Part shown: positions 1 to 64,000 of the stretch, one piece after another | How the letters are laid out: each line of letters opens with the position of its first letter | How positions within the stretch are numbered: the stretch's first letter is position 1 | NCBI RefSeq assembly: GCF_025311495.1 | Contig: NZ_CP104398.1 | Span: forward strand, 806,001-870,000 | DNA length: 64,000 nt | DNA from: Limosilactobacillus oris | GTDB lineage: Bacteria > Bacillota > Bacilli > Lactobacillales > Lactobacillaceae | Direction of reading: 5' to 3' | Program-made: the position numbers and the translations under genes | Notes under the pieces: model-generated | What the model saw: only the letters and a program-made list of their open reading frames with translations | What the model was told of the DNA's origin: nothing | Database searches by the model: none

Positions 1-822
1 GCCCACAATCACGTCGGCCCGTTCCCAGGTAACTCCCCGGATGGCTGCCCGGCTTGCTCGGTCGCCTTCCAGCAGTTCGTGCATGATCTGAAAAGCCGTT
101 GTCGAAGTCATCGTCAGGCCATGAATGGGGGCTGCCTTGCCAGCAACCGCGTTCCGCCAGCGGTAAATCTTGGCCAGGGCCCGGTTGCAACCGCCCAGAG
201 CAATAATTCGGCTGCCCCGGAAGCGACTAAGCCAGCGCTGATGTGACAGGGCCTCATCAACTTCAACCATAGCGTCAAAAAGGTTGGCAGCCTGAATTTG
301 ATCACCAAGGTGGTAACGTTGGGACAAGATCACCGAACCCAGCGGGATACTAATGGTTTCTTCGGCCGCCCCGCTTTCCACACCGACCAGCTCCATGCTG
401 GCACCCCCGGTATCAATAATTAGTCCCCGGTCAATTTCTAAGCTATGGGTTACCCCCACATAGTCGAGGTAGGCTTCCTGGGCTCCGGAAATCACTTGAA
501 TGTCAAAGCCAGTCTCCTTTTTCGCCCGCTGCAGAAATTCCGCCTGGTTCTGCGCCTGTCGGACTGCCGCCGTCGCTACCGCGATCACCTTGAGGCGCGA
601 ATACTGATCACAGATGGTACGAAATTCCCGCAGTGCATCCAGCGTTCGTTCTACCGGTTCCTTTTTCAGTGTCTTCTCCGGACCCATTTGCGAAGAGAGG
701 CGGACATAGCGCTTAACATATTGCTTGGTCACGGCCTCATTATCCGGGAGCAGTTCACTGATTTTCAGGCGGACCGAGTTGGAACCGAGATCAATCACCG
801 CGAGTCTAGTCGTCTTTGCCAT
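1..822 (-). CDS. ppx: Exopolyphosphatase, Ppx/GppA family (3' end off window)
   Basis: Leftward frame starting at ATG 820-822 and still open at base 1, so about 274 N-terminal residues are present. It begins MAKTTRLAVIDLGSNSVRL, the phosphate-1 motif of the ASKHA fold; LIIDTGGASMELV near residue 135 is the phosphate-2 motif. The family hydrolyses terminal phosphates of inorganic polyphosphate, or of pppGpp in GppA members. The start lies inside the 3' end of ppk (17-bp overlap), so the two are probably translationally coupled. Together with ppk and the second Ppx-like gene it forms a polyphosphate operon. Ppx versus GppA specificity cannot be settled from sequence. Confidence 0.9.
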   Translation of the reverse strand, partial: MAKTTRLAVIDLGSNSVRLKISELLPDNEAVTKQYVKRYVRLSSQMGPEKTLKKEPVERTLDALREFRTICDQYSRLKVIAVATAAVRQAQNQAEFLQRAKKETGFDIQVISGAQEAYLDYVGVTHSLEIDRGLIIDTGGASMELVGVESGAAEETISIPLGSVILSQRYHLGDQIQAANLFDAMVEVDEALSHQRWLSRFRGSRIIALGGCNRALAKIYRWRNAVAGKAAPIHGLTMTSTTAFQIMHELLEGDRASRAAIRGVTWERADVIVG

Positions 823-3061
823 TAGCATCATCCTTTTCTTTTAAGTGCAGGCTCGGGACGTGTTTCGAGAGGGTCTCAAAAACATTAGGGAAGTGCCGGC
901 GGGCCTTTTGCTGCTTATTATCCTGTTTGTTCAGGCGGACCGCCTCTTGAACAAAGTATTCCTGCGAATTAAACGGTGCCGCACCGTCACGGTCCAGCCG
1001 TTCATAGTGATCCCCTTCCAGGACCCGTGTTTTGACATTATCTCGCCACATAATATCAAAGATTTGGATAGCCCGGGCTTTGGTATCGGCTTGGGTAACC
1101 GGGTACAGTTCCTCTACCCGCCGGTTCAAGTTTCGGGTCATCATATCGGCACTGGCAAGGTAGATTTCTTCATGACCATTGCTTTCAAAGTAGTAGATCC
1201 GGGAGTGTTCCAGGAAGCGGCCGACGATCGAGTGGACTTCAATATTACCGTGGAGTTCCGGCAGGTCGTTGCGCAGGCAGGTAATCCCCCGCACCAGCAA
1301 CTGAACCTTAACTCCGTTAGCTGCCGCGTCGTAGAGGTGGGCGATAATCTGCTTATCCGACAGGGAGTTCATCTTCATCCGAATCAGGGCCGGGTTGCCG
1401 GACTTGGCGACTGCAATCTGGTCGTCAATCTTCTGGTTAATGAAGTTGCGAATCCCGTCTGGCGAAACCCGCAGCTGGTAGAAGTACGGCGGGCGGGCAA
1501 AACCGGAGAGCATGTTAAAGAGGCTGGTCATGTCGACCCCTAATTCATGGGCACAGGTGAACAGCCCCATGTCAGTATAGAAGTGCGCGGTGACATCGTT
1601 ATAGTTTCCGGTTCCCAGGTGCATGTACCGGCGCAAGCCATCCTCGTCCCGCCGTATTACCAGGGCGACCTTACAGTGGGTCTTTAAGCCAACTAAGCCG
1701 TAGATGACGTGGCAGCCCATTTGTTCCAACCGCTGGGCCCAGCGAACGTTATTCTGTTCATCAAACCGCGCCTTGACCTCGACCAGCACGGTGACCTGCT
1801 TCCCCTGCTGGGCCGCCATCCCCAGGTACTTGATAATCGGTGAATTGCCGGAAACCCGGTAGAGGGTCATCTTAATCGCAAGCACGGCGGGGTCGGTCGC
1901 CGCCTGGTGGATAAAGTTGACCACCGCGTCGAAGTTATCATACGGGTGCTGGACCAGGTAATCCTTTTGCCGGATGGCCTTGAAGATGTTATGCTCCATG
2001 TCCAGCTGGGGGTTCAAGTAGGGTTTGAACGGTTTGAAGCGCAAATCTGCGTGACCATCAACCATCCCTGATAGTTTTTTCAGGAAGGTCAGGTCAACTG
2101 GCCCGTCCACCCGGTAAATTGACCGTTCTGAGACGTGGAGGTTGTCAATCAGCTGGTCCTCCAGCCACTCATCAATCGTATCTTCAACCTCCAGGCGCAT
2201 TACCTGACCGTGTTCCCGTTCCCGGAGCTGGTGCTTGACGGCCCGCAGCAAGTCGGAAGTATCTTCTTCCGCCACGTCCAAGTCCATGTCCCGCATGACC
2301 CGGTAAGTTGCTGTCGCCAAGATCTGGTATCCCGGGAAGAGCAGGGACAGGAATTCCTTTACCAGCTCATCAATCAGAATAAAGTTGTTTTCACCCGGCA
2401 GGCGGACTAGGCGCTTGTAAATCTCAGGCACCCGGACCGTCGCAAATTTAATTTCTGCTTCCTGACGGTCATCGTGGGGCTCGTTTTGCTTTTTATTAAC
2501 CTCCTGGTCCCCTTCCAATGTTTCATGCTTGCCAGGCTGTTGGGCGGTCGGATCCCGTCGCAAGCTGATGGCAATGTTGAGGGAGCTATTGGAGATAAAC
2601 GGGAACGGCCGGGAGCTGTCGTCCGCCATTGGTGTCAGTACCGGCATCAATTCATCATTGAAGTAGCGCCGGATGAACTCGTACTGCTTCTGATCCAGGT
2701 CCTTGATATGGAGGATATCGATCTGCTCTTTGGCTAACTGGGGAATAATCTGCTGGTTATAAATCTCGTAACGCTCCTGGACCATCCGGTGTTCCTTGCG
2801 GTTAACCGCGTTGAGCTGCTCTTCCGGCGTAAGGCCCGAGGCATCGGTCGTCGTGACGTTGGCCGCAGCCAGTTTATGCAGGGACGCCACCCGGACCATA
2901 AAGAATTCATCAACGTTACTCTGGGTGATTCCAAGAAAGTTCGCCCGTTCCAACAGCGGGTTGCTGACATCGGTCGCCTCACCGAGAACCCGGCCATTAA
3001 AATCAATCCAGCTGAGTTCCCGGTTGACGTAGTTTTCTGGTTTATAAAAGTCCTTATACAT
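806..3061 (-). CDS. ppk: Polyphosphate kinase 1
   Basis: A 751-residue protein that reversibly polymerises the gamma phosphate of ATP into polyphosphate. The N-terminal domain begins YKDFYKPENYVNRELSWIDFNGRVL. The C-terminal phospholipase-D-like halves carry the catalytic histidine in GLKTHCKVAL (about residue 450) and a second site in LEHSRIYYFES. It is somewhat longer than typical Ppk1. A hydrophilic insert rich in E, K, Q and D lies at about residues 172-205, and the C-terminal tail is highly charged. It starts 2 bp after the upstream Ppx2-like gene and overlaps downstream ppx by 17 bp, which indicates a single transcript for synthesis and breakdown of polyphosphate. Confidence 0.96.
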   Translation of the reverse strand: MYKDFYKPENYVNRELSWIDFNGRVLGEATDVSNPLLERANFLGITQSNVDEFFMVRVASLHKLAAANVTTTDASGLTPEEQLNAVNRKEHRMVQERYEIYNQQIIPQLAKEQIDILHIKDLDQKQYEFIRRYFNDELMPVLTPMADDSSRPFPFISNSSLNIAISLRRDPTAQQPGKHETLEGDQEVNKKQNEPHDDRQEAEIKFATVRVPEIYKRLVRLPGENNFILIDELVKEFLSLLFPGYQILATATYRVMRDMDLDVAEEDTSDLLRAVKHQLREREHGQVMRLEVEDTIDEWLEDQLIDNLHVSERSIYRVDGPVDLTFLKKLSGMVDGHADLRFKPFKPYLNPQLDMEHNIFKAIRQKDYLVQHPYDNFDAVVNFIHQAATDPAVLAIKMTLYRVSGNSPIIKYLGMAAQQGKQVTVLVEVKARFDEQNNVRWAQRLEQMGCHVIYGLVGLKTHCKVALVIRRDEDGLRRYMHLGTGNYNDVTAHFYTDMGLFTCAHELGVDMTSLFNMLSGFARPPYFYQLRVSPDGIRNFINQKIDDQIAVAKSGNPALIRMKMNSLSDKQIIAHLYDAAANGVKVQLLVRGITCLRNDLPELHGNIEVHSIVGRFLEHSRIYYFESNGHEEIYLASADMMTRNLNRRVEELYPVTQADTKARAIQIFDIMWRDNVKTRVLEGDHYERLDRDGAAPFNSQEYFVQEAVRLNKQDNKQQKARRHFPNVFETLSKHVPSLHLKEKDDANGKDD

Positions 3062-3063
3062 TC

Positions 3064-4578
3064 CTAATTGCCCCTCTCAATTAAGACCGGTTGAATCCCA
3101 AAAACATCGTTAAACAGCTTGGCCTTCGAACTAAACGACCACTTCTCCAGAACAAGGTCGTCGTTTGCAGTCGCCTTGATTTTCAAGCGATTATCGCTCG
3201 TCAGCTTGAGGCTGACCGCCGTAATCTTTTGTTGGCGGGAATCATCAAGGGAATCCACCACCCGCAAAATCGCGGCTAACTTGGCAATCGTCAGCTGAAT
3301 ATCATCGTCCAAGTGCCGGTAGTGCGGTTGCATCGCGGTCGGTGACTCCGCACTGTGGTACCGGGCCACCTCGGCAATAATTCGGTTATCCTCGTCCGAC
3401 AGGCCAATCAGCGGGTTTGCCCGCAAGATATAGGCTGAGTGGCGGTAGTGACCGCTCTGGTTAATAAAATTCCCAATATCATCAACTATGCTGGCAATTT
3501 CCAACAGCAAGCGCTCATGGTTGTCTAGCCGGTGGATTGGCCGCAGCTGGTCAAAGAATTGCAGGGCAAACCTAGTCACAAAACGCTGGTGACCATTATT
3601 GACCCCGTACCGTTCCGCCAGGTCGTGGGCCGAAGTCCGAATCATGGTGTGAATCTGCTGACGTGACTGGTCGTTATTAACGGCAATCCCGTTCGTCAGC
3701 CCGTCCATCACCGAAATATCGGTTACGTAAATATTCGTCGGGTGGATCAACTCAGCCGCCCGGGCAATTACCAGGTAGTTCGGCACCAGCAGCTCCCGTT
3801 GGCGCCCCTCGACCAGTTCTTCGTCCCAGAGGCGCTGGCTTGGTGCCAGCAGGTCGATCCGGTCGGTGGGGTTGCTAAGGATCTCCCCGGGGATTTCGCC
3901 TAAGTGGTGCCGGCGCTCAATGTAGCGCTTAGCCAGGGTCGGCGCATTTTGAATCAGCAGGGTCGTCTTTTTCTTTTGGATCAGTTCTGGGGCGATATAG
4001 CCCAGCTTGCTGTTGATGTAATCCTGGATGATTTCCTCTGGATTAGTGGTGGTTTGCCGCAGGCGCTCCACCAGGCGGCTGATTTGCGCGCCTCCGAGGT
4101 CAAGCTCCCACAGGGTTTCAAAGTTACCGTGGTGGAAAAAGGCCAGGGTCATCGAATCCAGACCCAGACTCACCAGGTAAAGGCAGTGCTTGCTTAGCTT
4201 ATTAAACTCTGCTAAGTGGGTAACGACACAGCTCATTGATTGGGCCATCAGCTGGTTATTATTTAGCCAGTGAATTCTGAGCCCTGACCGCACTTCTAAT
4301 TGGTCGGCCACGTACTGGGCTGTGACCTCATCCAGGTCTTCCAAGGCCCCGTAAAACGATATTTCCTTGACTTGATAATCCTTGACCAGTTGCTTAAAGC
4401 CGTCTAGGTTGTTGACAATTGCTTCCATATTCTGAGCATAGTTGGCAATCTTCTCAGTACCAACCATCAGGGCGCCAGACTGAACATTGTTAACCACCTT
4501 CAGGCTTGGCAGTTCAATAATGCGTAAACTTACCTGGTTCGGTTCCAAGTAAATTACTGCTGTTAGTGATTTGGCCAT
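3064..4578 (-). CDS. Ppx/GppA-like protein with C-terminal HD-type domain
   Basis: About 504 residues. The ATG at 4578 (MAKSLTAVIY) is preferred over a TTG at 4593 because the GGAGGG ribosome-binding site would lie inside the longer frame. The N-terminal half resembles the ASKHA fold of exopolyphosphatases but the phosphate-1 loop is degenerate (YLEPNQVSLRI instead of DxGSNS). The C-terminal half (about 300-450) looks like the HD domain of long Ppx proteins, with VDDIGNFINQSGHYRHSAYI and ARYHSAES. It is first gene of the ppk operon. Degeneracy of the nucleotide loop suggests a divergent or regulatory paralogue rather than a standard Ppx; that is inference. Confidence 0.85.
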   Translation of the reverse strand: MAKSLTAVIYLEPNQVSLRIIELPSLKVVNNVQSGALMVGTEKIANYAQNMEAIVNNLDGFKQLVKDYQVKEISFYGALEDLDEVTAQYVADQLEVRSGLRIHWLNNNQLMAQSMSCVVTHLAEFNKLSKHCLYLVSLGLDSMTLAFFHHGNFETLWELDLGGAQISRLVERLRQTTTNPEEIIQDYINSKLGYIAPELIQKKKTTLLIQNAPTLAKRYIERRHHLGEIPGEILSNPTDRIDLLAPSQRLWDEELVEGRQRELLVPNYLVIARAAELIHPTNIYVTDISVMDGLTNGIAVNNDQSRQQIHTMIRTSAHDLAERYGVNNGHQRFVTRFALQFFDQLRPIHRLDNHERLLLEIASIVDDIGNFINQSGHYRHSAYILRANPLIGLSDEDNRIIAEVARYHSAESPTAMQPHYRHLDDDIQLTIAKLAAILRVVDSLDDSRQQKITAVSLKLTSDNRLKIKATANDDLVLEKWSFSSKAKLFNDVFGIQPVLIERGN

Positions 4579-4701
4579 TCTATCCCTCCTCAATCTGGTT
4601 CGCAGTTCTCTATGAATCCATTATAGCTTATGATTACGCCGGGCCAAAATGGAATCCATTACTGAAATAATATTTACCGCTCGTCAGGAATTAGCTGGAG
4701 G

Positions 4702-4757
4702 ATAAAAGAATACACGCCTGAAAATCGACCCTAAAGCCAACTTTCAGACGTGTATTC
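4702..4757 (-). terminator. Terminator of the thioesterase-rsmI operon
   Basis: Arms 4708-4723 and 4742-4757 pair over 16 bp with one G-U type mismatch. On the minus strand the stem is followed by TTTTAT. It lies directly after the stop of the thioesterase gene and before the Ppx2-like operon. 4579-4701 otherwise holds only the presumed promoter of the polyphosphate operon. Confidence 0.8.
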
Positions 4758-4761
4758 ATCA

Positions 4762-5532
4762 CTAAACTGGTTGCCATTCTAGTTCGGCCGTAGTACAGCA
4801 CCGGCCGCCAGCCCAAATTTCATGAACCGTGGTGACCCCTTTTTCCTGCCGTTTGAGGTAGTAACGACTTTCAACCGTTGCCCCTTCCTGAACCTCGGCC
4901 TCGTAGTTAATCCTAAAGGCGACCGGCCGGTGTCCCCGCAGGAAGTCCGGCCCCAGCGGATCCAACATCCAATCCAGGTAGCGGGCATTATTGACGTGGT
5001 GGTTAATGTCGATATCAAAGTACCGCACTTGGTAGTCACGCGCGGCGTACTCAGTGGGCAGCTGCTCCGGCTTAGCTAACCGCGGCAGCCGCTTCTTTAG
5101 GGGTGACGCAAAGGGGGTGATCAGTTCGGCGGGAATCCGCATCAGCCGCCGGGCCTTTAAGTCCATCATCACAAAGAGGGCCTTAACATGGACATACTGC
5201 TGCTGGTGGTCAAGGTCCGATAGCCAAAACTCCCGCAGGGCAAAGAATTGGTTGTAGGCCAGCGCCCGGGTGCCAATGATTACCTGGTCGCCAAAATGGG
5301 GCTGGTGGGGAGCTAGCTGTCCCTCATAGCCAACAATCACCCAGGCGCCCCCGCTCTTATCGACCGCGGTCCAATCCAAACCCACAAAAATCGAATGGGC
5401 ATCTGATACCATTGTCATCATGCTCAGCAACATGCTTATACTGGGATGACCGGAATCAGTGCACTCATAGTAAGTCAGCTGGTGCTGCATTTCATAGCAA
5501 TTAGCGTTTTGAATCAACTTTGTCACAATCAT
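4762..5532 (-). CDS. Acyl-ACP thioesterase (FatA/FatB-like, tandem hotdog)
   Basis: A 256-residue protein of the bacterial acyl-ACP thioesterase family, which releases fatty acids from acyl carrier protein. Two hotdog repeats are visible: the N-terminal one (about 10-140) and the C-terminal one, which contains YQVRYFDIDINHHVNNARYLDWM around residue 170-192, the conserved D-x-N-x-H-V-N-N motif. Its ATG overlaps the stop of rsmI (ATGA), so it is the last gene of the dnaX-to-rsmI leftward run. It is followed by a strong hairpin terminator. Chain-length specificity cannot be inferred. Confidence 0.9.
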   Translation of the reverse strand: MIVTKLIQNANCYEMQHQLTYYECTDSGHPSISMLLSMMTMVSDAHSIFVGLDWTAVDKSGGAWVIVGYEGQLAPHQPHFGDQVIIGTRALAYNQFFALREFWLSDLDHQQQYVHVKALFVMMDLKARRLMRIPAELITPFASPLKKRLPRLAKPEQLPTEYAARDYQVRYFDIDINHHVNNARYLDWMLDPLGPDFLRGHRPVAFRINYEAEVQEGATVESRYYLKRQEKGVTTVHEIWAGGRCCTTAELEWQPV

Positions 5533-6398
5533 TCTCCTATGTGGTGATATTCCCGGTACAAGTCCTGCCGGTTGAGCCGGTTCCGCTTAGCGACCAGCTT
5601 GATTGCGGCGTTCGTTGATAACCCGCGCTCAATTTCCTGGTCCACCTGTTCCACGGGGGTCCCTTCGCCCGCACCTTGCTCATCTGCCGGGTGGTCATTG
5701 CCGGCAACCAGGACGACGAATTCGCCGCGGGGCTGGTGGTCAATGAAGTAATCCCGTAATTCAGCCAGTGTCCCCCGGCTGAACTCCTCATAACGCTTCG
5801 TCAGTTCCCGTGCTAAGACGGCCTGCCGATCATCGCCCAACACTTCGGCCAGCGTTGCCAGTGTTTTTTTTAGCCGGTGGGGAGCTTCATAGAAAATCAT
5901 TGTTTCCGGCCGGTTGACAAGTGCCTGGAGCTTACTGACCTGCTGCTGGTGTTTTCGCTCCAAAAAGCCATAAAAGTAAAATGGCTGGGGTGCGAGGCCG
6001 GAAGCAATCAGGGCGGTCAGGCCAGCATTGGCACCGGGCAGTGGCACGACTGGGATCCCAGCAGCCACTGCCGCGGCGACCAGTTCCTTTCCCGGGTCCG
6101 AGATCGACGGCATCCCCGCGTCACTGCACTGGGCGATCTGCTGCCCCGCCTTGAGCTTAGCCAGCAGTTCTGGAATCCGCTGCTCAGTATTATGCTCGTG
6201 AAAACTGATTTGGCGGGTCGTAATTTCAAAATGATTGAGCAGCTGCTGGGTATGACGCGTATCTTCAGCAGCAATCAAGTCAACTGCCCGTAAGGCCTTA
6301 ATGGCCCGAAAGGTCATATCGTCCAAGTTGCCAATCGGGGTCGGCACAAGATAAAGGCGGCCCGTCTGTTCATTATTAAAACTGCTTACCTGCTGCAT
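5529..6398 (-). CDS. rsmI: 16S rRNA (cytidine1402-2'-O)-methyltransferase
   Basis: About 289 residues, SAM-dependent tetrapyrrole-methylase fold. Motifs are YLVPTPIGNLDD near the N-terminus, AEDTRHTQQLL, and SDAGMPSISDPG, all hallmarks of RsmI, which 2'-O-methylates C1402 of 16S rRNA. ATG 6398 has an AGGAG 8 bases upstream; a GTG at 6401 is the alternative. The gene lies between yabA and the thioesterase with a 4-bp downstream overlap, a usual Firmicutes arrangement. Confidence 0.95.
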   Translation of the reverse strand: MQQVSSFNNEQTGRLYLVPTPIGNLDDMTFRAIKALRAVDLIAAEDTRHTQQLLNHFEITTRQISFHEHNTEQRIPELLAKLKAGQQIAQCSDAGMPSISDPGKELVAAAVAAGIPVVPLPGANAGLTALIASGLAPQPFYFYGFLERKHQQQVSKLQALVNRPETMIFYEAPHRLKKTLATLAEVLGDDRQAVLARELTKRYEEFSRGTLAELRDYFIDHQPRGEFVVLVAGNDHPADEQGAGEGTPVEQVDQEIERGLSTNAAIKLVAKRNRLNRQDLYREYHHIGE

Positions 6399-6403
6399 CA
6401 CAC

Positions 6404-6763
6404 TTACTCCTGTCTTCCACTCTGTTCGTCCATGCCACTAAAAATGGCCTCATCACAGAAAATACAGCTTTCATGGGGGGCGAGGCGCTCGCCGAAGTGT
6501 TTTCGGCAAACGTGAAAGCCCTGGTGATAAAGCTCATTTAACGTCCGGCGCCCCGTGGAAAGTTGTTGTTCCCCGTGCTGGTCCCGGAGCTTCTTGATGG
6601 CCTCTTGAAGGTGGCGATTTTCAATCGTCAGCTCAGCATTCTGTGCCAGGGCCACGTTCAGTTGCGACTTTAACGCCGCCAGTTCGTTCCCCATTTCCGT
6701 CAAGTGGCTCCCCAGCTTGGCGAGGTTGTCGTAGATATTATTTTGCTGCTGATTTTCGTTCAT
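6404..6763 (-). CDS. yabA: DNA replication initiation control protein YabA
   Basis: A 119-residue protein with an N-terminal coiled coil (about 5-60, forming the tetramer stalk) and a C-terminal zinc-binding head with the pattern H-x-x-C...C-x-x-C (CRKHFGERLAPHESCIFCDE). YabA binds DnaA and the DnaN clamp and restrains re-initiation. The ATG overlaps the holB stop by ATGA, and rsmI follows after 5 bp, so it is translationally linked to the clamp-loader gene. Confidence 0.94.
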   Translation of the reverse strand: MNENQQQNNIYDNLAKLGSHLTEMGNELAALKSQLNVALAQNAELTIENRHLQEAIKKLRDQHGEQQLSTGRRTLNELYHQGFHVCRKHFGERLAPHESCIFCDEAIFSGMDEQSGRQE

Positions 6764-7791
6764 ACGCGCGCCCCCGTTTTCCCGTTCAAAGTCTGGACAA
6801 TTTGAATCGTCAACTGCTCACTGACGTTTTGAAAACTAATGTTTTGTTCTAGCTGGTGGCGGGTGGCCAACGTTAACTGGCTGACCGCAAGTAGCTGCTT
6901 GAGTGAGTACTGTTGGCTGACCTGACGAAGAAACTCCAGTTCATCCGTAAAATGTAAACGGGTCGTTTCAGTGACCCCGCTCGCCACCAATAGGGTATCC
7001 CGCCAGAGGAGGGTAATCAAGTCCAAGAGTACCTGCTGGTGTTCCCGGTCATGGCCGGCCAGTTTGACCAGGTCCGTCGCCACGTCAACAAAGGCCATCA
7101 TCTGCCCGGCACTGGCATGCTGATACCACCGGAGCACTCCCTGGATAGCATTAGCTAACCAGTCATCCGCACACCACGCCTCGACTGCTGCTACCGAGTC
7201 AGTCAGCCCTACTGCCACTTGTGAAAGGCGGTGGCTAATCCCCCGGTCAGCCAACACCCCAAGGAGGTCCGCCCGTTTTAGCGGGGCCATCTCTAATACC
7301 TGGGTCCGGGATTGAATCGTCGGCAGGACGGCACTCTTATTGCTAGTCAACATCAAAATGTAGGTTCCCGGCCCCGGCTCTTCAATAAACTTCAGCAAGC
7401 TGTTAGCCGCACTGGTGGTCATTTTCTCCGCATCTTGGATGATAAAGAGTTTTTGACTCCCCTCCATCGCGCTTTTCGTAAACTCGCTTTTAAGGTAACG
7501 AATCCGGTCAACCTTAATTTGCCGGCCCTCTAGTGCAGCGACCACCACGTCAGGATGGTTGCCGCTCAAAATGCGTTGGCATTCCGGGCAGATCAAGTCG
7601 GGCTCGTTATTTTGCGGGTGCAAGCAAAAGAGGCGCAATGCTAACCACCGCGCCACTTCACTTTTTCCTGAACCAGCAGGGCCAACGAGGAGGTAAGCGT
7701 GTGCCAATTCCTGGTTATCAATTACCCTCTTCAGCCGGTCGACTAAGCCTGGCTGGAGTTCATGGGCTGTCGTTGCTTGTTTGCCTGCCAC
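6760..7791 (-). CDS. holB: DNA polymerase III delta' subunit
   Basis: A 343-residue clamp-loader subunit with an N-terminal AAA+ domain: P-loop GPAGSGKSE near residue 40, zinc-binding cysteines CLHPQNNEPDLICPEC, and sensor region PGPGTYILMLTSN. Start codon appears to be GTG at 7791 preceded by GCAGGTGA. It follows darA by 14 bp and overlaps yabA by 4 bp. With dnaX further upstream in the same run it supplies the DnaN-loading complex. Confidence 0.94.
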   Translation of the reverse strand: MAGKQATTAHELQPGLVDRLKRVIDNQELAHAYLLVGPAGSGKSEVARWLALRLFCLHPQNNEPDLICPECQRILSGNHPDVVVAALEGRQIKVDRIRYLKSEFTKSAMEGSQKLFIIQDAEKMTTSAANSLLKFIEEPGPGTYILMLTSNKSAVLPTIQSRTQVLEMAPLKRADLLGVLADRGISHRLSQVAVGLTDSVAAVEAWCADDWLANAIQGVLRWYQHASAGQMMAFVDVATDLVKLAGHDREHQQVLLDLITLLWRDTLLVASGVTETTRLHFTDELEFLRQVSQQYSLKQLLAVSQLTLATRHQLEQNISFQNVSEQLTIQIVQTLNGKTGARV

Positions 7792-7804
7792 CTAGATCAC
7801 CTGC

Positions 7805-8128
7805 TTAAAATTTAAGAAACTGCTCAATCGGCAATACGAAAACGGTCGCCCCGCCGATACGCACATTAACCGGGAAGGCTGACCCACCCTCAGCGTCGAT
7901 ATGCATTTGAGAGGTCACGTACTGTTCCCGCGATTCTGCATTCTTCTTGATTACGTCGAGAACCGTCTGGACCCGGTCATCCTTGACCCCAATTAAGAAG
8001 GTTGCGTTGCCCTCCCGAAGGAAGCCCCCGGTCGTAGATAGTTGGGTAACCTGGATTTCCGCCTTGTTGAAGGCCTTCCGCAGGCGGTTACTGTCCTTAG
8101 ATTGAACAATTGCAATAATCATTTTCAT
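7805..8128 (-). CDS. darA: Cyclic-di-AMP-binding PII-like protein DarA/PstA
   Basis: A 107-residue protein starting MKMIIAIVQSKDSNRLRKAF. The ATG at 8128 is chosen because AGGGG lies 8 bases upstream; the GTG at 8137 would overlap that site. The sequence has the PII-like fold with the T-loop region TQLSTTGGFLREGNATFLIGV and the C-terminal VFVLPIEQFLKF. Members (YaaQ) bind c-di-AMP in a trimer; the partner is unknown in most species. The position between tmk and holB is conserved in Firmicutes. Confidence 0.92.
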   Translation of the reverse strand: MKMIIAIVQSKDSNRLRKAFNKAEIQVTQLSTTGGFLREGNATFLIGVKDDRVQTVLDVIKKNAESREQYVTSQMHIDAEGGSAFPVNVRIGGATVFVLPIEQFLKF

Positions 8129-8149
8129 CGTACTCACCCCTAATGGTTG

Positions 8150-8806
8150 TTATTCAAATAGGTCTGGAAAACGCTGGTGAATTGTTTGAGCAACAGCGGC
8201 AATCACCTGGTCCAACGGCTGGCCGGCATCAATCAGCTTGATCCGATCCGAGTGGGCCTGGTGCAGGCGAAGGTAGGCGGCCCGCACCGTCTGGTGGAAG
8301 GCCAGCTTTTCTTCATCCAGCCGGTTCACCTGGTCGGCCCGGTGCTCGGCAATCCGTCGCAAGCCAACTTCCGATTCGACGTCTAAATAAATTGTCAGGT
8401 CAGGAAGCAGGCCATCGATTGCAAACTGGTTCATCTGCCAAATCGCTTGCTCGCCGAGGTGGCGGCCCGCTCCCTGATAGGCAATCGAACTATCAACGTA
8501 GCGGTCACACAGGATGACTTTGCCCGCCCGTAAGCCAGGGACGATTTCTGAAACGATATGTTGACGCCGAGCGGCCGCAAACAGCAACGCCTCGGTCCGC
8601 CCATCCATATCCGTATTTTCGGGACTAAATAATACCTGGCGGATCTGCTCCGAGATGTGGTTGCCCCCCGGTTCCCGCGTATACATTACCCGGTCGGCAC
8701 CCAGCTGGTCAACCAGTTGCTGCTGGATCGCCCGGAGAACACTGGTCTTCCCTGCTCCATCCGGTCCCTCGAACGAAATAAATTTTCCCTGTACTTGCGC
8801 ACTCAC
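8150..8806 (-). CDS. tmk: Thymidylate kinase
   Basis: A 218-residue kinase converting dTMP to dTDP. P-loop FEGPDGAGKTS at about residue 13, DRx-type loop REPGGN near 46, and CDRYVDSSIAYQGAGR near 100 with the lid region following. Start is GTG at 8806, overlapping the stop of the DUF2508 gene (GTGA). A 12-bp gap plus ribosome-binding site leads to darA. Standard size and context. Confidence 0.96.
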   Translation of the reverse strand: MSAQVQGKFISFEGPDGAGKTSVLRAIQQQLVDQLGADRVMYTREPGGNHISEQIRQVLFSPENTDMDGRTEALLFAAARRQHIVSEIVPGLRAGKVILCDRYVDSSIAYQGAGRHLGEQAIWQMNQFAIDGLLPDLTIYLDVESEVGLRRIAEHRADQVNRLDEEKLAFHQTVRAAYLRLHQAHSDRIKLIDAGQPLDQVIAAVAQTIHQRFPDLFE

Positions 8807-9057
8807 TGACTGATGACCCCCTTATTCAACTTGCCATGCACCTTATACCGCCGGGCAATGTTGTATAGGTAAAGGTATTTTTGCTCTTGGATCTTTGCCC
8901 GGTCGCGCAGCTCACTGCTGACGTTGGCCTCATAAACGGCCCGCTGGGTTTCGCGGGCGTGATCCCAGCTCGCCTTAGTATCATAAATCGTGTCCAGCAA
9001 GTGTTGGTTCCGGGCCTGCTTAACCCGGTCGGACTGACGTTTAAACAGCATTTTCAC
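8803..9057 (-). CDS. YaaL-type DUF2508 protein
   Basis: A small 82-84 residue basic, mostly helical protein between recR and tmk, the position of yaaL in Bacillus. Function unknown. Start is either GTG 9057 (overlapping the recR stop) or ATG 9051, which has better spacing from GGAG. No catalytic motif is visible; the pattern of charged helices (about 10-70) suggests a coiled coil. Confidence 0.85.
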
Positions 9058-9653
9058 ATCTCCGTTCGTCCTTGAACCGCCTTAAACAACGTCATTTCAT
9101 CAGCGTAGTCAATGTCAGCCCCGACTGACAAGCCATGGGCTAGTCGGGTGACCTTGATTTGAGCCGGTTTGATTAACTTTGCAAGGTAGCCGGCCGTTAG
9201 TTCGCCATCAGATGACGCGTTCGTCGCGATGATAACTTCCTTGACCTCTTCGTTCTTTTGCAGCCGTTTCAGGAGACTAGCAATGTTAATGTCTTCAGGT
9301 CCCGTTCCGGCTACTGGTGAAATTACCCCGTGGAGGACGTGGTAAAGGCCGTGGTACTCGTGCATCCGCTCAAGGGCCATAATATCCTGCGACTGTTCGA
9401 CCACCAGGATCTGTGACTGGTCACGGGTCTTGTCCCGACAAATCGGGCACGGGTCATCCTCAGTAATGTTGCCGCAAATACTACAACTATGAAGATCCCG
9501 CTTCGCCGACAACAACGACTTAGCAAAGTTAGTCACGTCGTCTTCTTGCATCCCCAAAGTATAAAAGGCTAGCCGGGTTGCAGTCTTTTGGCCGATTCCG
9601 GGGAGCTTGGTGTAGCTCTCAATCAACTTAGCTAGTGGTTCTGGGTACTGCAT
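9054..9653 (-). CDS. recR: Recombination protein RecR
   Basis: A 199-residue recombination mediator. Helix-hairpin-helix region [14 protein letters not shown] at residue 18-31, zinc finger [16 protein letters not shown] at about 57-72, and Toprim motif [14 protein letters not shown]. It works with RecF/RecO to load RecA at gaps. Only 5 bp separate it from ybaB, and its stop overlaps the DUF2508 start. Confidence 0.97.
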
Positions 9654-9658
9654 CGTGC

Positions 9659-9967
9659 CTACATCCCCATGCCGCGCGTGTACTTGCCCAGCTTCTGCTG
9701 AGTGGCGTCATTAACCTGCTTCATCCCGTCATTAATAGCGGCAACAACCAGGTCTTGCAGCATATCTACGTCGTCAGGGTCAACTGCTTCCGGCTTGATC
9801 TTCAAGTCAACCAGGGTGTTATCCCCCGTGAACGTCGCCGTCACCATGTCATCGGGAGCCTTCCCAATGAACTCCTGCTTAGCCAGTTCTTCATGTTCGG
9901 CCATCATTTTCTTCTGCATTGCCTTAGCCTGCTTCATCATCTGCTGCATATTCATTCCGCGCATCAT
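9659..9967 (-). CDS. YbaB/EbfC nucleoid-associated protein
   Basis: A 102-residue protein beginning [20 protein letters not shown], the Met/Gln/Lys-rich N-terminal helix typical of YbaB/EbfC, with core [32 protein letters not shown]. The family binds DNA as a dimer. It is located between dnaX and recR as in most bacteria. AAAGGA precedes the start. Confidence 0.95.
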
Positions 9968-9987
9968 TATCCATCATTCCTTTTCTA

Positions 9988-11793
9988 TTAATTATCTTCT
10001 ACTTTAACGATTTCGCTGCCAAAGAGTTCTTCCGCCTTGCTGACCGGATCAGCCGGTCCGGCCGAATCACTGGTTGCCGGGGATTGCTGGTCATCACTGG
10101 CCGCCTCCGCCGAATCCTGCTGGCCAGCTGGCGTCGGAGCCGGGGCCTCATTAGCCGGCTGGCGTTTATCCAGTCCGTGATCCCGGATATATTCCCGCCT
10201 GATTTGCGGCCACTTATCCTTCGGTACAAACACCACCTTGCGTTCGGTCCCCGTCAGTTCCTGCAAGCCCTGTTCCATACTGGACAGGAGGGCCGAATCA
10301 TCCATCGCCTGCTGAAAGAGGAAGGCGTAGTCGAAAGCAACAATTACACCGCCGGTACTGGCTGCCACCGGTTTAGAAACATGGAGCAGCGACCGTTGGG
10401 GAACGCTGAGTTTCGATAAGAGTTCCTGCCAGAGTCCCTGGATTTCCACCAGGTCCCGCCGGGTCGCCTTGCCCAGCACCGGGTTAATCTGACTGAGTTT
10501 GACCTCCACGTTGCGTTGTTGAACCCGGGGCTGGCTCGGCTGCTTAACGGGCTTTGCCGCGGCGGCCGTCGGCGGGGCCGCCTGTAGTTGGCTGACCGTG
10601 GCTTGCAGCTGTTTAACCGTTGCCTCTAGCTGGGCAATCGTCTGCTGATCCGCACTGGTTGACTGCGGCTGTTTTGCTGGCACCGGGGTGGTGGCAGGTG
10701 CCGGCTGGTCATCGATCTGCCCCAGCTTAACCGTCAGCACTTCTAGGTAAACGTCGGGGTGGGTGGTGAACCGCATCTCCTCTTGAATGCCATTAAGCGC
10801 GTCAATCATCTGGTACAAGACCGTTGCCGGGGCCGCGGCACTCATCTTCTGGAAGTCCTCGTCGGTCAGTCCCGTACTCTCGACCATGATGAGTTGGGGT
10901 GATTCTTGGTACAGGAGTACGTCCCGGATGAAGGAAATCAGGTCCTCAATAAAGCGTTGCCCGTCTTTACCCGCGTTAAGGATGTCCTTCATCGTGTTCA
11001 AGGCGTCGGCACTCTTGTGAGCCGTTACTTCAAAGAAATACTTTTCCAGCAACTGCTTGGTAACGCTCCCCGTCACCGTCAGAGCATCCTTGAGCTGGAC
11101 TTGGTTATCGCTGAAGGATAATACCTGGTCAAGAATACTCAGGGCGTCACGCATTCCGCCCTCGGCCGCGTTAGCAATCACCCAGAGGGCTTTTTCTTCA
11201 TACTGGACTTGTTTTTGGTCCAAGATATACTTCATCCGCTCATAAGCATCCTGGGCGGAAATCCGCCGAAAGTCGAAGCGCTGCACCCGGGAAATAATTG
11301 TCAAAGGAATCTTGTGCGGCTCAGTCGTTGCCAAGATAAAGACCACGTTTGCTGGTGGTTCTTCCAGCGTTTTGAGCAGCGCGTTAAAGGCTCCCGTCGA
11401 CAGCATATGCACTTCGTCGATAATATAAACCTTGTAATCCGCTTGGGTCGGCGCGTACTTGGCCTTATCCCGGATATCCCGAATTTCCTCCACCCCGTTA
11501 TTTGAAGCGGCATCAATTTCGATCACATCATTGAGCTGGCCGTGCGTGATTGCCTTACAAATAGCGCACTCATTGCACGGCTCGCCATCCTTTAGATGGT
11601 GGCAATTAATGGCTTTGGCAAAGATTTTAGCGGCAGATGTTTTACCGGTCCCCCGGGGCCCCGCAAAGAGATAAGCGTGACTAATCTGGTGGGTGACAAT
11701 TGCGTTCTTCAAGGTCTGCGTAACCACCTGCTGCCCCACTAGCTCGTCAAAGCGCTGGGGACGCCAAACCCGGTATAATGCTTGGTAACTCAT
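9988..11793 (-). CDS. dnaX: DNA polymerase III tau/gamma subunit
   Basis: About 601 residues. The ATG at 11793 (MSYQALYRVWRPQRF) follows AAGGAAG by 7 bases; an upstream ATG at 11814 would include that site. AAA+ motor: Walker A GPRGTGKTSAAK near 45, zinc-binding cysteines CNECAIC, Walker B IIDEVHML, arginine finger in SRVQRFDF. A Pro/Ala/Gln-rich linker at about 365-430 leads to the tau-specific C-terminus, which ends in an acidic low-complexity stretch. It heads the dnaX-ybaB-recR run. Confidence 0.96.
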   Translation of the reverse strand: MSYQALYRVWRPQRFDELVGQQVVTQTLKNAIVTHQISHAYLFAGPRGTGKTSAAKIFAKAINCHHLKDGEPCNECAICKAITHGQLNDVIEIDAASNNGVEEIRDIRDKAKYAPTQADYKVYIIDEVHMLSTGAFNALLKTLEEPPANVVFILATTEPHKIPLTIISRVQRFDFRRISAQDAYERMKYILDQKQVQYEEKALWVIANAAEGGMRDALSILDQVLSFSDNQVQLKDALTVTGSVTKQLLEKYFFEVTAHKSADALNTMKDILNAGKDGQRFIEDLISFIRDVLLYQESPQLIMVESTGLTDEDFQKMSAAAPATVLYQMIDALNGIQEEMRFTTHPDVYLEVLTVKLGQIDDQPAPATTPVPAKQPQSTSADQQTIAQLEATVKQLQATVSQLQAAPPTAAAAKPVKQPSQPRVQQRNVEVKLSQINPVLGKATRRDLVEIQGLWQELLSKLSVPQRSLLHVSKPVAASTGGVIVAFDYAFLFQQAMDDSALLSSMEQGLQELTGTERKVVFVPKDKWPQIRREYIRDHGLDKRQPANEAPAPTPAGQQDSAEAASDDQQSPATSDSAGPADPVSKAEELFGSEIVKVEDN

Positions 11794-11904
11794 CGCGTGG
11801 CTTCCTTTCTTCATTCTTAGTACATTACTTAAATATTATACTAGCTTTCTGCTAATTTTCGATAATAAAACTTCTGCTCTTCCCAACAAATTTGGAATAA
11901 TTAA

Positions 11905-11944
11905 GAATATAAAAGGGAGAGCTGTGGCTAACAACAGCTCTCCC
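11905..11944 (-). terminator. Terminator of the SRP RNA gene
   Basis: Arms 11915-11925 and 11934-11944 pair perfectly over 11 bp. On the minus strand the stem is followed by TTTTATATTC. It lies just downstream of the SRP RNA and upstream of dnaX. Confidence 0.85.
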
Positions 11945-11964
11945 GCTTTAATTTCAATCAAACT

Positions 11965-12054
11965 TAGAGCACAAGGCACATCAAACTTAGTGCTGCTTCC
12001 TTCCGGACCTGACACGGTTCGTAAGCGCACCCTTGCCCTAAGGCCTTACGGCAA
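11965..12054 (-). ncRNA. ffs: Signal recognition particle RNA (small bacterial type)
   Basis: The minus strand contains the invariant SRP domain IV apical loop (GTCAGGTCCGGAAGGAAGCA, about 11992-12011) flanked by complementary arms. CTTAGGGCAAGG near the 5' end pairs with CCTTGTGCTCTAAG near the 3' end. A TATTAT -10 lies at about 12058-12063. The RNA binds Ffh in co-translational membrane targeting. The position between tadA and dnaX is conserved. Ends are estimated from the promoter and pairing. Confidence 0.93.
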
Positions 12055-12085
12055 TTAGTATAATACACTACTTCAGCCGGAAATG

Positions 12086-12580
12086 CTAGTCTCCTGCCCG
12101 ACCTTTTTTGCGGGCAGCCTTTTTCCGCCGCCGAATTGCCCGAAAGAAATCCTTTAGCACCTGACTGCATTCAGCCTGCATAATTCCGCTCTCTACCCGG
12201 GCCTGGTGGTTCAGCCGTGAATCATCCAGTAGGTGGTAAAGACTATCAACCGCCCCGGCTTTAGGATCAGCCGCCCCGTAATAGAGATTGGCAATCCGGG
12301 CGTTGATAATGGCGCCGCTGCACATAATGCAAGGCTCCAGGGTCACATACAGGTCACAATCTTCCAGCCGCCAACTATGAAGTCGTTCACAGGCCTCCAT
12401 AATTGCTAACATTTCAGCATGGTAGGTGACGTCTTGGAAATGCTCCCGCATATTGTGCCCCCGTCCAATGATCTGGTTATCCTTAACCACGACTGCCCCA
12501 ATTGGCACCTCGTTTAAAATTGCTGCCTGCCGGGCCTCAACTAAGGCCGCCGCCATAAATTTTTGTTGTTCTTTTTCCAT
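12086..12580 (-). CDS. tadA: tRNA-specific adenosine deaminase
   Basis: A 164-residue zinc-dependent deaminase that makes inosine at tRNA-Arg position 34. Motifs are TYHAEMLAI (zinc ligand His and catalytic Glu, about residue 53) and TLEPCIMCSGAI (P-C-x-x-C zinc ligands). It has a basic C-terminal tail RAIRRRKKAARKKG. Located immediately upstream of ffs on the same strand. Confidence 0.95.
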   Translation of the reverse strand: MEKEQQKFMAAALVEARQAAILNEVPIGAVVVKDNQIIGRGHNMREHFQDVTYHAEMLAIMEACERLHSWRLEDCDLYVTLEPCIMCSGAIINARIANLYYGAADPKAGAVDSLYHLLDDSRLNHQARVESGIMQAECSQVLKDFFRAIRRRKKAARKKGRAGD

Positions 12581-12664
12581 TGAAAACTTTCCTCAAATTT
12601 TTCGCCATCTCGTCCTAATTCAGTGTATAATATTAAATTAGTTCCGAAAACTTATCTAGTGATT

Positions 12665-12699
12665 AAATAAAAAAGTTTCACGCTAAAATAGTTAGCGTG
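12665..12699 (-). terminator. Terminator-like hairpin upstream of tadA
   Basis: Arms CACGCTAA (12679-12686) and TTAGCGTG (12692-12699) pair over 8 bp, and on the minus strand the stem is followed by AAACTTTTTT. It lies about 100 bp upstream of tadA with no gene in front of it. It may end stray leftward transcription from the nrd promoter region. 12581-12664 holds the presumed tadA promoter. Confidence 0.45.
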
Positions 12700-12703
12700 C
12701 TCC

Positions 12704-12749
12704 GTACTACATATTGTGTTTCACTGATTGTCGCCCACGATATGTGGTA
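12704..12749 (+). promoter_or_regulatory. NrdR-box-like pair upstream of nrdH
   Basis: 12704-12719 reads GTACTACATATTGTGT, matching the NrdR consensus acaCwAtATaTwGtgt at nearly all informative positions. A second, weaker imperfect palindrome CCACGATATGTGG lies about 30 bp downstream (12735-12747), the roughly three-turn spacing usual for NrdR box pairs. Both precede the nrdH promoter. The second box is a poor match, so the call is moderate. Confidence 0.5.
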
Positions 12750-12758
12750 CTTTTTTAA

Positions 12759-12786
12759 TTGATTTTTTCGATATTCCAGCTATACT
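12759..12786 (+). promoter_or_regulatory. nrdHEF promoter
   Basis: TTGATT at 12759-12764, a 16-bp spacer, TATACT at 12781-12786; start expected near 12793. The nrdH ribosome-binding site GGGAGG is at 12816-12821. Confidence 0.65.
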
Positions 12787-12829
12787 TAGTAACATCAACT
12801 ACGAATTAATTTCCTGGGAGGTTTTCATT

Positions 12830-13051
12830 ATGGTTACTGTTTTTTCTAAAAACAACTGCATCCAATGCAAGATGACCAAAAAGTTTTTGCAACAGCACCA
12901 AATCAACTTTGTTGAACACAATATTGACGAACAGCCGGAATACGTTGACCAGCTAAAGGCAGCTGGTTTTCTGGCCACCCCAGTAGTCAAATTACCTAAC
13001 GGCAGTGCTTTTTCTGGCTTCCGGCCGGATCGCTTGCAGGCACTGGCCTAA
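12830..13051 (+). CDS. nrdH: NrdH glutaredoxin-like electron donor
   Basis: A 73-residue redoxin starting MVTVFSKNNCIQCKMTKKFL with a C-x-x-C active site at residues 10-13. Start ATG 12830 is set by GGGAGG 8 bases upstream. NrdH accepts electrons from thioredoxin reductase and reduces the class Ib ribonucleotide reductase NrdE. C-terminal SGFRPDRL is the typical NrdH SGFRP motif. First gene of nrdHEF; no nrdI lies in this operon. Confidence 0.95.
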   Translation: MVTVFSKNNCIQCKMTKKFLQQHQINFVEHNIDEQPEYVDQLKAAGFLATPVVKLPNGSAFSGFRPDRLQALA

Positions 13052-13076
13052 CTAATTTGATATCCGACCCCGTTTC

Positions 13077-13108
13077 AAACCAGGCGCACCTATGAGCGTG
13101 CCTGGTTT
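13077..13108 (+). terminator. nrdH-nrdE intercistronic hairpin
   Basis: AAACCAGGC (13077-13085) pairs with GCCTGGTTT (13100-13108), with further pairing of GCAC and GTGC inside. It is followed by GCTTATTGTTT, not a clean T-run. It may partly terminate or protect the 3' end of the nrdH segment so that nrdH and nrdEF levels differ. Confidence 0.5.
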
Positions 13109-13150
13109 GCTTATTGTTTCAGCAATCTTTAGAAGGAGCACTTACTAATC

Positions 13151-15322
13151 ATGGCCTTATCTGACATTGATATTACCAAAGTTAAATACTACGACCTCAA
13201 CAACGAAGTCAACATCCCCCGTAACGGCAAGATCCAACTGGACAAGGACCAGGAAGCACTGGCGGATTTCATCGCCCAAAATGTCCGGCCCAACACCAAG
13301 CAGTTTGCCTCATTAACGGACCGCTTCCAGTGGTTAGAAGATAATGACTACATCGAAGAAGGCTTTGTGGACAAATACAGCCCAGCCTTTTTGACCAAGC
13401 TCTATGACTACTTAAAGGCTCAGGATTTCCACTTTCATTCCTTTATGGCAGCCTACAAGTTCTATGCCCAGTACGCTCTCCGGACGGATGACAAGGAATA
13501 CTACCTGGAAAACTACATTGACCGGGTCGCAATGAACGCCCTCTACCTAGCGGATGGGGATGAAGAACTCGCAATGGACCTGGCGGACGAAATCATCCAC
13601 CAGCGCTACCAGCCTGCTACCCCAACCTTTCTCAACGTCGGCCGGAAACGGCGGGGGGAATTCGTGTCTTGCTTTGCCATCCAGGCTACTGACGACATGA
13701 ACACAATCGGCCGGACCATCAACTCCGCGCTCCAGCTCTCCAAGATTGGCGGTGGCGTTGGGATCAACCTCAGTAACCTGCGGGAAGCTGGCGCCCCAAT
13801 CAAAAAGATCAAGGGAGCCGCTAGTGGGGTCGTCCCGGTTATGAAGTTATTGGAAGACAGTTTCTCCTACTCCAACCAGCTTGGTCAGCGGCAAGGGGCC
13901 GGTGTGGTCTACTTGAGTGTCTTCCACCCGGATATTATTGAATTTCTCGGTGCTAAGAAAGAAAACGCCGACGAAAAGATCCGGCTAAAGACCCTGTCCC
14001 TTGGGATTACGGTTCCCGATAAGTTCTATGAGTTAGTTGAAAAGGACGCGGATATGTACCTCTTTAGTCCTTACGATGTGGAACGGATTTACGGCAAGCC
14101 CTTCTCCTACGTTGACATTACTAAAGAGTACGACAACCTGGTCGCTAATGATGAAATTCGCAAGAAAAAGGTTAATGCGCGGGACTTGGAAGATGAAATC
14201 AGTAAGCTCCAGCAGGAGTCAGGTTACCCATACATCATCAACATCGATACGGTTAACCGGGCCAACCCGATTGACGGTAAGATCGTCATGAGCAACCTCT
14301 GCTCAGAAATCGCCCAGGTTCAGGTCCCATCCAAGGTTGCCGATGACCAGTCTTACGAAACTCTGGGAACCGACATCAGCTGTAACCTCGGTTCTACCAA
14401 CATCGCTAACATGATGGATAGTCCAGACTTCGGCCGCTCTGTCCGTGCCATGATGCGGGGCTTAACCCACATCAGTGACGTTGAAAACCTTACCGTCGTC
14501 CCAAGTATCAAGCGCGGTAACGCCCTCGCCCACTCCGTTGGTCTGGGAGCAATGGGGCTCCACAGTTACCTGGCTAAAAACCATATCCAGTACGGCAGCC
14601 CGGTTGCCATCGAATTTACCGGCGTCTACTTCATGCTGCTCAACTACTGGTCATTAGTCGCTTCAAACGAAATTGCCAAGGAACGACAAGAAACTTTCCA
14701 TAACTTTGATAAGAGTAGCTATGCTGATGGCTCCTACTTCGATAAGTACACCACTAAGGATTGGGGACCACAATCTGACGTCGTTAAAGACCTTTTCCAC
14801 GGAATCTTCATCCCAGGGCCAGCCGACTGGGCAGCCCTCAAGGAAAAGGTCATGCAGGACGGGCTCTACAATGAGTACCGCCTCGCCGTGGCACCAAACG
14901 GGTCCACTTCCTACATCAACGACTCCACTGCCAGCCTGACCCCAATTATCAACCGGGTCGAAGAACGGCAAGAAAAGATGATTGGGAAGATCTACTACCC
15001 AGCGCCATACCTGTCTAATGACACAATGCCTTACTACCGTTCCGCTTACGACATCGATATGCGCAAGGTCATTGACACTTATGCCGCCGCACAGCAACAC
15101 GTTGACCAATCCATGTCCTTGACCCTCTTCATGCGGTCAACCATCCCGGAGGGCCTCTATGAGTGGAAGAATGGCCGGACCAACAAGATGACGACCCGTG
15201 ACTTGAATATCCTACGGCACTATGCCTACCAGAAGGGAATCAAGTCAATTTACTACATCCGGACCTTTACGGATGATAATGACGAGATTGGTGCCAACCA
15301 GTGTGAAAGCTGCGTCATTTGA
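13151..15322 (+). CDS. nrdE: Ribonucleotide reductase class Ib, large subunit
   Basis: A 723-residue catalytic alpha subunit reducing ribonucleoside diphosphates. Redox cysteines appear in FVSCFAIQ (about residue 177) and SNLCSEIAQ (about 382), radical-site region near GHSVGLGAMGLHSYL-type sequence, and the C-terminal shuttle pair NQCESCVI. AGAAGGAG precedes the ATG. Short N-terminal region without the ATP-cone is typical of class Ib. Followed by nrdF after 79 bp. Confidence 0.97.
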   Translation: MALSDIDITKVKYYDLNNEVNIPRNGKIQLDKDQEALADFIAQNVRPNTKQFASLTDRFQWLEDNDYIEEGFVDKYSPAFLTKLYDYLKAQDFHFHSFMAAYKFYAQYALRTDDKEYYLENYIDRVAMNALYLADGDEELAMDLADEIIHQRYQPATPTFLNVGRKRRGEFVSCFAIQATDDMNTIGRTINSALQLSKIGGGVGINLSNLREAGAPIKKIKGAASGVVPVMKLLEDSFSYSNQLGQRQGAGVVYLSVFHPDIIEFLGAKKENADEKIRLKTLSLGITVPDKFYELVEKDADMYLFSPYDVERIYGKPFSYVDITKEYDNLVANDEIRKKKVNARDLEDEISKLQQESGYPYIINIDTVNRANPIDGKIVMSNLCSEIAQVQVPSKVADDQSYETLGTDISCNLGSTNIANMMDSPDFGRSVRAMMRGLTHISDVENLTVVPSIKRGNALAHSVGLGAMGLHSYLAKNHIQYGSPVAIEFTGVYFMLLNYWSLVASNEIAKERQETFHNFDKSSYADGSYFDKYTTKDWGPQSDVVKDLFHGIFIPGPADWAALKEKVMQDGLYNEYRLAVAPNGSTSYINDSTASLTPIINRVEERQEKMIGKIYYPAPYLSNDTMPYYRSAYDIDMRKVIDTYAAAQQHVDQSMSLTLFMRSTIPEGLYEWKNGRTNKMTTRDLNILRHYAYQKGIKSIYYIRTFTDDNDEIGANQCESCVI

Positions 15323-15401
15323 TTTTCATAAAAATCATTGCTAAAATTTGAATTCAATTAAAATATTATAGGTTGATTAATTTAAGGAGCAGGCTAGGTA
15401 A

Positions 15402-16421
15402 ATGAAACTTGAAGAATTTAAACCATTAAACCAATATAAGGCCATCAATTGGAATGAAATTTCCGACATGATTGACAAGGCAACGTGGGAAAAACTGACT
15501 GAGCAGTTTTGGCTGGACACCCGGATCCCGGTTTCCAACGATATGGACGACTGGCGCAACCTCGATGAAGACCACCAGTGGACCGTGGGCCACGTCTTCG
15601 GGGGCTTGACCCTACTGGACACCGTCCAATCTGAGGCTGGGATGACGGCCCTCAAAGAAGACGTTAAGACCCAGCACGAAACGGCGGTATTGAACAACAT
15701 CCAGTTCATGGAATCCGTCCACGCCAAGAGTTACTCCACCATCTTCTCCACACTCAATACTCCCGACCAAATTGACGAAATCTTTAACTGGTCTGATACC
15801 GAAGAGTACTTGCAGAACAAAGCGACGAAGATTGCCAATATGTACCTGAACCCGGCGGAAGATCCGTTGAAGAAAAAGGTTGCCAACGTCTTTCTGGAAA
15901 CCTTCCTCTTCTATTCTGGTTTCTATACCCCCCTCTACTACCTAGGACACAACGAGTTAAACAACGTGGCGGAAATCATCAAGTTGATTTTGCGTGACGA
16001 ATCTGTCCACGGTACCTACATCGGCTACAAGTTCCAAGTGGGTCTGCATGAACGGACCGAAAAGCAACAACAGGACATGAAAGACTGGCTGTACAACTTC
16101 CTGTACGAACTCTACGATAACGAAGAGAAGTACACTCACCTGCTGTACGACAAGATTGGGTGGACCGATGACGTTCTGACCTTTATCCGTTACAATGCCA
16201 ACAAGGCCCTCATGAACCTGGGGCAGGATCCACTCTTCCCAGATACGGCAGCTGACGTCAACCCCGTCGTAATGAACGGGATTTCTACTTCCACTTCCAA
16301 CCACGACTTCTTTAGCCAGGTTGGTAACGGCTACCGGCTTGGTGAAGTGGAAGCGATGAAGGATGACGATTACCGGATCATGGACCCTAATGCCGGAAAA
16401 GATAAGAATTCCCGGGACTAA
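15402..16421 (+). CDS. nrdF: Ribonucleotide reductase class Ib, small subunit
   Basis: A 339-residue ferritin-like beta subunit carrying the di-metal/tyrosyl radical site. The two E-x-x-H metal-ligand motifs are MESVHAKSY (about residue 106) and RDESVHGTYIGY (about 203). Its partner is NrdE. Class Ib enzymes need the flavodoxin NrdI to build the Mn cofactor, and that gene must lie elsewhere. AAGGAG at about 15386 sets the start. Confidence 0.97.
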   Translation: MKLEEFKPLNQYKAINWNEISDMIDKATWEKLTEQFWLDTRIPVSNDMDDWRNLDEDHQWTVGHVFGGLTLLDTVQSEAGMTALKEDVKTQHETAVLNNIQFMESVHAKSYSTIFSTLNTPDQIDEIFNWSDTEEYLQNKATKIANMYLNPAEDPLKKKVANVFLETFLFYSGFYTPLYYLGHNELNNVAEIIKLILRDESVHGTYIGYKFQVGLHERTEKQQQDMKDWLYNFLYELYDNEEKYTHLLYDKIGWTDDVLTFIRYNANKALMNLGQDPLFPDTAADVNPVVMNGISTSTSNHDFFSQVGNGYRLGEVEAMKDDDYRIMDPNAGKDKNSRD

Positions 16422-16469
16422 CCTTTCCCTAAGGATTGATTCTTTATAAATAGTTAGGAACTAGCACTT

Positions 16470-16528
16470 GAGGCTGAGAATTAACTCAGCCTCTTTTTTG
16501 TTTTAAAGCTAAAAATGCCTCAGCGTAA
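16470..16528 (+). terminator. nrdF terminator with fragment of repeat family D
   Basis: GAGGCTGAG (16470-16478) pairs with CTCAGCCTC (16485-16493), followed by TTTTTT. The sequence continuing to 16528 matches, in inverted orientation, the end of the family D repeats at 34.4, 36.0 and 47.6 kb. Confidence 0.85.
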
Positions 16529-16539
16529 CCATTCTTCGT

Positions 16540-16600
16540 TGTTCACTTTTTATTAAAGTAATAGGGCTTGTGTCACACCCTCTTTTTTGGTTCCTCCCCC
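16540..16600. repeat. Fragment of family C repeat end
   Basis: The segment with TTTTTATTAAAGTAATAGGGCT followed by TGTGTCACACCC resembles the end of the large repeat at 22187-22199 and the sequence at 53738-53770. It is a remnant in the 430-bp nrdF-adhE gap. 16600-16740 shows no gene. Confidence 0.5.
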
Positions 16601-16747
16601 ATCTCTAGCAATTGTGAACCAGTGATCATCGTCAAATGTGCAACCGATTGCGCAAACTGGACCTAAACTAAATTTATACCAATCTTTTTTGTAGCAACCA
16701 CGGCCTTGCTACCATCGGATTGGAAGCGAATTCATTCCTATTAACCA

Positions 16748-16799
16748 TTGTGCAATTAGTCACAAGGCTATTGAAAAGAACAGCCGCCTAGTGTACTAT
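16748..16799 (+). promoter_or_regulatory. Rex operator and adhE promoter
   Basis: TTGTG (16748-16752), eight bases, CACAA (16761-16765) is the 18-bp Rex operator architecture. It sits 5 bp upstream of TTGAAA (16771-16776), a 17-bp spacer and TACTAT (16794-16799). Rex is the NADH/NAD+ sensing repressor and adhE is among its commonest targets, so redox control of ethanol formation is expected. Confidence 0.75.
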
Positions 16800-16852
16800 T
16801 AATCATGTTCAAAAGGTAACAAAAACATAAGAAACGAAGGAGAAACTTGATT

Positions 16853-19489
16853 ATGGCAACTTCAAAGAAACATCAAGTTGAGCAAAAGCAAACTGAGCAA
16901 GACAAGCAGCAAGCGGCCCACGAACTGATCGATGGATTGGTTCAAAAGAGCCAAGTTGCTTTTGACCAGTTGCGTAACTTTACACAAGAGCAAGTAGATA
17001 ACATCTGTCAGGCCATGGCTCTGGCAGCGGAAGAACATCACATGGACTTAGCGGTCAGCGCCGCAAATGAAACTGGCCGTGGTGTTGCCGAGGATAAGGC
17101 CATCAAGAACATCTACGCCAGTGAATACATCTGGAACAACATCCGCCATGACAAAACGGTTGGCATCATCGAAAACAACGACGAAGACCAAACGATTACC
17201 ATTGCGGACCCACTGGGAATCATCGCCGGAGTAGTTCCTGTTACCAACCCTACTTCCACCACGATTTTCAAGTCAATCATCTCCGCCAAGACCCGGAACA
17301 CGATCATCTTCTCGTTCCACCCGCAAGCCTTTGAATCTTCTGTAAAGACCGCGAAGATCCTCCAGGCAGCCGCTGAAAAAGCGGGTGCGCCAAAGAACAT
17401 GATCCAATGGATCCCACAATGCAGCCGTGAAAACACGAACGCCCTGCTCCAGCACCCGAACATCGCCACGATTTTGGCTACTGGCGGTCCCGGCTTAGTT
17501 AAGGCCGCTTACAGTTCTGGTAACCCAGCCTTAGGGGTTGGCCCTGGTAACGGCCCAGCCTACATCGAAAAGTCAGCCAACATCGAACGGTCCGTTTACG
17601 ACATCGTTCTTTCCAAGACCTTCGATAACGGGATGATCTGTGCCTCCGAAAACTCCGTCGTGGTTGATGACGAAATTTACGACCAGGTTAAAGAAGAATT
17701 CCAGAAGTGGAACTGCTACTTCGTTAAGCCAAACGAACTGCAAACCTTCTCCGACGGCTTCATTGACCCACAACGGCACCAAGTACGGGGCCCAATCGCC
17801 GGTCGTTCTGCTAACGCCATCGCGGAAATGTGTGGTTTGAAGAACGTCCCGGACAACACGAAGGTCTTGATTGCCGAAATCGACGGTGTTGGTGATGACT
17901 ACCCACTGTCCGCCGAAAAGCTGTCACCAGTGCTGACCATGTACCGGGCTAGCTCCCATGAAAACGCCTTTGACATCTGTCGGCAACTGCTGCACTACGG
18001 TGGTGAAGGGCACACGGCCGCTATCCACACCTTGGATGACGACCTGGCTACTAAGTACGGCCTTGAAATGCGGGCTTCCCGGATTATCGTTAACTCCCCA
18101 TCAGGGATCGGTGGGATTGGTAACATCTACAACAACATGACCCCATCCCTGACCCTGGGGACTGGTTCCTACGGTGGTAACTCCGTTTCTCACAACGTTA
18201 CTGATTGGGACCTCTTAAACATTAAGGTGATCGCTAAGCGGCGGGAAAACCGGCAATGGGTTAAGATTCCCCCAAAAGTATACTTTCAACGGAATTCACT
18301 GAAAGAATTGCGCGATATTCCAAACATTAACCGGGCCTTCATCGTTACTGGTCCCGGAATGAGCAAGCGAGGCTACGTTCAACGGGTTATCGACCAACTC
18401 CGCTTACGGCAAAACGAAACCCCATTCCTCGTCTTCGATGACGTTGAAGAAGACCCATCGACGCACACCGTCGAAAAGGGTGTCGCAATGATGAACGACT
18501 TCAAGCCGGACACGATCATCGCCCTTGGTGGTGGTTCGCCAATGGACGCCGCTAAGGCAATGTGGATGTTCTACGAGCACCCAGAAACTTCCTGGTACGG
18601 GGTAATGCAAAAGTACCTTGATATCCGGAAGCGGGCTTACCAGATCAAGAAGCCAACTAAGTCCCAATTGATTGGGATCCCGACGACTTCTGGGACCGGT
18701 TCAGAAGTAACGCCATTCGCGGTTATCACCGACTCCGAGACCCACGTGAAGTACCCATTAGCTGACTACGCCTTGACGCCAAACATCGCCATCGTTGACT
18801 CCCAGTTTGTAGAAACTGTGCCAGCAAAGACGACTGCTTACACGGGTTTAGACGTTCTCTGCCACGCCACTGAATCCTACGTTTCCGTCATGGCAACTGA
18901 TTACACCCGTGGTTGGTCCCTGCAAACCGTTAAGGGCGCAATGGAATACCTGCCGAAGTCCGTTCAGGGCGACAAACTTGCCCGGCGGAAGATGCACGAC
19001 TTCTCCACGATGGCCGGGATGGCGTTCGGACAGGCCTTCCTGGGAATCACCCACTCCCTGGCCCACAAGATGGGTGGGGCGTTCGGTCTCCCTCACGGTT
19101 TGCTGATTGCCATCGCCATGCCACAGGTAATCCGCTTTAACGCCAAGCGGCCGCAAAAGCTGGCTCTCTGGCCACACTACGAAACTTACCACGCTACTAA
19201 GGACTACGCTGACCTGGCCCGCTTCATCGGCCTTAAAGGCAACACGGATGAAGAACTGGCCGAAGCCTACGCCCAAAAGTACATCGACGTTGCCCATGAA
19301 TGTGGGGTTACCCTGAGCTTAAAGGCGAACGGGGTTTCCCGTGAAGAATTCGACAAGGTCGTTGACGAATTAGCCGTCCTGGCCTACGAAGACCAATGTA
19401 CGACGACTAACCCGGTAGAACCACTGGTTAGCCAGTTGAAGGAACTGCTGGAACGCTGCTACAACGGTACGGGTGTCGAAGAAAACTAA
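16853..19489 (+). CDS. adhE: Bifunctional acetaldehyde-CoA / alcohol dehydrogenase
   Basis: About 878 residues; ATG 16853 is favoured over TTG 16847, with AAGGAG at 16837-16842. The N-terminal aldehyde dehydrogenase domain (about 15-440) has the catalytic Cys in NGMICASENSVV. The C-terminal iron-dependent alcohol dehydrogenase domain (about 460-870) has PTTSGTGSEVTPF and the metal histidines in HSLAHKMGGAFGLPHG. It reduces acetyl-CoA to ethanol, regenerating two NAD+, which is central to heterofermentative metabolism. It is a single-gene transcript with a Rex-site promoter and a strong terminator. Confidence 0.97.
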   Translation: MATSKKHQVEQKQTEQDKQQAAHELIDGLVQKSQVAFDQLRNFTQEQVDNICQAMALAAEEHHMDLAVSAANETGRGVAEDKAIKNIYASEYIWNNIRHDKTVGIIENNDEDQTITIADPLGIIAGVVPVTNPTSTTIFKSIISAKTRNTIIFSFHPQAFESSVKTAKILQAAAEKAGAPKNMIQWIPQCSRENTNALLQHPNIATILATGGPGLVKAAYSSGNPALGVGPGNGPAYIEKSANIERSVYDIVLSKTFDNGMICASENSVVVDDEIYDQVKEEFQKWNCYFVKPNELQTFSDGFIDPQRHQVRGPIAGRSANAIAEMCGLKNVPDNTKVLIAEIDGVGDDYPLSAEKLSPVLTMYRASSHENAFDICRQLLHYGGEGHTAAIHTLDDDLATKYGLEMRASRIIVNSPSGIGGIGNIYNNMTPSLTLGTGSYGGNSVSHNVTDWDLLNIKVIAKRRENRQWVKIPPKVYFQRNSLKELRDIPNINRAFIVTGPGMSKRGYVQRVIDQLRLRQNETPFLVFDDVEEDPSTHTVEKGVAMMNDFKPDTIIALGGGSPMDAAKAMWMFYEHPETSWYGVMQKYLDIRKRAYQIKKPTKSQLIGIPTTSGTGSEVTPFAVITDSETHVKYPLADYALTPNIAIVDSQFVETVPAKTTAYTGLDVLCHATESYVSVMATDYTRGWSLQTVKGAMEYLPKSVQGDKLARRKMHDFSTMAGMAFGQAFLGITHSLAHKMGGAFGLPHGLLIAIAMPQVIRFNAKRPQKLALWPHYETYHATKDYADLARFIGLKGNTDEELAEAYAQKYIDVAHECGVTLSLKANGVSREEFDKVVDELAVLAYEDQCTTTNPVEPLVSQLKELLERCYNGTGVEEN

Positions 19490-19550
19490 CTAATTACCAA
19501 TTACCTAAATCAATCAATCTACCTCACACCTAACCGCGCAGCAAAAGACA

Positions 19551-19593
19551 AACGCTCAAAATCAGCTTACTAGCCGATTTTGAGCGTTTTTTC
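19551..19593 (+). terminator. adhE terminator (family D hairpin)
   Basis: AACGCTCAAAATC (19551-19563) pairs with GATTTTGAGCGTT (19576-19588) and is followed by a T-run to 19592. The sequence from 19546 to 19600 is the inverted counterpart of the first hairpin of the family D repeats at 34.4 and 36.0 kb. Confidence 0.88.
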
Positions 19594-19736
19594 TCACTCT
19601 TATTCATCCAAAAAGCTGCCCCGCACTGCTTATCCTCCACCTTCCCTTGATTTTTGATTAAGTTCAGCGCCTAAGATAGCTAAGTCCCCGCCCTGTTTGC
19701 TATAATATTGTTACCAAAATAATCAAGGAGGATGCT

Positions 19737-20114
19737 ATGCTCAAAGAATTTAAGGACTTTATCGCCCGGGGCAACGTCATTGATATGGCCGTTGGGATCA
19801 TTGTCGGGGCTGCCTTTACGTCAATCGTCAACTCACTCGTCACCAATTTAATCAACCCCTTGGTGGGACTCTTTGTCGGTAAAATCGACCTCTCCAACCT
19901 CGTCTTTACCGTCGGCGACGCCCAGTTCAAATACGGTGCCTTTTTGAATGCCGTAATCAACTTCCTGATTATTGCCTTCGTAGTATTCATGCTGGTAAAA
20001 GGAATCAACCGCTTTCGAAAGAAAGAGGCGCCAGCACCAGCCAAACCATCACCGGAAGCTGAATACCTCAAGGAGATTACTGAACTCTTAAAGGAGCGGA
20101 AAGCGGATAACTAG
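19737..20114 (+). CDS. mscL: Large-conductance mechanosensitive channel
   Basis: A 125-residue membrane protein starting [27 protein letters not shown], with TM1 at about 15-45, TM2 at about 66-90 and a charged C-terminal helical bundle. It forms a homopentamer that opens under hypo-osmotic shock. AAGGAGG lies just upstream. Monocistronic. A 10-bp perfect stem (20140-20149 with 20160-20169) downstream may be its terminator, although the T-run is poor. Confidence 0.96.
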
Positions 20115-20194
20115 GATAAAAGTCGACTGGTGTTCATCAATGGATTAATCTGCTTGTTTTAATCCATTAATAATCATTTTAAAACCGTTATGTT

Positions 20195-20256
20195 TTGCTT
20201 TATCACAAAGTGAAGTTATAATTAAATTGAATAATAAATAACGTTATTTATTATTC
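20195..20256 (+). promoter_or_regulatory. Promoter with perfect 28-bp palindrome at the transcription start
   Basis: TTGCTT at 20195-20200, 16-bp spacer, TATAAT at 20217-20222; the start is expected near 20229. Exactly there a perfect palindrome begins, 20229-20256, with half-site GAATAATAAATAAC. It is either a repressor operator or a stabilising hairpin at the very 5' end of the mRNA. Confidence 0.65.
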
Positions 20257-20290
20257 ACGGTAACCAATATGATCTAAGGAGGGATGTCTT

Positions 20291-20578
20291 ATGTTTAACA
20301 CTGTATTTTGGATTCTAGCCATTTGGTTCGTTATTAACGTCATTTGGATGTGGTTCAGACTCGACGATCAGAAGTTGCAAAAGACCTTCGCCTGGATTAA
20401 TGTTTGTGCCATTATTATCGGTTTCTGTGTCTACTACATGGCCGGGCCAGTCGGAAGTGGAATTGACGGCTGGTTTACCGCAATGAATTGGATCAACATC
20501 TTAGTTGCAATTCTCCAATTCTACTATGGATACCGGAGCCACTCTGCTGGTAATGTTCACCATGCTGGCAGTCACTAA
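20291..20578 (+). CDS. Small membrane protein of unknown function
   Basis: A 95-residue protein with three predicted transmembrane helices at about 4-24, 33-53 and 62-82, ending in a His-rich tail SAGNVHHAGSH. No family recognised. AAGGAGGGATG gives a strong ribosome-binding site. It is a monocistronic gene with its own promoter, an unusual palindrome in the leader and a strong terminator. It is small, hydrophobic and Trp-rich. The His-rich end could bind metal, but nothing else supports that. Confidence 0.8.
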   Translation: MFNTVFWILAIWFVINVIWMWFRLDDQKLQKTFAWINVCAIIIGFCVYYMAGPVGSGIDGWFTAMNWINILVAILQFYYGYRSHSAGNVHHAGSH

Positions 20579-20607
20579 AACGAAGCACGTTCTTCGTTAA
20601 TCACACG

Positions 20608-20645
20608 GACCCGTGAGCTGTTGCCGTCGCTCACGGGTCTTTTCT
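20608..20645 (+). terminator. Terminator of the small membrane protein gene
   Basis: GACCCGTGAGC (20608-20618) pairs with GCTCACGGGTC (20629-20639), followed by TTTTCTT. Confidence 0.88.
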
Positions 20646-20699
20646 TATGGTGCTTTTTGCGTGCTCACAACAGTAGCCAGAGCTCTCTTTATTGGAGAA

Positions 20700-20815
20700 T
20701 AGATAATGGGAGCTAGAAACTTTAATAAACACAAACAGGCTCCAGTGCTCGGTAAAACCGAACTCTGGAGCCTACGTGTCAATGGGGGCGGATAATCACG
20801 CTCCCCCACTATTAC
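20700..20815. repeat. Family C hairpin repeat, copy 1
   Basis: Core hairpin 20737-20773: AGGCTCCAGTGCTCGG pairs with CCGAACTCTGGAGCCT, flanked by ACACAAAC on the left and a GGGGGCG / CGCTCCCCC pair on the right. Same core and flanks as the elements at 22.0-22.2 kb and 41.5/43.3 kb. It lies in the 250-bp gap between convergent genes. Confidence 0.75.
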
Positions 20816-20828
20816 TAAAGCAGCGGTA

Positions 20829-21866
20829 TTAACGACGGGCCATTGCTTCGTCGTAATCCCTGGTACCAACGAATACCGGTTGCAGGTATGGGTTGATGTG
20901 CTGCTTGATTGCCCGCTTCCAAATATCTGTGAAGACAACCACGTTAATCACAATTGAGAAGACAGCAATAATTCCCATCATGTGCGGATCAGCAGCAGTT
21001 GGGTGAACTGGCGGGTTCATGACCCCGTCCTTGTAGAGAACGGGCAGAACGGAGAACTTGCTATGATCTTGGAAGAGCGGGAAGACTTGGGCAAACATAC
21101 ACCAGATTGCTAAGGTGTTAGCCCGGTTTTGAATCCAGCCACCCTTGTTCCAGAATTCAGCAGCAAAAGTTGGTGCCAACAGCAGGGCCAAACCACAGTA
21201 CCAAGAGTGGGTCGGCAGGTTGCTGTAAGTGTACTCGAAGTTCCAGACATCGTAGGCCAGGATAAATTCCCAGGTCATGTCCGGCCACAGCATATCCTGC
21301 TCATTCTTGGAGGAATAAATCCCGAACCAGCCGGTCATACAGAAGACATTGATAATCCCGGCCAGGCCGTTGAGGACGTTCCACCAGCCACCGTAGAGCC
21401 ACACTCCTTCAGAGGAGAGCCACCACTGGCTACCGGTCGTTTCGAGGGCGTGCATCCCCCGAATCGCTGACTCAAAGTCACTCCCCACGGCGATAAAGAT
21501 GTTAATCGCCACAATCACGAACGGGAAAATCTTAAACCAGTAAGCCTTTCCCAGGTGTCCCCAGTGGTACTTGAGGATCATAAAACCGATACAGCCGAAG
21601 GTCGCCGCATAGAGTTTGGCATAGTGGAACCAGCTGTTCATATGAACATAGGTCGGATTGTGCAGCGCCCAGGCTTGCCCCTGCCCAGCACAGACGTAAA
21701 TGGCAATAAAGTAAATCGTCAGTGCAATCGGGAGGACCACAAAGAAGAAGAGACCGCCGACTCTCGTCCGCCGGGCAATTTCGTTGGTAACCACCAGGCA
21801 AATAAATACGAGAATCCAACCGAAAAATTGCCAACCTGATTGGCTACCGTAAACTTGAAATAGCAT
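20829..21866 (-). CDS. Polytopic membrane protein, DUF5692 type
   Basis: About 345 residues, ATG 21866 with AGGAAAGGAAGG nine bases upstream. About ten hydrophobic segments and many Trp/Tyr/His residues (for example GSQWWLSSEGVWLYGGWWNVLNG and YDVWNFEYTYSNLPTHSWYCG). I recall such proteins as DUF5692, function unknown. It is a monocistronic gene beside the respiratory genes. A strong cre site lies in front of its -10 (TAAAAT), so CcpA control is likely. Family name moderately sure, biochemical role unknown. Confidence 0.8.
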   Translation of the reverse strand: MLFQVYGSQSGWQFFGWILVFICLVVTNEIARRTRVGGLFFFVVLPIALTIYFIAIYVCAGQGQAWALHNPTYVHMNSWFHYAKLYAATFGCIGFMILKYHWGHLGKAYWFKIFPFVIVAINIFIAVGSDFESAIRGMHALETTGSQWWLSSEGVWLYGGWWNVLNGLAGIINVFCMTGWFGIYSSKNEQDMLWPDMTWEFILAYDVWNFEYTYSNLPTHSWYCGLALLLAPTFAAEFWNKGGWIQNRANTLAIWCMFAQVFPLFQDHSKFSVLPVLYKDGVMNPPVHPTAADPHMMGIIAVFSIVINVVVFTDIWKRAIKQHINPYLQPVFVGTRDYDEAMARR

Positions 21867-21938
21867 TGAACTAGGCCTTCCTTTCCTAAAATTTGTCTTA
21901 GCTGACACCTTTATTTTAACTTATTTAGCTTGGCCGTT

Positions 21939-21952
21939 GGTAAGCGCTTTCT
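21939..21952 (-). promoter_or_regulatory. CcpA (cre) site upstream of the DUF5692 gene
   Basis: GGTAAGCGCTTTCT matches the cre consensus TGWAARCGYTWNCW at 13 of 14 positions. It lies about 75 bp upstream of the start codon, over or beside the likely -35 region, which fits catabolite repression. Confidence 0.65.
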
Positions 21953-22020
21953 TCACTTTGTCGCAGAATAGTACAATTGACCAACAACATCCTAAACATT
22001 TAGCCGTAAATATGTCCATA

Positions 22021-22200
22021 AAAAGGGAGCGTGACAGAAGTCATTTATGACTTCGTCTTCACGCCCCCGTCGACGCGCAGCTAGTCTTTAGAAAGCACAA
22101 AGGGGCTTCAGAGTTCGGCTTTGCCGAGCACTGAAGCCCCTTTGTGTACTGCGCTGTTCGCTTTTTATTAAAGTAATCGGGCTTTTGTCACAGCCCTTTC
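22021..22200. repeat. Family C hairpin repeat, copy 2 (complete)
   Basis: An ~180-bp element closed by AAAGGGAGCGTGAC (22022-22035) and GTCACAGCCCTTT (22187-22199). Inside are a GAAGTCAT/ATGACTTC hairpin (22038-22055) and the core hairpin 22101-22147, where ACAAAGGGGCTTCAG pairs with CTGAAGCCCCTTTGT around GTTCGGC...GCCGAGC. Relative to copy 3 it is inverted. It fills the 340-bp gap before ndh together with the DUF5692 promoter region. Confidence 0.8.
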
Positions 22201-22206
22201 ATAATT

Positions 22207-23427
22207 CTAATGGTAAAGGTCGAAACGGCCCTTGGCAAACAGCTCTCTGAAGCCGCCCAATTCCATCAGCGACTTATTCATAATCATCTTCTTCATGACC
22301 GAAGCAGGATAGCCCTTAAAGGAGTGGCCCCCTGCTTCACCAAAGGCACGGGTGTTGCCGACGGAGGCCACCGTCCCCAGGGACTTGTAAGTGTAAGCCC
22401 CTGGACGGCTCGTCCCCTTGACCCGGGCAGCGATGTCCTTGGCAACGTAATTAGCCATCGACAGGGCAATCTGGGCAGTGGTTGGGTATGGCCGCTTGCC
22501 ATCAGGCGGCATTACCGCGGCCACGTCACCGATCATGTAAAGATTATCATGATCAGGGGCGGTCAGGTGGGCTGTGTCCATTACCCGACCGCGCCGTTCT
22601 TGCAGGTGTGATTCAGCCACGACCGGACTGCCGCTGACCCCGGTCGTCCAGATAATCGTGTTGCCCACAATCTTGTGCAACGGGGTCCCCTCTTCATCAT
22701 TTGCGCCCTTGTACAAAACCACGCCCGGCTGAATTTCCTGAATCAGGGCTTCGGTGATGATGTTGACATCCAGCTTCTCCAGGAGCTTGATTCCATAATC
22801 GGCGAGCTTATCATTGAACATTGGCAGCAGGCGCTTGGAAGCATCAATGATGTCAATCTTGATTTGGTCCGGCGTGACCCCAGCGAGCTTAGCATAGCGC
22901 ACCCGGGCATCAGCAAGGGCCCCGGCTAGTTCGATTCCGGTAAAACCAGCCCCACAGATGATTATTCGCAGGTCATTTTCGTCCTTCGTCTGCCGGTAGT
23001 CCTCCATCTGCTTGATGATGTGCTCATGGATGGCTTCCGCTTCCTTGACGTCGGTCATTGGCAGGCTGTTTTCTGCCGCGCCTTTAATACCAAAGGTTTC
23101 AGAAACGAAGCCGAGAGCAAAGACACAGTAATCGTATTCCAGCGGTGCATGTCCGTCCATGATTACCAGGTGCTTTTCCTCATCGACCCGCGCTACGTGA
23201 GCCAGGATCAGGGTCGTCATCCGTGGATCTAACACATCGGTGATTGGGAAGGTAATCTTGCTAGCCGGCAGGTTCCCGGAAGCAACCTCGTGCAGGTCAG
23301 TTGCTTCATAGTGGTAGTCATTTTCATCGACCAGGGTAATCTCGACCTGTCCCCGACACTTCTTTTGCAACTCAACGACGGTCTTGAGGCCGGCATAGCC
23401 AGCACCTAATACAACAACTTTTTTCAT
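22207..23427 (-). CDS. ndh: Type II NADH dehydrogenase
   Basis: A 406-residue single-subunit flavoenzyme transferring electrons from NADH to quinone without proton pumping. FAD-binding motif VVLGAGYAGLKTV at the N-terminus, NAD-binding motif IICGAGFTGIELAG at about 165, and YMIGDVAAVMP for the second FAD contact. C-terminal amphipathic region for membrane attachment. It lies 25 bp after menA on the same strand, so NADH oxidation and quinone synthesis are co-expressed. Confidence 0.93.
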   Translation of the reverse strand: MKKVVVLGAGYAGLKTVVELQKKCRGQVEITLVDENDYHYEATDLHEVASGNLPASKITFPITDVLDPRMTTLILAHVARVDEEKHLVIMDGHAPLEYDYCVFALGFVSETFGIKGAAENSLPMTDVKEAEAIHEHIIKQMEDYRQTKDENDLRIIICGAGFTGIELAGALADARVRYAKLAGVTPDQIKIDIIDASKRLLPMFNDKLADYGIKLLEKLDVNIITEALIQEIQPGVVLYKGANDEEGTPLHKIVGNTIIWTTGVSGSPVVAESHLQERRGRVMDTAHLTAPDHDNLYMIGDVAAVMPPDGKRPYPTTAQIALSMANYVAKDIAARVKGTSRPGAYTYKSLGTVASVGNTRAFGEAGGHSFKGYPASVMKKMIMNKSLMELGGFRELFAKGRFDLYH

Positions 23428-23452
23428 TTTTCAGTTCCTCCAATTATGCTTA

Positions 23453-24355
23453 TTAGATTAAAACACCGAGCCAGTAGGTAAACAGCTGAGCCAGCGAACC
23501 GACCAGCAGGATTTTAACCCCGCAGATAAAGGTTTCCTTCTTCACCTGCTTTTCCATCAGCAACTTGTTCTGGTGATAAGTAAACGGTAAAATAACAAGT
23601 GACAGCAATACAGTCATTGGCGCAATTTTCAAAAATGGCGAAATAATAATCATGACAAACGCAAGCACGTTTTTGACTGAAAACGCGATTAGGGCGTTGC
23701 GCTTACCAATAAAGTGGACGATGGTCGTCCGCTGGTTATCTTCATCTTCCTGGGCATCACAAATGTTATTCGCCAGGAGCAGGTTGGAAATCCATAATTC
23801 ATCAGGCAAGGCGACAATGAAGACCCGCCATAGCGTTGCCCAGTTCCATTCAAACTGCTGGTAGGAATTCAGGTAGACGCTGAGCAGGACGATCATAAAG
23901 CCCATCGTAAAGCCAGAGAATAGCTCCCCTAGTGGCAAGCTGGAAAGCGGGTGCGGCCCGGACGAGTAGAGGATTCCGACCGCAAAGCAAAAGATTCCCA
24001 TCCACAGGACCAGCCACCCGGCTTGGTAAACCAGCCATAATCCCAGCAGGGCAGCCACCACGGAAAAGCTGACTAATAAAGTTAATACCAGTCGGGGGGA
24101 AAGCTGCTCACGACCGATAATGTTCGTTTTCCGCTTGTAGTTTTGCTTATCAACTGCATGGTTATAATCGTTGTAGTTATCAAGCATATCAACCGCCATG
24201 TTGAATAAGAGCATTGCCACGAAAAAGATAATTGCTAAGGACCAATTCAGCGAGTGAAAGTAACACAAGCTAAACGCCATTCCCAATAGGAAGGGTACCA
24301 CACTCGCCGTCTTCGCCTTGATTTCAACTAGCTCCAAGAACACATTTAACGACAC
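23453..24355 (-). CDS. menA: Demethylmenaquinone synthesis prenyltransferase (MenA/UbiA family)
   Basis: About 300 residues from GTG 24355 (SLNVFLELVEIKAKT), chosen because AAAGGATG precedes it and the longer frame would cross the divergent gene. A multi-spanning UbiA-fold protein; first Asp-rich motif NMAVDMLDNYNDY (about residue 60), second in NICDAQEDEDN (about 195). It attaches a polyprenyl chain to 1,4-dihydroxy-2-naphthoate. No other men genes are in the window, so the naphthoate may come from outside or from elsewhere in the genome. Operon with ndh, divergent from the polyprenyl synthase. Confidence 0.9.
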   Translation of the reverse strand: MSLNVFLELVEIKAKTASVVPFLLGMAFSLCYFHSLNWSLAIIFFVAMLLFNMAVDMLDNYNDYNHAVDKQNYKRKTNIIGREQLSPRLVLTLLVSFSVVAALLGLWLVYQAGWLVLWMGIFCFAVGILYSSGPHPLSSLPLGELFSGFTMGFMIVLLSVYLNSYQQFEWNWATLWRVFIVALPDELWISNLLLANNICDAQEDEDNQRTTIVHFIGKRNALIAFSVKNVLAFVMIIISPFLKIAPMTVLLSLVILPFTYHQNKLLMEKQVKKETFICGVKILLVGSLAQLFTYWLGVLI

Positions 24356-24415
24356 TAAACCACATCCTTTCGGTATAATTATAACTAAAGATAGCATATA
24401 AGGAAAATCATTACT

Positions 24416-25399
24416 ATGAATAACAATTGGCAAACTTATCCACTTATCAGCACCCAACTCAAAGCCGTCAACCAGTGCATCCAAGAACGCATTGACTGCC
24501 AAAACGCGGAGCTGCACACCGCCATGTTGACCATGGCGAACAATGGCGGCAAGTACCTCCGGCCGGCCCTCCTCCTCTTGACCAGTCAGATTTTTATGCC
24601 AAGCAGCCGGGACGATGAACGCTTAATTAAACTGGCAGCGTCGATTGAAGTCCTCCACATGGCAACCTTAATTCATGATGACATCATCGACGATTCACCC
24701 GAACGGCGGGGGGCCGTCAGTATCCAAGCACGTTTTGGCAAGGACACTGCGGTCTACGCTGGTGACCTGCTCTTCACGGTCTTCTTCGACCTGCTCCTGG
24801 AAGCCATCCCCGCTTCGCCCTACCTGCAGGTCAACGCCCAGGCAATGCGGCAGATCCTAGATGGCGAGCTGGGACAGATGGACCAGCGTTTTAACCTCCA
24901 GCAAACGCTCAACGACTACCTCGCCAACGTACGGGGGAAAACCGCTGCCCTATTCAAGCTGGCGGCGCAGGAAGGAGCCTACTTCGCGGCGGCCACCACT
25001 GAACAGGTAGCAAGCGCCGCCGCCTTCGGTCAGCAGCTGGGGATTGCTTTCCAAATGCTGGACGATATCCTCGACTATACCGGGGGAAAGAAGCTCAATA
25101 AGCCCGTGCTTGAAGACCTCGCCACCGGGGTCTACTCCCTCCCCCTGCTAATGGCCCTGGAAACACCGGCCGCTGCCGAGCAAATCAAACCCCTGCTTGC
25201 CAAAGGACGCCAGTTAACAGCATCAGACATCCAGCGGGTTCAACAGGACGTCATTGCCGGGGGCGCCGTCGAAAAGAGCCGGCAGCTCGCCACCCAGTTC
25301 ACCCAGGGGGCGCTAACTGAGTTGACAAAACTTCCGGCCACAAAAGCACGCCTGTTCCTACAACAAATGACGAACCGCCTACTAAAGCGCAGTAACTAA
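24416..25399 (+). CDS. Polyprenyl diphosphate synthase (menaquinone side chain)
   Basis: A 327-residue trans-isoprenyl synthase. The first Asp-rich motif is HDDIIDDSPERRG (about residue 83) and the second QMLDDILDYTGG (about 217); GKTAALFKLAA is the KT motif. It elongates farnesyl diphosphate to a long chain, probably the substrate of the divergent MenA. The 60-bp shared intergenic region has TATAAT-like elements in both directions. Component I of hepta-type synthases was not seen. Confidence 0.92.
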   Translation: MNNNWQTYPLISTQLKAVNQCIQERIDCQNAELHTAMLTMANNGGKYLRPALLLLTSQIFMPSSRDDERLIKLAASIEVLHMATLIHDDIIDDSPERRGAVSIQARFGKDTAVYAGDLLFTVFFDLLLEAIPASPYLQVNAQAMRQILDGELGQMDQRFNLQQTLNDYLANVRGKTAALFKLAAQEGAYFAAATTEQVASAAAFGQQLGIAFQMLDDILDYTGGKKLNKPVLEDLATGVYSLPLLMALETPAAAEQIKPLLAKGRQLTASDIQRVQQDVIAGGAVEKSRQLATQFTQGALTELTKLPATKARLFLQQMTNRLLKRSN

Positions 25400-25436
25400 G
25401 CCGCCAGGATTAAAGTCCCTGGTCGGCTTTTTTTAG
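25398..25436 (+). terminator. Terminator of the polyprenyl synthase gene, inside the cydC 3' end
   Basis: AAGCCGCCAGG (25398-25408) pairs with CCTGGTCGGCTT (25418-25429) with one bulge, followed by TTTTTT on the plus strand. The right arm and loop are also the last codons of cydC on the other strand. Confidence 0.75.
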
Positions 25437-27158
25437 TTCCCGGTAACGCTGGTTGCTTTGCCATAATTCTGTCGGTGTCCCGTGCATGGCAAGCTGACCA
25501 TCTTCAATGAAGATTACCTGGTCGACCTGGTCAATTCCCTGCAGGTGGTGGGTAATCCAAATCAGCGTTTTACCAGCGAGCTGCTCGAAAATCGTATTGA
25601 TAACGGCCTGCTCGGTAATCGGGTCAAGACCGACTGTCGGTTCATCCAGCAGGATGATTGGCGTGTCCTTGAGCAGAATCCGCGCCAGGGCCAACCGGTG
25701 GCGTTCCCCACCAGAAAAGCGCAGGCCCGCCTCATCAACCTTGGTGTCTAAACCATGAGGCAGGGCTGCCACCATCTTGGCTAACCCTACTCTTCGGAGG
25801 ACCGCCCAGATGTCATCATCGCTCGCCTCTTCATTTCCCAGCCGAATGTTGTTAGCAATCGTCGTGTTAAACAGGTAGGGTTGCTGGTTGATGACGCTGA
25901 TGTAGTCCGCAATCTGGTCACCAAATTGGTCGGTCGGGACCCCATTCAAAGTCACCTTCCCAGCTGACGGAATCCGGTCGCCACGGAGCAATGCTGCCAG
26001 GGTGCTCTTCCCGGCGCCGCTCCGCCCCAGGATTGCCAGTTTTTCCCCTGGCTTGATGGTTAAACTAATGCCCCGCAACACTTCCTTGCTCGTTTGGGGA
26101 TAAGTGTAGTGGAGATCCTGAACCTTCAGCTCATAGGGGGCCTCAATAGTTGGCGCTGTGCTTGGCCGCTCCGCAAGTGCCGGCAGGTCGTTTAACCGCA
26201 CCAAGGAATTGGTATAAACGTTGGTCTCCTGGGCGGCCGCGGGCAGGGGTGCGATGGCGTCAATCAGCGGAAAGACCGCCAAAACGAAGGCCGCAATCCA
26301 GTTTGCCGGGCCACCGGGCTGACCGCCGAACCGGGCCGCGCCCCAGATAACCAGGCTAAGCACTAACAGCAAGACCAGCACCTGCATCAAGAAGTCGCGA
26401 AGCCGCTCAAACTTATGCATGGCTCGGGCAGTTGCCAGGTATTGCTGTTCATTTTGATCGTGAAGCTGGAGGTAGGCATTACTCCGCCCCGCCAGCACCC
26501 AGTCAGCGATTCCCAGGACGTTATCGGTCAGGTTAACGTAGAGCTGGTCCTTAACCTGCTTCTCATACTCCTGCCGGGCCCCGTTAACCAGCACTGACCA
26601 GAGCGGGATGGCAAAAATCATCAGGCCAAAGAGAAGCAACATCCACAGTCCCATCAGCGGCGACAAGATTCCGAAGGCAACCACAATCAGGGCGTACAAG
26701 CCCCAGGCCACGAACATTGGGAAGAGGGTCCGCAGGTATAAATTCTGGATGTGGTGAATATCATCGGACAGGAGCCCCAGGATATCACCAAGCTGGTACT
26801 TACTAGAAAACGACGCTGCATCATGCTCTAAAGTATTGTAGAGGCGCTGCCGCAAGCGGGAAGTCATCTTGAGTACCCAGTTGTGACTCACCAGCCGTTC
26901 CAGATAACGGAAGGCTGGACGGGTAATCCCGAAAGCCCGGGTCAAAACAATTGGCACGTAGACTAACAGGATATTCTCTGGCCGGGTCGCCGACTTACTG
27001 ATTAGGTAACCGGCACTGAACATTAACCCGGCGCCACAGATAAAAGTAACGATCCCAACGGAAATTGCAAAAATCAACGTTTTCCGGTAACGCCGCAAAA
27101 AGGGCCGGACCCAGCGGTCAGCTTTTAAGGCGCGTAATAAGGGAATCCGCTTAAACAT
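25410..27158 (-). CDS. cydC: Heterodimeric ABC exporter CydC (cytochrome bd assembly)
   Basis: 582 residues with an N-terminal six-helix transmembrane domain (about 20-300) and a C-terminal ATPase: Walker A GRSGAGKST, signature FSGGERHRLALAR, Walker B IILLDEPTVGLD, switch His in WITHHLQ. With CydD it forms the exporter needed for cytochrome bd assembly, linked to thiol/haem handling. It starts directly after the cydD stop. Last gene of cydABDC. Confidence 0.93.
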   Translation of the reverse strand: MFKRIPLLRALKADRWVRPFLRRYRKTLIFAISVGIVTFICGAGLMFSAGYLISKSATRPENILLVYVPIVLTRAFGITRPAFRYLERLVSHNWVLKMTSRLRQRLYNTLEHDAASFSSKYQLGDILGLLSDDIHHIQNLYLRTLFPMFVAWGLYALIVVAFGILSPLMGLWMLLLFGLMIFAIPLWSVLVNGARQEYEKQVKDQLYVNLTDNVLGIADWVLAGRSNAYLQLHDQNEQQYLATARAMHKFERLRDFLMQVLVLLLVLSLVIWGAARFGGQPGGPANWIAAFVLAVFPLIDAIAPLPAAAQETNVYTNSLVRLNDLPALAERPSTAPTIEAPYELKVQDLHYTYPQTSKEVLRGISLTIKPGEKLAILGRSGAGKSTLAALLRGDRIPSAGKVTLNGVPTDQFGDQIADYISVINQQPYLFNTTIANNIRLGNEEASDDDIWAVLRRVGLAKMVAALPHGLDTKVDEAGLRFSGGERHRLALARILLKDTPIILLDEPTVGLDPITEQAVINTIFEQLAGKTLIWITHHLQGIDQVDQVIFIEDGQLAMHGTPTELWQSNQRYRELKKADQGL

Positions 27159-28868
27159 CTAGTCTTCACCCCGCATTTCTTTCATCAACTGCTGGAAGTA
27201 TTCATTGTGCTGCTGGAGATCAGCAAAGGTCCCCTGCCCAACTAACCGGCCATGATTCATCACCAAAATATAATCCATCTCTTTCATCCAGTGCAGCCGG
27301 TGGGTAGCGAAAAATACCAGCCGGTGATCCATCAGCGGCAGCATCCGCTTCTTCAAGTCTAACTCGGTTTCAATATCCAGGTGGGCAGTCGGTTCGTCAA
27401 AGATCATGACCCGCCGCTGTTTATCCAGGAAGGCCCGGGCTAAGGCAATCCGCTGGGCCTGACCACCGGACAGCACCCGGCGGCCGCTGCCGATTACAGT
27501 GTCCAATCCGTCTGGCAGGTCGGCAAGGAGGTCCTCTAAGCCAACCACCTTGATTGCCTGCAAGACCTGCTCATCGTTAACGTCCGGAGTGTAAAAGGCG
27601 ATATTTTCCCGCAGGGTCGCCGTAAAGACGTACGGGTTTTGTGGAATATAGAGCAGCTGTTTGCGCCAGTCAGGGATATCGAGGGTGGCCGCGGCCTGCC
27701 CCTGGATGGTAATTTGGCCCGCGGTAGGGGTCAAGAAACCGCTGAGCAGGTTGATCAGGGTCGTCTTCCCGGCGCCGCTCATCCCAATAATGCCGACCTT
27801 CTGGTAGCCACGAATGCTTAATGACAGGGGCGCGATAGCAACCCCATTCGGGTACTTAAACTGAATCTGGTCCAGCTTTAATTCGTCCTCCGCCTGCCAT
27901 TCATGCAGGGAAAGGTCAGCCGTTGGGGCCACCGGCCGGTTAATCAACTGGTGAATCCGTTTAAACGAATTTTTCCCGTTGAGGGTCGCATGGAAGTCGC
28001 TGGCAAAGTTGCGAATTGGCAAGAAATATTCCGGCGCCAAGATTAAGACGGCGAGGGCGGGATATAAGTCGATTTTCCCCTTAATCAGGTCAAAACCGAG
28101 ATAAACCGCAATTACCGCAATCGAAAGGGTCGTGAAGAAGTCCAGTGCAAAAGTTGACAGCATGGCAATCTTCAACACCCGCATCGTCCGTTCCCGGAAG
28201 TGCTCGCTCGAATTGAAAATGCTTCTGGAATAGCGTTTGCTCAGGCCCAAGTACTTCAGGGTCGCAATTCCCCGCAGTGAATCAATAAAATTATTTGATA
28301 ATTTCTGGAAGTTGCCAAACTGCTTCTCCGCCTTCGCCTGGGCCGCCTTCCCGAGAATAATCATAAACATTACGATTAACGGATACATAATCAGCAGGAT
28401 AATTGCCGAACGCAGGTCTAAGAAGCCGGCCGCAATCAGGACAATCACCGGCACAATCATCATCGTCAGGGTCTTTGAAAAGATTAGCTTGATGTACTGA
28501 CGGACTTCCGCCACCCCGTCAAGGACCATCGTAATCATGCTCCCCGTCCCCTGCGCTTGCACTAACGCGGGGCCCTGTTGGAAGAGCTTGGACAGCAACC
28601 GGCGGCGTAATACCTGCGCGGTCTGCCCCGCGTAATAGTCTAACCAGCGTTCACTCAGCAAGTTCAAGAGCTGGCGGCCGGTGAAGCACACCGCAAACGC
28701 CAGCAGCGGCGGCCAGTTTAGCGCATGTCCCTGCCATAATTGCGTGATCACGGCGCTCAGTGCCAGCGCTTGTCCAACAATCAAAAAAGCCTGCAGAACA
28801 TCCAGTCCCGCAAGCTTCCGACTGATTGATTTAGCTCCCGCGAGTTGAAATAGCTCTCGATCAATCAT
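27159..28868 (-). CDS. cydD: Heterodimeric ABC exporter CydD (cytochrome bd assembly)
   Basis: 569 residues from ATG 28868 (MIDRELFQLAGAKS); the longer frame is rejected because it would overlap cydB by 85 bp. The start shares one base with the cydB stop (TAATG). N-terminal transmembrane domain, then ATPase with GMSGAGKTT, LSGGQAQRIALARAF, MIFDEPTAHLD and FATHRL. Partner of CydC. Confidence 0.93.
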   Translation of the reverse strand: MIDRELFQLAGAKSISRKLAGLDVLQAFLIVGQALALSAVITQLWQGHALNWPPLLAFAVCFTGRQLLNLLSERWLDYYAGQTAQVLRRRLLSKLFQQGPALVQAQGTGSMITMVLDGVAEVRQYIKLIFSKTLTMMIVPVIVLIAAGFLDLRSAIILLIMYPLIVMFMIILGKAAQAKAEKQFGNFQKLSNNFIDSLRGIATLKYLGLSKRYSRSIFNSSEHFRERTMRVLKIAMLSTFALDFFTTLSIAVIAVYLGFDLIKGKIDLYPALAVLILAPEYFLPIRNFASDFHATLNGKNSFKRIHQLINRPVAPTADLSLHEWQAEDELKLDQIQFKYPNGVAIAPLSLSIRGYQKVGIIGMSGAGKTTLINLLSGFLTPTAGQITIQGQAAATLDIPDWRKQLLYIPQNPYVFTATLRENIAFYTPDVNDEQVLQAIKVVGLEDLLADLPDGLDTVIGSGRRVLSGGQAQRIALARAFLDKQRRVMIFDEPTAHLDIETELDLKKRMLPLMDHRLVFFATHRLHWMKEMDYILVMNHGRLVGQGTFADLQQHNEYFQQLMKEMRGED

Positions 28869-29887
28869 TAATAATTTGCCTCCCCTACGCGTGGCATAGC
28901 GATCCGCTTCCGGAAAATCCAGTAAGCCCAGACCGTGTATGCCAAGACGCATGGTACCAAAATAACCGTGGCAATCGTCATCACAATTAAGGTGTAATTG
29001 GATGAGGATGCACTCTGAATCATCAAATCAAACTTGCTGCTGATTGAAGAAATCATTACCCGTGGGAAGAGTCCACAGAAAATCAGTGCAACCAGCGCAA
29101 TCAAGGTTAAGCCGCTCGCCGTAAATGCTTGCCCCTGCTTGTTCTTAAAGGTCGAAATGTGGGCCCAAACAGAGAAGCCGACGATCAGAACCAGGCATGC
29201 CAGCGTGGCGATTGGGTGAACCGCCAGGAAGTCGGTCTGGAACAATAGGAGCAGTGCGAAGACTACTTCACCAACGTACAGTACCCAGTAGAGTGCCTGA
29301 GCATAGTTCTGGGACCGTTCAGAGATCGGGCCCTTGGTCTTCAAAGTAATGTAGTTTAGACCATGCAGGTAGGTCAGCAGTGCCAGGGCAATCCCGCCAA
29401 CGATTGAGAACCAGTTAAAGTAGTCAAAGAAGTGGGCATGGATATTGCCCGCGGCATCAATTGGCATCCCCTTGATCATCGAGATGAACATCACCCCGAA
29501 GAGGAAAGGAGCAAAGAAGCTGGACCAGACCATAATCCGGTCCCAAATCGGCTTCTTGCTATCAGAACTCTTCGCCCGGAACTCGAAGGAAACACCCCGG
29601 AGAATCAAGCTGACCAAAATCAGCAGTAGAATCAGGTAGTAACCAGAAAACAGGGTTGCGTACCAGTACGGGAATGACGCGAACATGGCACCACCAGCGG
29701 TGATTAGCCATACCTCATTGCCGTCCCAGACCGGGCCAATTGACCGGATCAGCTGCGTCCGTTCACCTTCGTTGTGTGCAAGCGTGCCAACAGCCATACC
29801 GACCCCATAATCGAAGCCATCCAGGAAGAAGAAGCCCGCAAACAGGACGCCAATCAGGATAAACCATAAGATTTGCAGAAATGACAT
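28868..29887 (-). CDS. cydB: Cytochrome bd ubiquinol oxidase subunit II
   Basis: 339 residues, about eight transmembrane helices, starting MSFLQILWFILIGVLFAGFFFLDGFDYGVG, with the family motif FFLDGFDYGVG. With CydA it forms the quinol oxidase that reduces oxygen to water. Its start follows the cydA stop directly (28888/28889-style abutment at 29887/29888). Confidence 0.95.
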   Translation of the reverse strand: MSFLQILWFILIGVLFAGFFFLDGFDYGVGMAVGTLAHNEGERTQLIRSIGPVWDGNEVWLITAGGAMFASFPYWYATLFSGYYLILLLILVSLILRGVSFEFRAKSSDSKKPIWDRIMVWSSFFAPFLFGVMFISMIKGMPIDAAGNIHAHFFDYFNWFSIVGGIALALLTYLHGLNYITLKTKGPISERSQNYAQALYWVLYVGEVVFALLLLFQTDFLAVHPIATLACLVLIVGFSVWAHISTFKNKQGQAFTASGLTLIALVALIFCGLFPRVMISSISSKFDLMIQSASSSNYTLIVMTIATVILVPCVLAYTVWAYWIFRKRIAMPRVGEANY

Positions 29888-31321
29888 TTAGAAGGCCCCC
29901 TTTGCGAATGGATCCGTGGCCTTTTTATCTGCCTGGGCCTCATCCCATTCCACTGGGTCGTTACGCAGGAAGCGAACGATCAGTGCAATCAGGATAATTG
30001 CCAGAACGGTAAAGAGGACGAAGTAAACAATATTGGACGTCAACAGTGACGCAACCGAAACGTTTGGCGAAACACTCTGGGCAATGGTGAAAAGTCCGTA
30101 AACGGTCCACGGTGCCCGACCAAACTCGGTAATGAACCAACCAGCGGTGTTAGCCAGGAATGGTGAGAAGGTCAAAATTGCCAAGACCCAAAGCATCCAC
30201 CGGTGGTTGTAAAGGGTTGGCTTACTCTTCCTGGTCATAATCAAACCGACGATTGATACCAAGAAAAGTAATGCCCCAAAGCCACACATTACCCGGAAAC
30301 TCCAGAAGAGGGTGTTAACCGGAACGTAGTAGTTCATCTTCTGCCCATCAATGTGGGTACCATACTTCTTTTCAAGCTGGGCGTTGATTTCTTCCATCCC
30401 TTCAACTGAACCAGACAGTTTGTGATAGGAAAGAACACTCAGAACACCAGGAATTTCAACCTTCCCCTTGACCTGATGGGTCTTGGTATCGGCAATCCCA
30501 ACGACCGTCCACGGTGCCGGACTCTTGGTGGTCTTGTAAACCGCTTCGGTCGCCGCAAACTTCATTGGTTGTTCCTTGATCAGGTACTGCATCTGCATAT
30601 CACCGGCGACGATGGCACCCAGTGAGAAGATCAGCATCAAGGTCAAGCCGATCCGCATCGTCTTGTGGTAAATCAGCTTGTTTTCATCGGACAGGGCCCG
30701 CTTCTTCAGTAGCTGAAAAGCGGCCAGCCCAGTGATAATGGTGGCCCCAGTCAGGACCGCAGTCAATAGAACATGAGAATATTCAAACATTAATTGCGGG
30801 TTAGACAGTAAGGCGCCAAAGTCGACCATTTCGGCCCGGCCGTTGCGAACGGTAAAGCCAACCGGGTGCTGCATGAACGAGTTCGCTGATAAAATCCACA
30901 GGGCGGACGTCATGGTCCCAAAGACAATCATCCACATAAAGAATAAGTGCAGCCCCTTCTTGACCCGGTCCCAGGTAAAGACCCACAGACCGATAAAGGT
31001 TGATTCAATAAAGAACGACAGCAGAGCTTCAAAGGCTAGTGGCGCACCAAAGATATCCCCCATGAACCGGGAGTAGTCTGACCAGTTCATCCCAAATTGG
31101 AATTCCTGAATCAGCCCGGTAACAACACCGACTGCAAAACTCAGCATAAAAATATTGCCCCAGAACTTCGTCATCTTTTTATATGACGGGTTGTTCGTAT
31201 GGACATACATGCTTTCCATAATTGCAACGACGAGGCCCGTCCCAATGGTAAATGGGACGAAGAAAAAGTGGAAAACCGTCGTCATCGCAAACTGGAAACG
31301 CGCTAAACTAACAATATCCAT
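29888..31321 (-). CDS. cydA: Cytochrome bd ubiquinol oxidase subunit I
   Basis: 477 residues from ATG 31321 (MDIVSLARFQFAMTTVFHFFF), preceded by GGAGGGG; the frame extends further upstream but without a ribosome-binding site. The haem b595 ligand His lies in TTVFHFFF near residue 18, and the quinol-binding Q-loop is short, as in Gram-positive enzymes. Heads the cydABDC operon. These bacteria usually need exogenous haem, since no haem genes are seen here. Confidence 0.95.
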   Translation of the reverse strand: MDIVSLARFQFAMTTVFHFFFVPFTIGTGLVVAIMESMYVHTNNPSYKKMTKFWGNIFMLSFAVGVVTGLIQEFQFGMNWSDYSRFMGDIFGAPLAFEALLSFFIESTFIGLWVFTWDRVKKGLHLFFMWMIVFGTMTSALWILSANSFMQHPVGFTVRNGRAEMVDFGALLSNPQLMFEYSHVLLTAVLTGATIITGLAAFQLLKKRALSDENKLIYHKTMRIGLTLMLIFSLGAIVAGDMQMQYLIKEQPMKFAATEAVYKTTKSPAPWTVVGIADTKTHQVKGKVEIPGVLSVLSYHKLSGSVEGMEEINAQLEKKYGTHIDGQKMNYYVPVNTLFWSFRVMCGFGALLFLVSIVGLIMTRKSKPTLYNHRWMLWVLAILTFSPFLANTAGWFITEFGRAPWTVYGLFTIAQSVSPNVSVASLLTSNIVYFVLFTVLAIILIALIVRFLRNDPVEWDEAQADKKATDPFAKGAF

Positions 31322-31397
31322 TGTTAATCCCCTCCAGTAAACGAAATAACTTATCACAGTTTAACAATAATTGCTTATTACATGTTAAGTTTACAAC

Positions 31398-31411
31398 GCA
31401 AAGCGCTTACT
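31398..31411 (-). promoter_or_regulatory. cre-like site upstream of cydA
   Basis: GCAAAGCGCTTACT matches the cre consensus at 12 of 14 positions with the AAGCGCTT core intact. It is about 80 bp upstream of the cydA start. Suggests CcpA control of cytochrome bd; no clear -35/-10 pair could be assigned here. Confidence 0.5.
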
Positions 31412-31559
31412 TTCAAGGACGATTAAATTTTTTATATCTATATTTTGGCGACCTAGTGATTGATAATGGCTAGTGGCTTTCCTTGACTATCGACTAATAA
31501 AAATCAAATCATAAGAAAGAAGTGCCGGCGGGCTTTTAAACGACTAATCAGTAGATAAC

Positions 31560-31650
31560 AGAATTGAAGGTGTGCGGTGATCTATTCACCTCTATGCAGC
31601 ACCTATAAAAAAAGCGGGAGTGCGCTACACACCTTCATTTCACTCCCCCT
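31560..31650 (-). terminator. Structured element with terminator-like hairpin between rplL and cydA
   Basis: On the minus strand GGGAGTG and CACTCCC (31641-31647, 31616-31622) form a stem followed by CGCTTTTTTT. A second pair, GAAGGTGTG (31566-31574) with CACACCTTC (31628-31636), interleaves with it, so the two stems exclude one another or form a pseudoknot. No ORF is seen in this 420-bp gap apart from the cydA leader. Confidence 0.5.
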
Positions 31651-31696
31651 TTTCAAGTCCTAATAATAAGTCAGCTCCGCCGTGACAGAATTAATT

Positions 31697-31733
31697 TTAA
31701 AATAAAAAAGAGGCTGGGTTAATACCCAACCTC
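31697..31733 (-). terminator. rplL terminator
   Basis: Stem 31710-31733 (GAGGCTGGG with CCCAACCTC) followed on the minus strand by CTTTTTTATTTTAAAA. Confidence 0.88.
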
Positions 31734-31742
31734 GCTAAAGAA

Positions 31743-32108
31743 CTATTTAAGGGTAACAGTAGCACCAGCGGCTTCAAGCTTTTCCTTGATGTCGTTAGCT
31801 TCGTCTTCCTTAACGTCTTCCTTGATAGCAGAAGGAGCACCGTCAACAAGGTCCTTAGCGTCCTTCAGGCCAACACCAGTGATGTCCTTAACGGCCTTAA
31901 TAACCTTAACCTTAGCGGCACCTGGTTCAGTCAATTCAACAGTGAAGCTGTCCTTAGCAGCAGCGTCGCCACCGGCAGCACCGGCAACAGCAACTGGGGC
32001 AGCAGCTGAAACGTCGAATTCTTCTTCGATTGCCTTAACAAGATCGTTAAGGTCAGAAATTGATGCTTCCTTTAATGAAGCAATGATAGCATCCTTATCA
32101 AAAGCCAT
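31743..32108 (-). CDS. rplL: Ribosomal protein L7/L12
   Basis: 121 residues from ATG 32108 ([16 protein letters not shown]), preceded by GGAGG. N-terminal dimerisation helices, Ala/Gly-rich hinge (about 38-52) and the C-terminal domain ending AGATVTLK that recruits translation factors. Encoded after rplJ; four copies normally bind L10 on the ribosome stalk. Confidence 0.98.
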
Positions 32109-32170
32109 GTTTATTTCCTCCAATATTTAGGTAATTGATTTTGATTTGATATTGAACCGATAAACGGTAA

Positions 32171-32671
32171 TTATGCGGCTTCGTCTTCCTTGTCGGCAAC
32201 GGCCTTGACTGCCCGGGCAATCTTCCGCATTGGGTCTTGCAATGCAGATGCAAGCATGGACAACAGGTCTTCACGACTAGGCATCGTAGCGTATTCGTTG
32301 ATTTCATCAAGAGTCTTGACACTCTTTTCGATGAAGCCACCCTTGATTTCAAGAGCGTCGTGATCGTCAGCGAACTTCTTCAAGATCTTAGCTGGGGCAA
32401 TTGGGTCCTCATCGGAGAAAGCCACAGCAGTTGGACCAACAAAAGTTGACCGCAGATCTTCGTAGTCGGTACCTTCAACGGCCCGGTCAAGAATCTTGTT
32501 CTTGATAACTGACATCTTGACACCGGCATCACGGAGCTGCTTACGCAAGTCAGTAACTTCGGCAACAGTCAAACCACGGTAATCAACAACGATAGCTGAT
32601 TGGGCGGCGTTAATCAAATCAGCGGTTTGCTTAACGACTTCCGCCTTCTTAGCAATAGCTGCTTCACTCAT
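32171..32671 (-). CDS. rplJ: Ribosomal protein L10
   Basis: 166 residues; the N-terminal rRNA-binding domain includes [25 protein letters not shown], and the C-terminal helix binds L7/L12. The operon rplJL is preceded by a classic L10 leader through which L10 represses its own synthesis. Confidence 0.98.
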
Positions 32672-32689
32672 GAATTTTCACCTCCTGCA

Positions 32690-32820
32690 ATGTATTTTGA
32701 TCGGATTTATAAAAAAATCCCTATGACCGCAGACATAGAGAAGGAATTTACATTTCTTCCTCGGCAGGCAATATTAAGGCTTGCGCCACCTGAGTCTTAG
32801 GCAGAGTCATATTTAATCAA
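32690..32820 (-). promoter_or_regulatory. Ribosomal L10 leader with attenuator
   Basis: The 5' UTR of rplJ on the minus strand contains GCCTAAGACTCAGGTGGCG and GCCTGCCGAGGAAG, matching the L10-binding leader, followed by a hairpin CTATG/CATAG and TTTTTTT (about 32708-32735). Excess L10 stabilises the terminator form, adjusting rplJL transcription. Confidence 0.85.
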
Positions 32821-32827
32821 CTTTAAT

Positions 32828-32857
32828 AGTATAGCATAGTCGTTGGCTTGCTGTAAA
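32828..32857 (-). promoter_or_regulatory. rplJL promoter
   Basis: On the minus strand TTTACA (32852-32857), an 18-bp spacer ending TATGC, and TATACT (32828-32833); start expected near 32821 at the top of the L10 leader. Confidence 0.65.
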
Positions 32858-32973
32858 GCACCTTTTGCAATCTATCCCGATTCCTTTTTCGAATTATAAT
32901 TCTTCTAAAATAAGCATTTTACATTAAGTAAGGAAATCATTAAACTGGATATCGTAAAGAAGGAGTGATTAAT

Positions 32974-34401
32974 TTGCATAATCAAGGCCATATCCGGCAC
33001 ACGCTCCAGTCCCGTCACCTGTCAATGATCGCTCTTGGCGGCACGATCGGTACCGGCTTGTTTATTGCCTCCGGTTCAGCTATCACCACGGCGGGTCCCG
33101 GTGGCAGCCTCGTCGCCTATTCCATTATGGGACTAATGGTGTTCTTTTTGATGACCAGTCTAGCTGAAATGGCAACCTATAATCCCCGCAGCGGGTCGTT
33201 TGCAGAGTACGCCAACCGCTACGTCGACCCAGCGCTCGGCTTCGCAATGGGCTGGAATTACTGGTTCTGCGGTGCGATTACCGTGGCGGTTGAACTGTCG
33301 ACCGTTGGCATCGTCATGAACTTCTGGTTTCCCCACGTTCCCGGCTGGATTTTCAGCCTGCTTGCCTTTGTCATTATTTTTATCATTAACTATTTCTCGG
33401 TTCGGGCATACGGGGAAACCGAGTTTTGGCTGGCCCTGCTCAAAGTCGCGGCCGTAGTTATCTTCGTAATTGTCGGCATTGCGGTTATCATGGGCCTAAT
33501 CGGTGGGCATCACGCGCTCGGCTTTAAGAACTTTACCTACAAGCAAGCGCCGTTTGTCAACGGAATTCCCGGCATCATCAGTGCCTTTGTCGTCTCCGGC
33601 TTCTCCTTTCAGGGAACCGAAATGGTCGGCATTGCCGCCGGGGAGTCTGCCGATCCGCAGCACAGTGTTCCCCGGGCAATCCATGCGACATTCTGGCGAA
33701 TCTTATTATTCTACGTCCTGACGATTTTTGTCATCGCCTGCATCCTGCCCTACACGAATAAGAACCTATTGAGTTCCGACGTCAAGGATATTATCACCAG
33801 TCCCTTCACGCTGATTTTCCAGTATGCGGGGCTGTGCTACGCTGCGGGCATCATGAATTTCGTAATCTTAATTGCGGTCCTGTCATCGGCTAATTCCTGG
33901 CTGTACGCCATCTCCCGAATCCTCTTCTCCCAGTCAATGGACGGTTTCCTCTGGACGGGATTCCGGGCCGTTAACCGCCGGGGGATTCCCATTTTGAGTT
34001 TTCTGGCAATGGCCGCGCTTAGCCTCGCCATGTGGGCCCTCCAATTTATCGGTCCCAACGTCTACAACTACCTGATTTCCGCGAATAGCTTAGGCGGCTT
34101 TATGGAGTGGCTGGGGATTGCTATTGCTCATTTCCGCTTCCGCCGTGGTTTCCTGCGGCAGGGCCATTCACTGGACGAATTGGACTACCACGCCGGCCTT
34201 TTCCCGTTCGGTCCCATCTTTGCCTTTGTCCTTTGTGTCATTGTGATTGCGGGACAGAACGTTGACGCCTTCATCAAACTGGACTGGTCCAACATCCTGA
34301 TTACCTACATGTCCGTCCCGCTCTTTATCTTCTTCTACTTCTATTACAAGCTACGACACCACACACACCTGGTACCATTAGACAGGATGAAATTAAAATA
34401 A
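32974..34401 (+). CDS. Amino acid permease (APC family)
   Basis: About 475 residues with 12 transmembrane helices. TTG 32974 is preferred (AAGGAG eight bases upstream); a GTG at 32965 overlaps that site. The first helix carries GGTIGTGLFIASG, the substrate-backbone binding motif of the amino acid transporter branch. FQGTEMVGIAAGE is the helix 6 motif of this branch. Cytoplasmic membrane proton symporter; the substrate cannot be told, though basic or aromatic amino acid/GABA-type permeases are the nearest group. Confidence 0.92.
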   Translation: MHNQGHIRHTLQSRHLSMIALGGTIGTGLFIASGSAITTAGPGGSLVAYSIMGLMVFFLMTSLAEMATYNPRSGSFAEYANRYVDPALGFAMGWNYWFCGAITVAVELSTVGIVMNFWFPHVPGWIFSLLAFVIIFIINYFSVRAYGETEFWLALLKVAAVVIFVIVGIAVIMGLIGGHHALGFKNFTYKQAPFVNGIPGIISAFVVSGFSFQGTEMVGIAAGESADPQHSVPRAIHATFWRILLFYVLTIFVIACILPYTNKNLLSSDVKDIITSPFTLIFQYAGLCYAAGIMNFVILIAVLSSANSWLYAISRILFSQSMDGFLWTGFRAVNRRGIPILSFLAMAALSLAMWALQFIGPNVYNYLISANSLGGFMEWLGIAIAHFRFRRGFLRQGHSLDELDYHAGLFPFGPIFAFVLCVIVIAGQNVDAFIKLDWSNILITYMSVPLFIFFYFYYKLRHHTHLVPLDRMKLK

Positions 34402-34420
34402 CTCGGACTTAACGTAAATG

Positions 34421-34608
34421 GAGAGTGAGAAAAAACGCTCCAAATCGGCTAGCAAGCTGATTTGGGGCGTTTGTCTTCGAACCTCCACAAGGATGGCTAA
34501 GTTGGTCAAACGCTGATAAATCAGCGTTGGAACTGCCAGCCAGCTACTGCGCTGAGGCATTACTAACTTTAAAATATTAAAGAGGTTGAGTTAATTCCCA
34601 GCCTCCAT
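34421..34608. repeat. Family D repeat, copy 1
   Basis: A ~190-bp intergenic element starting GAGAGTGAGAAAAAACGCTC. It contains hairpin 34435-34470 (CCAAATCGGCT / AGCTGATTTGG), the GATAAATCAGCG segment, GCCAGCCAGCTACTGCGCTG, and a closing stem AGAGGTTGAG / CCCAGCCTC that can end the leftward aminotransferase transcript. Nearly identical to 35994-36180. Confidence 0.85.
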
Positions 34609-34624
34609 TTTTCTATAAATTAAT

Positions 34625-35815
34625 TTACTTCACTGCTTCTTGGAGGGCTTCACCCAACTGCTTCATCCCCGCCTTAATCTTGTCCTCTTCGGCGTTGGAG
34701 TAGTTCAGGCGGAAGGCCCCTGGCTGTGGCTTGCCAGCAAAGAACGGGTCGCCCGGAACAAAGGCCACGTTGTGTTCCAGACACTGCTTAAATAACTCAA
34801 CCGTGTCATCAACCCCCGGCACTTCGACCCAGAGGAACATCCCACCCTCCGGATCGGTGTACTTAACGCCGGCCGGGAAGTATTCCTTGATTCCTTCAAC
34901 CATCAATTCCTTGCGCTTGCCATAGAGCGCGCTGATTTCCTTAACGTGGGCGTCTAAGTCATTATGCACCAAGAATTCAACCACGGCGTACTGGGCCAGG
35001 TTGTCGGTGTGGAGGTCAGCAGACTGTTTAAGCACCGTCAGCTTATCAACTACCTTAGCATCGGCCACTAACCAGCCAAGCCGGAAGCCGGGGGCCAGAG
35101 TCTTTGAGAAAGTACTCATGTACAGGACGTGGCCATCCTTGTCAAAGGACTTAACCGCGGGCACGTGCTGGCCAGCAAAGCGAATCTCACCATACGGGTT
35201 ATCTTCCAGCACTAGGACATCGTACTTAGCAGCCAACTCAGCGAGCTTTTGGCGCCGGTCCGCTGGCATTGTCCGCCCGGTCGGATTCTGGAAGTTTGGC
35301 ACCGTGTAGATTAACTTAGTCGATGGGTTCGCCTTCAGCGCTGCCTCGAGGGCATCCATCTTCATCCCATCATCGTCCATCTCGACACTGACAAAATCAG
35401 CACCGTAGGACTTGAAGACGTCCAGGGCACAAAGGTAGGTCGGTTGCTCAACCAGGACGGTGTCGCCAGGATTGACAAATGCTTTCCCTACTAAGTCCAG
35501 CACCTGCTCAGAACCGGTGGTTACCAGGACATTTTCTAACTCACCCGTCACGTTTTCCTTTTGTTTAACGTGTTCTAAGATTTGTTCACGCAGGGCGGTT
35601 ACACCCTTGGCGGCCCCGTATTGCATGGCTTCTTGGCCGTGTTCTTCAAAGGCCAGGTCAACCGCCGCCTGCATTTCCTTAACCGGGAATAATTCAGGAG
35701 CTGGCAGGCCACCAGCAAAGGAAATAATTTGCGGATCCGCCGCTGCCTTTAAAATGGCCCCAACCGCATCCGTGCCGTCTGCTGGAACTCGTTTAGAAAA
35801 TTTAAACTCTGTCAT
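34625..35815 (-). CDS. PLP-dependent aminotransferase (fold I, Aro8/LysN-like)
   Basis: About 396 residues from ATG 35815 (MTEFKFSKRVP) with AAGGAG eight bases before. PLP lysine in STFSKTLAPGFRLGW (about residue 230), PNFQNPTGR substrate/PLP region, and ISFAGGLPAPELFP at the N-terminus, as in multisubstrate aromatic or 2-aminoadipate aminotransferases. Likely moves amino groups from aromatic or branched amino acids to 2-oxoglutarate. It is flanked on both sides by near-identical direct repeats. Confidence 0.92.
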   Translation of the reverse strand: MTEFKFSKRVPADGTDAVGAILKAAADPQIISFAGGLPAPELFPVKEMQAAVDLAFEEHGQEAMQYGAAKGVTALREQILEHVKQKENVTGELENVLVTTGSEQVLDLVGKAFVNPGDTVLVEQPTYLCALDVFKSYGADFVSVEMDDDGMKMDALEAALKANPSTKLIYTVPNFQNPTGRTMPADRRQKLAELAAKYDVLVLEDNPYGEIRFAGQHVPAVKSFDKDGHVLYMSTFSKTLAPGFRLGWLVADAKVVDKLTVLKQSADLHTDNLAQYAVVEFLVHNDLDAHVKEISALYGKRKELMVEGIKEYFPAGVKYTDPEGGMFLWVEVPGVDDTVELFKQCLEHNVAFVPGDPFFAGKPQPGAFRLNYSNAEEDKIKAGMKQLGEALQEAVK

Positions 35816-35993
35816 TGTCGTCACTCCTTATTCGTGGTTAATAATAAATTAGATATTTCTAATAGAAATATCATTGTTTTGTAGTATACAATACAAAGTT
35901 GCGATTGTGAAGCACATTTTGCAAGAAGCTAATTTAAATTAATTTTGGTTCAAACCGGCCGTTACCATCAGTAAATTAATTTAAAAAATAAAA

Positions 35994-36181
35994 GAGAGTG
36001 AGAAAAAACACCCCAAATCGGCTAGCAAGCTGATTTGGGGTGTTTGTCTTCGAACCTCCGCAAGGATGGCTAGGTTGGTTAAACACTGATTTATCAGCGT
36101 TTGAACTGCCAGCCAGCTACTGCGCTGAGGCATTATTAATCTATAAAATAGTTAAGAGGTTGAGTTAATTCCCAACCTCTC
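35994..36181. repeat. Family D repeat, copy 2
   Basis: Direct copy of the element at 34421-34608, 1573 bp apart start to start, with only scattered differences. Its closing stem 36155-36180 (AGAGGTTGAG / CCCAACCTCT) lies just after the rplA stop and probably terminates rplKA. The rest of 35816-35993 is the aminotransferase promoter region. Confidence 0.85.
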
Positions 36182-36196
36182 TTGATTATCCCATGC

Positions 36197-36889
36197 TTAG
36201 AAGCTTTCCAGGTCAAGCGTAACACTTGGGCCGAAAGTTGAAGCGATGGAGGCGTGCTTGATGTAAGTACCACGCACTGAAGCAGGACGAGCCTTAACAA
36301 CGATGTCTTCCAACGTCTTCAGGTTTTCAACCAGCTTGTCAGTGTCAAAGGATACCTTACCAAATGGCACAGCAACGTTACCATCCCGGTCAGTCCGGTA
36401 AGTTACTTGACCAGCCTTGGCGTCAGAAACAGCCTTGGCAACGTCCATCGTAACCGTACCAGTCTTCGGGTTTGGCATTAAGCCCTTAGGACCAAGGACC
36501 CGACCCAGGCGACCAACCTTAGGCATCATGTTTGGCGTAGCGATTGCAACGTCAAAGTCTAACCAGCCGTCTTGGATCTTTTCTACCAAGTCATCGGAGC
36601 CAACAAAGTCAGCACCGGCTTCTTCAGCAGCCTTAGCGTTGTCACCTTCAGCGAAGACGATCACGGTTTGGTCCTTACCAGTACCGTTAGGCAAAACAAC
36701 GGCACCACGTAATTGCTGGTCTGCTTGCTTAGTATCTACGTTTAAGTTGAATGCAACTTCGATTGAAGAGTCAAAGTTAGCAAAGTCAATGTCTTTTACC
36801 AATTGAACTGCGTCGTTAACAGCGTAAGCTTTCTTAGTGTCAACCTTTTTAAGCGCATCTTGGTACTTCTTACCACGATTCTTAGCCAT
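36197..36889 (-). CDS. rplA: Ribosomal protein L1
   Basis: 230 residues, standard length, starting [17 protein letters not shown]; includes [22 protein letters not shown], the conserved rRNA-binding segment. It is co-transcribed with rplK. A likely L1-binding hairpin lies in the 95-bp gap before it, so L1 may repress its own translation. Confidence 0.98.
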
Positions 36890-36914
36890 CTTGTGTTTTT
36901 TCCTCCTTGCAAAT

Positions 36915-36955
36915 GTGGTCTAACGGAGTTAATACCTCCCACGGAGACGCACCAC
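36915..36955 (-). promoter_or_regulatory. L1-binding-like hairpin between rplK and rplA
   Basis: On the minus strand GTGGT ... ACCAC closes a structure (36951-36955 with 36915-36919) containing GGGAGG and CTCC in an inner stem. It resembles the L1 site of 23S rRNA helix 76-77 and Firmicutes rplK-rplA intercistronic regions. Confidence 0.55.
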
Positions 36956-36984
36956 TTTAATGGGACGTCCGGACTGCCGAGCAA

Positions 36985-37410
36985 TTAGTCTTCAACAGTG
37001 AAGCCCATGCTCCGTGCAGTACCTTCGATCATGCGCATCGCTGCTTCAACGTCAGCGGCGTTTAGATCTTGCATCTTCGTTTCGGCGATTTCCTTAACTT
37101 GGTCCTTGGTTACAGAAGCAACCTTCTTCGTGTTAGGTTCACCGGAACCGTGTTCAACACCAGCGGCCTTCTTCAGTAAGACAGCAGCAGGCGGCGTCTT
37201 AGTAATGAAGTCAAATGAACGGTCCTCATAAACGGTAATTACAACTGGGATCAGCATACCCTTTTGGTCAGCGGTCCGTGCGTTGAATTCCTTCGTGAAG
37301 CCCATGATGTTAATACCTGCTTGTCCAAGTGCAGGACCTACTGGTGGAGCTGGTGTTGCTGCACCGGCAGGAATTTGCAACTTGACAACGTTAGCTACTT
37401 TCTTTGCCAC
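36985..37410 (-). CDS. rplK: Ribosomal protein L11
   Basis: 141 residues starting [33 protein letters not shown], the Pro-rich N-terminal domain near the GTPase centre, and C-terminal rRNA-binding domain ending [12 protein letters not shown]. Preceded by AAGGAGG. Promoter on the minus strand: TTGAAA (37520-37525), 17 bp, TATTTT (37497-37502). Confidence 0.98.
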
Positions 37411-37586
37411 GAGACAAAACCTCCTTAGTCCGTGTTGTGGTCATGATGAGGCAGAAAATTTACCTCTCCCACAGTATGTTAATAGCATACCTTAAAAAAA
37501 TACCATAATTAGACGGGCATTTCAAGCCTGGATGTTGCCCTTTCCGCGAAGCAACTGCTAATGGGGCACCTCCTCGCGCAGGGCAA

Positions 37587-38132
37587 CTATTCCACCGTAT
37601 CGACCTGGTCAAAGCCTAATTCGGCAGACGTTTCCCGGCCAAACATTTCGACATTGACCTTCAGCTTCTGCTTTTCATGGTCGACTTCGGTAACCTTCCC
37701 GGTCAGGTCAGCGAACGGTCCAGCAATTACCTTGACGGTGTCGCCTTCCTTGACGTCAATATCACTGACGGTAATGTCAGCCCCCATCCGCTTCATGATC
37801 CGCTCTACTTCATCGGGAAGCAGCGGCGTTGGCTTGGAACCACCACCGTGAGAACCCAAGAATCCGGTTACCCCTGGCGTATTCCGGGCGATGTACCACG
37901 CTTGGTCAGTCATGATCATTTCGACCAGGACGTAACCGGGGAAAGTATTTTCAGTGACCTCTTTAGCCTGGCCATCCTTAACTTCCCGAACCGTTTCTTC
38001 CGCAACCACTACCCGAAAGATGTAGTCCTGCATCCCCATTGATTGGGCCCGTGACTCCAAGTTGCTCTTCACCCGGTTTTCGTAACCAGAGTAGGTATGC
38101 AGCACATACCAACGTTTTTCATGCGATTCCAC
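37587..38132 (-). CDS. nusG: Transcription elongation/antitermination factor NusG
   Basis: 181 residues: N-terminal NGN domain (KRWYVLHTYSGYENRVKSNLE) that binds the RNA polymerase clamp, and C-terminal KOW domain (EGDTVKVIAGPFADLTGKV). It follows secE; a 110-bp gap with a weak hairpin lies between. Downstream, 37499-37586 carries a GC-rich hairpin (TTGCCC ... GGGCAA) that probably terminates nusG. Confidence 0.97.
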   Translation of the reverse strand: MESHEKRWYVLHTYSGYENRVKSNLESRAQSMGMQDYIFRVVVAEETVREVKDGQAKEVTENTFPGYVLVEMIMTDQAWYIARNTPGVTGFLGSHGGGSKPTPLLPDEVERIMKRMGADITVSDIDVKEGDTVKVIAGPFADLTGKVTEVDHEKQKLKVNVEMFGRETSAELGFDQVDTVE

Positions 38133-38163
38133 GATGAATCCTCCTCTTTGATTTAACTTTTGC

Positions 38164-38196
38164 CAAAATAAAAAAACTTCGTATCTCCACGAAGCT
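38164..38196 (-). terminator. Hairpin between secE and nusG
   Basis: CTTCGT (38177-38182) pairs with ACGAAG (38189-38194), followed on the minus strand by TTTTTTTATTTT. Short stem with a long T-run: a partial terminator separating rpmG-secE from nusG. Confidence 0.6.
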
Positions 38197-38241
38197 CATC
38201 ACAGTTAGTATAGCAGACCGCTATTTGTTTTGCCACTATTG

Positions 38242-38418
38242 TTAAACAAATAGCTTCATAAATGATTGAATTAACCAGTCGAAGAGGGCAAAGAACAGGA
38301 CAAAAAATAGGGTCAGGGAAATAACAATTGTCGTATCCCGCCGGTTTTCCCGTGCCGTTGGCCAAACAACCAGCTTCATTTCATGGTTAACACTTTTAAT
38401 AAATCGAATCAAGTGCAT
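38242..38418 (-). CDS. secE: Preprotein translocase subunit SecE
   Basis: 58 residues from ATG 38418 (MHLIRFIKSV) with GGAGG upstream. One C-terminal transmembrane helix (about 33-55), preceded by the conserved amphipathic segment MKLVVWPTARENRRDT. Component of SecYEG. Between rpmG and nusG as in most Firmicutes. Confidence 0.95.
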   Translation of the reverse strand: MHLIRFIKSVNHEMKLVVWPTARENRRDTTIVISLTLFFVLFFALFDWLIQSFMKLFV

Positions 38419-38432
38419 AGTATCCTCCACTA

Positions 38433-38579
38433 TTTACTCTCGCGGTGCAATGTATATTCCCCGCAATGTTTGCAAAACTTGCGCAGCTCTAACCGGTCTT
38501 GGCGGTGTGGATTAGCGGCCACCGTATAGTTTCGCGCCCCACACTTGGTACATTCCAAGGCCACCTTCTTTTGGGACAT
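38433..38579 (-). CDS. rpmG: Ribosomal protein L33
   Basis: 49 residues from ATG 38579 ([19 protein letters not shown]), with four cysteines in two C-x-x-C pairs (CTKC, CKHC), so the zinc-binding form. Longer upstream frame lacks a ribosome-binding site. Coordinates exclude the stop codon; the stop TAA is at 38430-38432 and secE starts 11 bp on. Confidence 0.95.
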
Positions 38580-38643
38580 ACTAACACCTCCACGTACAGT
38601 ATAGACTATCACGAATCCCCAGGGAAAAGCAAGCTAACCGGGC

Positions 38644-39390
38644 TTATAAGGGGTGCCGGGAATTAAAGCCCTGGTAGATCAACAGGCTGGCGGCAACACT
38701 GGCATTAAGGCTCTGAACGTGGCCAATCATCGGAATCGTCAGCATCTCGTCGCAGTTCTTCTTGAGCAGGGGCGAAATTCCCTTGCCTTCATTACCGATT
38801 ACCAGTGCCACAGCACCATGGGCATCCCAGGTCCGGTAGTCCCGCCCCTTCATGTCGGTTCCAAAGAGCCAAACGCCACGGTCTTGCAACTCCTTGGCGG
38901 TCTGAACGAGGTTAGTAACCCGGGCAACGGGCACGTGTTCCAACGCTCCCGTTGAAGTCTTCGCCACGACCGACGTCAACCCCACCGCCCGGCGCCGGGG
39001 AATGATAATCCCGTGCACCCCGGCCGCATCCGCAGTTCGAATAATCGAGCCCAGGTTGTGGGGATCTTCCAGTTCATCCAAAATCAGGAAAAACGGGTCC
39101 TCTTGCTTTTGGGCGGCGTTTGCAAAGAGGTCGTCCAAGTCAGCGTACTGGTAAGCCGCCACTGCCAGCGCTACCCCCTGGTGGTTTTGGTGGTCAGTCA
39201 GCTGGTCCAGTTTCGTCTTCGGAACTGTGGAAACTACCAGACGCTTCTGCTTGGCGAGCTTAATGATTTCCGCAATCGCGTCTGCTTTCAGTCCGGCCTG
39301 GACGAATACCTTGTTAATTTCCTGGTCGGCCTTGAGGGCCATTACCGCGGGGTGGCGCCCAATAATAAAGTCAGTATTTTCAGTTTTCAT
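38644..39390 (-). CDS. rlmB: 23S rRNA (guanosine2251-2'-O)-methyltransferase
   Basis: About 248 residues from ATG 39390, overlapping the mrnC stop by 11 bp and preceded by GAAGGGCGG. SpoU-family knotted methyltransferase: N-terminal substrate-binding domain [12 protein letters not shown], then [29 protein letters not shown] and [13 protein letters not shown], the three SpoU motifs. Modifies the peptidyltransferase-loop region of 23S rRNA. In operon with cysS and mrnC. Confidence 0.93.
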
Positions 39391-39793
39391 GCTTTGTCCG
39401 CCCTTCTTCAACTTGTTTAATACACCATGCTGCTAGTTCAGCCAGTCGCTCTTGCTGACCTGAAAGCTGGAGGTACCCCATCAGGGCCTCAAACCCCGTC
39501 GAAATACGGTAAGTCAGCACCGAGGTGTGCTTGGCGTGGGTGTGGCTGTTAGCGTTGCGGCCCCGTTTGAAGTAGGCCCATTCTTCCGCGGTCAAGAGCT
39601 CATCAGCCTTCATCAGGTCGATCAGCGCTGCCTGAGCCTTTGCTGAGACGTAGTGGGTCGCAATGTGCTGCAGCTTGGTGGGCTTGCTAAGCCCCGTGCT
39701 TAATAAATGCTGGCGGATAAACACTTCATAGACGGCGTCGCCCAGGTAGGCGAGCGCAATCCCGTTCAACTGCTGGTAGTTTGCTTCTTCCAT
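39380..39793 (-). CDS. mrnC: Mini-ribonuclease III
   Basis: 137 residues: an RNase III catalytic domain without a dsRNA-binding domain. Signature [18 protein letters not shown] with the metal-binding Asp, and HKH-rich helix [14 protein letters not shown]. It matures 23S rRNA ends in Firmicutes. Placed between cysS and rlmB, the usual order. Confidence 0.95.
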
Positions 39794-39804
39794 ACTTTTG
39801 CTTA

Positions 39805-41220
39805 TTACTGCTCCTTCTTGTAACGCGTTCCCTGGGGAGTATCTTCAAGGATAATCCCCTGTTGTTTTAATTCATCCCGAATTTGGTCGCTGCGAGCGAA
39901 ATCCTTGTTCTTCCGGGCCTGGTTCCGCTCCTCAATCAGCGCCTTGATCTGTTCGTCGTCAATGTGGTTATCATGGGCAACGAGCTTGATGCCAAAGATG
40001 CTGATCAGCTGGGCCAGCTTGTCCTTGTATGCCTGGAGGGCCCCCTGCTTGACCGCTGCTTGCTGGGCGTAAGTGTTGGCCGCCTTGACCAGCTCATAAA
40101 CCACGGCAATCCCGTTTTGCACGTTGATATCATCATCCATGGCCGTGGTAAAGCGTGCGGTAAAGTCTGCCAGCTGCTGGGTTACCAGTGCGTCGTCTCC
40201 TGCTGCCGCGTCCTGCTGTCGGTAGGTCAGGTTGTCGTAAGCGGTCTGGATGTGTTCCAGGTTATTTTTAGCATCCGTCAGGTTATCCTCGCTGTACTGG
40301 ATGGGCCGCCGGTACTGGGTCGTTGCCATAAAGAAGCGTAGCACCTGCGGGTCGACCGTCTTGATAATATCGTGGACAGTAATGAAGTTGTGCAGGGACT
40401 TGCTCATCTTCTCGTTGTCCTTGCCAATCGTTACAAAGCCATTGTGCATCCAGTAGCGGACGAAGAGCTGGCCGGTCGCCGCCTCACTCTGGGCAATTTC
40501 ATTTTCGTGGTGGGGAAATTCAAGGTCCTGTCCACCGGCGTGAATATCCAGGGTCTGACCGAGGTACTTTGTGGACATTACCGAGCATTCGATGTGCCAG
40601 CCAGGACGGCCCTGGCCCCATGGGGAATCCCAGCTGATTTCACCAGGCTTGGCCGCCTTCCAGAGGGCGAAGTCCATCGGGTCCTCCTTTTTGCCAATCT
40701 CATCGGCGCTGACGTGTTCACTGGCACCAACTTCCAGGTCGTCAATCGACTGCCCAGACAGCTGACCGTAGTGGGCAAACTTCCGCGCCCGGTAGTAAAC
40801 ATCCCCGTCGCTTTCGTAAGCATACCCCTTCTCAATCAGTGTTTGGACAAAGGCAATGATGTCGGGAATGTTTTCGGTTGCCCGGGGGTGCTTGGTTGCC
40901 GGTTCAATATTAACCGCCGTCGTGTCCGCCATAAAAGCCTGGATGAACTTATCCGCCAGTTGGGGCACGGTAATCCCCTGCTCATGAGCGGCCTTGATCA
41001 TTTTGTCATCCACGTCGGTGAAGTTAGAAACGTAGTTGACCTGGTAGCCTTTAAACTCAAGGTAGCGACGAACGGTATCAAAGGCGATGGCACTACGCGC
41101 GTTGCCAATGTGAATATAGTTATAAACGGTGGGACCACAGACATACATATTAACAACCCCCGGGTGGAGGGGCTTAAATTCTTCTTTTTGCCGGGTTAAA
41201 GTATTGTATATCTTCAGCAT
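39805..41220 (-). CDS. cysS: Cysteinyl-tRNA synthetase
   Basis: 471 residues, class I synthetase. [16 protein letters not shown] carries the HIGH motif and a zinc ligand Cys; KMSKSLHNF is the KMSKS loop (about residue 266). GWHIECSVM and [10 protein letters not shown] supply further zinc ligands. First gene of cysS-mrnC-rlmB. No T-box leader was recognised upstream. Confidence 0.97.
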
Positions 41221-41363
41221 TTTGATCTTCTCCCATCGTTGATTGAAATCTTCCCAATAATTTTAACACATTCGGCCTACCGGTTCGGGATTTTCTCACC
41301 ATAAACAATTTTTGGAATTTTGGTCATACTTTCTTCACATTTAATTGTTACTATAATAACCGT

Positions 41364-41516
41364 AGCAAGGAGCAATCCTTACTACATTCAATGAAACCTA
41401 TTATTTTTCAATTACTCCTCCCAATAGTAACCGAAAAAATAATAAAAATTGCGAAATCTCCCCCAAGATTATCGTAATACTCCCTAATGAGATAGCTCCC
41501 AAGCTATCTCTTTTTT
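41364..41516 (+). ncRNA. Candidate small RNA with repeated C-rich exposed segments
   Basis: TATAAT at 41352-41357 precedes, and a strong terminator ends, a ~150-nt region with no ORF between leftward genes. Predicted hairpins: AAGGA/TCCTT (41367-41380); TTACT/AGTAA with loop CCTCCCAAT (41412-41430); AATCT/AGATT with loop CCCCCA (41455-41470); terminator stem GAGATAGCT/AGCTATCTC with loop CCCA (41489-41510) and TTTTTT. A fourth segment, ACTCCCTAA, lies single-stranded at 41479-41487. Loops of this kind pair with Shine-Dalgarno sequences in Gram-positive sRNAs such as RsaE. The -35 is weak. Transcription is not proven. Confidence 0.55.
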
Positions 41517-41540
41517 GTACTAGCTAGCCAAACAACGGCG

Positions 41541-41573
41541 CAGTACACAGATGGGCTCCAGTGCTCGGCAGTT
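41541..41573. repeat. Family C repeat, copy 3, left part (interrupted by IS3)
   Basis: GGCGCAGTACACAG followed by the left hairpin arm GGGCTCCAGTGCTCGGCA (41553-41570) and GTT. The matching right arm resumes at 43267. Confidence 0.8.
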
Positions 41574-41617
41574 TGGACTGCACCCTGTCAAGTAGACAGG
41601 TAATTATACAATGAATG

Positions 41618-42481
41618 TTAGGCAGCTTGATGCCGGTATTCTACCGGGGTCAGGCTGTTTAATTTTACTTGATAACGGTGATGATTGTAGAAGTAGATAT
41701 ATTGATCAATTGAAGTGACTAGTTCCTCATAGCTTCGGAAGATTTGTCCATAGTAGGCCTCGTCCTTATAGTGGCTCCAGAAACTTTCCATCGGGGCATT
41801 ATCAATGCACTTCCCGACGCGGGACATACTGCGACTGATACCATGCTCGGCCGTCAAACGAGCAAACTCCTTGGAAGTGTATTGGAAACCACGATCACTA
41901 TGAAGTAATGGTTTGGCAGTCGGATAGAGTTTTAAAGCCTGTTCAAGCGTCTTCATTACCAATGGGTTGTCATTGCGCTGGCTAACGACATAACTAATAA
42001 TCTCGCCGTTGTATAAGTCCTTAACAGCACTGAGATAGGCTTTTTGACCATTACCATAAGTCAGATATGTTACATCAGTTACCCACTTTTCATTTAACCG
42101 TTTAGCTGTGAAATCGCGGTTAAGGAGGTTCGGCTCATAGCTTTGTCCACGAGCGATTGTGCAGCTGTGACGAGGACGACGAATCACCGCCCGCAGGTTC
42201 ATTTCAACGAGAAGTCGCCGAATGCGCTTGTGGTTGTAGTGGCAGTTATAGCGGCGATTAATGAGCATCGTTAGTCTGCGGTAGCCCCAGGTACCCTTCA
42301 TTTCCCAATAGGCCTGTCTGAGCCGCGCTTTTAGTTGCTTATTGACTGCTTCTTTAGTAGGAAGTGGTCGGGAAAGCCAGCGATAGTAAGCTGATCGTGA
42401 GACCTGGGCAAGAGCACAAAGTCGCTTGACTAATTGCCCTGGAAAAGCCTGACAAGTAGCCTGAATGGCCTGATATCGCAT
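41618..42481 (-). CDS. IS3-family transposase OrfB
   Basis: 287 residues from the ATG; the frame stays open upstream into orfA, so in vivo it is probably the C-terminal half of an OrfAB fusion. DDE catalytic residues: Asp in EKWVTDVTYLTYG, Asp in LLHSDRGFQYTS, Glu in APMESFWSHYKDE. Typical IS150 group rve integrase core. Confidence 0.93.
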   Translation of the reverse strand: MRYQAIQATCQAFPGQLVKRLCALAQVSRSAYYRWLSRPLPTKEAVNKQLKARLRQAYWEMKGTWGYRRLTMLINRRYNCHYNHKRIRRLLVEMNLRAVIRRPRHSCTIARGQSYEPNLLNRDFTAKRLNEKWVTDVTYLTYGNGQKAYLSAVKDLYNGEIISYVVSQRNDNPLVMKTLEQALKLYPTAKPLLHSDRGFQYTSKEFARLTAEHGISRSMSRVGKCIDNAPMESFWSHYKDEAYYGQIFRSYEELVTSIDQYIYFYNHHRYQVKLNSLTPVEYRHQAA

Positions 42482-42498
42482 CAGATGACTACGATTAT

Positions 42499-43194
42499 TT
42501 ACTTCTTGTCTTCGTCCTCCAGGGCACTTAATTTTTTTAGGAAGAAGTTTTCCGCGGCGAGGTCTTGATTGCGGGCTTCTAGTTCCTTAATCCGCCGTTC
42601 CAATTGTTCTTCTTTACTTAACTTAGCCAAAGCCGGTTTTTGCATTTGATGTCCGCGATGATCAACGAGTGCTTTTCGACCGTCACGTTCATATTTCCGA
42701 ACCCAGCTATAAACCTGGCTGTAAGAAACACCATACTTCCTCACCGCTGTTTGGTAGTCCTTATCATTGGCAAGCGTGAAGTGGACAATTTCCAGCCGTT
42801 GATCGTAAGTAGTTTTCCGCGGTGTTTTCATCTTGGTAGAACCTCCCGTAATCTTCTTCAAGGTTTTACCGTTAGTATACTGGTTCACCCAACGCATGAG
42901 AAGACTACGACTGGAGATATTATACTTACGACAGCACTCTAGTTGCGAGTAATGATTGTCCAGATAATCCAGGACCGCCGCTCGCTTGAGGTCAGTAGGA
43001 TAACGGCGACAAGTGTGTGACTCCTTTAAGCCCGCCACCCCATTATTCTGGTAGTTAACGATCCACCTTCTTAAAGTTGTCCTGGCAATTCCCAGTTCTC
43101 GGGCCACCCCGCTTAAAGAGTGCTTTCTCTCCAGAACCTTTACCACGGCTACTAGCCGCTGATTTAGAGTATGATTACTAGTTCGATTGGACAT
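42499..43194 (-). CDS. IS3-family transposase OrfA
   Basis: 231 residues with repeated helix-turn-helix motifs (about 15-50, 65-100, 125-165) and a C-terminal leucine-zipper-like coiled coil (LSKEEQLERRIKELEARNQDLAAENFFLKKL). It binds the IS ends. The slippery heptamer A AAA AAA (complement of 42532-42538) lies nine codons before its stop, where a -1 shift enters the orfB frame. Confidence 0.92.
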   Translation of the reverse strand: MSNRTSNHTLNQRLVAVVKVLERKHSLSGVARELGIARTTLRRWIVNYQNNGVAGLKESHTCRRYPTDLKRAAVLDYLDNHYSQLECCRKYNISSRSLLMRWVNQYTNGKTLKKITGGSTKMKTPRKTTYDQRLEIVHFTLANDKDYQTAVRKYGVSYSQVYSWVRKYERDGRKALVDHRGHQMQKPALAKLSKEEQLERRIKELEARNQDLAAENFFLKKLSALEDEDKK

Positions 43195-43263
43195 AAAAAC
43201 TCCCCCTAGAGTTAGATACAGAATTTTGTATAATTCCGTGTCTACTCTAAAGGGAGCATATCA

Positions 43264-43335
43264 GTTTGCCGAGCTCTGGAGCCCATTTTGCTTTCGAAAG
43301 ACTGGGTGTGTGCCGTCACGCACCTAGCCATTATT
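43264..43335. repeat. Family C repeat, copy 3, right part
   Basis: GTT duplication, then right hairpin arm TGCCGAGCTCTGGAGCCC (43267-43284) and TTTTGCTTTCGAAAGACT, followed by GGTGTGTGCCGTCACGCACC. Continues the element cut by the IS. Confidence 0.8.
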
Positions 43336-43352
43336 AATTCATCATTTTGAGA

Positions 43353-44486
43353 TTACTTCTTGTCCTTCTTATCCTTGGCAGGATTTTGACTATTGATTCC
43401 CTTTTGGGAGTGTACCGGCCGGGCAAAAATCATCCGCCCCGCATCCGTCTGGAGGGCGCTGGTGACCTCGACCTCAATCGGTTGGTTCATGAAGTAACGG
43501 CCATCCTCAACTACGACCATCGTGCCATCATCCAGGTAGGCAACCCCCTGCTGGCGTTCCGTCCCCTTCTTGACCACGACCACGTTGAGCTTTTCGCCTG
43601 GAATGACCCGTGGACGCAGCGACTTTGCCAGGTTATTGATGTTTAAGACATCAACGTTTTGGAACTGGATGACCTTGTTGAGGTTGTAGTCGTTAGTGAC
43701 GATCGCCCCGTTGACCTTCTTGGCGAGGGCAATCAGCTTACTATCGACTTCCGGAATATCCTCAAAATCACCGTCGTACATCTCGATTGGAACGATTTTT
43801 TCCTTGCGCAGCTTATTCAAAATATCTAAGCCCCGCCGACCGCGGACCCGCTTGATGCTTTCGCCCGAGTCAGCAATGTATTGCAGCTCGTAGAGGACGA
43901 AATTCGGCACCAGTAGGGTTCCTTCTAAGAAGCCGGTCTTGACCAGGTCGTAGATCCGCCCATCAATCAGGATATTAGTGTCCAAAATCTTGTAATGGTG
44001 ATAGTTGGCGTCCTGTTGCTTGATGACCTCATGCTGGCCCCCAGCGTCCTTATTGCGGCGCAGGGTTGCCAGGTTTTTCCAATCATCCAACCGTGAGGTC
44101 CCAATCTTGAAACCGTAGTAACTGAAGACAATCATCAGCAGAATCGGCAAAACATTGTTGATTACCGGAATCCGGGTCCGCCAGAGGGGAATTGAAATTA
44201 GGACGGCCAGCACAAGGCCCAGGATCGTGAGCAGGGCCCCAAAGAAGATATAAATCGGGCTCTTGCTGGTCAGGTCATGCTCCACCTGGTGAATCACGTT
44301 CAGGGTTGGCTTCATGAGTGCTAAGGATAATAACCAAAAAATAATAGCACCGATGGCAACATCCATGAAGAACAAAAGCGAACGGTCAAGTTGCCAGTTA
44401 AAAACATCCCAGAGCAGTGGCAGGTAGTAAAAACCAACCGTTGCCCCAAGCAATATATAAATCAAGCGAATTATTCGTTTCAGCAT
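43353..44486 (-). CDS. Membrane-anchored PIN/TRAM domain protein (YacL-like)
   Basis: About 377 residues; ATG 44486 has AAGGAGGG at good spacing, whereas ATG 44495 is only two bases from it. Four transmembrane helices (about 5-140), a PIN nuclease domain starting ILDTNILIDGRIYDL (about 173) with acidic residues, and a C-terminal TRAM domain GEKLNVVVVKKGTERQQGVAYL. Likely an RNase; B. subtilis YacL is the analogue downstream of radA. Gap of 18 bp after radA. Confidence 0.9.
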   Translation of the reverse strand: MLKRIIRLIYILLGATVGFYYLPLLWDVFNWQLDRSLLFFMDVAIGAIIFWLLSLALMKPTLNVIHQVEHDLTSKSPIYIFFGALLTILGLVLAVLISIPLWRTRIPVINNVLPILLMIVFSYYGFKIGTSRLDDWKNLATLRRNKDAGGQHEVIKQQDANYHHYKILDTNILIDGRIYDLVKTGFLEGTLLVPNFVLYELQYIADSGESIKRVRGRRGLDILNKLRKEKIVPIEMYDGDFEDIPEVDSKLIALAKKVNGAIVTNDYNLNKVIQFQNVDVLNINNLAKSLRPRVIPGEKLNVVVVKKGTERQQGVAYLDDGTMVVVEDGRYFMNQPIEVEVTSALQTDAGRMIFARPVHSQKGINSQNPAKDKKDKK

Positions 44487-44512
44487 TAATTGCATCCCTC
44501 CTTAAAATTAAC

Positions 44513-45889
44513 CTAGCCGAGGGCCAGCCGGAGTGCTTCACGTAAAGTCGTAACCCCGACGACCTCAATCCCGGTTGGTGGTGTCCACCCCTTTAAGTTG
44601 TTCTTGGGGATGAAGATTCGTTCAAAGCCGAGCTTCTGCGCCTCAGCGACCCGCTGTTCAATCCGGTTCACCCGGCGAATTTCACCGGTCAAACCGACTT
44701 CGCCAACGAAGGCGTCGGCGGGACGTGTCCCCTTATCCCGGTAGCTGGAAGCAATGCTGACCGCGATTGCCAGGTCGATTGCCGGTTCATCCAGCTTGAC
44801 ACCGCCCGCTGCTTTGAGGTAGGCATCCTGATTTTGCAGCATCAGGTTGGCTCGCTTTTCCAAGACGGCCATTATCAATGATACTCTGTTTCGACTTAAA
44901 CCGGTAGCAGTTCGCTGCGCATTCCCGTAGACCGTGGGAGTCACCAGGGCTTGAATTTCTACCAGAATGGGCCGCGTCCCCTCCAGGGAAACCACTACGG
45001 AAGAACCGGTGGCATCACGAAGTCGTTCCTCAAGAAAAATCTCTGAGGGGTTCTTGACCTCACTGAGGCCGTTGGTGTGCATTTCAAAAATCCCCAGTTC
45101 ATTGGTCGAGCCAAAACGGTTCTTGACCGAGCGGAGGATCCGGTAAGTATGGTGGAGGTCCCCTTCAAAGTAGAGCACTGTGTCCACCATGTGCTCCAGA
45201 ATCTTCGGCCCGGCTAGGGCACCGCCTTTGGTCACGTGGCCCACGACGAAAACCGTAATGTTATTGCTCTTGGCAATTTGCATCAACTGGGCAGTAACTT
45301 CCCGAATTTGAGAAACACTACCGATTGCTGAACTGACGTCCGTTGCCTGCATTGTTTGGACAGAGTCAATCACTACGTATTCGGGCTTGAGGTCACGGAT
45401 CGTTTCCTTAATACTATCCATATTGGTTTCCGGGTAAACATAAAATTCATCCCCGGACACGCCGAGGCGTTCTGCCCGCATCTTAATCTGGGTGCCGCTT
45501 TCCTCTCCTGAAACATACAGGACCCGGTGGTGTTCGTCACTGAGCTGGCCGGAAACCTGAAGAAGGAGGGTTGATTTCCCGATACCGGGATCCCCACCAA
45601 TCAGGATTAGGGAGCCAGGAACGATCCCACCACCGAGAACCCGGTTCAGCTCATTGAGCTTGGTCTTGACCCGGGGCGTTTCCTTACTATTAATTTCACT
45701 AATTTTTTGCGGCTTAGCAACCAACCCGGTCAGGGTCGTCGTTGCCCGCGTCGCCGCGGCCTTGCTTTCTGATTGAACTTGTTCTTCTACCAACGAGTTC
45801 CATTCCCCGCAGTTGGGGCACCGACCAAGGTAACGGCGGGAGCTATAACCGCAATTTTGACACACGTACTGTGTCCGTACCTTTGCCAT
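44513..45889 (-). CDS. radA: DNA repair protein RadA
   Basis: 458 residues: N-terminal zinc finger [18 protein letters not shown], RecA-like ATPase with [12 protein letters not shown] (Walker A, about 97-108), RadA-specific [15 protein letters not shown], and a C-terminal Lon-like domain with a P-L-D/E region. Helicase promoting branch migration in recombination. Part of dut-radA-PIN run. Confidence 0.95.
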
Positions 45890-45902
45890 TCCTTATTTCT
45901 CC

Positions 45903-46445
45903 TTACTTTTTCGTTGAACCAAAGCCACCTGTCCGCTGGGCCTGGGGGGCTGTTTCTTCATCGGCAAGCAGGTAGGGCAGGAAAATTCCCTGGCCAATCC
46001 GTTCGCCCTTCTTGATGTGGTAATCTTTCAAGCCAAAGTTAATTAATTGGAAGAAAATTTCTCCCTCGTTGCTCTCGTTGTCATAGTAGTCGGCATCAAC
46101 AATCCCGATTCCGTTGGGCAGGATTAGCCGCCGCTTGAGAGGACCACTCGACCGGTTGGCTAACAGGAGAAACTCGTCCTTGCCCATGTAGGCCTTGATG
46201 CCAGTTGGGACCAGGTATGGTTTCAGGCACTTATCCGCCGCCTGAAAATCAGCGTCGCCCAGCTGCTTTTGCTGGTGAAGGGTCCACAGTGCTTTGAGAA
46301 AATTCCCCTTCCAGATTGACGGGAGGGTAAAATCTTCTGAGGCAGCAAAATCATACCCTGCGGCCTGAGCTGTCTGCCGCTGGGGGAGGGTTAGCCCCTG
46401 GTCCTTCTTGGCCGTGACAATTTTAAATCCACGTTTCACTTTCAT
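45903..46445 (-). CDS. dut: dUTP diphosphatase, trimeric type
   Basis: 180 residues. Motifs: AGYDFAASEDF (1), LLANRSSGPLKRRLILPNGIGIVDADYYDN (2 and 3), and C-terminal RTGGFGSTKK (motif 5, the Gly-rich lid). An internal extension between motifs 1 and 2 makes it somewhat longer than the ~150-residue standard, as in other lactobacilli. Removes dUTP and supplies dUMP. Starts the leftward radA transcript. Confidence 0.93.
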   Translation of the reverse strand: MKVKRGFKIVTAKKDQGLTLPQRQTAQAAGYDFAASEDFTLPSIWKGNFLKALWTLHQQKQLGDADFQAADKCLKPYLVPTGIKAYMGKDEFLLLANRSSGPLKRRLILPNGIGIVDADYYDNESNEGEIFFQLINFGLKDYHIKKGERIGQGIFLPYLLADEETAPQAQRTGGFGSTKK

Positions 46446-46567
46446 TCACCTCGTTAACGTAATCAGTGCTTTTAATATTATAGGATAGATTAAAAGTGAA
46501 TGGTATTGCTTAGCTTGACTTTTCAGCTGACTTTATTGAAAATTAAAGTTGATTGGATGTGATTAAG

Positions 46568-46864
46568 ATGCAATTTCAAGTTGAAGATCACCGGATTGTT
46601 GCCAGCGACCCTGGTCAGCCGTTGATTGGCGAAATCAGTTTCCCCGCCGTCAGCGACGACCGGGTCGTGGTGGAGCGTGTGTTTGTCCACCCTGATTACC
46701 AGGGCCAAGGCATCGCTGCCCGGCTGGTCCAACACTTTGTGGACTACGCCAAGGAACAGCACTGGACCGTCAAGTTAATGTGTCCTTACGCTAAGGCCCA
46801 GTTTAAGCAGCATCTGGAATACCAAGAACTGCTATTGCCAAAAGATCGGATCAATCTCAACTAG
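46568..46864 (+). CDS. GNAT-like N-acetyltransferase (YidJ type)
   Basis: About 99 residues, short GNAT fold of the Gcn5-related YjdJ/YidJ group. Acetyl-CoA pyrophosphate loop lies in [17 protein letters not shown] (Q/R-x-x-G-x-G/A). Start ATG 46568 chosen; a TTG at 46553 is the alternative and both have weak ribosome-binding sites. Substrate unknown. Ends 10 bp before rpiA, so probably co-transcribed. Confidence 0.85.
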
Positions 46865-46874
46865 GAGGATGAAA

Positions 46875-47558
46875 ATGAATCAAGACGAATTAAAAGCACA
46901 AACGGGACGGGAATCTGTCAAGTACATTAAGTCCGGCATGATCGTCGGCCTGGGAACGGGCTCCACGGTCCGCTACATGGTCGATGAACTCGGTAAGCAG
47001 GTCCAGGAAGGCAAGCTCACCGACATCATCGGGGTTACGACCTCCACCCGGACGGCTAAACAGGCCCGGGACCTGGGAATTACCATCAAGGATATTGACG
47101 ACGTTGACCACATCGACCTGTGCATTGACGGAGCCGACGAGGTCAGCGACGACTTCCAGGGAATCAAGGGTGGCGGTGGCGCCCTCCTCTGGGAAAAGAT
47201 CGTTGCCAATGCCTCCAACAAGATCATTTGGATCGTTGACGAAAGCAAGCTGGTCCACAAGCTCGGCAAGTTCCCGTTGCCAGTCGAAGTCATCCCCTTT
47301 GGCGCTCAACTGGTCTTCAACCGGCTGGAAAAGAAGGACTACAAGCCAAGCTGGCGGATGGACGGTGACCACAAGTTCCTGACTGACGAGAAGAACTACA
47401 TCATCGACCTCCACCTGGAAGAAATTGACCACCCGGTAGAACTGGCCGACGAACTGATCCACATGGTCGGGCTCGTTGAAACCGGTCTCTTCCTCAACCG
47501 GGTCAACGACGTCATCGTCGGCACCCAGAATGGTCCGAAAATTTTGCACGCCCGGTAA
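46875..47558 (+). CDS. rpiA: Ribose-5-phosphate isomerase A
   Basis: About 227 residues from ATG 46875; AGGAGG abuts an earlier ATG (46869) with no spacer. Motifs [12 protein letters not shown] (phosphate loop), CIDGADEV with the catalytic Asp, and [13 protein letters not shown]. It interconverts ribose-5- and ribulose-5-phosphate, feeding nucleotide synthesis and the phosphoketolase pathway. Confidence 0.97.
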
Positions 47559-47571
47559 CGGATATTTAGAT

Positions 47572-47760
47572 AAGAGGCTGGGAACTAACCCAACCTTTTA
47601 ATATTTTAAAGCTAGTAATGCCTCAACGCAGTAGCTGGCTGGTAGTTCAAGCGCTGATAAATCAGCATTTGAGCTACCCCAAATAGGCTTGCTGCGCGGC
47701 GTATCCATCCTTGCGGGGGTGGGACTACGAACTAGACAAGCTAGTTCTGTCCCACTCCCT
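47572..47760. repeat. Family D repeat, copy 3 (inverted), including rpiA terminator
   Basis: Inverse of the elements at 34.4 and 36.0 kb: starts AAGAGGCTGGG/CCCAACC (47574-47597, followed by TTTT, acting as rpiA terminator), then AATGCCTCAACGCAGTAGCTGG and CGCTGATAAATCAGC. The distal part (47700-47760) diverges into a separate hairpin AGTGGGACAGAACTAG / CTAG..GTCCCAC. Confidence 0.78.
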
Positions 47761-47810
47761 GTTCGTTTTGTTTTATAATAAAGTTTAAGTAATGCTAAGG
47801 AGGATTTTTA

Positions 47811-49151
47811 ATGAGTTTTTCCATTTCTAACGAAGACATCGCTAATTTCCGGGCCGACTACAACAGCCGGCGGGACAGTCGCGTCTTAGAGCGCACCGTC
47901 ACCAAAAACGGGGTCCGCAATGCCAGCTTTGATTGGCACTCCATTGCTGACGACACCCCGCACTTTTCGATTGACCTCAAGACGGGAGACGTAGCTGACC
48001 AAAAGCAATCCGGCCGCTGCTGGATGTTCGCCGCCCTCAACACCATGCGTCACGAGATGCAGCAGAAGTTCAACCTGCCCGACAACTTTGAGCTCTCCCA
48101 GGCCTACCAATTCTTCTGGGACAAGTTTGAAAAGGCCAACTACTTCTACGAAAACGTTATTCGGACGGCCAACAAGCCCACCGATAGCCGGAAGGTAGCC
48201 TGGCTGATGGCTGCACCGCAAAGCGATGGTGGACAATGGGATATGCTTTGTGCCCTAATCAGCAAGTACGGGGTGATGCCAAAGGCCGCCATGCCAGAAT
48301 CATTCAACTCCAGCAACTCCCGGGGAATCAACGACGTCTTAAACAACAAGCTCCGCCACGACGCCGTCATCTTGCGGGGGATGATCAACAACGACCACGC
48401 CAGCAAAGACGAATTAAACGCTACCCGGCAGAAGATGCTCAACGAGGTCTACCGGATGCTGGCCTACACTTTTGGCGAACCAGTCCAACACTTTGACTTC
48501 GAATACCGGACCAAGAAGGACAATGAATACCACCGCGATGCCAACATCACGCCACAGGAATTCTTTAAGAAGTACGTCGGCTGGAACCTGGACGACTACG
48601 TATCAATCATCCAGGCCCCAACCGCGGACAAGAAGTACCACCAGACCTACACCATTGATATGCTGGGGAACGTGGTCGGGGGCCGCCAGATCAAGCACCT
48701 CAACCTGCCAATGGACGAATTCAAGCAGCTGGCGATTGACCAGTTAAAGGCCGGTGAAAGCGTTTGGTTCGGTTCCGATGTCGTTAAGTACTCCGAAACC
48801 AAGCTCGGAATCATGGCCCTCAACACCTACAAGTACGACGAACTCTTCGACGTGGACCTCGACATGACCAAGGCCGAAATGCTTGATTACGGTCAGAGCA
48901 TGATGGACCACGCAATGGTCTTGACCGGGGTTGATATTGTGGACGGCAAACCAACCAAGTGGAAGGTCGAAAACTCCTGGGGCAATAAGGTCGGTCACAA
49001 GGGCTACTTCGTCATGAGCAACGAGTGGATGGACCAGTACTGCTTCCAGGTTGTCATCAACAAGAAGTACCTGTCTGACAAGCTACTGAAGGAACAGGCG
49101 CAAGACCCAATCGTTCTCAAGCCATGGGACCCAATGGGAACGCTGGCCTAA
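47811..49151 (+). CDS. pepC: Aminopeptidase C (bleomycin hydrolase family)
   Basis: 446 residues, C1B cysteine peptidase that forms a hexameric barrel in the cytosol. Catalytic Cys in QKQSGRCWMFAALN (about residue 70), His in MMDHAMVLTGVD (about 365), Asn in WKVENSWGNKVGH (about 387). It takes N-terminal residues from peptides after casein/peptide uptake. Strong AAGGAGG and own terminator: monocistronic. Confidence 0.97.
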   Translation: MSFSISNEDIANFRADYNSRRDSRVLERTVTKNGVRNASFDWHSIADDTPHFSIDLKTGDVADQKQSGRCWMFAALNTMRHEMQQKFNLPDNFELSQAYQFFWDKFEKANYFYENVIRTANKPTDSRKVAWLMAAPQSDGGQWDMLCALISKYGVMPKAAMPESFNSSNSRGINDVLNNKLRHDAVILRGMINNDHASKDELNATRQKMLNEVYRMLAYTFGEPVQHFDFEYRTKKDNEYHRDANITPQEFFKKYVGWNLDDYVSIIQAPTADKKYHQTYTIDMLGNVVGGRQIKHLNLPMDEFKQLAIDQLKAGESVWFGSDVVKYSETKLGIMALNTYKYDELFDVDLDMTKAEMLDYGQSMMDHAMVLTGVDIVDGKPTKWKVENSWGNKVGHKGYFVMSNEWMDQYCFQVVINKKYLSDKLLKEQAQDPIVLKPWDPMGTLA

Positions 49152-49173
49152 GAAAATAAATTTAATGGATAGC

Positions 49174-49217
49174 AAAAGGTCGTAACTGGACGAAATTTCG
49201 TCCGGCTACGACCTTTT
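49174..49217 (+). terminator. Bidirectional terminator of pepC and the esterase
   Basis: AAAAGGTCGTA (49174-49184) pairs with TACGACCTTTT (49207-49217), with inner pair GGACGAAA/TTTCGTCC. T-runs exist on both strands between the convergent genes. Confidence 0.88.
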
Positions 49218-49220
49218 TAC

Positions 49221-50087
49221 TTACTTCACTTTTTTATCCAAGAATTCCAGAACGGTCTGGTAGATTCGTTCGCTCCAGAAATCCTTTTCGTGGTTGGCAC
49301 CCTTTACCCGGTAAGCGGCAACATCATAGCCGTCCGCTTCCAGCTTATCGTACATCTTGACCATTTGCTGGTAAGGGACGACCTTGTCAGCATCGCCGTG
49401 AAAGAGAAGGAATGGCGGGTAATCCTGTCCCGGTTTGACTTGGTCGAGCGGGCTCATATCCTTAGCGATTTCCGGCCACTTCTTGCGATCCATCCCCAGC
49501 AAGCAGAACTTGAGCAGTTCGCTGCCCGGGACCGCCGCCGTGTAGTCGAAGGTGTCGAGCACGTCCATCGGGGCAAAGCAGCTGACGACCGCGTTGACCC
49601 GGTCAGACTCGGTCCGATAGAGGTGACCAGCATAACGGGGATCATCACCGGTCAGGCCGACCAGCATTGCCGCGTTGGCACCGGAGGACGTCCCCCAAAT
49701 CGCTACCCGGTCGGGATCAATCGCAAACTTAACTGCTCGCCGCCGCAGGTAGCGGATGGCCGTCTTAACGTCCTCCAGGAAGGCCGGGAACGGGTAGCCA
49801 TCGAGGGTATTCCGGTGTTGAACTGTCGCCACGACATAGCCCGCCTTAACAAACTGAACCAGCTGGGGAATCTGTTCCCCCATCTTGCCAACCCGCCAGG
49901 AGCTACCCTGGACAAAGACGATCAGCGGCCGGGGCGCAGGATGGTACTTGAGGGGGAAGCGCTGGGTCCAGGGCTCCAGAATCGCCATTTTAAGCGGCCG
50001 CCCATCCACCGCCGCGTAAGTAACGTTGTCAATCAGGCGTACCTGTCCTGTCAGCTCTGGATTATTTTCAATCTCATGAATTACCAT
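49221..50087 (-). CDS. Alpha/beta hydrolase, esterase (BD-FAE/HSL-like)
   Basis: 288 residues. Nucleophile elbow WGTSSGANAAM (G-x-S-x-G, about residue 132-142), oxyanion region LIVFVQGSSW in place of HGGG, Asp in LFHGDADKVVP and His in KGANHEKDFW. Cytoplasmic carboxylesterase; substrate unknown. Its ATG lies one base after the gpmA stop, so the pair is translationally coupled. Confidence 0.88.
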   Translation of the reverse strand: MVIHEIENNPELTGQVRLIDNVTYAAVDGRPLKMAILEPWTQRFPLKYHPAPRPLIVFVQGSSWRVGKMGEQIPQLVQFVKAGYVVATVQHRNTLDGYPFPAFLEDVKTAIRYLRRRAVKFAIDPDRVAIWGTSSGANAAMLVGLTGDDPRYAGHLYRTESDRVNAVVSCFAPMDVLDTFDYTAAVPGSELLKFCLLGMDRKKWPEIAKDMSPLDQVKPGQDYPPFLLFHGDADKVVPYQQMVKMYDKLEADGYDVAAYRVKGANHEKDFWSERIYQTVLEFLDKKVK

Positions 50088-50088
50088 C

Positions 50089-50778
50089 TTATTCGTCCTC
50101 CGTCGTGATAAAGGTCTTCTTAACTACGTGCAGGTGCTCATCGAACCGGTACCAGATTGGCTTGCCATTTGGTACTTCAACCTGGTCAATCTCATCGTCT
50201 GGAATTTTATCCAGGTATTTAATCAGGGCCCGCAACGAACTCCCATGGGCTACGATCAGTTGGTTTTTGCCGTCCAGGAGCCGGGGAGCCACCTGGTCTT
50301 GCCAAAACGGTAGCAAGCGCCGCTGGGTCATCGCCAGGCTTTCGCTCAACGGCATCTGTACTCCAAGCCGGTCATAACGGCGGTCATGCTGGTGGTGAGC
50401 CAGTTTCGGCGGTACTTCGGTATAACCTCGCCGCCAGCGGTGCAGCTGGTCAGCACCGACTTCCGCCTTCACAACAGCTTTATTACGCCCGGACAAGGCG
50501 CCATAGTGGCGTTCGTTCAAGCGCCAGGTCTTGTGGACCGGAATATATAACTGGTCAATTTCACCCAAAATAATATTAGTCGTGACAATCGCCCGGGCCA
50601 TGTAGGACGTGTTGGCATCGGCGAATTGAATGCCGGTCCGCTTGAGTGCCTTGCCGACCGCGACGCCCTGCTCAATTCCCTTCGGTGTCAGCGGGACATC
50701 CGTCCAACCGGTGAAAATGTTATCCCGGTTGGCCTGGCTCTGACCATGACGAACGATTACTAAGTCTACCATCTTCAT
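50089..50778 (-). CDS. 2,3-bisphosphoglycerate-dependent phosphoglycerate mutase (divergent)
   Basis: 229 residues, histidine phosphatase superfamily. Phospho-His in LVIVRHGQSQANRDNIFTGWTDVPLT (about residue 10), RLNERHYGALSGRNKA with the GpmA-type ERHYG motif, and second His in VAHGSSLRALIKYL. Compared with usual GpmA it has substitutions around the core (TSYMARAIVTT, AHHQHDRRYDRLGV). It may be a second mutase-like enzyme rather than the main glycolytic copy. In operon with the esterase. Confidence 0.85.
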   Translation of the reverse strand: MKMVDLVIVRHGQSQANRDNIFTGWTDVPLTPKGIEQGVAVGKALKRTGIQFADANTSYMARAIVTTNIILGEIDQLYIPVHKTWRLNERHYGALSGRNKAVVKAEVGADQLHRWRRGYTEVPPKLAHHQHDRRYDRLGVQMPLSESLAMTQRRLLPFWQDQVAPRLLDGKNQLIVAHGSSLRALIKYLDKIPDDEIDQVEVPNGKPIWYRFDEHLHVVKKTFITTEDE

Positions 50779-50838
50779 TCTCGCACTCCCTTTACCTTTT
50801 CAATAATAGCGTACTTTCGTTGCCTTTACCAAGAAATC

Positions 50839-51789
50839 CTACAGGAAGGTCTTGATGATTACCATTAGGATTGGAATCACAATCACACTTAAAACCGTCG
50901 TTTCCGTCACCATGATGGCGGCGTAGCTATCGTCAGCGTGGTAGAGTTTCGAAACAACCGGGGCGTTAGTCATTACTGGCATCGCAGCCTGGAGAATAAA
51001 GACCTGCTTCATCAGCGGCGACATTGAACTCGGCAATACCAACAGGGCCATCAACGCGGGTGCAAAGAGGAAGCGACCCAGCAAAATCCCCCAGGCGTCC
51101 CGGGAAAGCCGCATCCGGCTGAGGCCGGCGTTGGAAATCGCAATCCCGATAAAGATCATCGACATTGGAATCGTCAGGGCGCCGATGTAAGAGAGGTCAC
51201 TCATGATAAACTTCGGCAGGCTGACGTGGAGCATTACTAAAATGACCCCCAGGATAAAGCCCAGCAGTGGCGGTGAAAAAATCTTCTTGATGGCCGTGAG
51301 TGGGTCGATCTTGGCCTCGTGCAAACCGTCTTTTTGAATCAGCCAGACACCAAGCGTCCAGAAGAAGGTCGTGTTCGCCATGTAGTAGACGAGAACGTAC
51401 GGGATTGATGAGTTGCCGAATAGGGCAAGGTTGATGGGCAGGCCGATAAAGACGGTATTGGAATTAAAAAACATCGACGAAAAGAGACCAATGTGGGCGC
51501 GCTTGATGCCAATTGCCCGTGCCACCGCAAAGGAAAGGGCAAAGAGAATCAGCATGGAAATCACCGGATAGCGAAGGTCCGGTAGCAGGGTCTTCAACTG
51601 CTCCGCCGAAAAGTCGTGCATGATCGTGGTCACCATGTAGCACGGAAGCGAGATTTGGGTGACAAGCCGGGAAATAACTCGGGGCGATTGTTCGTTAAAC
51701 CAGCCGCGCTCGTTCAGCACGAAGCCGACGACGACCATTATTAGGATAATCAGGACACCGGAGACGGCGGACAGGAAGATGGAGATCAT
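50839..51789 (-). CDS. AEC family (auxin efflux carrier-like) transporter
   Basis: About 316 residues, ten hydrophobic helices in two inverted halves. Asn/Pro-containing crossover helices appear in FFNSNTVFIGLPI and LQAAMPVMTNAPVV. Lactic acid bacterial members include malate permease MleP, but substrate is not deducible. Start ATG 51789 favoured over GTG 51807; neither has a strong ribosome-binding site. Monocistronic. Confidence 0.87.
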   Translation of the reverse strand: MISIFLSAVSGVLIILIMVVVGFVLNERGWFNEQSPRVISRLVTQISLPCYMVTTIMHDFSAEQLKTLLPDLRYPVISMLILFALSFAVARAIGIKRAHIGLFSSMFFNSNTVFIGLPINLALFGNSSIPYVLVYYMANTTFFWTLGVWLIQKDGLHEAKIDPLTAIKKIFSPPLLGFILGVILVMLHVSLPKFIMSDLSYIGALTIPMSMIFIGIAISNAGLSRMRLSRDAWGILLGRFLFAPALMALLVLPSSMSPLMKQVFILQAAMPVMTNAPVVSKLYHADDSYAAIMVTETTVLSVIVIPILMVIIKTFL

Positions 51790-51967
51790 TTTTTCATCTG
51801 CTTTCACTCATAAGATACCGTTATTGTACACCCCGAAAGCGATTCCACGTTGGCGGATTTTGCGACAATTTGGGTAAAACGGTTCAAATTCATTCAGCAG
51901 CCTAATACTAATTAGCTTATAATAGTAATAATTGTGTTAACTACTAAAGTAAAATGTGAGATGGATA

Positions 51968-53728
51968 ATGAAAGTAAAATGCAAAAAGGTGCTTAATTGG
52001 GCCCTGCCTTACCTGGCAATTGCCACGATAATCTACATCATTATGTACCCCCAGCTGATTTCTCACGGGGTTATTCTCGGTACTGACTCAATTTTCCACT
52101 TCAACCGTTTCTACGATACTGCCAAGCAAATTCAGCAGGGCAACTGGAGCTATTTTCAAAGTAATTTTTCCTTCCAGCAAAGTGGCCGGGTAATCAATGC
52201 CGTCTATGGTCCCCTCTTTGCCTACCTTAACGGGATCCTCCTCGGCCTGCTGGGCACCTGGTTCCGCTACCAGGTCATCTCGAGCTTCCTCGTCTATTTC
52301 ATCGGTGGCGTGGGCATGTACCAGCTGGCAATTAAGGTCAAGGCCAGTCGGCGGATTGCCCTCCTTGTCAGCATGATTTTTCTCTGCCTCGGTTGGCTAC
52401 CCCGCTGGGAACTGGCGCAGAACATGAATGCCTGGGGGGCGGCGCTTGCACCATACATGATCATGCTGGGCATTACCATGCTCCAAGATCGAGCACGCCC
52501 TGTCCACTGGCTGCCACTAATGAGCCTGATGACCATTATTGTTCAGATTCACCTCCTTAGTTCGCTTTTCTTCACGCTTACCCTCGTGCCCTTCTTCGTG
52601 ATTGGACTAATCCGAACGAACCACCGGGGACAGATGCTGGCGGCGACCCTCAAGGCGATCGCGGGGACGATTGTCCTGACCGCCAACGTCTGGGGCGCCC
52701 TGCTGATGCTCAACCTCCACAACCACATTGCCAAGCCAGCACCATTTGACATGGTCGATAACGCCCTGAAGGCCTCCCGTTTTTCAAGCACCCGGGACTA
52801 CCTGATCTATTTTTGCTGGCTCCTCTTCCTGCTCCAGCTACTGTACGTCCTCGCGACTTTCCGCCGGTCACTCGTCAACACCACGGTTACTATCATGGGG
52901 GCCGTAATCCTCTTTATCAGCTCGGTCTGGTTCCCCTGGTCAATGGTCCAGCACGCGCTGCCAGGCTTACAGACTACCCTGCAGTTTCCCAACCGCCTGA
53001 CGGTAATCGCCTATCCCCTGCTACTGACGGGAGTCGCATGCAGCTGCCAGCAGCTCGTGATGGCGCCTAAAGCTGATAAACTCCGGCTCCGGGTCATCAC
53101 GGGGCTGCTCCTCTTCGCCCTCTTCCAAGTGGCAATCCCCACCACCACCAGCGTTTTCCAACGCACCGCCATTTATGAGTCGGACGAAGTCTTGAATACT
53201 TCATCCGCCCTTGCCTGGGTAACGCCAAACGCAAAGAGCATTCGGCGTGCGGTTCATAATGACTATCCCGGGCAGCTCCTCCTCCGGGTGGAAAAGCGGG
53301 CCCCAGACTACCTGCCGATTCCAGAAAAATACCTGCATAAAAAATACGTGCGGTCTTACGCCTACCAGGACCAGATTATCGACCATTCGAAGGAGTTCAA
53401 GCACACGGTCCTGCCGGGCGGCCGACTCCAACTGACTTGGCGGGCCAACCATGCTGGACCCGTACGCTTGCCAATCGTGACCTACCAGGAATCCCGTTTA
53501 GTAGTCAACGGGCACCAGTTGCGCCACTACTCACGCTCTTGCGTCGGGGCACCGACCGTTGACCAGCGAAAAGGACGCAACACGGCAGTGCTCAGTTTCT
53601 ATCAGGCGGGATGGTTTACCGTCCTCCTGGTCGTTTCCCTGACCGGCTTAACCGCCCTGAGTTTCTACGGCCTGTACAAACTGATTCGCTGGGTACCGCA
53701 AAAGTACCAGGAAATTATTAACCAGTAG
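51968..53728 (+). CDS. Large polytopic membrane protein, PTPS-related domain family
   Basis: About 586 residues from ATG 51968 (MKVKCKKVLNWALPYLAIAT). Around 11-12 transmembrane helices. The early periplasmic segment GVILGTDSIFHFNRFYDTAKQIQQGNWSYF resembles the 6-pyruvoyl-tetrahydropterin synthase-related membrane proteins, whose layout recalls GT-C glycosyltransferases (acidic motif after TM1). A soluble extracellular domain lies at about 410-540 and a final helix near the C-terminus. It may add sugars to wall or lipid carriers; that is inference. Confidence 0.8.
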   Translation: MKVKCKKVLNWALPYLAIATIIYIIMYPQLISHGVILGTDSIFHFNRFYDTAKQIQQGNWSYFQSNFSFQQSGRVINAVYGPLFAYLNGILLGLLGTWFRYQVISSFLVYFIGGVGMYQLAIKVKASRRIALLVSMIFLCLGWLPRWELAQNMNAWGAALAPYMIMLGITMLQDRARPVHWLPLMSLMTIIVQIHLLSSLFFTLTLVPFFVIGLIRTNHRGQMLAATLKAIAGTIVLTANVWGALLMLNLHNHIAKPAPFDMVDNALKASRFSSTRDYLIYFCWLLFLLQLLYVLATFRRSLVNTTVTIMGAVILFISSVWFPWSMVQHALPGLQTTLQFPNRLTVIAYPLLLTGVACSCQQLVMAPKADKLRLRVITGLLLFALFQVAIPTTTSVFQRTAIYESDEVLNTSSALAWVTPNAKSIRRAVHNDYPGQLLLRVEKRAPDYLPIPEKYLHKKYVRSYAYQDQIIDHSKEFKHTVLPGGRLQLTWRANHAGPVRLPIVTYQESRLVVNGHQLRHYSRSCVGAPTVDQRKGRNTAVLSFYQAGWFTVLLVVSLTGLTALSFYGLYKLIRWVPQKYQEIINQ

Positions 53729-53737
53729 CTAAACAGT

Positions 53738-53769
53738 AAAGGGGCTGTGACATAAATCCTATTACTTTA
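53738..53769. repeat. Family C repeat fragment cut by IS30
   Basis: GGGGCTGTGACATAAATCC then ATTACTTTA matches the end of the family C element (inverse of 22170-22197, GGGCTGTGACAAAAGCCCG then ATTACTTTA). The match stops where the IS30 end begins. Confidence 0.7.
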
Positions 53770-54665
53770 GGTAGATTGTAAAATTTAAGTTGAACATTTA
53801 AGTGGACAGAAAAACCCATAAAGGTCTTTAATGGTGTTACCACAACATTCCATTGAAAGAAGGACCTTTATGGGCACCACTATGTTATCATTTTCAGACC
53901 GCGTTGTCATCGAAACACTTCATAACGAAAAACGTTCCTTGCAGTATATCGCTAACTACTTAGGCTTTAGTAAGACCACTATCTTCAATGAGTTCCATCG
54001 TTTAGATGTTGCTTATCAGGCTCGCTTAGCCCAAGCTGACTTCGAAAAGAAGGTCACCCAACGAGGACGCAAATCTTCTCTAACTACTAATCTCAAACAA
54101 CTGATTGAAGAGAAAATTAAGGTCCAGAAATGGTCAGCTGAACAGGTCGTGCATGTGTTTGGAATTGCCTATAAGTCAATCTACAATTGGATTGACCAAG
54201 GATTGCTTGACCTCCAGCTCAAGGACTTACCAGATCACGGTATCCGTAGACATCGGGCCAAAGAAAAGCGCGGTACCTTTAGCCACGGGCGCTCCGTAGA
54301 AGAACGGCCTGCTAGTGTTGACACCCGTCAGGAATTTGGCCATTTTGAAGCTGATACTGTTCTCTCTGGTAAGCGTAAGGGCCAAGCAGTCGCCACTTTC
54401 GTAGAACGAAAGAGTCGTCTTACCATCGTTAAACGCCTTAATGGTCGTGATAGTCAATCAATGAAGCAGGCAATTGTCGAGCTAGCTCATCAACTTAATG
54501 GCAAGCTTAAAACGCTGACCGTTGATCATGGAAAAGAATTTGCGGACTTTCACACAATCGAGGAATTAACCGGTACACCGGTGTGTTTTGCCCACGCCTA
54601 CTCACCACATGAACGCGGTAGTAACGAAAACCGTAATCGGGTCCTACGACGTTTTATACCCAATT
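53770..54665 (+). mobile_element. IS30-family element, 3'-truncated
   Basis: Left end GGTAGATTGTAAAATTTAAG corresponds to the left end of the intact copy at 62394. The right part, including about 40 codons of transposase and the right inverted repeat, is missing. The match to the intact copy ends near 54665 and unrelated sequence follows. Confidence 0.88.
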
Positions 54666-54667
54666 GA
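53870..54667 (+). pseudogene. IS30-family transposase, truncated
   Basis: Start ATG 53870; 265 residues instead of 307. The N-terminal HTH (RSLQYIANYLGFSKTTIFNE) and the DDE core are present: Asp in FGHFEADTVLSG, Asp in LTVDHGKEF, Glu in RGSNENRNR. It lacks the C-terminal tail after VLRRFIP, where the intact copy continues KGQAIEELS. The start codon is held in a hairpin (arms 53815-53826 and 53863-53874). Probably immobile without its right end. Confidence 0.88.
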
Positions 54668-54749
54668 GAAATGACATCGCATCATTACAGCACAAAAGGT
54701 AAATGCTAAAATAGAAGTAAGTTAATTATCTGGAAAGGAGGAGTCCAGA

Positions 54750-55457
54750 TTGGATAGTAAGATTGTTGCCCGCCCCTTAGTCACCATCACGAATGTCATT
54801 TGGAGCTTTAATACAGAATTGCACCGGCCGCAATTATTGTTAATTAAACGGGCCGATGAACCATTAAAGGGCAAGTGGGCCTTGCCAGAAACTCTGTTGC
54901 GTAGTCATGAAAGTGCTGATGCAGCGTGTATTCGCTTGATTGACGATAAGATTGGCCTCCAGGTGCCGATGAGTTCAACTGAACAATTGGCTACTTTTAC
55001 TGATCCCAACCGGGTTACTGGTAGCCGGGCCTTATCATTAGCCTACATGACTTATCTGCCTTCGACGCCCAAGCTGCATCCGGGCTATGGGGCAACGGAC
55101 GCTCAATGGTTTACCTTGAGTGCTGATCAACGCAAGTATGTAATTAGTCACGATCGGCAGCAATTCATCCTAACGACACCTTCTGACCTTGCGTTTGACC
55201 ATGTTCAAATTATCAACACCGCCATTAATCGGATCAAAAATAAGCTCGATTACCAACCAGGTATTCTCCACATTCTCGGCGATTCCTTTACCCTGCGTCA
55301 GGCCCGGGAAGTCTTTGCGGCGTTCTTAGGAACGACCCTGGATAAAATTGATAATTCCAATTTTAAGAAAACTCATAACCACCTGTTTAAGGAAGTCGGC
55401 ACCGCCTCATTACAACACTCAGGTCGGCCGCCAAAGTTGTTTAAGCTAAATTGTTAA
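54750..55457 (+). CDS. NrtR-like Nudix transcriptional regulator of NAD metabolism
   Basis: 235 residues. N-terminal Nudix-fold domain (about 5-150) whose Nudix box is degenerate: at ETLLRSHESADAACIRLIDDKIGL the catalytic REUxEE is RLIDDK, so hydrolysis is probably lost. The C-terminal winged-helix domain (about 165-235) contains FTLRQAREVFAAFLG. NrtR proteins sense ADP-ribose or related NAD metabolites and repress NAD salvage genes. It precedes pncB-pncA on the same strand. GGAAAGGAGGAG lies before the start (TTG). Confidence 0.82.
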   Translation: MDSKIVARPLVTITNVIWSFNTELHRPQLLLIKRADEPLKGKWALPETLLRSHESADAACIRLIDDKIGLQVPMSSTEQLATFTDPNRVTGSRALSLAYMTYLPSTPKLHPGYGATDAQWFTLSADQRKYVISHDRQQFILTTPSDLAFDHVQIINTAINRIKNKLDYQPGILHILGDSFTLRQAREVFAAFLGTTLDKIDNSNFKKTHNHLFKEVGTASLQHSGRPPKLFKLNC

Positions 55458-55467
55458 TTTTATAAAC

Positions 55468-55532
55468 TTGCATTTTCAAAAAGAGTATCTATACTAGAAG
55501 TAAATAAAAGTCAAAGATACTTTTATTTTTAC
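55468..55532 (+). promoter_or_regulatory. pncBA promoter with inverted-repeat operator
   Basis: TTGCAT (55468-55473), 16 bp, TATACT (55490-55495). The inverted repeat GTAAATAAAAGT (55500-55511) and ACTTTTATTTTTAC (55519-55532) overlaps the expected start. A shorter palindrome AGTATCTATACT covers the -10. Good candidates for NrtR binding. Confidence 0.6.
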
Positions 55533-55574
55533 GATAATTAAAGTACTTTTTACTCAAAAGAAAGTGTGGGTAAT

Positions 55575-57017
55575 ATGGATTTACAAATGTTAACCGACCT
55601 TTATGAATTCTCAATGGCAAATGGCTATTACGCCATCCTGCCCCATGATCGTCAGGCCCGGTTCGACGTTTTCTACCGGCGGGTTCCTGATAACGGCAGC
55701 TTTGTTATTGCGGCCGGTCTCCAACAAGTAGTTGAACAAGTTGCTAACTGGCATTTTTCTAAGGAAAACATTGAATACCTGAAATTATTAAAAGAGTTCA
55801 GTCCTAATTTTCTGGACTACCTCAGCAAAATTAAAAACGGCTGCACTATTCAAGCGCTCCCTGAAGGTACTCCAGTATTCCCACGAGAACCAATTATCTC
55901 CATTAGTGGTCCATTAATTGAGGCCCAACTCTTAGAAACTTTCGTCCTCAATATTATTAACCACCAGTCACTAATTGCCACTAAGTCATGGCAGATTAAC
56001 CATGCCGCGCAAGGACTGCCAATAATGGAATTTGGTGCCCGGCGTGCGCAAGGACCCGACGCAGCCACTTATGGTGCACGGGCAGCTGTGATTGGCGGTT
56101 GCACCAGTACCTCAAACTTGCAAGCAGCTAGTCAATTCCACATCCCCGCAGCGGGAACAATGGCCCACGCCTGGGTAGAAAGCTTCCCTGACGAACTCAG
56201 CGCCTTTCAAGCATGGGCAAAAGTTTATCCAAATAAAATTTCCCTACTGGTTGATACGTATGATGTCCTTAAATCAGGGGTTCCAAACGCTATTCGGGTC
56301 TTTAAGCAAGCTCGGGCCAATGGTCATGAACCAGTTGGCATTCGGATTGATTCCGGGGATATTTCTCAACTTGCCATTAAAGCACGCCAGATGCTTGATG
56401 AAGCGGGCTTCCTAAAGGCTAAGATCACTGCTTCTAATGCGCTTGATGCCCACGTTGTGAAATCACTGCTGGACGAGGGTGCACCAATTGATAACTTTGG
56501 GATTGGTGAAAGCTTGATTACTAGTTCTTCTAGTCCGGTCTTAAGCGGCGTTTATAAATTAGCGGAAGAAAAAGTCAATGGTAAATGGATTCCAACGATT
56601 AAGGTTAGTGATAGCCGGGAAAAGGTTACTATTCCAGGTAACAAGCAGGTTTATCGGATCTACAGTAATGACCTGCCAAATAAGGCCATTGCCGATGTCA
56701 TTGCCCTGGCTGATGAACCCATCACTGCACCGCTCAAGGTTGTTAACTCCAACCCTACCGCAACTAATGCCAGTCAAGTCTTAGCCAACTTTACTGCTAA
56801 GCCGCTATTAAAAACCTACTTAACAGCAGGCCAGCCGGTAAAGGTGGAAACGGATGTCTTTAAGATTCAACAAACTTCCCGGCAATTGCTCGCTCAATTA
56901 CCAGAAGCAAGTAAGCGGCTAGTCAACCCTGATCGCTACCCGGTTTACTTAACCGCTAAGTTAGCTGACCTTCAAGAACAATTGATTACCAAAGCCCAGT
57001 TTGCTGAGGAGAATTAA
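55575..57017 (+). CDS. pncB: Nicotinate phosphoribosyltransferase
   Basis: About 480 residues from ATG 55575. Starts MDLQMLTDLYEFSMANGYY, the conserved N-terminus, with FGARRAQGPDAATYGARAAVIGG (phosphoribosyl binding) and IRIDSGDISQLA, which carries the ligand Asp. Converts nicotinate and PRPP to nicotinate mononucleotide. Adjacent pncA supplies nicotinate from nicotinamide. Confidence 0.95.
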   Translation: MDLQMLTDLYEFSMANGYYAILPHDRQARFDVFYRRVPDNGSFVIAAGLQQVVEQVANWHFSKENIEYLKLLKEFSPNFLDYLSKIKNGCTIQALPEGTPVFPREPIISISGPLIEAQLLETFVLNIINHQSLIATKSWQINHAAQGLPIMEFGARRAQGPDAATYGARAAVIGGCTSTSNLQAASQFHIPAAGTMAHAWVESFPDELSAFQAWAKVYPNKISLLVDTYDVLKSGVPNAIRVFKQARANGHEPVGIRIDSGDISQLAIKARQMLDEAGFLKAKITASNALDAHVVKSLLDEGAPIDNFGIGESLITSSSSPVLSGVYKLAEEKVNGKWIPTIKVSDSREKVTIPGNKQVYRIYSNDLPNKAIADVIALADEPITAPLKVVNSNPTATNASQVLANFTAKPLLKTYLTAGQPVKVETDVFKIQQTSRQLLAQLPEASKRLVNPDRYPVYLTAKLADLQEQLITKAQFAEEN

Positions 57018-57018
57018 A

Positions 57019-57567
57019 ATGGCAAAAGCATTATTAATTATTGACTACACAAATGACTTTGTCGCTGATAATGGATCCCTAACCGTCGGTAAACCAGCCC
57101 AGGCGTTAGAGCAACCCATCATTAGTTTAGCTAACCAGTTTCTTAAAAATAAGGATTACGTGATTCTGCCGACTGATGGTCACTTGAAAGATGATCATTT
57201 TAATCCCGAACATCGCCTATACCCACCCCACAATATTATTGGGACTAAGGGACAAAAATTATATGGCAAGGTTGGTCAATGGTTCCAACAAAATCAGACT
57301 GATCCCCACGTCTATAAATTTAATAAAAACCGCTATTCCGCTTTCCAGAATACTAATCTAGACAATTATTTACGGGAACGGCGGATTAACGATGTCTGGA
57401 TCTGTGGAGTATGTACCGATATCTGTGTATTACACACGGCAATTAGTGCATATAACCGTGATTATCAAATTGTCATCCCGCAAAAGGCAGTCGCTACTTT
57501 CTCCGAACTGGGAGCAAAGTGGGCAATGGGACACTTCAAGAATGTTCTTGGAACAACGATTCGTTAA
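57019..57567 (+). CDS. pncA: Nicotinamidase
   Basis: 182 residues from ATG 57019 (MAKALLIIDYTNDF), GAGGAG upstream, one base after the pncB stop. Isochorismatase-like hydrolase with catalytic Asp in IIDYTNDF, Lys around HVYKFNKNRYSAF, and catalytic Cys in CGVCTDICVLHTA (about residue 137). Metal-binding region includes DGHLKDDHFNPEHRLYPPH. Deaminates nicotinamide to nicotinate. Confidence 0.95.
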   Translation: MAKALLIIDYTNDFVADNGSLTVGKPAQALEQPIISLANQFLKNKDYVILPTDGHLKDDHFNPEHRLYPPHNIIGTKGQKLYGKVGQWFQQNQTDPHVYKFNKNRYSAFQNTNLDNYLRERRINDVWICGVCTDICVLHTAISAYNRDYQIVIPQKAVATFSELGAKWAMGHFKNVLGTTIR

Positions 57568-57588
57568 CGTAAAAGGAAGCATCTAACA

Positions 57589-58419
57589 ATGAGTTTTTAT
57601 GGCAACCAAACTGAAAGGATGGTTGAATCAGCCACTCCGGGTATTCATTTGCACACAATCACGAACTTAGCTGAAACTCCACAGGTAAATATAATTATCG
57701 TTCATGGGTTATCATCATATGCTAAAAGTTATGACCCCTTCGCTAGTTTTCTTGTTAAGCATGATTGCAACGTTTTTCGCTACGATCAGCCTGGTCATGG
57801 AAAGTCAGAGGGACCCCGGGGATATATGGATTCTTTAGCTGACCTGTATGAAAATTTACATGTAATGGTTAGAAGGACTAAAACGGCTTATCCAAACCTT
57901 CCCCTATTTGTCATTGGTCATAGCATGGGTGGCGAAACAGTCCTCTTATATGGTATAAAGTACCCGCAAACGGTTGATGGATTCGTGGTGGCTGATCCAG
58001 TTTCCATTGTTAAAGCACCAAATTCATGGAGTAAGGGTTTAACAGGCGACCCTAAGAAACAATTACCTAACGTGTTAAGTACAGGGCTTAACAGTGATCC
58101 ACGAGTAGTTCATAGAATTCAAAATGATCCTGCTAATCTGCATCACTTGACAGTTGGAATTTTGCAGAATGAAATTAAGGGAGCTTACTTCCTTCGGGAA
58201 CACTTAACTGGCTTTAAGGATCCACTATTGTTTTTACAAGGTCAAAAAGACGGTTTGATTGATTATCATGATTCATTAGAAGCTTACGCAATGATTGCTT
58301 CTAATGACAAAGAGCTTCACGTCTACTCTTCTCTAATGCACAATATTTTTGACGAGCCCCAACGAAAATGGGATATCTACTCAGAAGTCGTCCAGTGGAT
58401 TAATCGTCATCGATATTGA
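57589..58419 (+). CDS. Alpha/beta hydrolase (monoacylglycerol lipase/lysophospholipase type)
   Basis: 276 residues. IIVHGLSSYAKSYDPFASFLVKHDCNVFRYDQPGHGKSEG is the cap-type serine lipase N-terminus; the nucleophile is in VIGHSMGGETVLL (about 122-134), the Asp in FLQGQKDGLIDY, and the His in SSLMHNIFDE. Cytosolic. Placed 21 bp after pncA and ahead of a shared terminator, so it may be co-transcribed with NAD salvage; a link in function is not evident. Confidence 0.88.
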   Translation: MSFYGNQTERMVESATPGIHLHTITNLAETPQVNIIIVHGLSSYAKSYDPFASFLVKHDCNVFRYDQPGHGKSEGPRGYMDSLADLYENLHVMVRRTKTAYPNLPLFVIGHSMGGETVLLYGIKYPQTVDGFVVADPVSIVKAPNSWSKGLTGDPKKQLPNVLSTGLNSDPRVVHRIQNDPANLHHLTVGILQNEIKGAYFLREHLTGFKDPLLFLQGQKDGLIDYHDSLEAYAMIASNDKELHVYSSLMHNIFDEPQRKWDIYSEVVQWINRHRY

Positions 58420-58458
58420 CACTGAGTTGCAGCTATTAAACCACTTTGAAATTATAAA

Positions 58459-58503
58459 AGAGACGCAACGAATGACACTTTCGTCACTGTTACGTCTCTT
58501 TTT
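58459..58503 (+). terminator. Terminator of the pncBA-hydrolase operon
   Basis: AGAGACG (58459-58465) pairs with CGTCTCT (58493-58499), with inner AAC/GTT and ATGACA/TGTCAT-like pairing around CGAA; followed by TTTTT. Confidence 0.85.
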
Positions 58504-58519
58504 CATATGGTTAATGATC

Positions 58520-58891
58520 CTAATGAACAATGGCCTTCTTTAACAGGTATCCACATTGCCCTGCACTAACCACTGTTAAGCCGCTAATAAGTCCCAGGTT
58601 GTTATCCCGCAAAACAAATGCAACAATGATTCCAGAAATTAAAGTCGCCCCTAATCACAATTAATTGCTGGTATTTAAACTTCCTGAAAAATTCCGTTAT
58701 TCTTGATTCTTATCAATGCGGTTGATTGTTAATGGGTATTTCTTATCGAGTTTAGGAGTAACAAATTTAATAGTTAATCCCTTTTTCAACGGTCCCATTA
58801 GTATCCAAGCGCTAATCCATAACATCCCCACTATCGATGACCAAATATCACTACCTTGAATTAGTGGAAACATGCATCCCCAAATTAACAT
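58520..58891 (-). pseudogene. Remnant of a small membrane protein gene
   Basis: On the minus strand an AT-rich 64-codon frame (58697-58891, starting MLIWGCMFPLIQGSDIWSS, two hydrophobic stretches) is followed by a stop. A second frame then encodes LGATLISGIIVAFVLRDNN and VSAGQCGYLLKKAIVH, ending at about 58525. The break in frame near 58660 suggests a frameshifted two- to three-helix membrane protein. No family recognised. This fills most of the 520-bp gap between the hydrolase and the FNR-like gene. Confidence 0.5.
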
Positions 58892-58940
58892 AATGATATA
58901 ACGTGTATATTATCAACTAAGCAATAATTGCCTAACTAAA

Positions 58941-59576
58941 CTAATTTTCGAATAATTCAATTCGACGTAATTGACGTTTCAGTTGACCTTGCTTTTCTAA
59001 TAAAGCAAATTTACGAGACAGGGTCTCAGGTGTTGTTCCAAGATATAAGGCTAAGTCCTTCATTTTTAAGGGTAAGGTAAAATTATTTTTACCAATTTCA
59101 TCTGTATATGTTTGTAAATACTTTAATAACCGGTCTTCAACCTTCGGCAAAGCCAACAAGTGAACTTGTTTTTGCATTTCCGAAACTTTAACAATATTTA
59201 GTTCCAATAATCGAATACTTAATTCTGGCTGTTTATGCATCAACTTCAATAAATCCTGCCGTTTTAATAAACAAATTTCACTGTGTTCCGTAGTCTCGAC
59301 GTAATTATTGATATTCTTTTGACCAAAAAGCCAATCCTCACCAATATAATCACCAGTATGCAAGATTTGCAAAACATTCTCATAGCCGTCTTCATCTAAG
59401 GTGTACTGCTTAGCGTTACCATCAGCGACAATTACTAAATTATCATCTATCGTTGGATCAATTATCACTTCACCCTTTTGATAGTTCTTATGCTGAACTA
59501 ATTTTTCGATTTGCATCTTCTCATCCTGAGGTAAAGCATTAAATAGTGGTACTAAGTTAACACATAAATCAGCCAT
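58941..59576 (-). CDS. CRP/FNR-family regulator, FLP type (Cys5/Cys102)
   Basis: About 211 residues if started at ATG 59576, favoured by spacing; ATG 59585 lies two bases from AAAGGA. N-terminal cyclic-nucleotide-like beta-roll (about 15-115), dimer helix, C-terminal HTH. Cysteines fall at positions 5 and 102, the pair described as a dithiol-disulfide switch in Lactobacillus casei FLP. No four-Cys iron-sulfur set. Recognition helix TTPETLSRKF keeps the E..SR residues that in FNR read TTGAT. Last gene of the metal-ATPase operon, 10 bp after the Dps-like gene. Confidence 0.88.
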   Translation of the reverse strand: MADLCVNLVPLFNALPQDEKMQIEKLVQHKNYQKGEVIIDPTIDDNLVIVADGNAKQYTLDEDGYENVLQILHTGDYIGEDWLFGQKNINNYVETTEHSEICLLKRQDLLKLMHKQPELSIRLLELNIVKVSEMQKQVHLLALPKVEDRLLKYLQTYTDEIGKNNFTLPLKMKDLALYLGTTPETLSRKFALLEKQGQLKRQLRRIELFEN

Positions 59577-59595
59577 TAAATTCATCGTCCTTTAA

Positions 59596-60141
59596 TTAAA
59601 AGTCATCATCGTCATCTTCGACATACAATCCTTCTTTTAGTTCATGACCTAAGAAGTCTTGAGTTACCCGAATTTGCTCCTTAATCCAAGCCATTAAATT
59701 AGTTAAATTAGCAGATAATTCTGGCCAACTTTCATTGTTAGCTAAAGCAATTGCCTTAGTAATGAAGAGCGTTTGCGTATCAAAATCTTTTACCAAGGCA
59801 AATATTTGATTATCACCTGCTAAATATTTACTACTGCCATCTTCTTCTAGCATAGAATATTCCTTAAATTGAGCTGTAATTGTTGGAATACTTTCACCAT
59901 TATTAACCAATAAGTGATTCAATTGGTCAAATTCCTGAAGTTCATAAGCAATCCAACCAGCAGCTTTTTCGGCTAAAAAAAGACTAGCAGATCCTTTAGC
60001 AAATAAGTTAGCTTGGTTAATCTTTAAAGAATGGATTAACAAGTTAGAAATAATGTGACCAGTCATGGCAGCTGCAGTTGGCTGATGGTGATCAAGGTCG
60101 CTTTGCTTCAATTCCGCCTGGTATTTTTCTTCTGCATTCAT
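59596..60141 (-). CDS. Dps/ferritin-like protein (divergent)
   Basis: 181 residues, wholly helical. The segment TAAAMTGHIISNLLIHSLKINQANLF and the later ESIPTITAQFKEYSMLEEDG resemble the Dps fold (helix A with His; the PxxTxxEY loop). Other expected ferroxidase ligands are not clearly conserved, so iron oxidation is uncertain. C-terminus is acidic (EDDDDDF). Start overlaps the HMA chaperone stop (ATGA). Encoded with a metal ATPase and chaperone, it may store or buffer metal. Confidence 0.65.
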   Translation of the reverse strand: MNAEEKYQAELKQSDLDHHQPTAAAMTGHIISNLLIHSLKINQANLFAKGSASLFLAEKAAGWIAYELQEFDQLNHLLVNNGESIPTITAQFKEYSMLEEDGSSKYLAGDNQIFALVKDFDTQTLFITKAIALANNESWPELSANLTNLMAWIKEQIRVTQDFLGHELKEGLYVEDDDDDF

Positions 60142-60371
60142 CAGTTAAGCTCCTTTTCCTTAATTCCTTGTACTTCATAACCCATTTTTTCAATAGCTGT
60201 CTTGACGTCAACAGTTGTAGTCTTATCAGGATCCAACGTAAATTTTAGCTTTCCTGCATTGAATAAAACTTTGATTTGGTCGGTTCCATCCAAACTACCA
60301 ACCGCCCTTTCAATTTTACTTAAGCATGAAGGACAGGTCATACCAGATAATTTCATCATTACTTTTTCCAT
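60141..60371 (-). CDS. HMA-domain metallochaperone (CopZ-like)
   Basis: 76 residues, ferredoxin-like HMA fold. Metal-binding motif MTCPSC at about residues 12-17, ending in a Lys/Glu tail. It would deliver a soft or divalent metal to the adjacent ATPase, which itself has no N-terminal HMA domain. 50 bp after the ATPase gene and overlapping the Dps-like gene by 1-4 bp. Confidence 0.9.
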   Translation of the reverse strand: MEKVMMKLSGMTCPSCLSKIERAVGSLDGTDQIKVLFNAGKLKFTLDPDKTTTVDVKTAIEKMGYEVQGIKEKELN

Positions 60372-60420
60372 GATTAAATTCCCCTTCCTTATTAATTTAC
60401 ATATCTAATGATACTTTGTT

Positions 60421-62298
60421 TTATTGATTATAGACTTGATGATCGTCAATTTTTTGTTGAAATTTGATTAATCTCATCCCGTTCAAGATAACAATTAAGA
60501 TGCTAAATTCATGAATAAACATCCCACTTGCCATTTCAACATAACCCGCAAACAAACCGATGAACAACAATAAGACTGTCAGTAAAGCCATCACGATATT
60601 TTCATTCATGTTCAAAATTGTCTTCTTGGATAATCCAAGGGCATAAGCGATCTTTCGCAAGTCATTTTTAACTAAAACTATGTCTGAAACTTCAATGGCA
60701 ACATCCGCTCCACTACCAACGGCAATTGCAACATTAGCATTAGCTAAGGCCGGACTATCATTGATCCCATCACCAATAAAAGCAATATGGTGTCCCTTAG
60801 CTCTTTCTTTTTTAACAAAAGCAGCCTTGTCTTGTGGCAGCATTTGACCATGAACTTCATCGATTGGCAACTTCGCCGCAATTCGTTCAGCAGTTTCTTG
60901 ATTGTCTCCAGAAAGCATCACTAGCTTCTTAACCCCTAATTCTTTTAAGTGGGTTAAAGCATCATTAGCTTCTGGGCGCAATTGGTCTTTAATGCCAAAA
61001 ACAGCTAATTGACTTTGGTCCTCATTGGCAAAAGTGACAATTGAATTACCTAATTGACTCAAATGATCAATTGTTTCACCCAATTTTGCATTGGCACGAG
61101 TATTTTCAGCAATTAATTTTTGGTTACCTAAATAATATTTTTGATTATTTAAAGTGGCAATGATTCCCTTACCCTTAACAGTTTCCACTTTAATTGAAGC
61201 TGGCTTTTGTTTATTTAATTTGGCAATTGCCTGAGCTAAGGGGTGGTTACTTTGACGCTCAATTTGAGCAGCTAATTTAATAATTTCATCTTTGGGCCCA
61301 TTTAATACCTCAATTGCACTAACTTCTGGATGTCCAACAGTCAAAGTGCCGGTTTTATCAAAAGCAATTTCATCAATCCGATGAGTTTGGTCCATCACTT
61401 GCGACCCTTTAAACATAATGCCATTTTTAGCACCATTACCGATACCAGCAACTGTAGATACTGGCACACCAATAACTAAAGCACCTGGGCAACCCAGCAC
61501 CATAACTGTAATAGCCAGCCTAAGGTCTTTAGTAATTAAACCTACAACGATTGCAATTATAAGTACGGCGGGAGTGTAATATTTGGAAAACCGGTTAATT
61601 AACTTTTCTGTATGTGACTTTGTGTCTTGTGCTTCTTCAACTATTTCGATAATTTTACCGAAAGTCGTATCTTCACCGACTGCGGTAGTTTCGACAGTCA
61701 ATGTACCGTTTTCAAGGATAGTTCCTGCATATACTTCATTACCGGCTTTTTTATTAACTAATTTAGATTCACCGTTAACACTGGCTTCATTAAGATAACC
61801 AGAACCTGAAACAACCTTGCCATCGACTGGAACCTGATCACCAGTTTTAACTAAAATCTTCTCACCAGGATCAATGAAATCGACGTCTTTTTTCTCAGTT
61901 GAGCCATCATCTTGAACAACTAACGCAGTCTGTGGTGCCATTTTGGTTAAATCAGCGACAGCTGACCGCGTTTTCTTTAGGGTTAATTCTTCCAGTACAT
62001 CTCCTAATATGAATAGCCAAGTAACAATGGCTGCTTCATTAAATTCACCAATAATGAAGGCACCGATTACCGCCAGCGATACTAAAACATCAATAGAAAT
62101 TAATTTAACCCTTAAAGATGAAATAGCCGTCAAAACAATTGGAAGCACTCCAACAATCCCCACTATAAGCATTAAAGCCTGGTATGGTAAATTCATGTGC
62201 AATAGCCATTTAGATCCTTCAGCAAGCAACAGCAGAATAGTATTAACAAGCAAAAGCTGCTTTTTGTACCTCATAAAAAATTGTTGTAACTTAATCAT
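60421..62298 (-). CDS. P1B-type heavy-metal ATPase with CPG/HE motifs
   Basis: 625 residues, eight predicted helices, no N-terminal HMA domain. Phosphorylation motif FDKTGTLT with Asp314, HP motif SNHPLA at 352-353, TGES-like NGES at 175-178, and GDGINDSPAL hinge. The TM6 motif is C270-P271-G272, not CPC or SPC. TM8 has H596-E597 in FIHEFSILIVILNGMRL, recalling the HEG motif of P1B-4 pumps (Fe, Co, Zn exporters). Metal unknown; iron(II), cobalt or zinc export is the best guess. First gene of the operon, with FNR-type box upstream. Confidence 0.88.
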   Translation of the reverse strand: MIKLQQFFMRYKKQLLLVNTILLLLAEGSKWLLHMNLPYQALMLIVGIVGVLPIVLTAISSLRVKLISIDVLVSLAVIGAFIIGEFNEAAIVTWLFILGDVLEELTLKKTRSAVADLTKMAPQTALVVQDDGSTEKKDVDFIDPGEKILVKTGDQVPVDGKVVSGSGYLNEASVNGESKLVNKKAGNEVYAGTILENGTLTVETTAVGEDTTFGKIIEIVEEAQDTKSHTEKLINRFSKYYTPAVLIIAIVVGLITKDLRLAITVMVLGCPGALVIGVPVSTVAGIGNGAKNGIMFKGSQVMDQTHRIDEIAFDKTGTLTVGHPEVSAIEVLNGPKDEIIKLAAQIERQSNHPLAQAIAKLNKQKPASIKVETVKGKGIIATLNNQKYYLGNQKLIAENTRANAKLGETIDHLSQLGNSIVTFANEDQSQLAVFGIKDQLRPEANDALTHLKELGVKKLVMLSGDNQETAERIAAKLPIDEVHGQMLPQDKAAFVKKERAKGHHIAFIGDGINDSPALANANVAIAVGSGADVAIEVSDIVLVKNDLRKIAYALGLSKKTILNMNENIVMALLTVLLLFIGLFAGYVEMASGMFIHEFSILIVILNGMRLIKFQQKIDDHQVYNQ

Positions 62299-62328
62299 TT
62301 TTCACCACTTCCTTTCTTGACACTACAT

Positions 62329-62370
62329 ATTATAGGTAAAAAACAATTTAGGTAACTTGACTGTTATCAA
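62329..62370 (-). promoter_or_regulatory. ATPase operon promoter with FNR-type box at -41.5
   Basis: -10 TATAAT is the complement of 62329-62334, placing the start near 62322. TTGAC-TGTT-ATCAA at 62357-62370 differs at one base from the FNR consensus TTGAT-N4-ATCAA. Its centre is 41.5 bp upstream, the class II activator position. No good -35 hexamer is present, as expected for an activated promoter. Confidence 0.7.
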
Positions 62371-62393
62371 GATACTAGTGTCTTTTTATATTT

Positions 62394-63448
62394 GGCAGAT
62401 TGTAAAATTTAAGTTGAACATTTAAGTGGACAGAAAAGCCCATCAAGGTCTTTAATGGTGTTACCTCAACATTCCATTAGAAAGAAGGACCTTGATGAGC
62501 ACCACTATTTTATCATTCCAGCACCGCGTTGTCATTGAAACGCTTCATAATGAAGGACGTTCCTTGCGATACATCGCTAACTACTTAGGCTTTAGTAAGG
62601 CCACCATCTTTAACGAACTTCACCGGCTAAATAGTGAGTACCAGGCTGAGCTAGCGCAAACTGACTTTGAACAAAAGGTTAGTCAACGGGGGCGGAAGCC
62701 TTCGCTCACTAAAAACCTTAAACACTTGGTCGAGGAAAAGATTCAAGTCCAGAAGTGGTCCCCTGAACAAGTTGCCCATGTGGTTGGGATTGCCTACAAG
62801 ACGGTTTATAACTGGATTGATCAAAAATGGCTTGATGTGCAGTTATCTGATTTGCCTGATCATGGAATACGTCGCCATCACGCTAAAGAAAAGCGTGGTA
62901 CATTCAGTCACGGCCGCTCAATTGAGGAGCGTCCTCATAAAATCGAAACTCGCCAGGAATTTGGCCACTTTGAAGCTGACACCGTGCTTTCTGGCAAGCG
63001 TAAAGGTCAAGCTGTGGCTACTTTTGTGGAGCGTAAGAGTCGCCTGACAATGGTTAAACGGCTCCATGGTCGCGACAGTCAGTCCATGACTCAAGCCGTA
63101 CTTGAACTAGCTAGTCAACTTCAAGACAAACTCAAGACGCTGACCGTAGATCATGGTAAAGAGTTCGCTAACTACCAGGCAATTGAACAGCGAACTGGTA
63201 CTCCGGTTTATTTTGCCCATGCTTATTCACCACATGAACGCGGTAGTAATGAGAACCGTAACCGAGTTTTACGGCGCTTTATTCCTAAAGGCCAAGCCAT
63301 TGAAGAACTAAGTGAGCACCAACTGGTTCAAATTAATTGGTATTTGAATTCACGGCCACTTAAATATCTTAACTGGCATACACCAATCGAGATCTTCCTG
63401 CTTAATTTACGTCATTAAATTCGTTCAAGTTATTTCTTGCAATCTGCC
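62394..63448 (+). mobile_element. IS30-family insertion sequence, intact
   Basis: About 1055 bp bounded by inverted repeats: left GGCAGATTGTAAAATTTAAG, right (reversed) GGCAGATTGCAAGAAATAAC, both continuing into TTGAAC. A TTT stretch at both flanks may be the target duplication. One transposase ORF. Same orientation as the truncated copy at 53770. Confidence 0.9.
62495..63418 (+). CDS. IS30-family transposase
   Basis: 307 residues from ATG 62495. HTH region RSLRYIANYLGFSKATIFNELHR, central DNA-binding part, then the rve core with Asp in FGHFEADTVLSG, Asp in LTVDHGKEF and Glu in RGSNENRNR. Complete C-terminus LNSRPLKYLNWHTPIEIF. Hairpin arms 62441-62450 and 62488-62497 cover the start codon. 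Confidence 0.95.
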   Translation: MSTTILSFQHRVVIETLHNEGRSLRYIANYLGFSKATIFNELHRLNSEYQAELAQTDFEQKVSQRGRKPSLTKNLKHLVEEKIQVQKWSPEQVAHVVGIAYKTVYNWIDQKWLDVQLSDLPDHGIRRHHAKEKRGTFSHGRSIEERPHKIETRQEFGHFEADTVLSGKRKGQAVATFVERKSRLTMVKRLHGRDSQSMTQAVLELASQLQDKLKTLTVDHGKEFANYQAIEQRTGTPVYFAHAYSPHERGSNENRNRVLRRFIPKGQAIEELSEHQLVQINWYLNSRPLKYLNWHTPIEIFLLNLRH

Positions 63449-63671
63449 TTTTAGAATAGTTTTGATTAATTATCGTAATCTTTATCTTCTCCTTTCTTCG
63501 ATCAACTTAATAAAACGCAATGGGCAAAAAATAAGTACCATATGTTAAAATTTCTAGATAGTTGGCTATACATAACTAACAAGTCTTAATACATCTCGCT
63601 ATTTTTTAATGGCGGGACCTTATTATCAGTTAGTCAATAAGTAATTAAAATTACAAGGAGGCAGGACCATT

Positions 63672-64000
63672 ATGTTAACCAATACTTTTATCAAAAAGCT
63701 TACGAATGACAGTAAACTAAATATTGAGAATCTTGTAATCCTAACATGTGCAATATTCATTGCTAGTATTGGATTGAACATGAACTCAACAGCAACGATT
63801 ATCGGGGCAATGTTGATTTCACCACTTATGTCTCCTTTATTAGCTATTGGTACTGGACTGGCTATTTACGACATAAAATTAATTAAAAACGGTAGTACGA
63901 CAATCCTCGTAGAAATCATTATTAGTCTTTTAGCTTCAACCAGTTATTTCTTTTTTTCACCGCTTTCTTATGCAAGTAAAGAAATTATCGCTCGAACTAG
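63672..64000 (+). CDS. DUF389 membrane protein (3' end off window)
   Basis: About 110 residues present, from ATG 63672 with AAGGAGG upstream. Starts MLTNTFIKKLTNDSKLNIENLV. Helices follow with ASIGLNMNSTATIIGAMLISPLMSPLLAIGTGL, the hallmark of the DUF389/TIGR00341 family, whose function is unknown. It is a separate unit right of the IS30. 63449-63671 is AT-rich and holds its promoter; no other gene seen. Confidence 0.85.
   Translation, partial: MLTNTFIKKLTNDSKLNIENLVILTCAIFIASIGLNMNSTATIIGAMLISPLMSPLLAIGTGLAIYDIKLIKNGSTTILVEIIISLLASTSYFFFSPLSYASKEIIART

Follow-up and report, generated by a model that had tools for sequence, protein, structure and literature searches.

Evidence for a conserved UCCC-type small RNA gene behind a putative response-regulator repeat in Limosilactobacillus oris and its relatives

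Results

The sRNA gene and its surroundings

The window, a 64,000-nucleotide stretch of the Limosilactobacillus oris genome, very likely contains a real, structured and conserved sRNA gene on the plus strand at positions 41362-41516, with a predicted transcript of approximately 155 nt. The gene is flanked by minus-strand genes, with cysS (39805-41220) on one side and two transposase ORFs (41618-42481 and 42499-43194) on the other. Both transposase ORFs are part of an insertion sequence (41551-43286) that lies directly downstream of the RNA and has imperfect 61-nt inverted arms (41551-41611 and 43226-43286; 79% complementary). In L. oris DSM 4864 the corresponding position carries DNA that differs from the window past the word CAGATGGG. 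Elsewhere in the window, Rfam models match a ribosomal protein L10 leader (32703-32819) and a bacterial small SRP RNA (11958-12044, minus strand).

The promoter contains an extended -10 element and a direct repeat, both on the plus strand. The extended -10, TGnTACTAT (41346-41354; TG at 41346-41347, hexamer TACTAT at 41349-41354), is found as TGnTAnTATA in 30 of 30 genus rows. It is better conserved than the overlapping TATAAT (41352-41357) that a preliminary description of the locus had named as the promoter box, and which is indeed present. Judged from the -10 element, transcription probably starts at the G of a conserved GTAG (41362) rather than at 41364 as first proposed. The preliminary description had also cautioned that the -35 element is weak. 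It is weak, and this is explained by the 11-bp direct repeat GTCATA-N5-TTCACA (41323-41340), a putative response-regulator site that takes its place ahead of the extended -10. The pattern TCAYA-N6-TCAYA (11-bp period), which in the window reads TCATA-N6-TCACA, occupies the -35 position in 29 of 30 genus rows. One class of activators binds in place of the -35 element. Activation through the response-regulator repeat, rather than repression, is the likely mode of control suggested by this arrangement.

The RNA is predicted to fold into three hairpins, followed by a linker and an intrinsic terminator, all on the plus strand. Hairpin 1 (41362-41385) forms the 5' end. Hairpin 2 (41399-41444) presents CCUCCCAAU in its loop (41417-41425), and hairpin 3 (41448-41478) presents CCCCCA (41460-41465). 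The linker ACUCCCUAAUG (41479-41489) has UCCC at 41481-41484, and its TACTCC is invariant in the genus alignment. The terminator (41489-41516), identified by a terminator scan, consists of a hairpin (41489-41510) and a T-run that extends to 41516. Its loop, CCCA (41498-41501), is closed by a U-A pair, and its UCCC begins in the last base of the stem. The exposed UCCC-type segments number four: the loops of hairpins 2 and 3, the linker and the terminator loop. The minimum free energy of 41364-41530 is -35.3 kcal/mol compared to -16.23 +/- 3.04 kcal/mol for 200 shuffled sequences (z of -6.27), none of which equaled it. The -10 box, the C-rich hairpin loops and linker, the strong plus-strand terminator and the minus-strand flanking genes of the preliminary description are all present. 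An independent gene, a promoter, a terminator and conserved exposed UCCC, the features by which UCCC-type trans-acting sRNAs are classified, occur together at this locus.

The approximately 147 nt that follow the promoter box had been described as free of ORFs. Taken literally this is not correct, as an ORF of 28 codons with an ATG start (41391-41477, plus strand) lies inside the RNA; it holds in that the ORF is very probably untranslated, because 3 of 24 genus sequences lack the ATG, the frame is not conserved and its reading diverges past approximately codon 16, and CTACATTCA, immediately 5' of the ORF, lacks a Shine-Dalgarno motif. A peptide-coding reading was rejected on the loss of the start and the diverging reading.

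Conservation and covariation within the genus

The RNA was matched by blastn in 49 of 50 Limosilactobacillus genomes, with G034 as the sole miss. Among named genomes, 32 stretches contain an exact 33-nt core pattern; the titles give Limosilactobacillus for 26 of them and Lactobacillus sp., uncultured Lactobacillus sp. or Lactobacillaceae bacterium for six. The RNA of L. oris DSM 4864 (L082; G028) is 100% identical to that of the window. Of 30 genus loci, 29 have the RNA and cysS in divergent orientation. Among 24 distinct genus sequences, no position varies in the block GAAACCTATTATTTTTCAATTACTCCTCCC or in the ensuing AATAGTAAC. Conservation of the C-rich loops had been put forward as a test of the preliminary description, and it is borne out by the invariant block of hairpin 2 in these 24 sequences and by the recurrence of ACTCCTCC in other genera and families.

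Compensatory variation within the genus is seen in hairpin 1, hairpin 3 and the terminator, three of the four hairpins; hairpin 2 is invariant, which is uninformative either way on its pairing. Within the genus, the alignment shows changes on both sides for 12 of 37 pairs, a count that none of 500 shuffles reached, and the number of further pair types was not above shuffles (134 of 500 reached it). In the 47-row alignment A3, which was fitted to the model so that the count is biased towards the structure, 31 of 37 pairs changed on both sides (0 of 500 shuffles). In A3, 93.2% of cells pair compared to 67.0% in shuffles (0 of 500 reached the observed value), and sliding the structure by 1-3 columns lowers pairing to 40-51%. 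Changes on both sides involve 9 of 9 pairs in hairpin 1, 10 of 10 in hairpin 3, 7 of 7 in the terminator and 5 of 6 in the outer stem of hairpin 2. The pairing of hairpin 2 rests on folding and on this outer stem, because no pair of its inner stem changed on both sides in A3.

Relatives across Lactobacillaceae and Lactobacillales

A model built from the 24 genus sequences (R1) detected relatives in 56 of 396 family genomes and 9 of 40 genera (E up to 0.01). A broadened model built from 47 matches (R2), applied at E up to 0.001, extended this to 180 of 396 family genomes and 17 of 40 genera. Across the order, R2 matched 136 of 395 genomes (37 of 80 genera, six other families among them) at E up to 0.01, a threshold at which approximately four genomes are expected by chance, with E-values from the model being rough. 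Many genomes have several copies, and several relatives are arranged in tandem. Copy numbers per genome from R2 may be underestimates in both the family and order searches, in which seven candidates were scored per genome. A 9.5-kb stretch (L125) contains five matches, three of them weak (E of 0.003 to 0.05). The recurring core consists of a hairpin with ACTCCTCC at the loop, the linker ACTCC and the terminator. Members of genus g38 (L124 at 4808, L125 at 4880, L131 at 6916 and similar) have a second tandem copy type, with the same core hairpin and a different promoter that lacks the repeat. In addition, L161 and L162 of g38 each have, just past position 1501, an extra RNA-like copy recognized by eye, with the loop TACTCCCCCAAAGT, behind a perfect repeat.

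The promoter repeat outside the window

Among 53 family copies, the strict pattern TCAYA-N6-TCAYA precedes 32 and the looser TCA-N8-TCA precedes 38, leaving 15 without even the latter. A weight matrix was made from 28 sites hand-picked by eye from these 53 copies. The window site, which was among these training sites, scores 27.2 bits, and the runner-up within the 64 kb scores 9.7 bits. Outside the training set, a significant repeat lies upstream of 24 of 41 copies and is missing in 17, compared to 0 of 41 on the reverse strand. These untrained copies include 21 from other families and 20 order-search loci, with 12 carrying a significant site in each group. L195 duplicates the L226 copy and L206 duplicates one L216 copy; the count is 23 of 39 without them, and further copies are closely related rather than independent. 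The repeat is absent from the second tandem type of g38, most f9 g53 copies and both Ref84 copies.

The strict pattern was also searched in five genomes, giving 16 sites compared to two for the reversed pattern. Seven of the 16 lie ahead of RNA copies, of which three (in L161, L162 and L167) were recognized only by eye; one lies ahead of htrA in G090, and the remaining eight are intragenic or lie ahead of other genes. In the window genome, htrA has a two-part repeat whose end lies 46 nt ahead of the gene start, and a triple repeat starts 80 nt upstream of murT (MurT by Pfam). The latter is seen in L033 (1484-1520; G000:C1 near 1622190) as three TTCA repeats at 11-bp spacing. Among 29 htrA loci, significant sites (shuffle P up to 0.02) occur in 16 of 24 RNA-bearing genomes and one of five RNA-less genomes; the site is not significant in the other eight RNA-bearing genomes, and a second RNA-less genome is near the threshold (P of 0.026). 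The htrA starts assume full flanks, and L236 (G051), seemingly read at the wrong offset, is counted as a miss. In the thirtieth genome searched, no htrA match was found. The site in an RNA-less genome indicates that it can occur where the RNA is undetected.

Candidate response regulators

The window genome has seven matches to the OmpR-type DNA-binding domain. L146 is WalR (416 bits with the YycF model, cut-off 340). For L144 the best fit is PieR (276 bits, below the cut-off of 450; next best 207), and L147 has DNA-binding and receiver domains related to those of CovR and ArlR. L145 (G000:C1:1290613-1290843), which adjoins pstS, has a degenerate-looking receiver part, and its NCBIfam matches cover mainly the C-terminal two thirds. 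At the seven loci, L147 alone has a repeat site of at least 6 bits, 9.0 at best; no sign of autoregulation of a response-regulator gene via the repeat, as a site above 9 bits, was seen at any of them. The window repeat resembles Pho boxes. PhoP/Pho regulation was considered and rejected, as neither the pstS locus nor the adjoining response-regulator locus of the window genome has a good site (best 7.0 bits). CroR was considered for its effect on murT and gatD, both of which it is reported to raise in Enterococcus faecalis (PMC10952268), and was set aside in that the motif given for it in the accessible text of PMC9426447, TTTATTAA, differs from the window repeat. The PieR-like L144 or the CovR/ArlR-like L147 is favored as the regulator.

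Predicted targets

Genome-wide, extended complements of the hairpin 2 loop (14 nt, up to three mismatches) are not in excess, with 187 compared to 205 for the control. Thirty loci from the complementarity search were read, few of which lie before plausible starts. Over 183 translation starts, a biased sample from the window and other stretches of the genome, the four segments pair slightly better than shuffled segments (hairpin 2, -9.39 compared to -7.94, sd 0.81), and none beats them by 2 sd. The strongest predicted duplex in this biased sample, -17.9 kcal/mol, places the hairpin 3 loop on the Shine-Dalgarno region of the transposase that starts at 43194 (minus strand). For one start from the pattern search (L270), a duplex of -20.2 kcal/mol with the hairpin 3 loop is predicted, its high rank being biased by its origin in a complementarity search. 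The gene encodes 1385 aa from ATG (1396 from an upstream TTG), and the first 498 aa of the product contain a KxYKxGKxW signal peptide and MBG domains. The predicted pairing makes this KxYKxGKxW/MBG gene a target candidate only.

Discussion

The designation of the locus as a UCCC-type sRNA gene, already made in the preliminary description, is strongly supported by its conservation, covariation, many relatives and co-conserved promoter element. In Rfam, no model reaches its threshold on the window RNA. The preliminary description had offered RsaE as the comparison; RsaE and RoxS share the C-rich UCCC loop motif acting on Shine-Dalgarno regions (RsaE is named in PMC4132741), yet neither matches at the gathering score or is among the eight Rfam matches up to E 10. 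Nearer analogues are LhrC, the csRNAs and Ref84.

Listeria LhrC1-5 (RF00616) is multicopy, is induced by LisRK under envelope stress, and has UCCC in a loop, the linker and the terminator loop, places in which the window RNA also has UCCC-type segments; htrA is likewise LisR-regulated in Listeria (PMC4132741, PMC6305404, as far as the accessible text goes). Three UCCC sites of LhrC bind the Shine-Dalgarno region of one target (PMC4132741). Unlike LhrC, the window RNA is longer and has two more hairpins, and its repeat lies at about -39 to -22, whereas the LisR-responsive element is upstream of -53 (PMC4132741). The LhrC model does not match the window genome (E up to 0.01) and exceeds its cut-off in none of 12 genomes (one weak match, 32.6 bits vs 110), so that membership in LhrC was rejected. 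The streptococcal csRNAs (RF02379) are also present in several copies per genome, with exposed sequences complementary to Shine-Dalgarno regions, an 11-bp direct-repeat promoter and co-regulated htrA (PMC3091779, PMC12826053). The CiaR box TTTAAG-N5-TTTAAG differs from GTCATA-N5-TTCACA of the window promoter, and the window RNA scores 19.9 bits with the csRNA model (cut-off 57, E of 3.4), so that membership in that family was rejected. CiaH homologues were reported as not found in Lactobacillus in the available text of PMC3091779. Model R2 lands on both Rfam places of Enterococcus Ref84 (RF02846; L225 and L228, probably Enterococcaceae); unlike the window RNA, these copies lack a significant upstream repeat, and the Ref84 model has no match to the window RNA up to E 10, on which its membership in Ref84 was rejected as well. 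A relative in family f5 scores 45.1 with Ref84 (cut-off 52) and 33 with LhrC (cut-off 110), weak matches that share their sub-threshold list with unrelated families such as anti-hemB. By analogy, the window RNA would work like LhrC and the csRNAs, and by the Rfam models it is a member of neither.

The genes that share the repeat suggest its physiological role. In B. subtilis, the canonical CssR box TTTTCACA, which the window repeat resembles, lies upstream of the -35 of htrA and htrB (PMC6749698). In Streptococcus htrA is a CiaR target, and in Listeria it is under LisRK and PieRS; stress systems are thus described as controlling htrA in Streptococcus, Bacillus and Listeria (PMC12826053, in its accessible part). 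Because htrA is under CssR, CiaR and LisRK/PieRS elsewhere, the repeat probably marks an envelope or secretion stress regulon. The repeats at murT suggest that peptidoglycan amidation belongs to the same regulon.

What comparison of genomes shows is a structured and conserved gene, together with the repeat and its recurrence at htrA. On the reading that we consider fairly probable, the locus encodes a response-regulator-activated UCCC sRNA of the envelope-stress type that blocks Shine-Dalgarno regions in the manner of Listeria LhrC and the streptococcal csRNAs. An OmpR-class two-component response regulator of an envelope or secretion stress system, acting also on htrA and murT, would bind TTCAYA-N5-TTCACA and activate an extended -10 promoter that lacks a -35 element. 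The independently transcribed RNA of approximately 155 nt would expose its UCCC-type segments in two hairpin loops, the linker and the terminator loop, and these would pair with G-rich Shine-Dalgarno regions. Pairing would block translation of selected, probably surface or exported, proteins. Such blocking is plausible, as is the putative repression of AGGAGG-led mRNAs that had been proposed for the RNA.

It is unlikely that the C-rich segments of the same sRNA mainly bind protein or sponge another RNA. Such a function would fit the lack of an excess of extended complements in the genome and the invariance of hairpin 2, which goes far beyond what pairing alone needs; four separate exposed UCCC-type segments nonetheless match the layout of LhrC, whose segments bind a Shine-Dalgarno region (PMC4132741). 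A UCCC sRNA under constitutive or other control, where the repeat would be bound by a repressor or a general factor such as WalR instead of a stress regulator, is also improbable. The repeat alone does not give the direction of its effect, htrA lies downstream of the walR-walK operon in the window genome, and several copies in other genomes have different promoters. The repeat, however, sits where the activator class replaces the -35 element. Stress systems, moreover, control htrA in Streptococcus, Bacillus and Listeria (PMC12826053).

There is very little to recommend the view that the RNA acts in cis on cysS or the insertion sequence, arises as a by-product of either, or encodes a small peptide. 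The divergence from cysS in nearly every genus locus, the presence of the 28-codon ORF and the strong predicted duplex at the transposase start could be read in this way, but the RNA has its own plus-strand promoter and terminator, several relatives elsewhere stand in tandem, and the ORF loses its start in 3 of 24 sequences and diverges in reading. Moreover, the identical RNA in L. oris DSM 4864 precedes different DNA, not the insertion sequence of the window. That the RNA serves cysS or the insertion sequence in cis is unlikely, and the trans-acting, Shine-Dalgarno-blocking sRNA is the reading preferred here.

A broader proposal is that the window RNA is a member of an old, order-wide multicopy family of UCCC sRNAs in the Lactobacillales, tied by the TTCAYA-N5-TTCACA response-regulator box to the stress response of htrA. 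Enterococcus Ref84, and perhaps Listeria LhrC, would then be branches of this family that did not arise independently, and the response regulator would play in lactobacilli the part of CssR, PieR or LisR. This proposal is put forward tentatively, and is held to be slightly less probable because the two Ref84 copies lack the repeat and the LhrC scores are weak.

In the open-access literature, as far as its accessible text extends, no description of lactobacillar UCCC sRNAs forming a stress-regulated family was found, and the main text of a study of lactococcal sRNAs and cell-wall antimicrobials (PMC13109727) contains no mention of UCCC, htrA or LhrC. If the preferred reading is true, a large group of food and gut bacteria has a circuit of a two-component system and an sRNA like those of Listeria and Streptococcus. 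Through the co-conserved promoter box, both regulator and regulon can be tested directly, and the sRNA family provides a means to ask about the common descent of LhrC, the csRNAs and Ref84.
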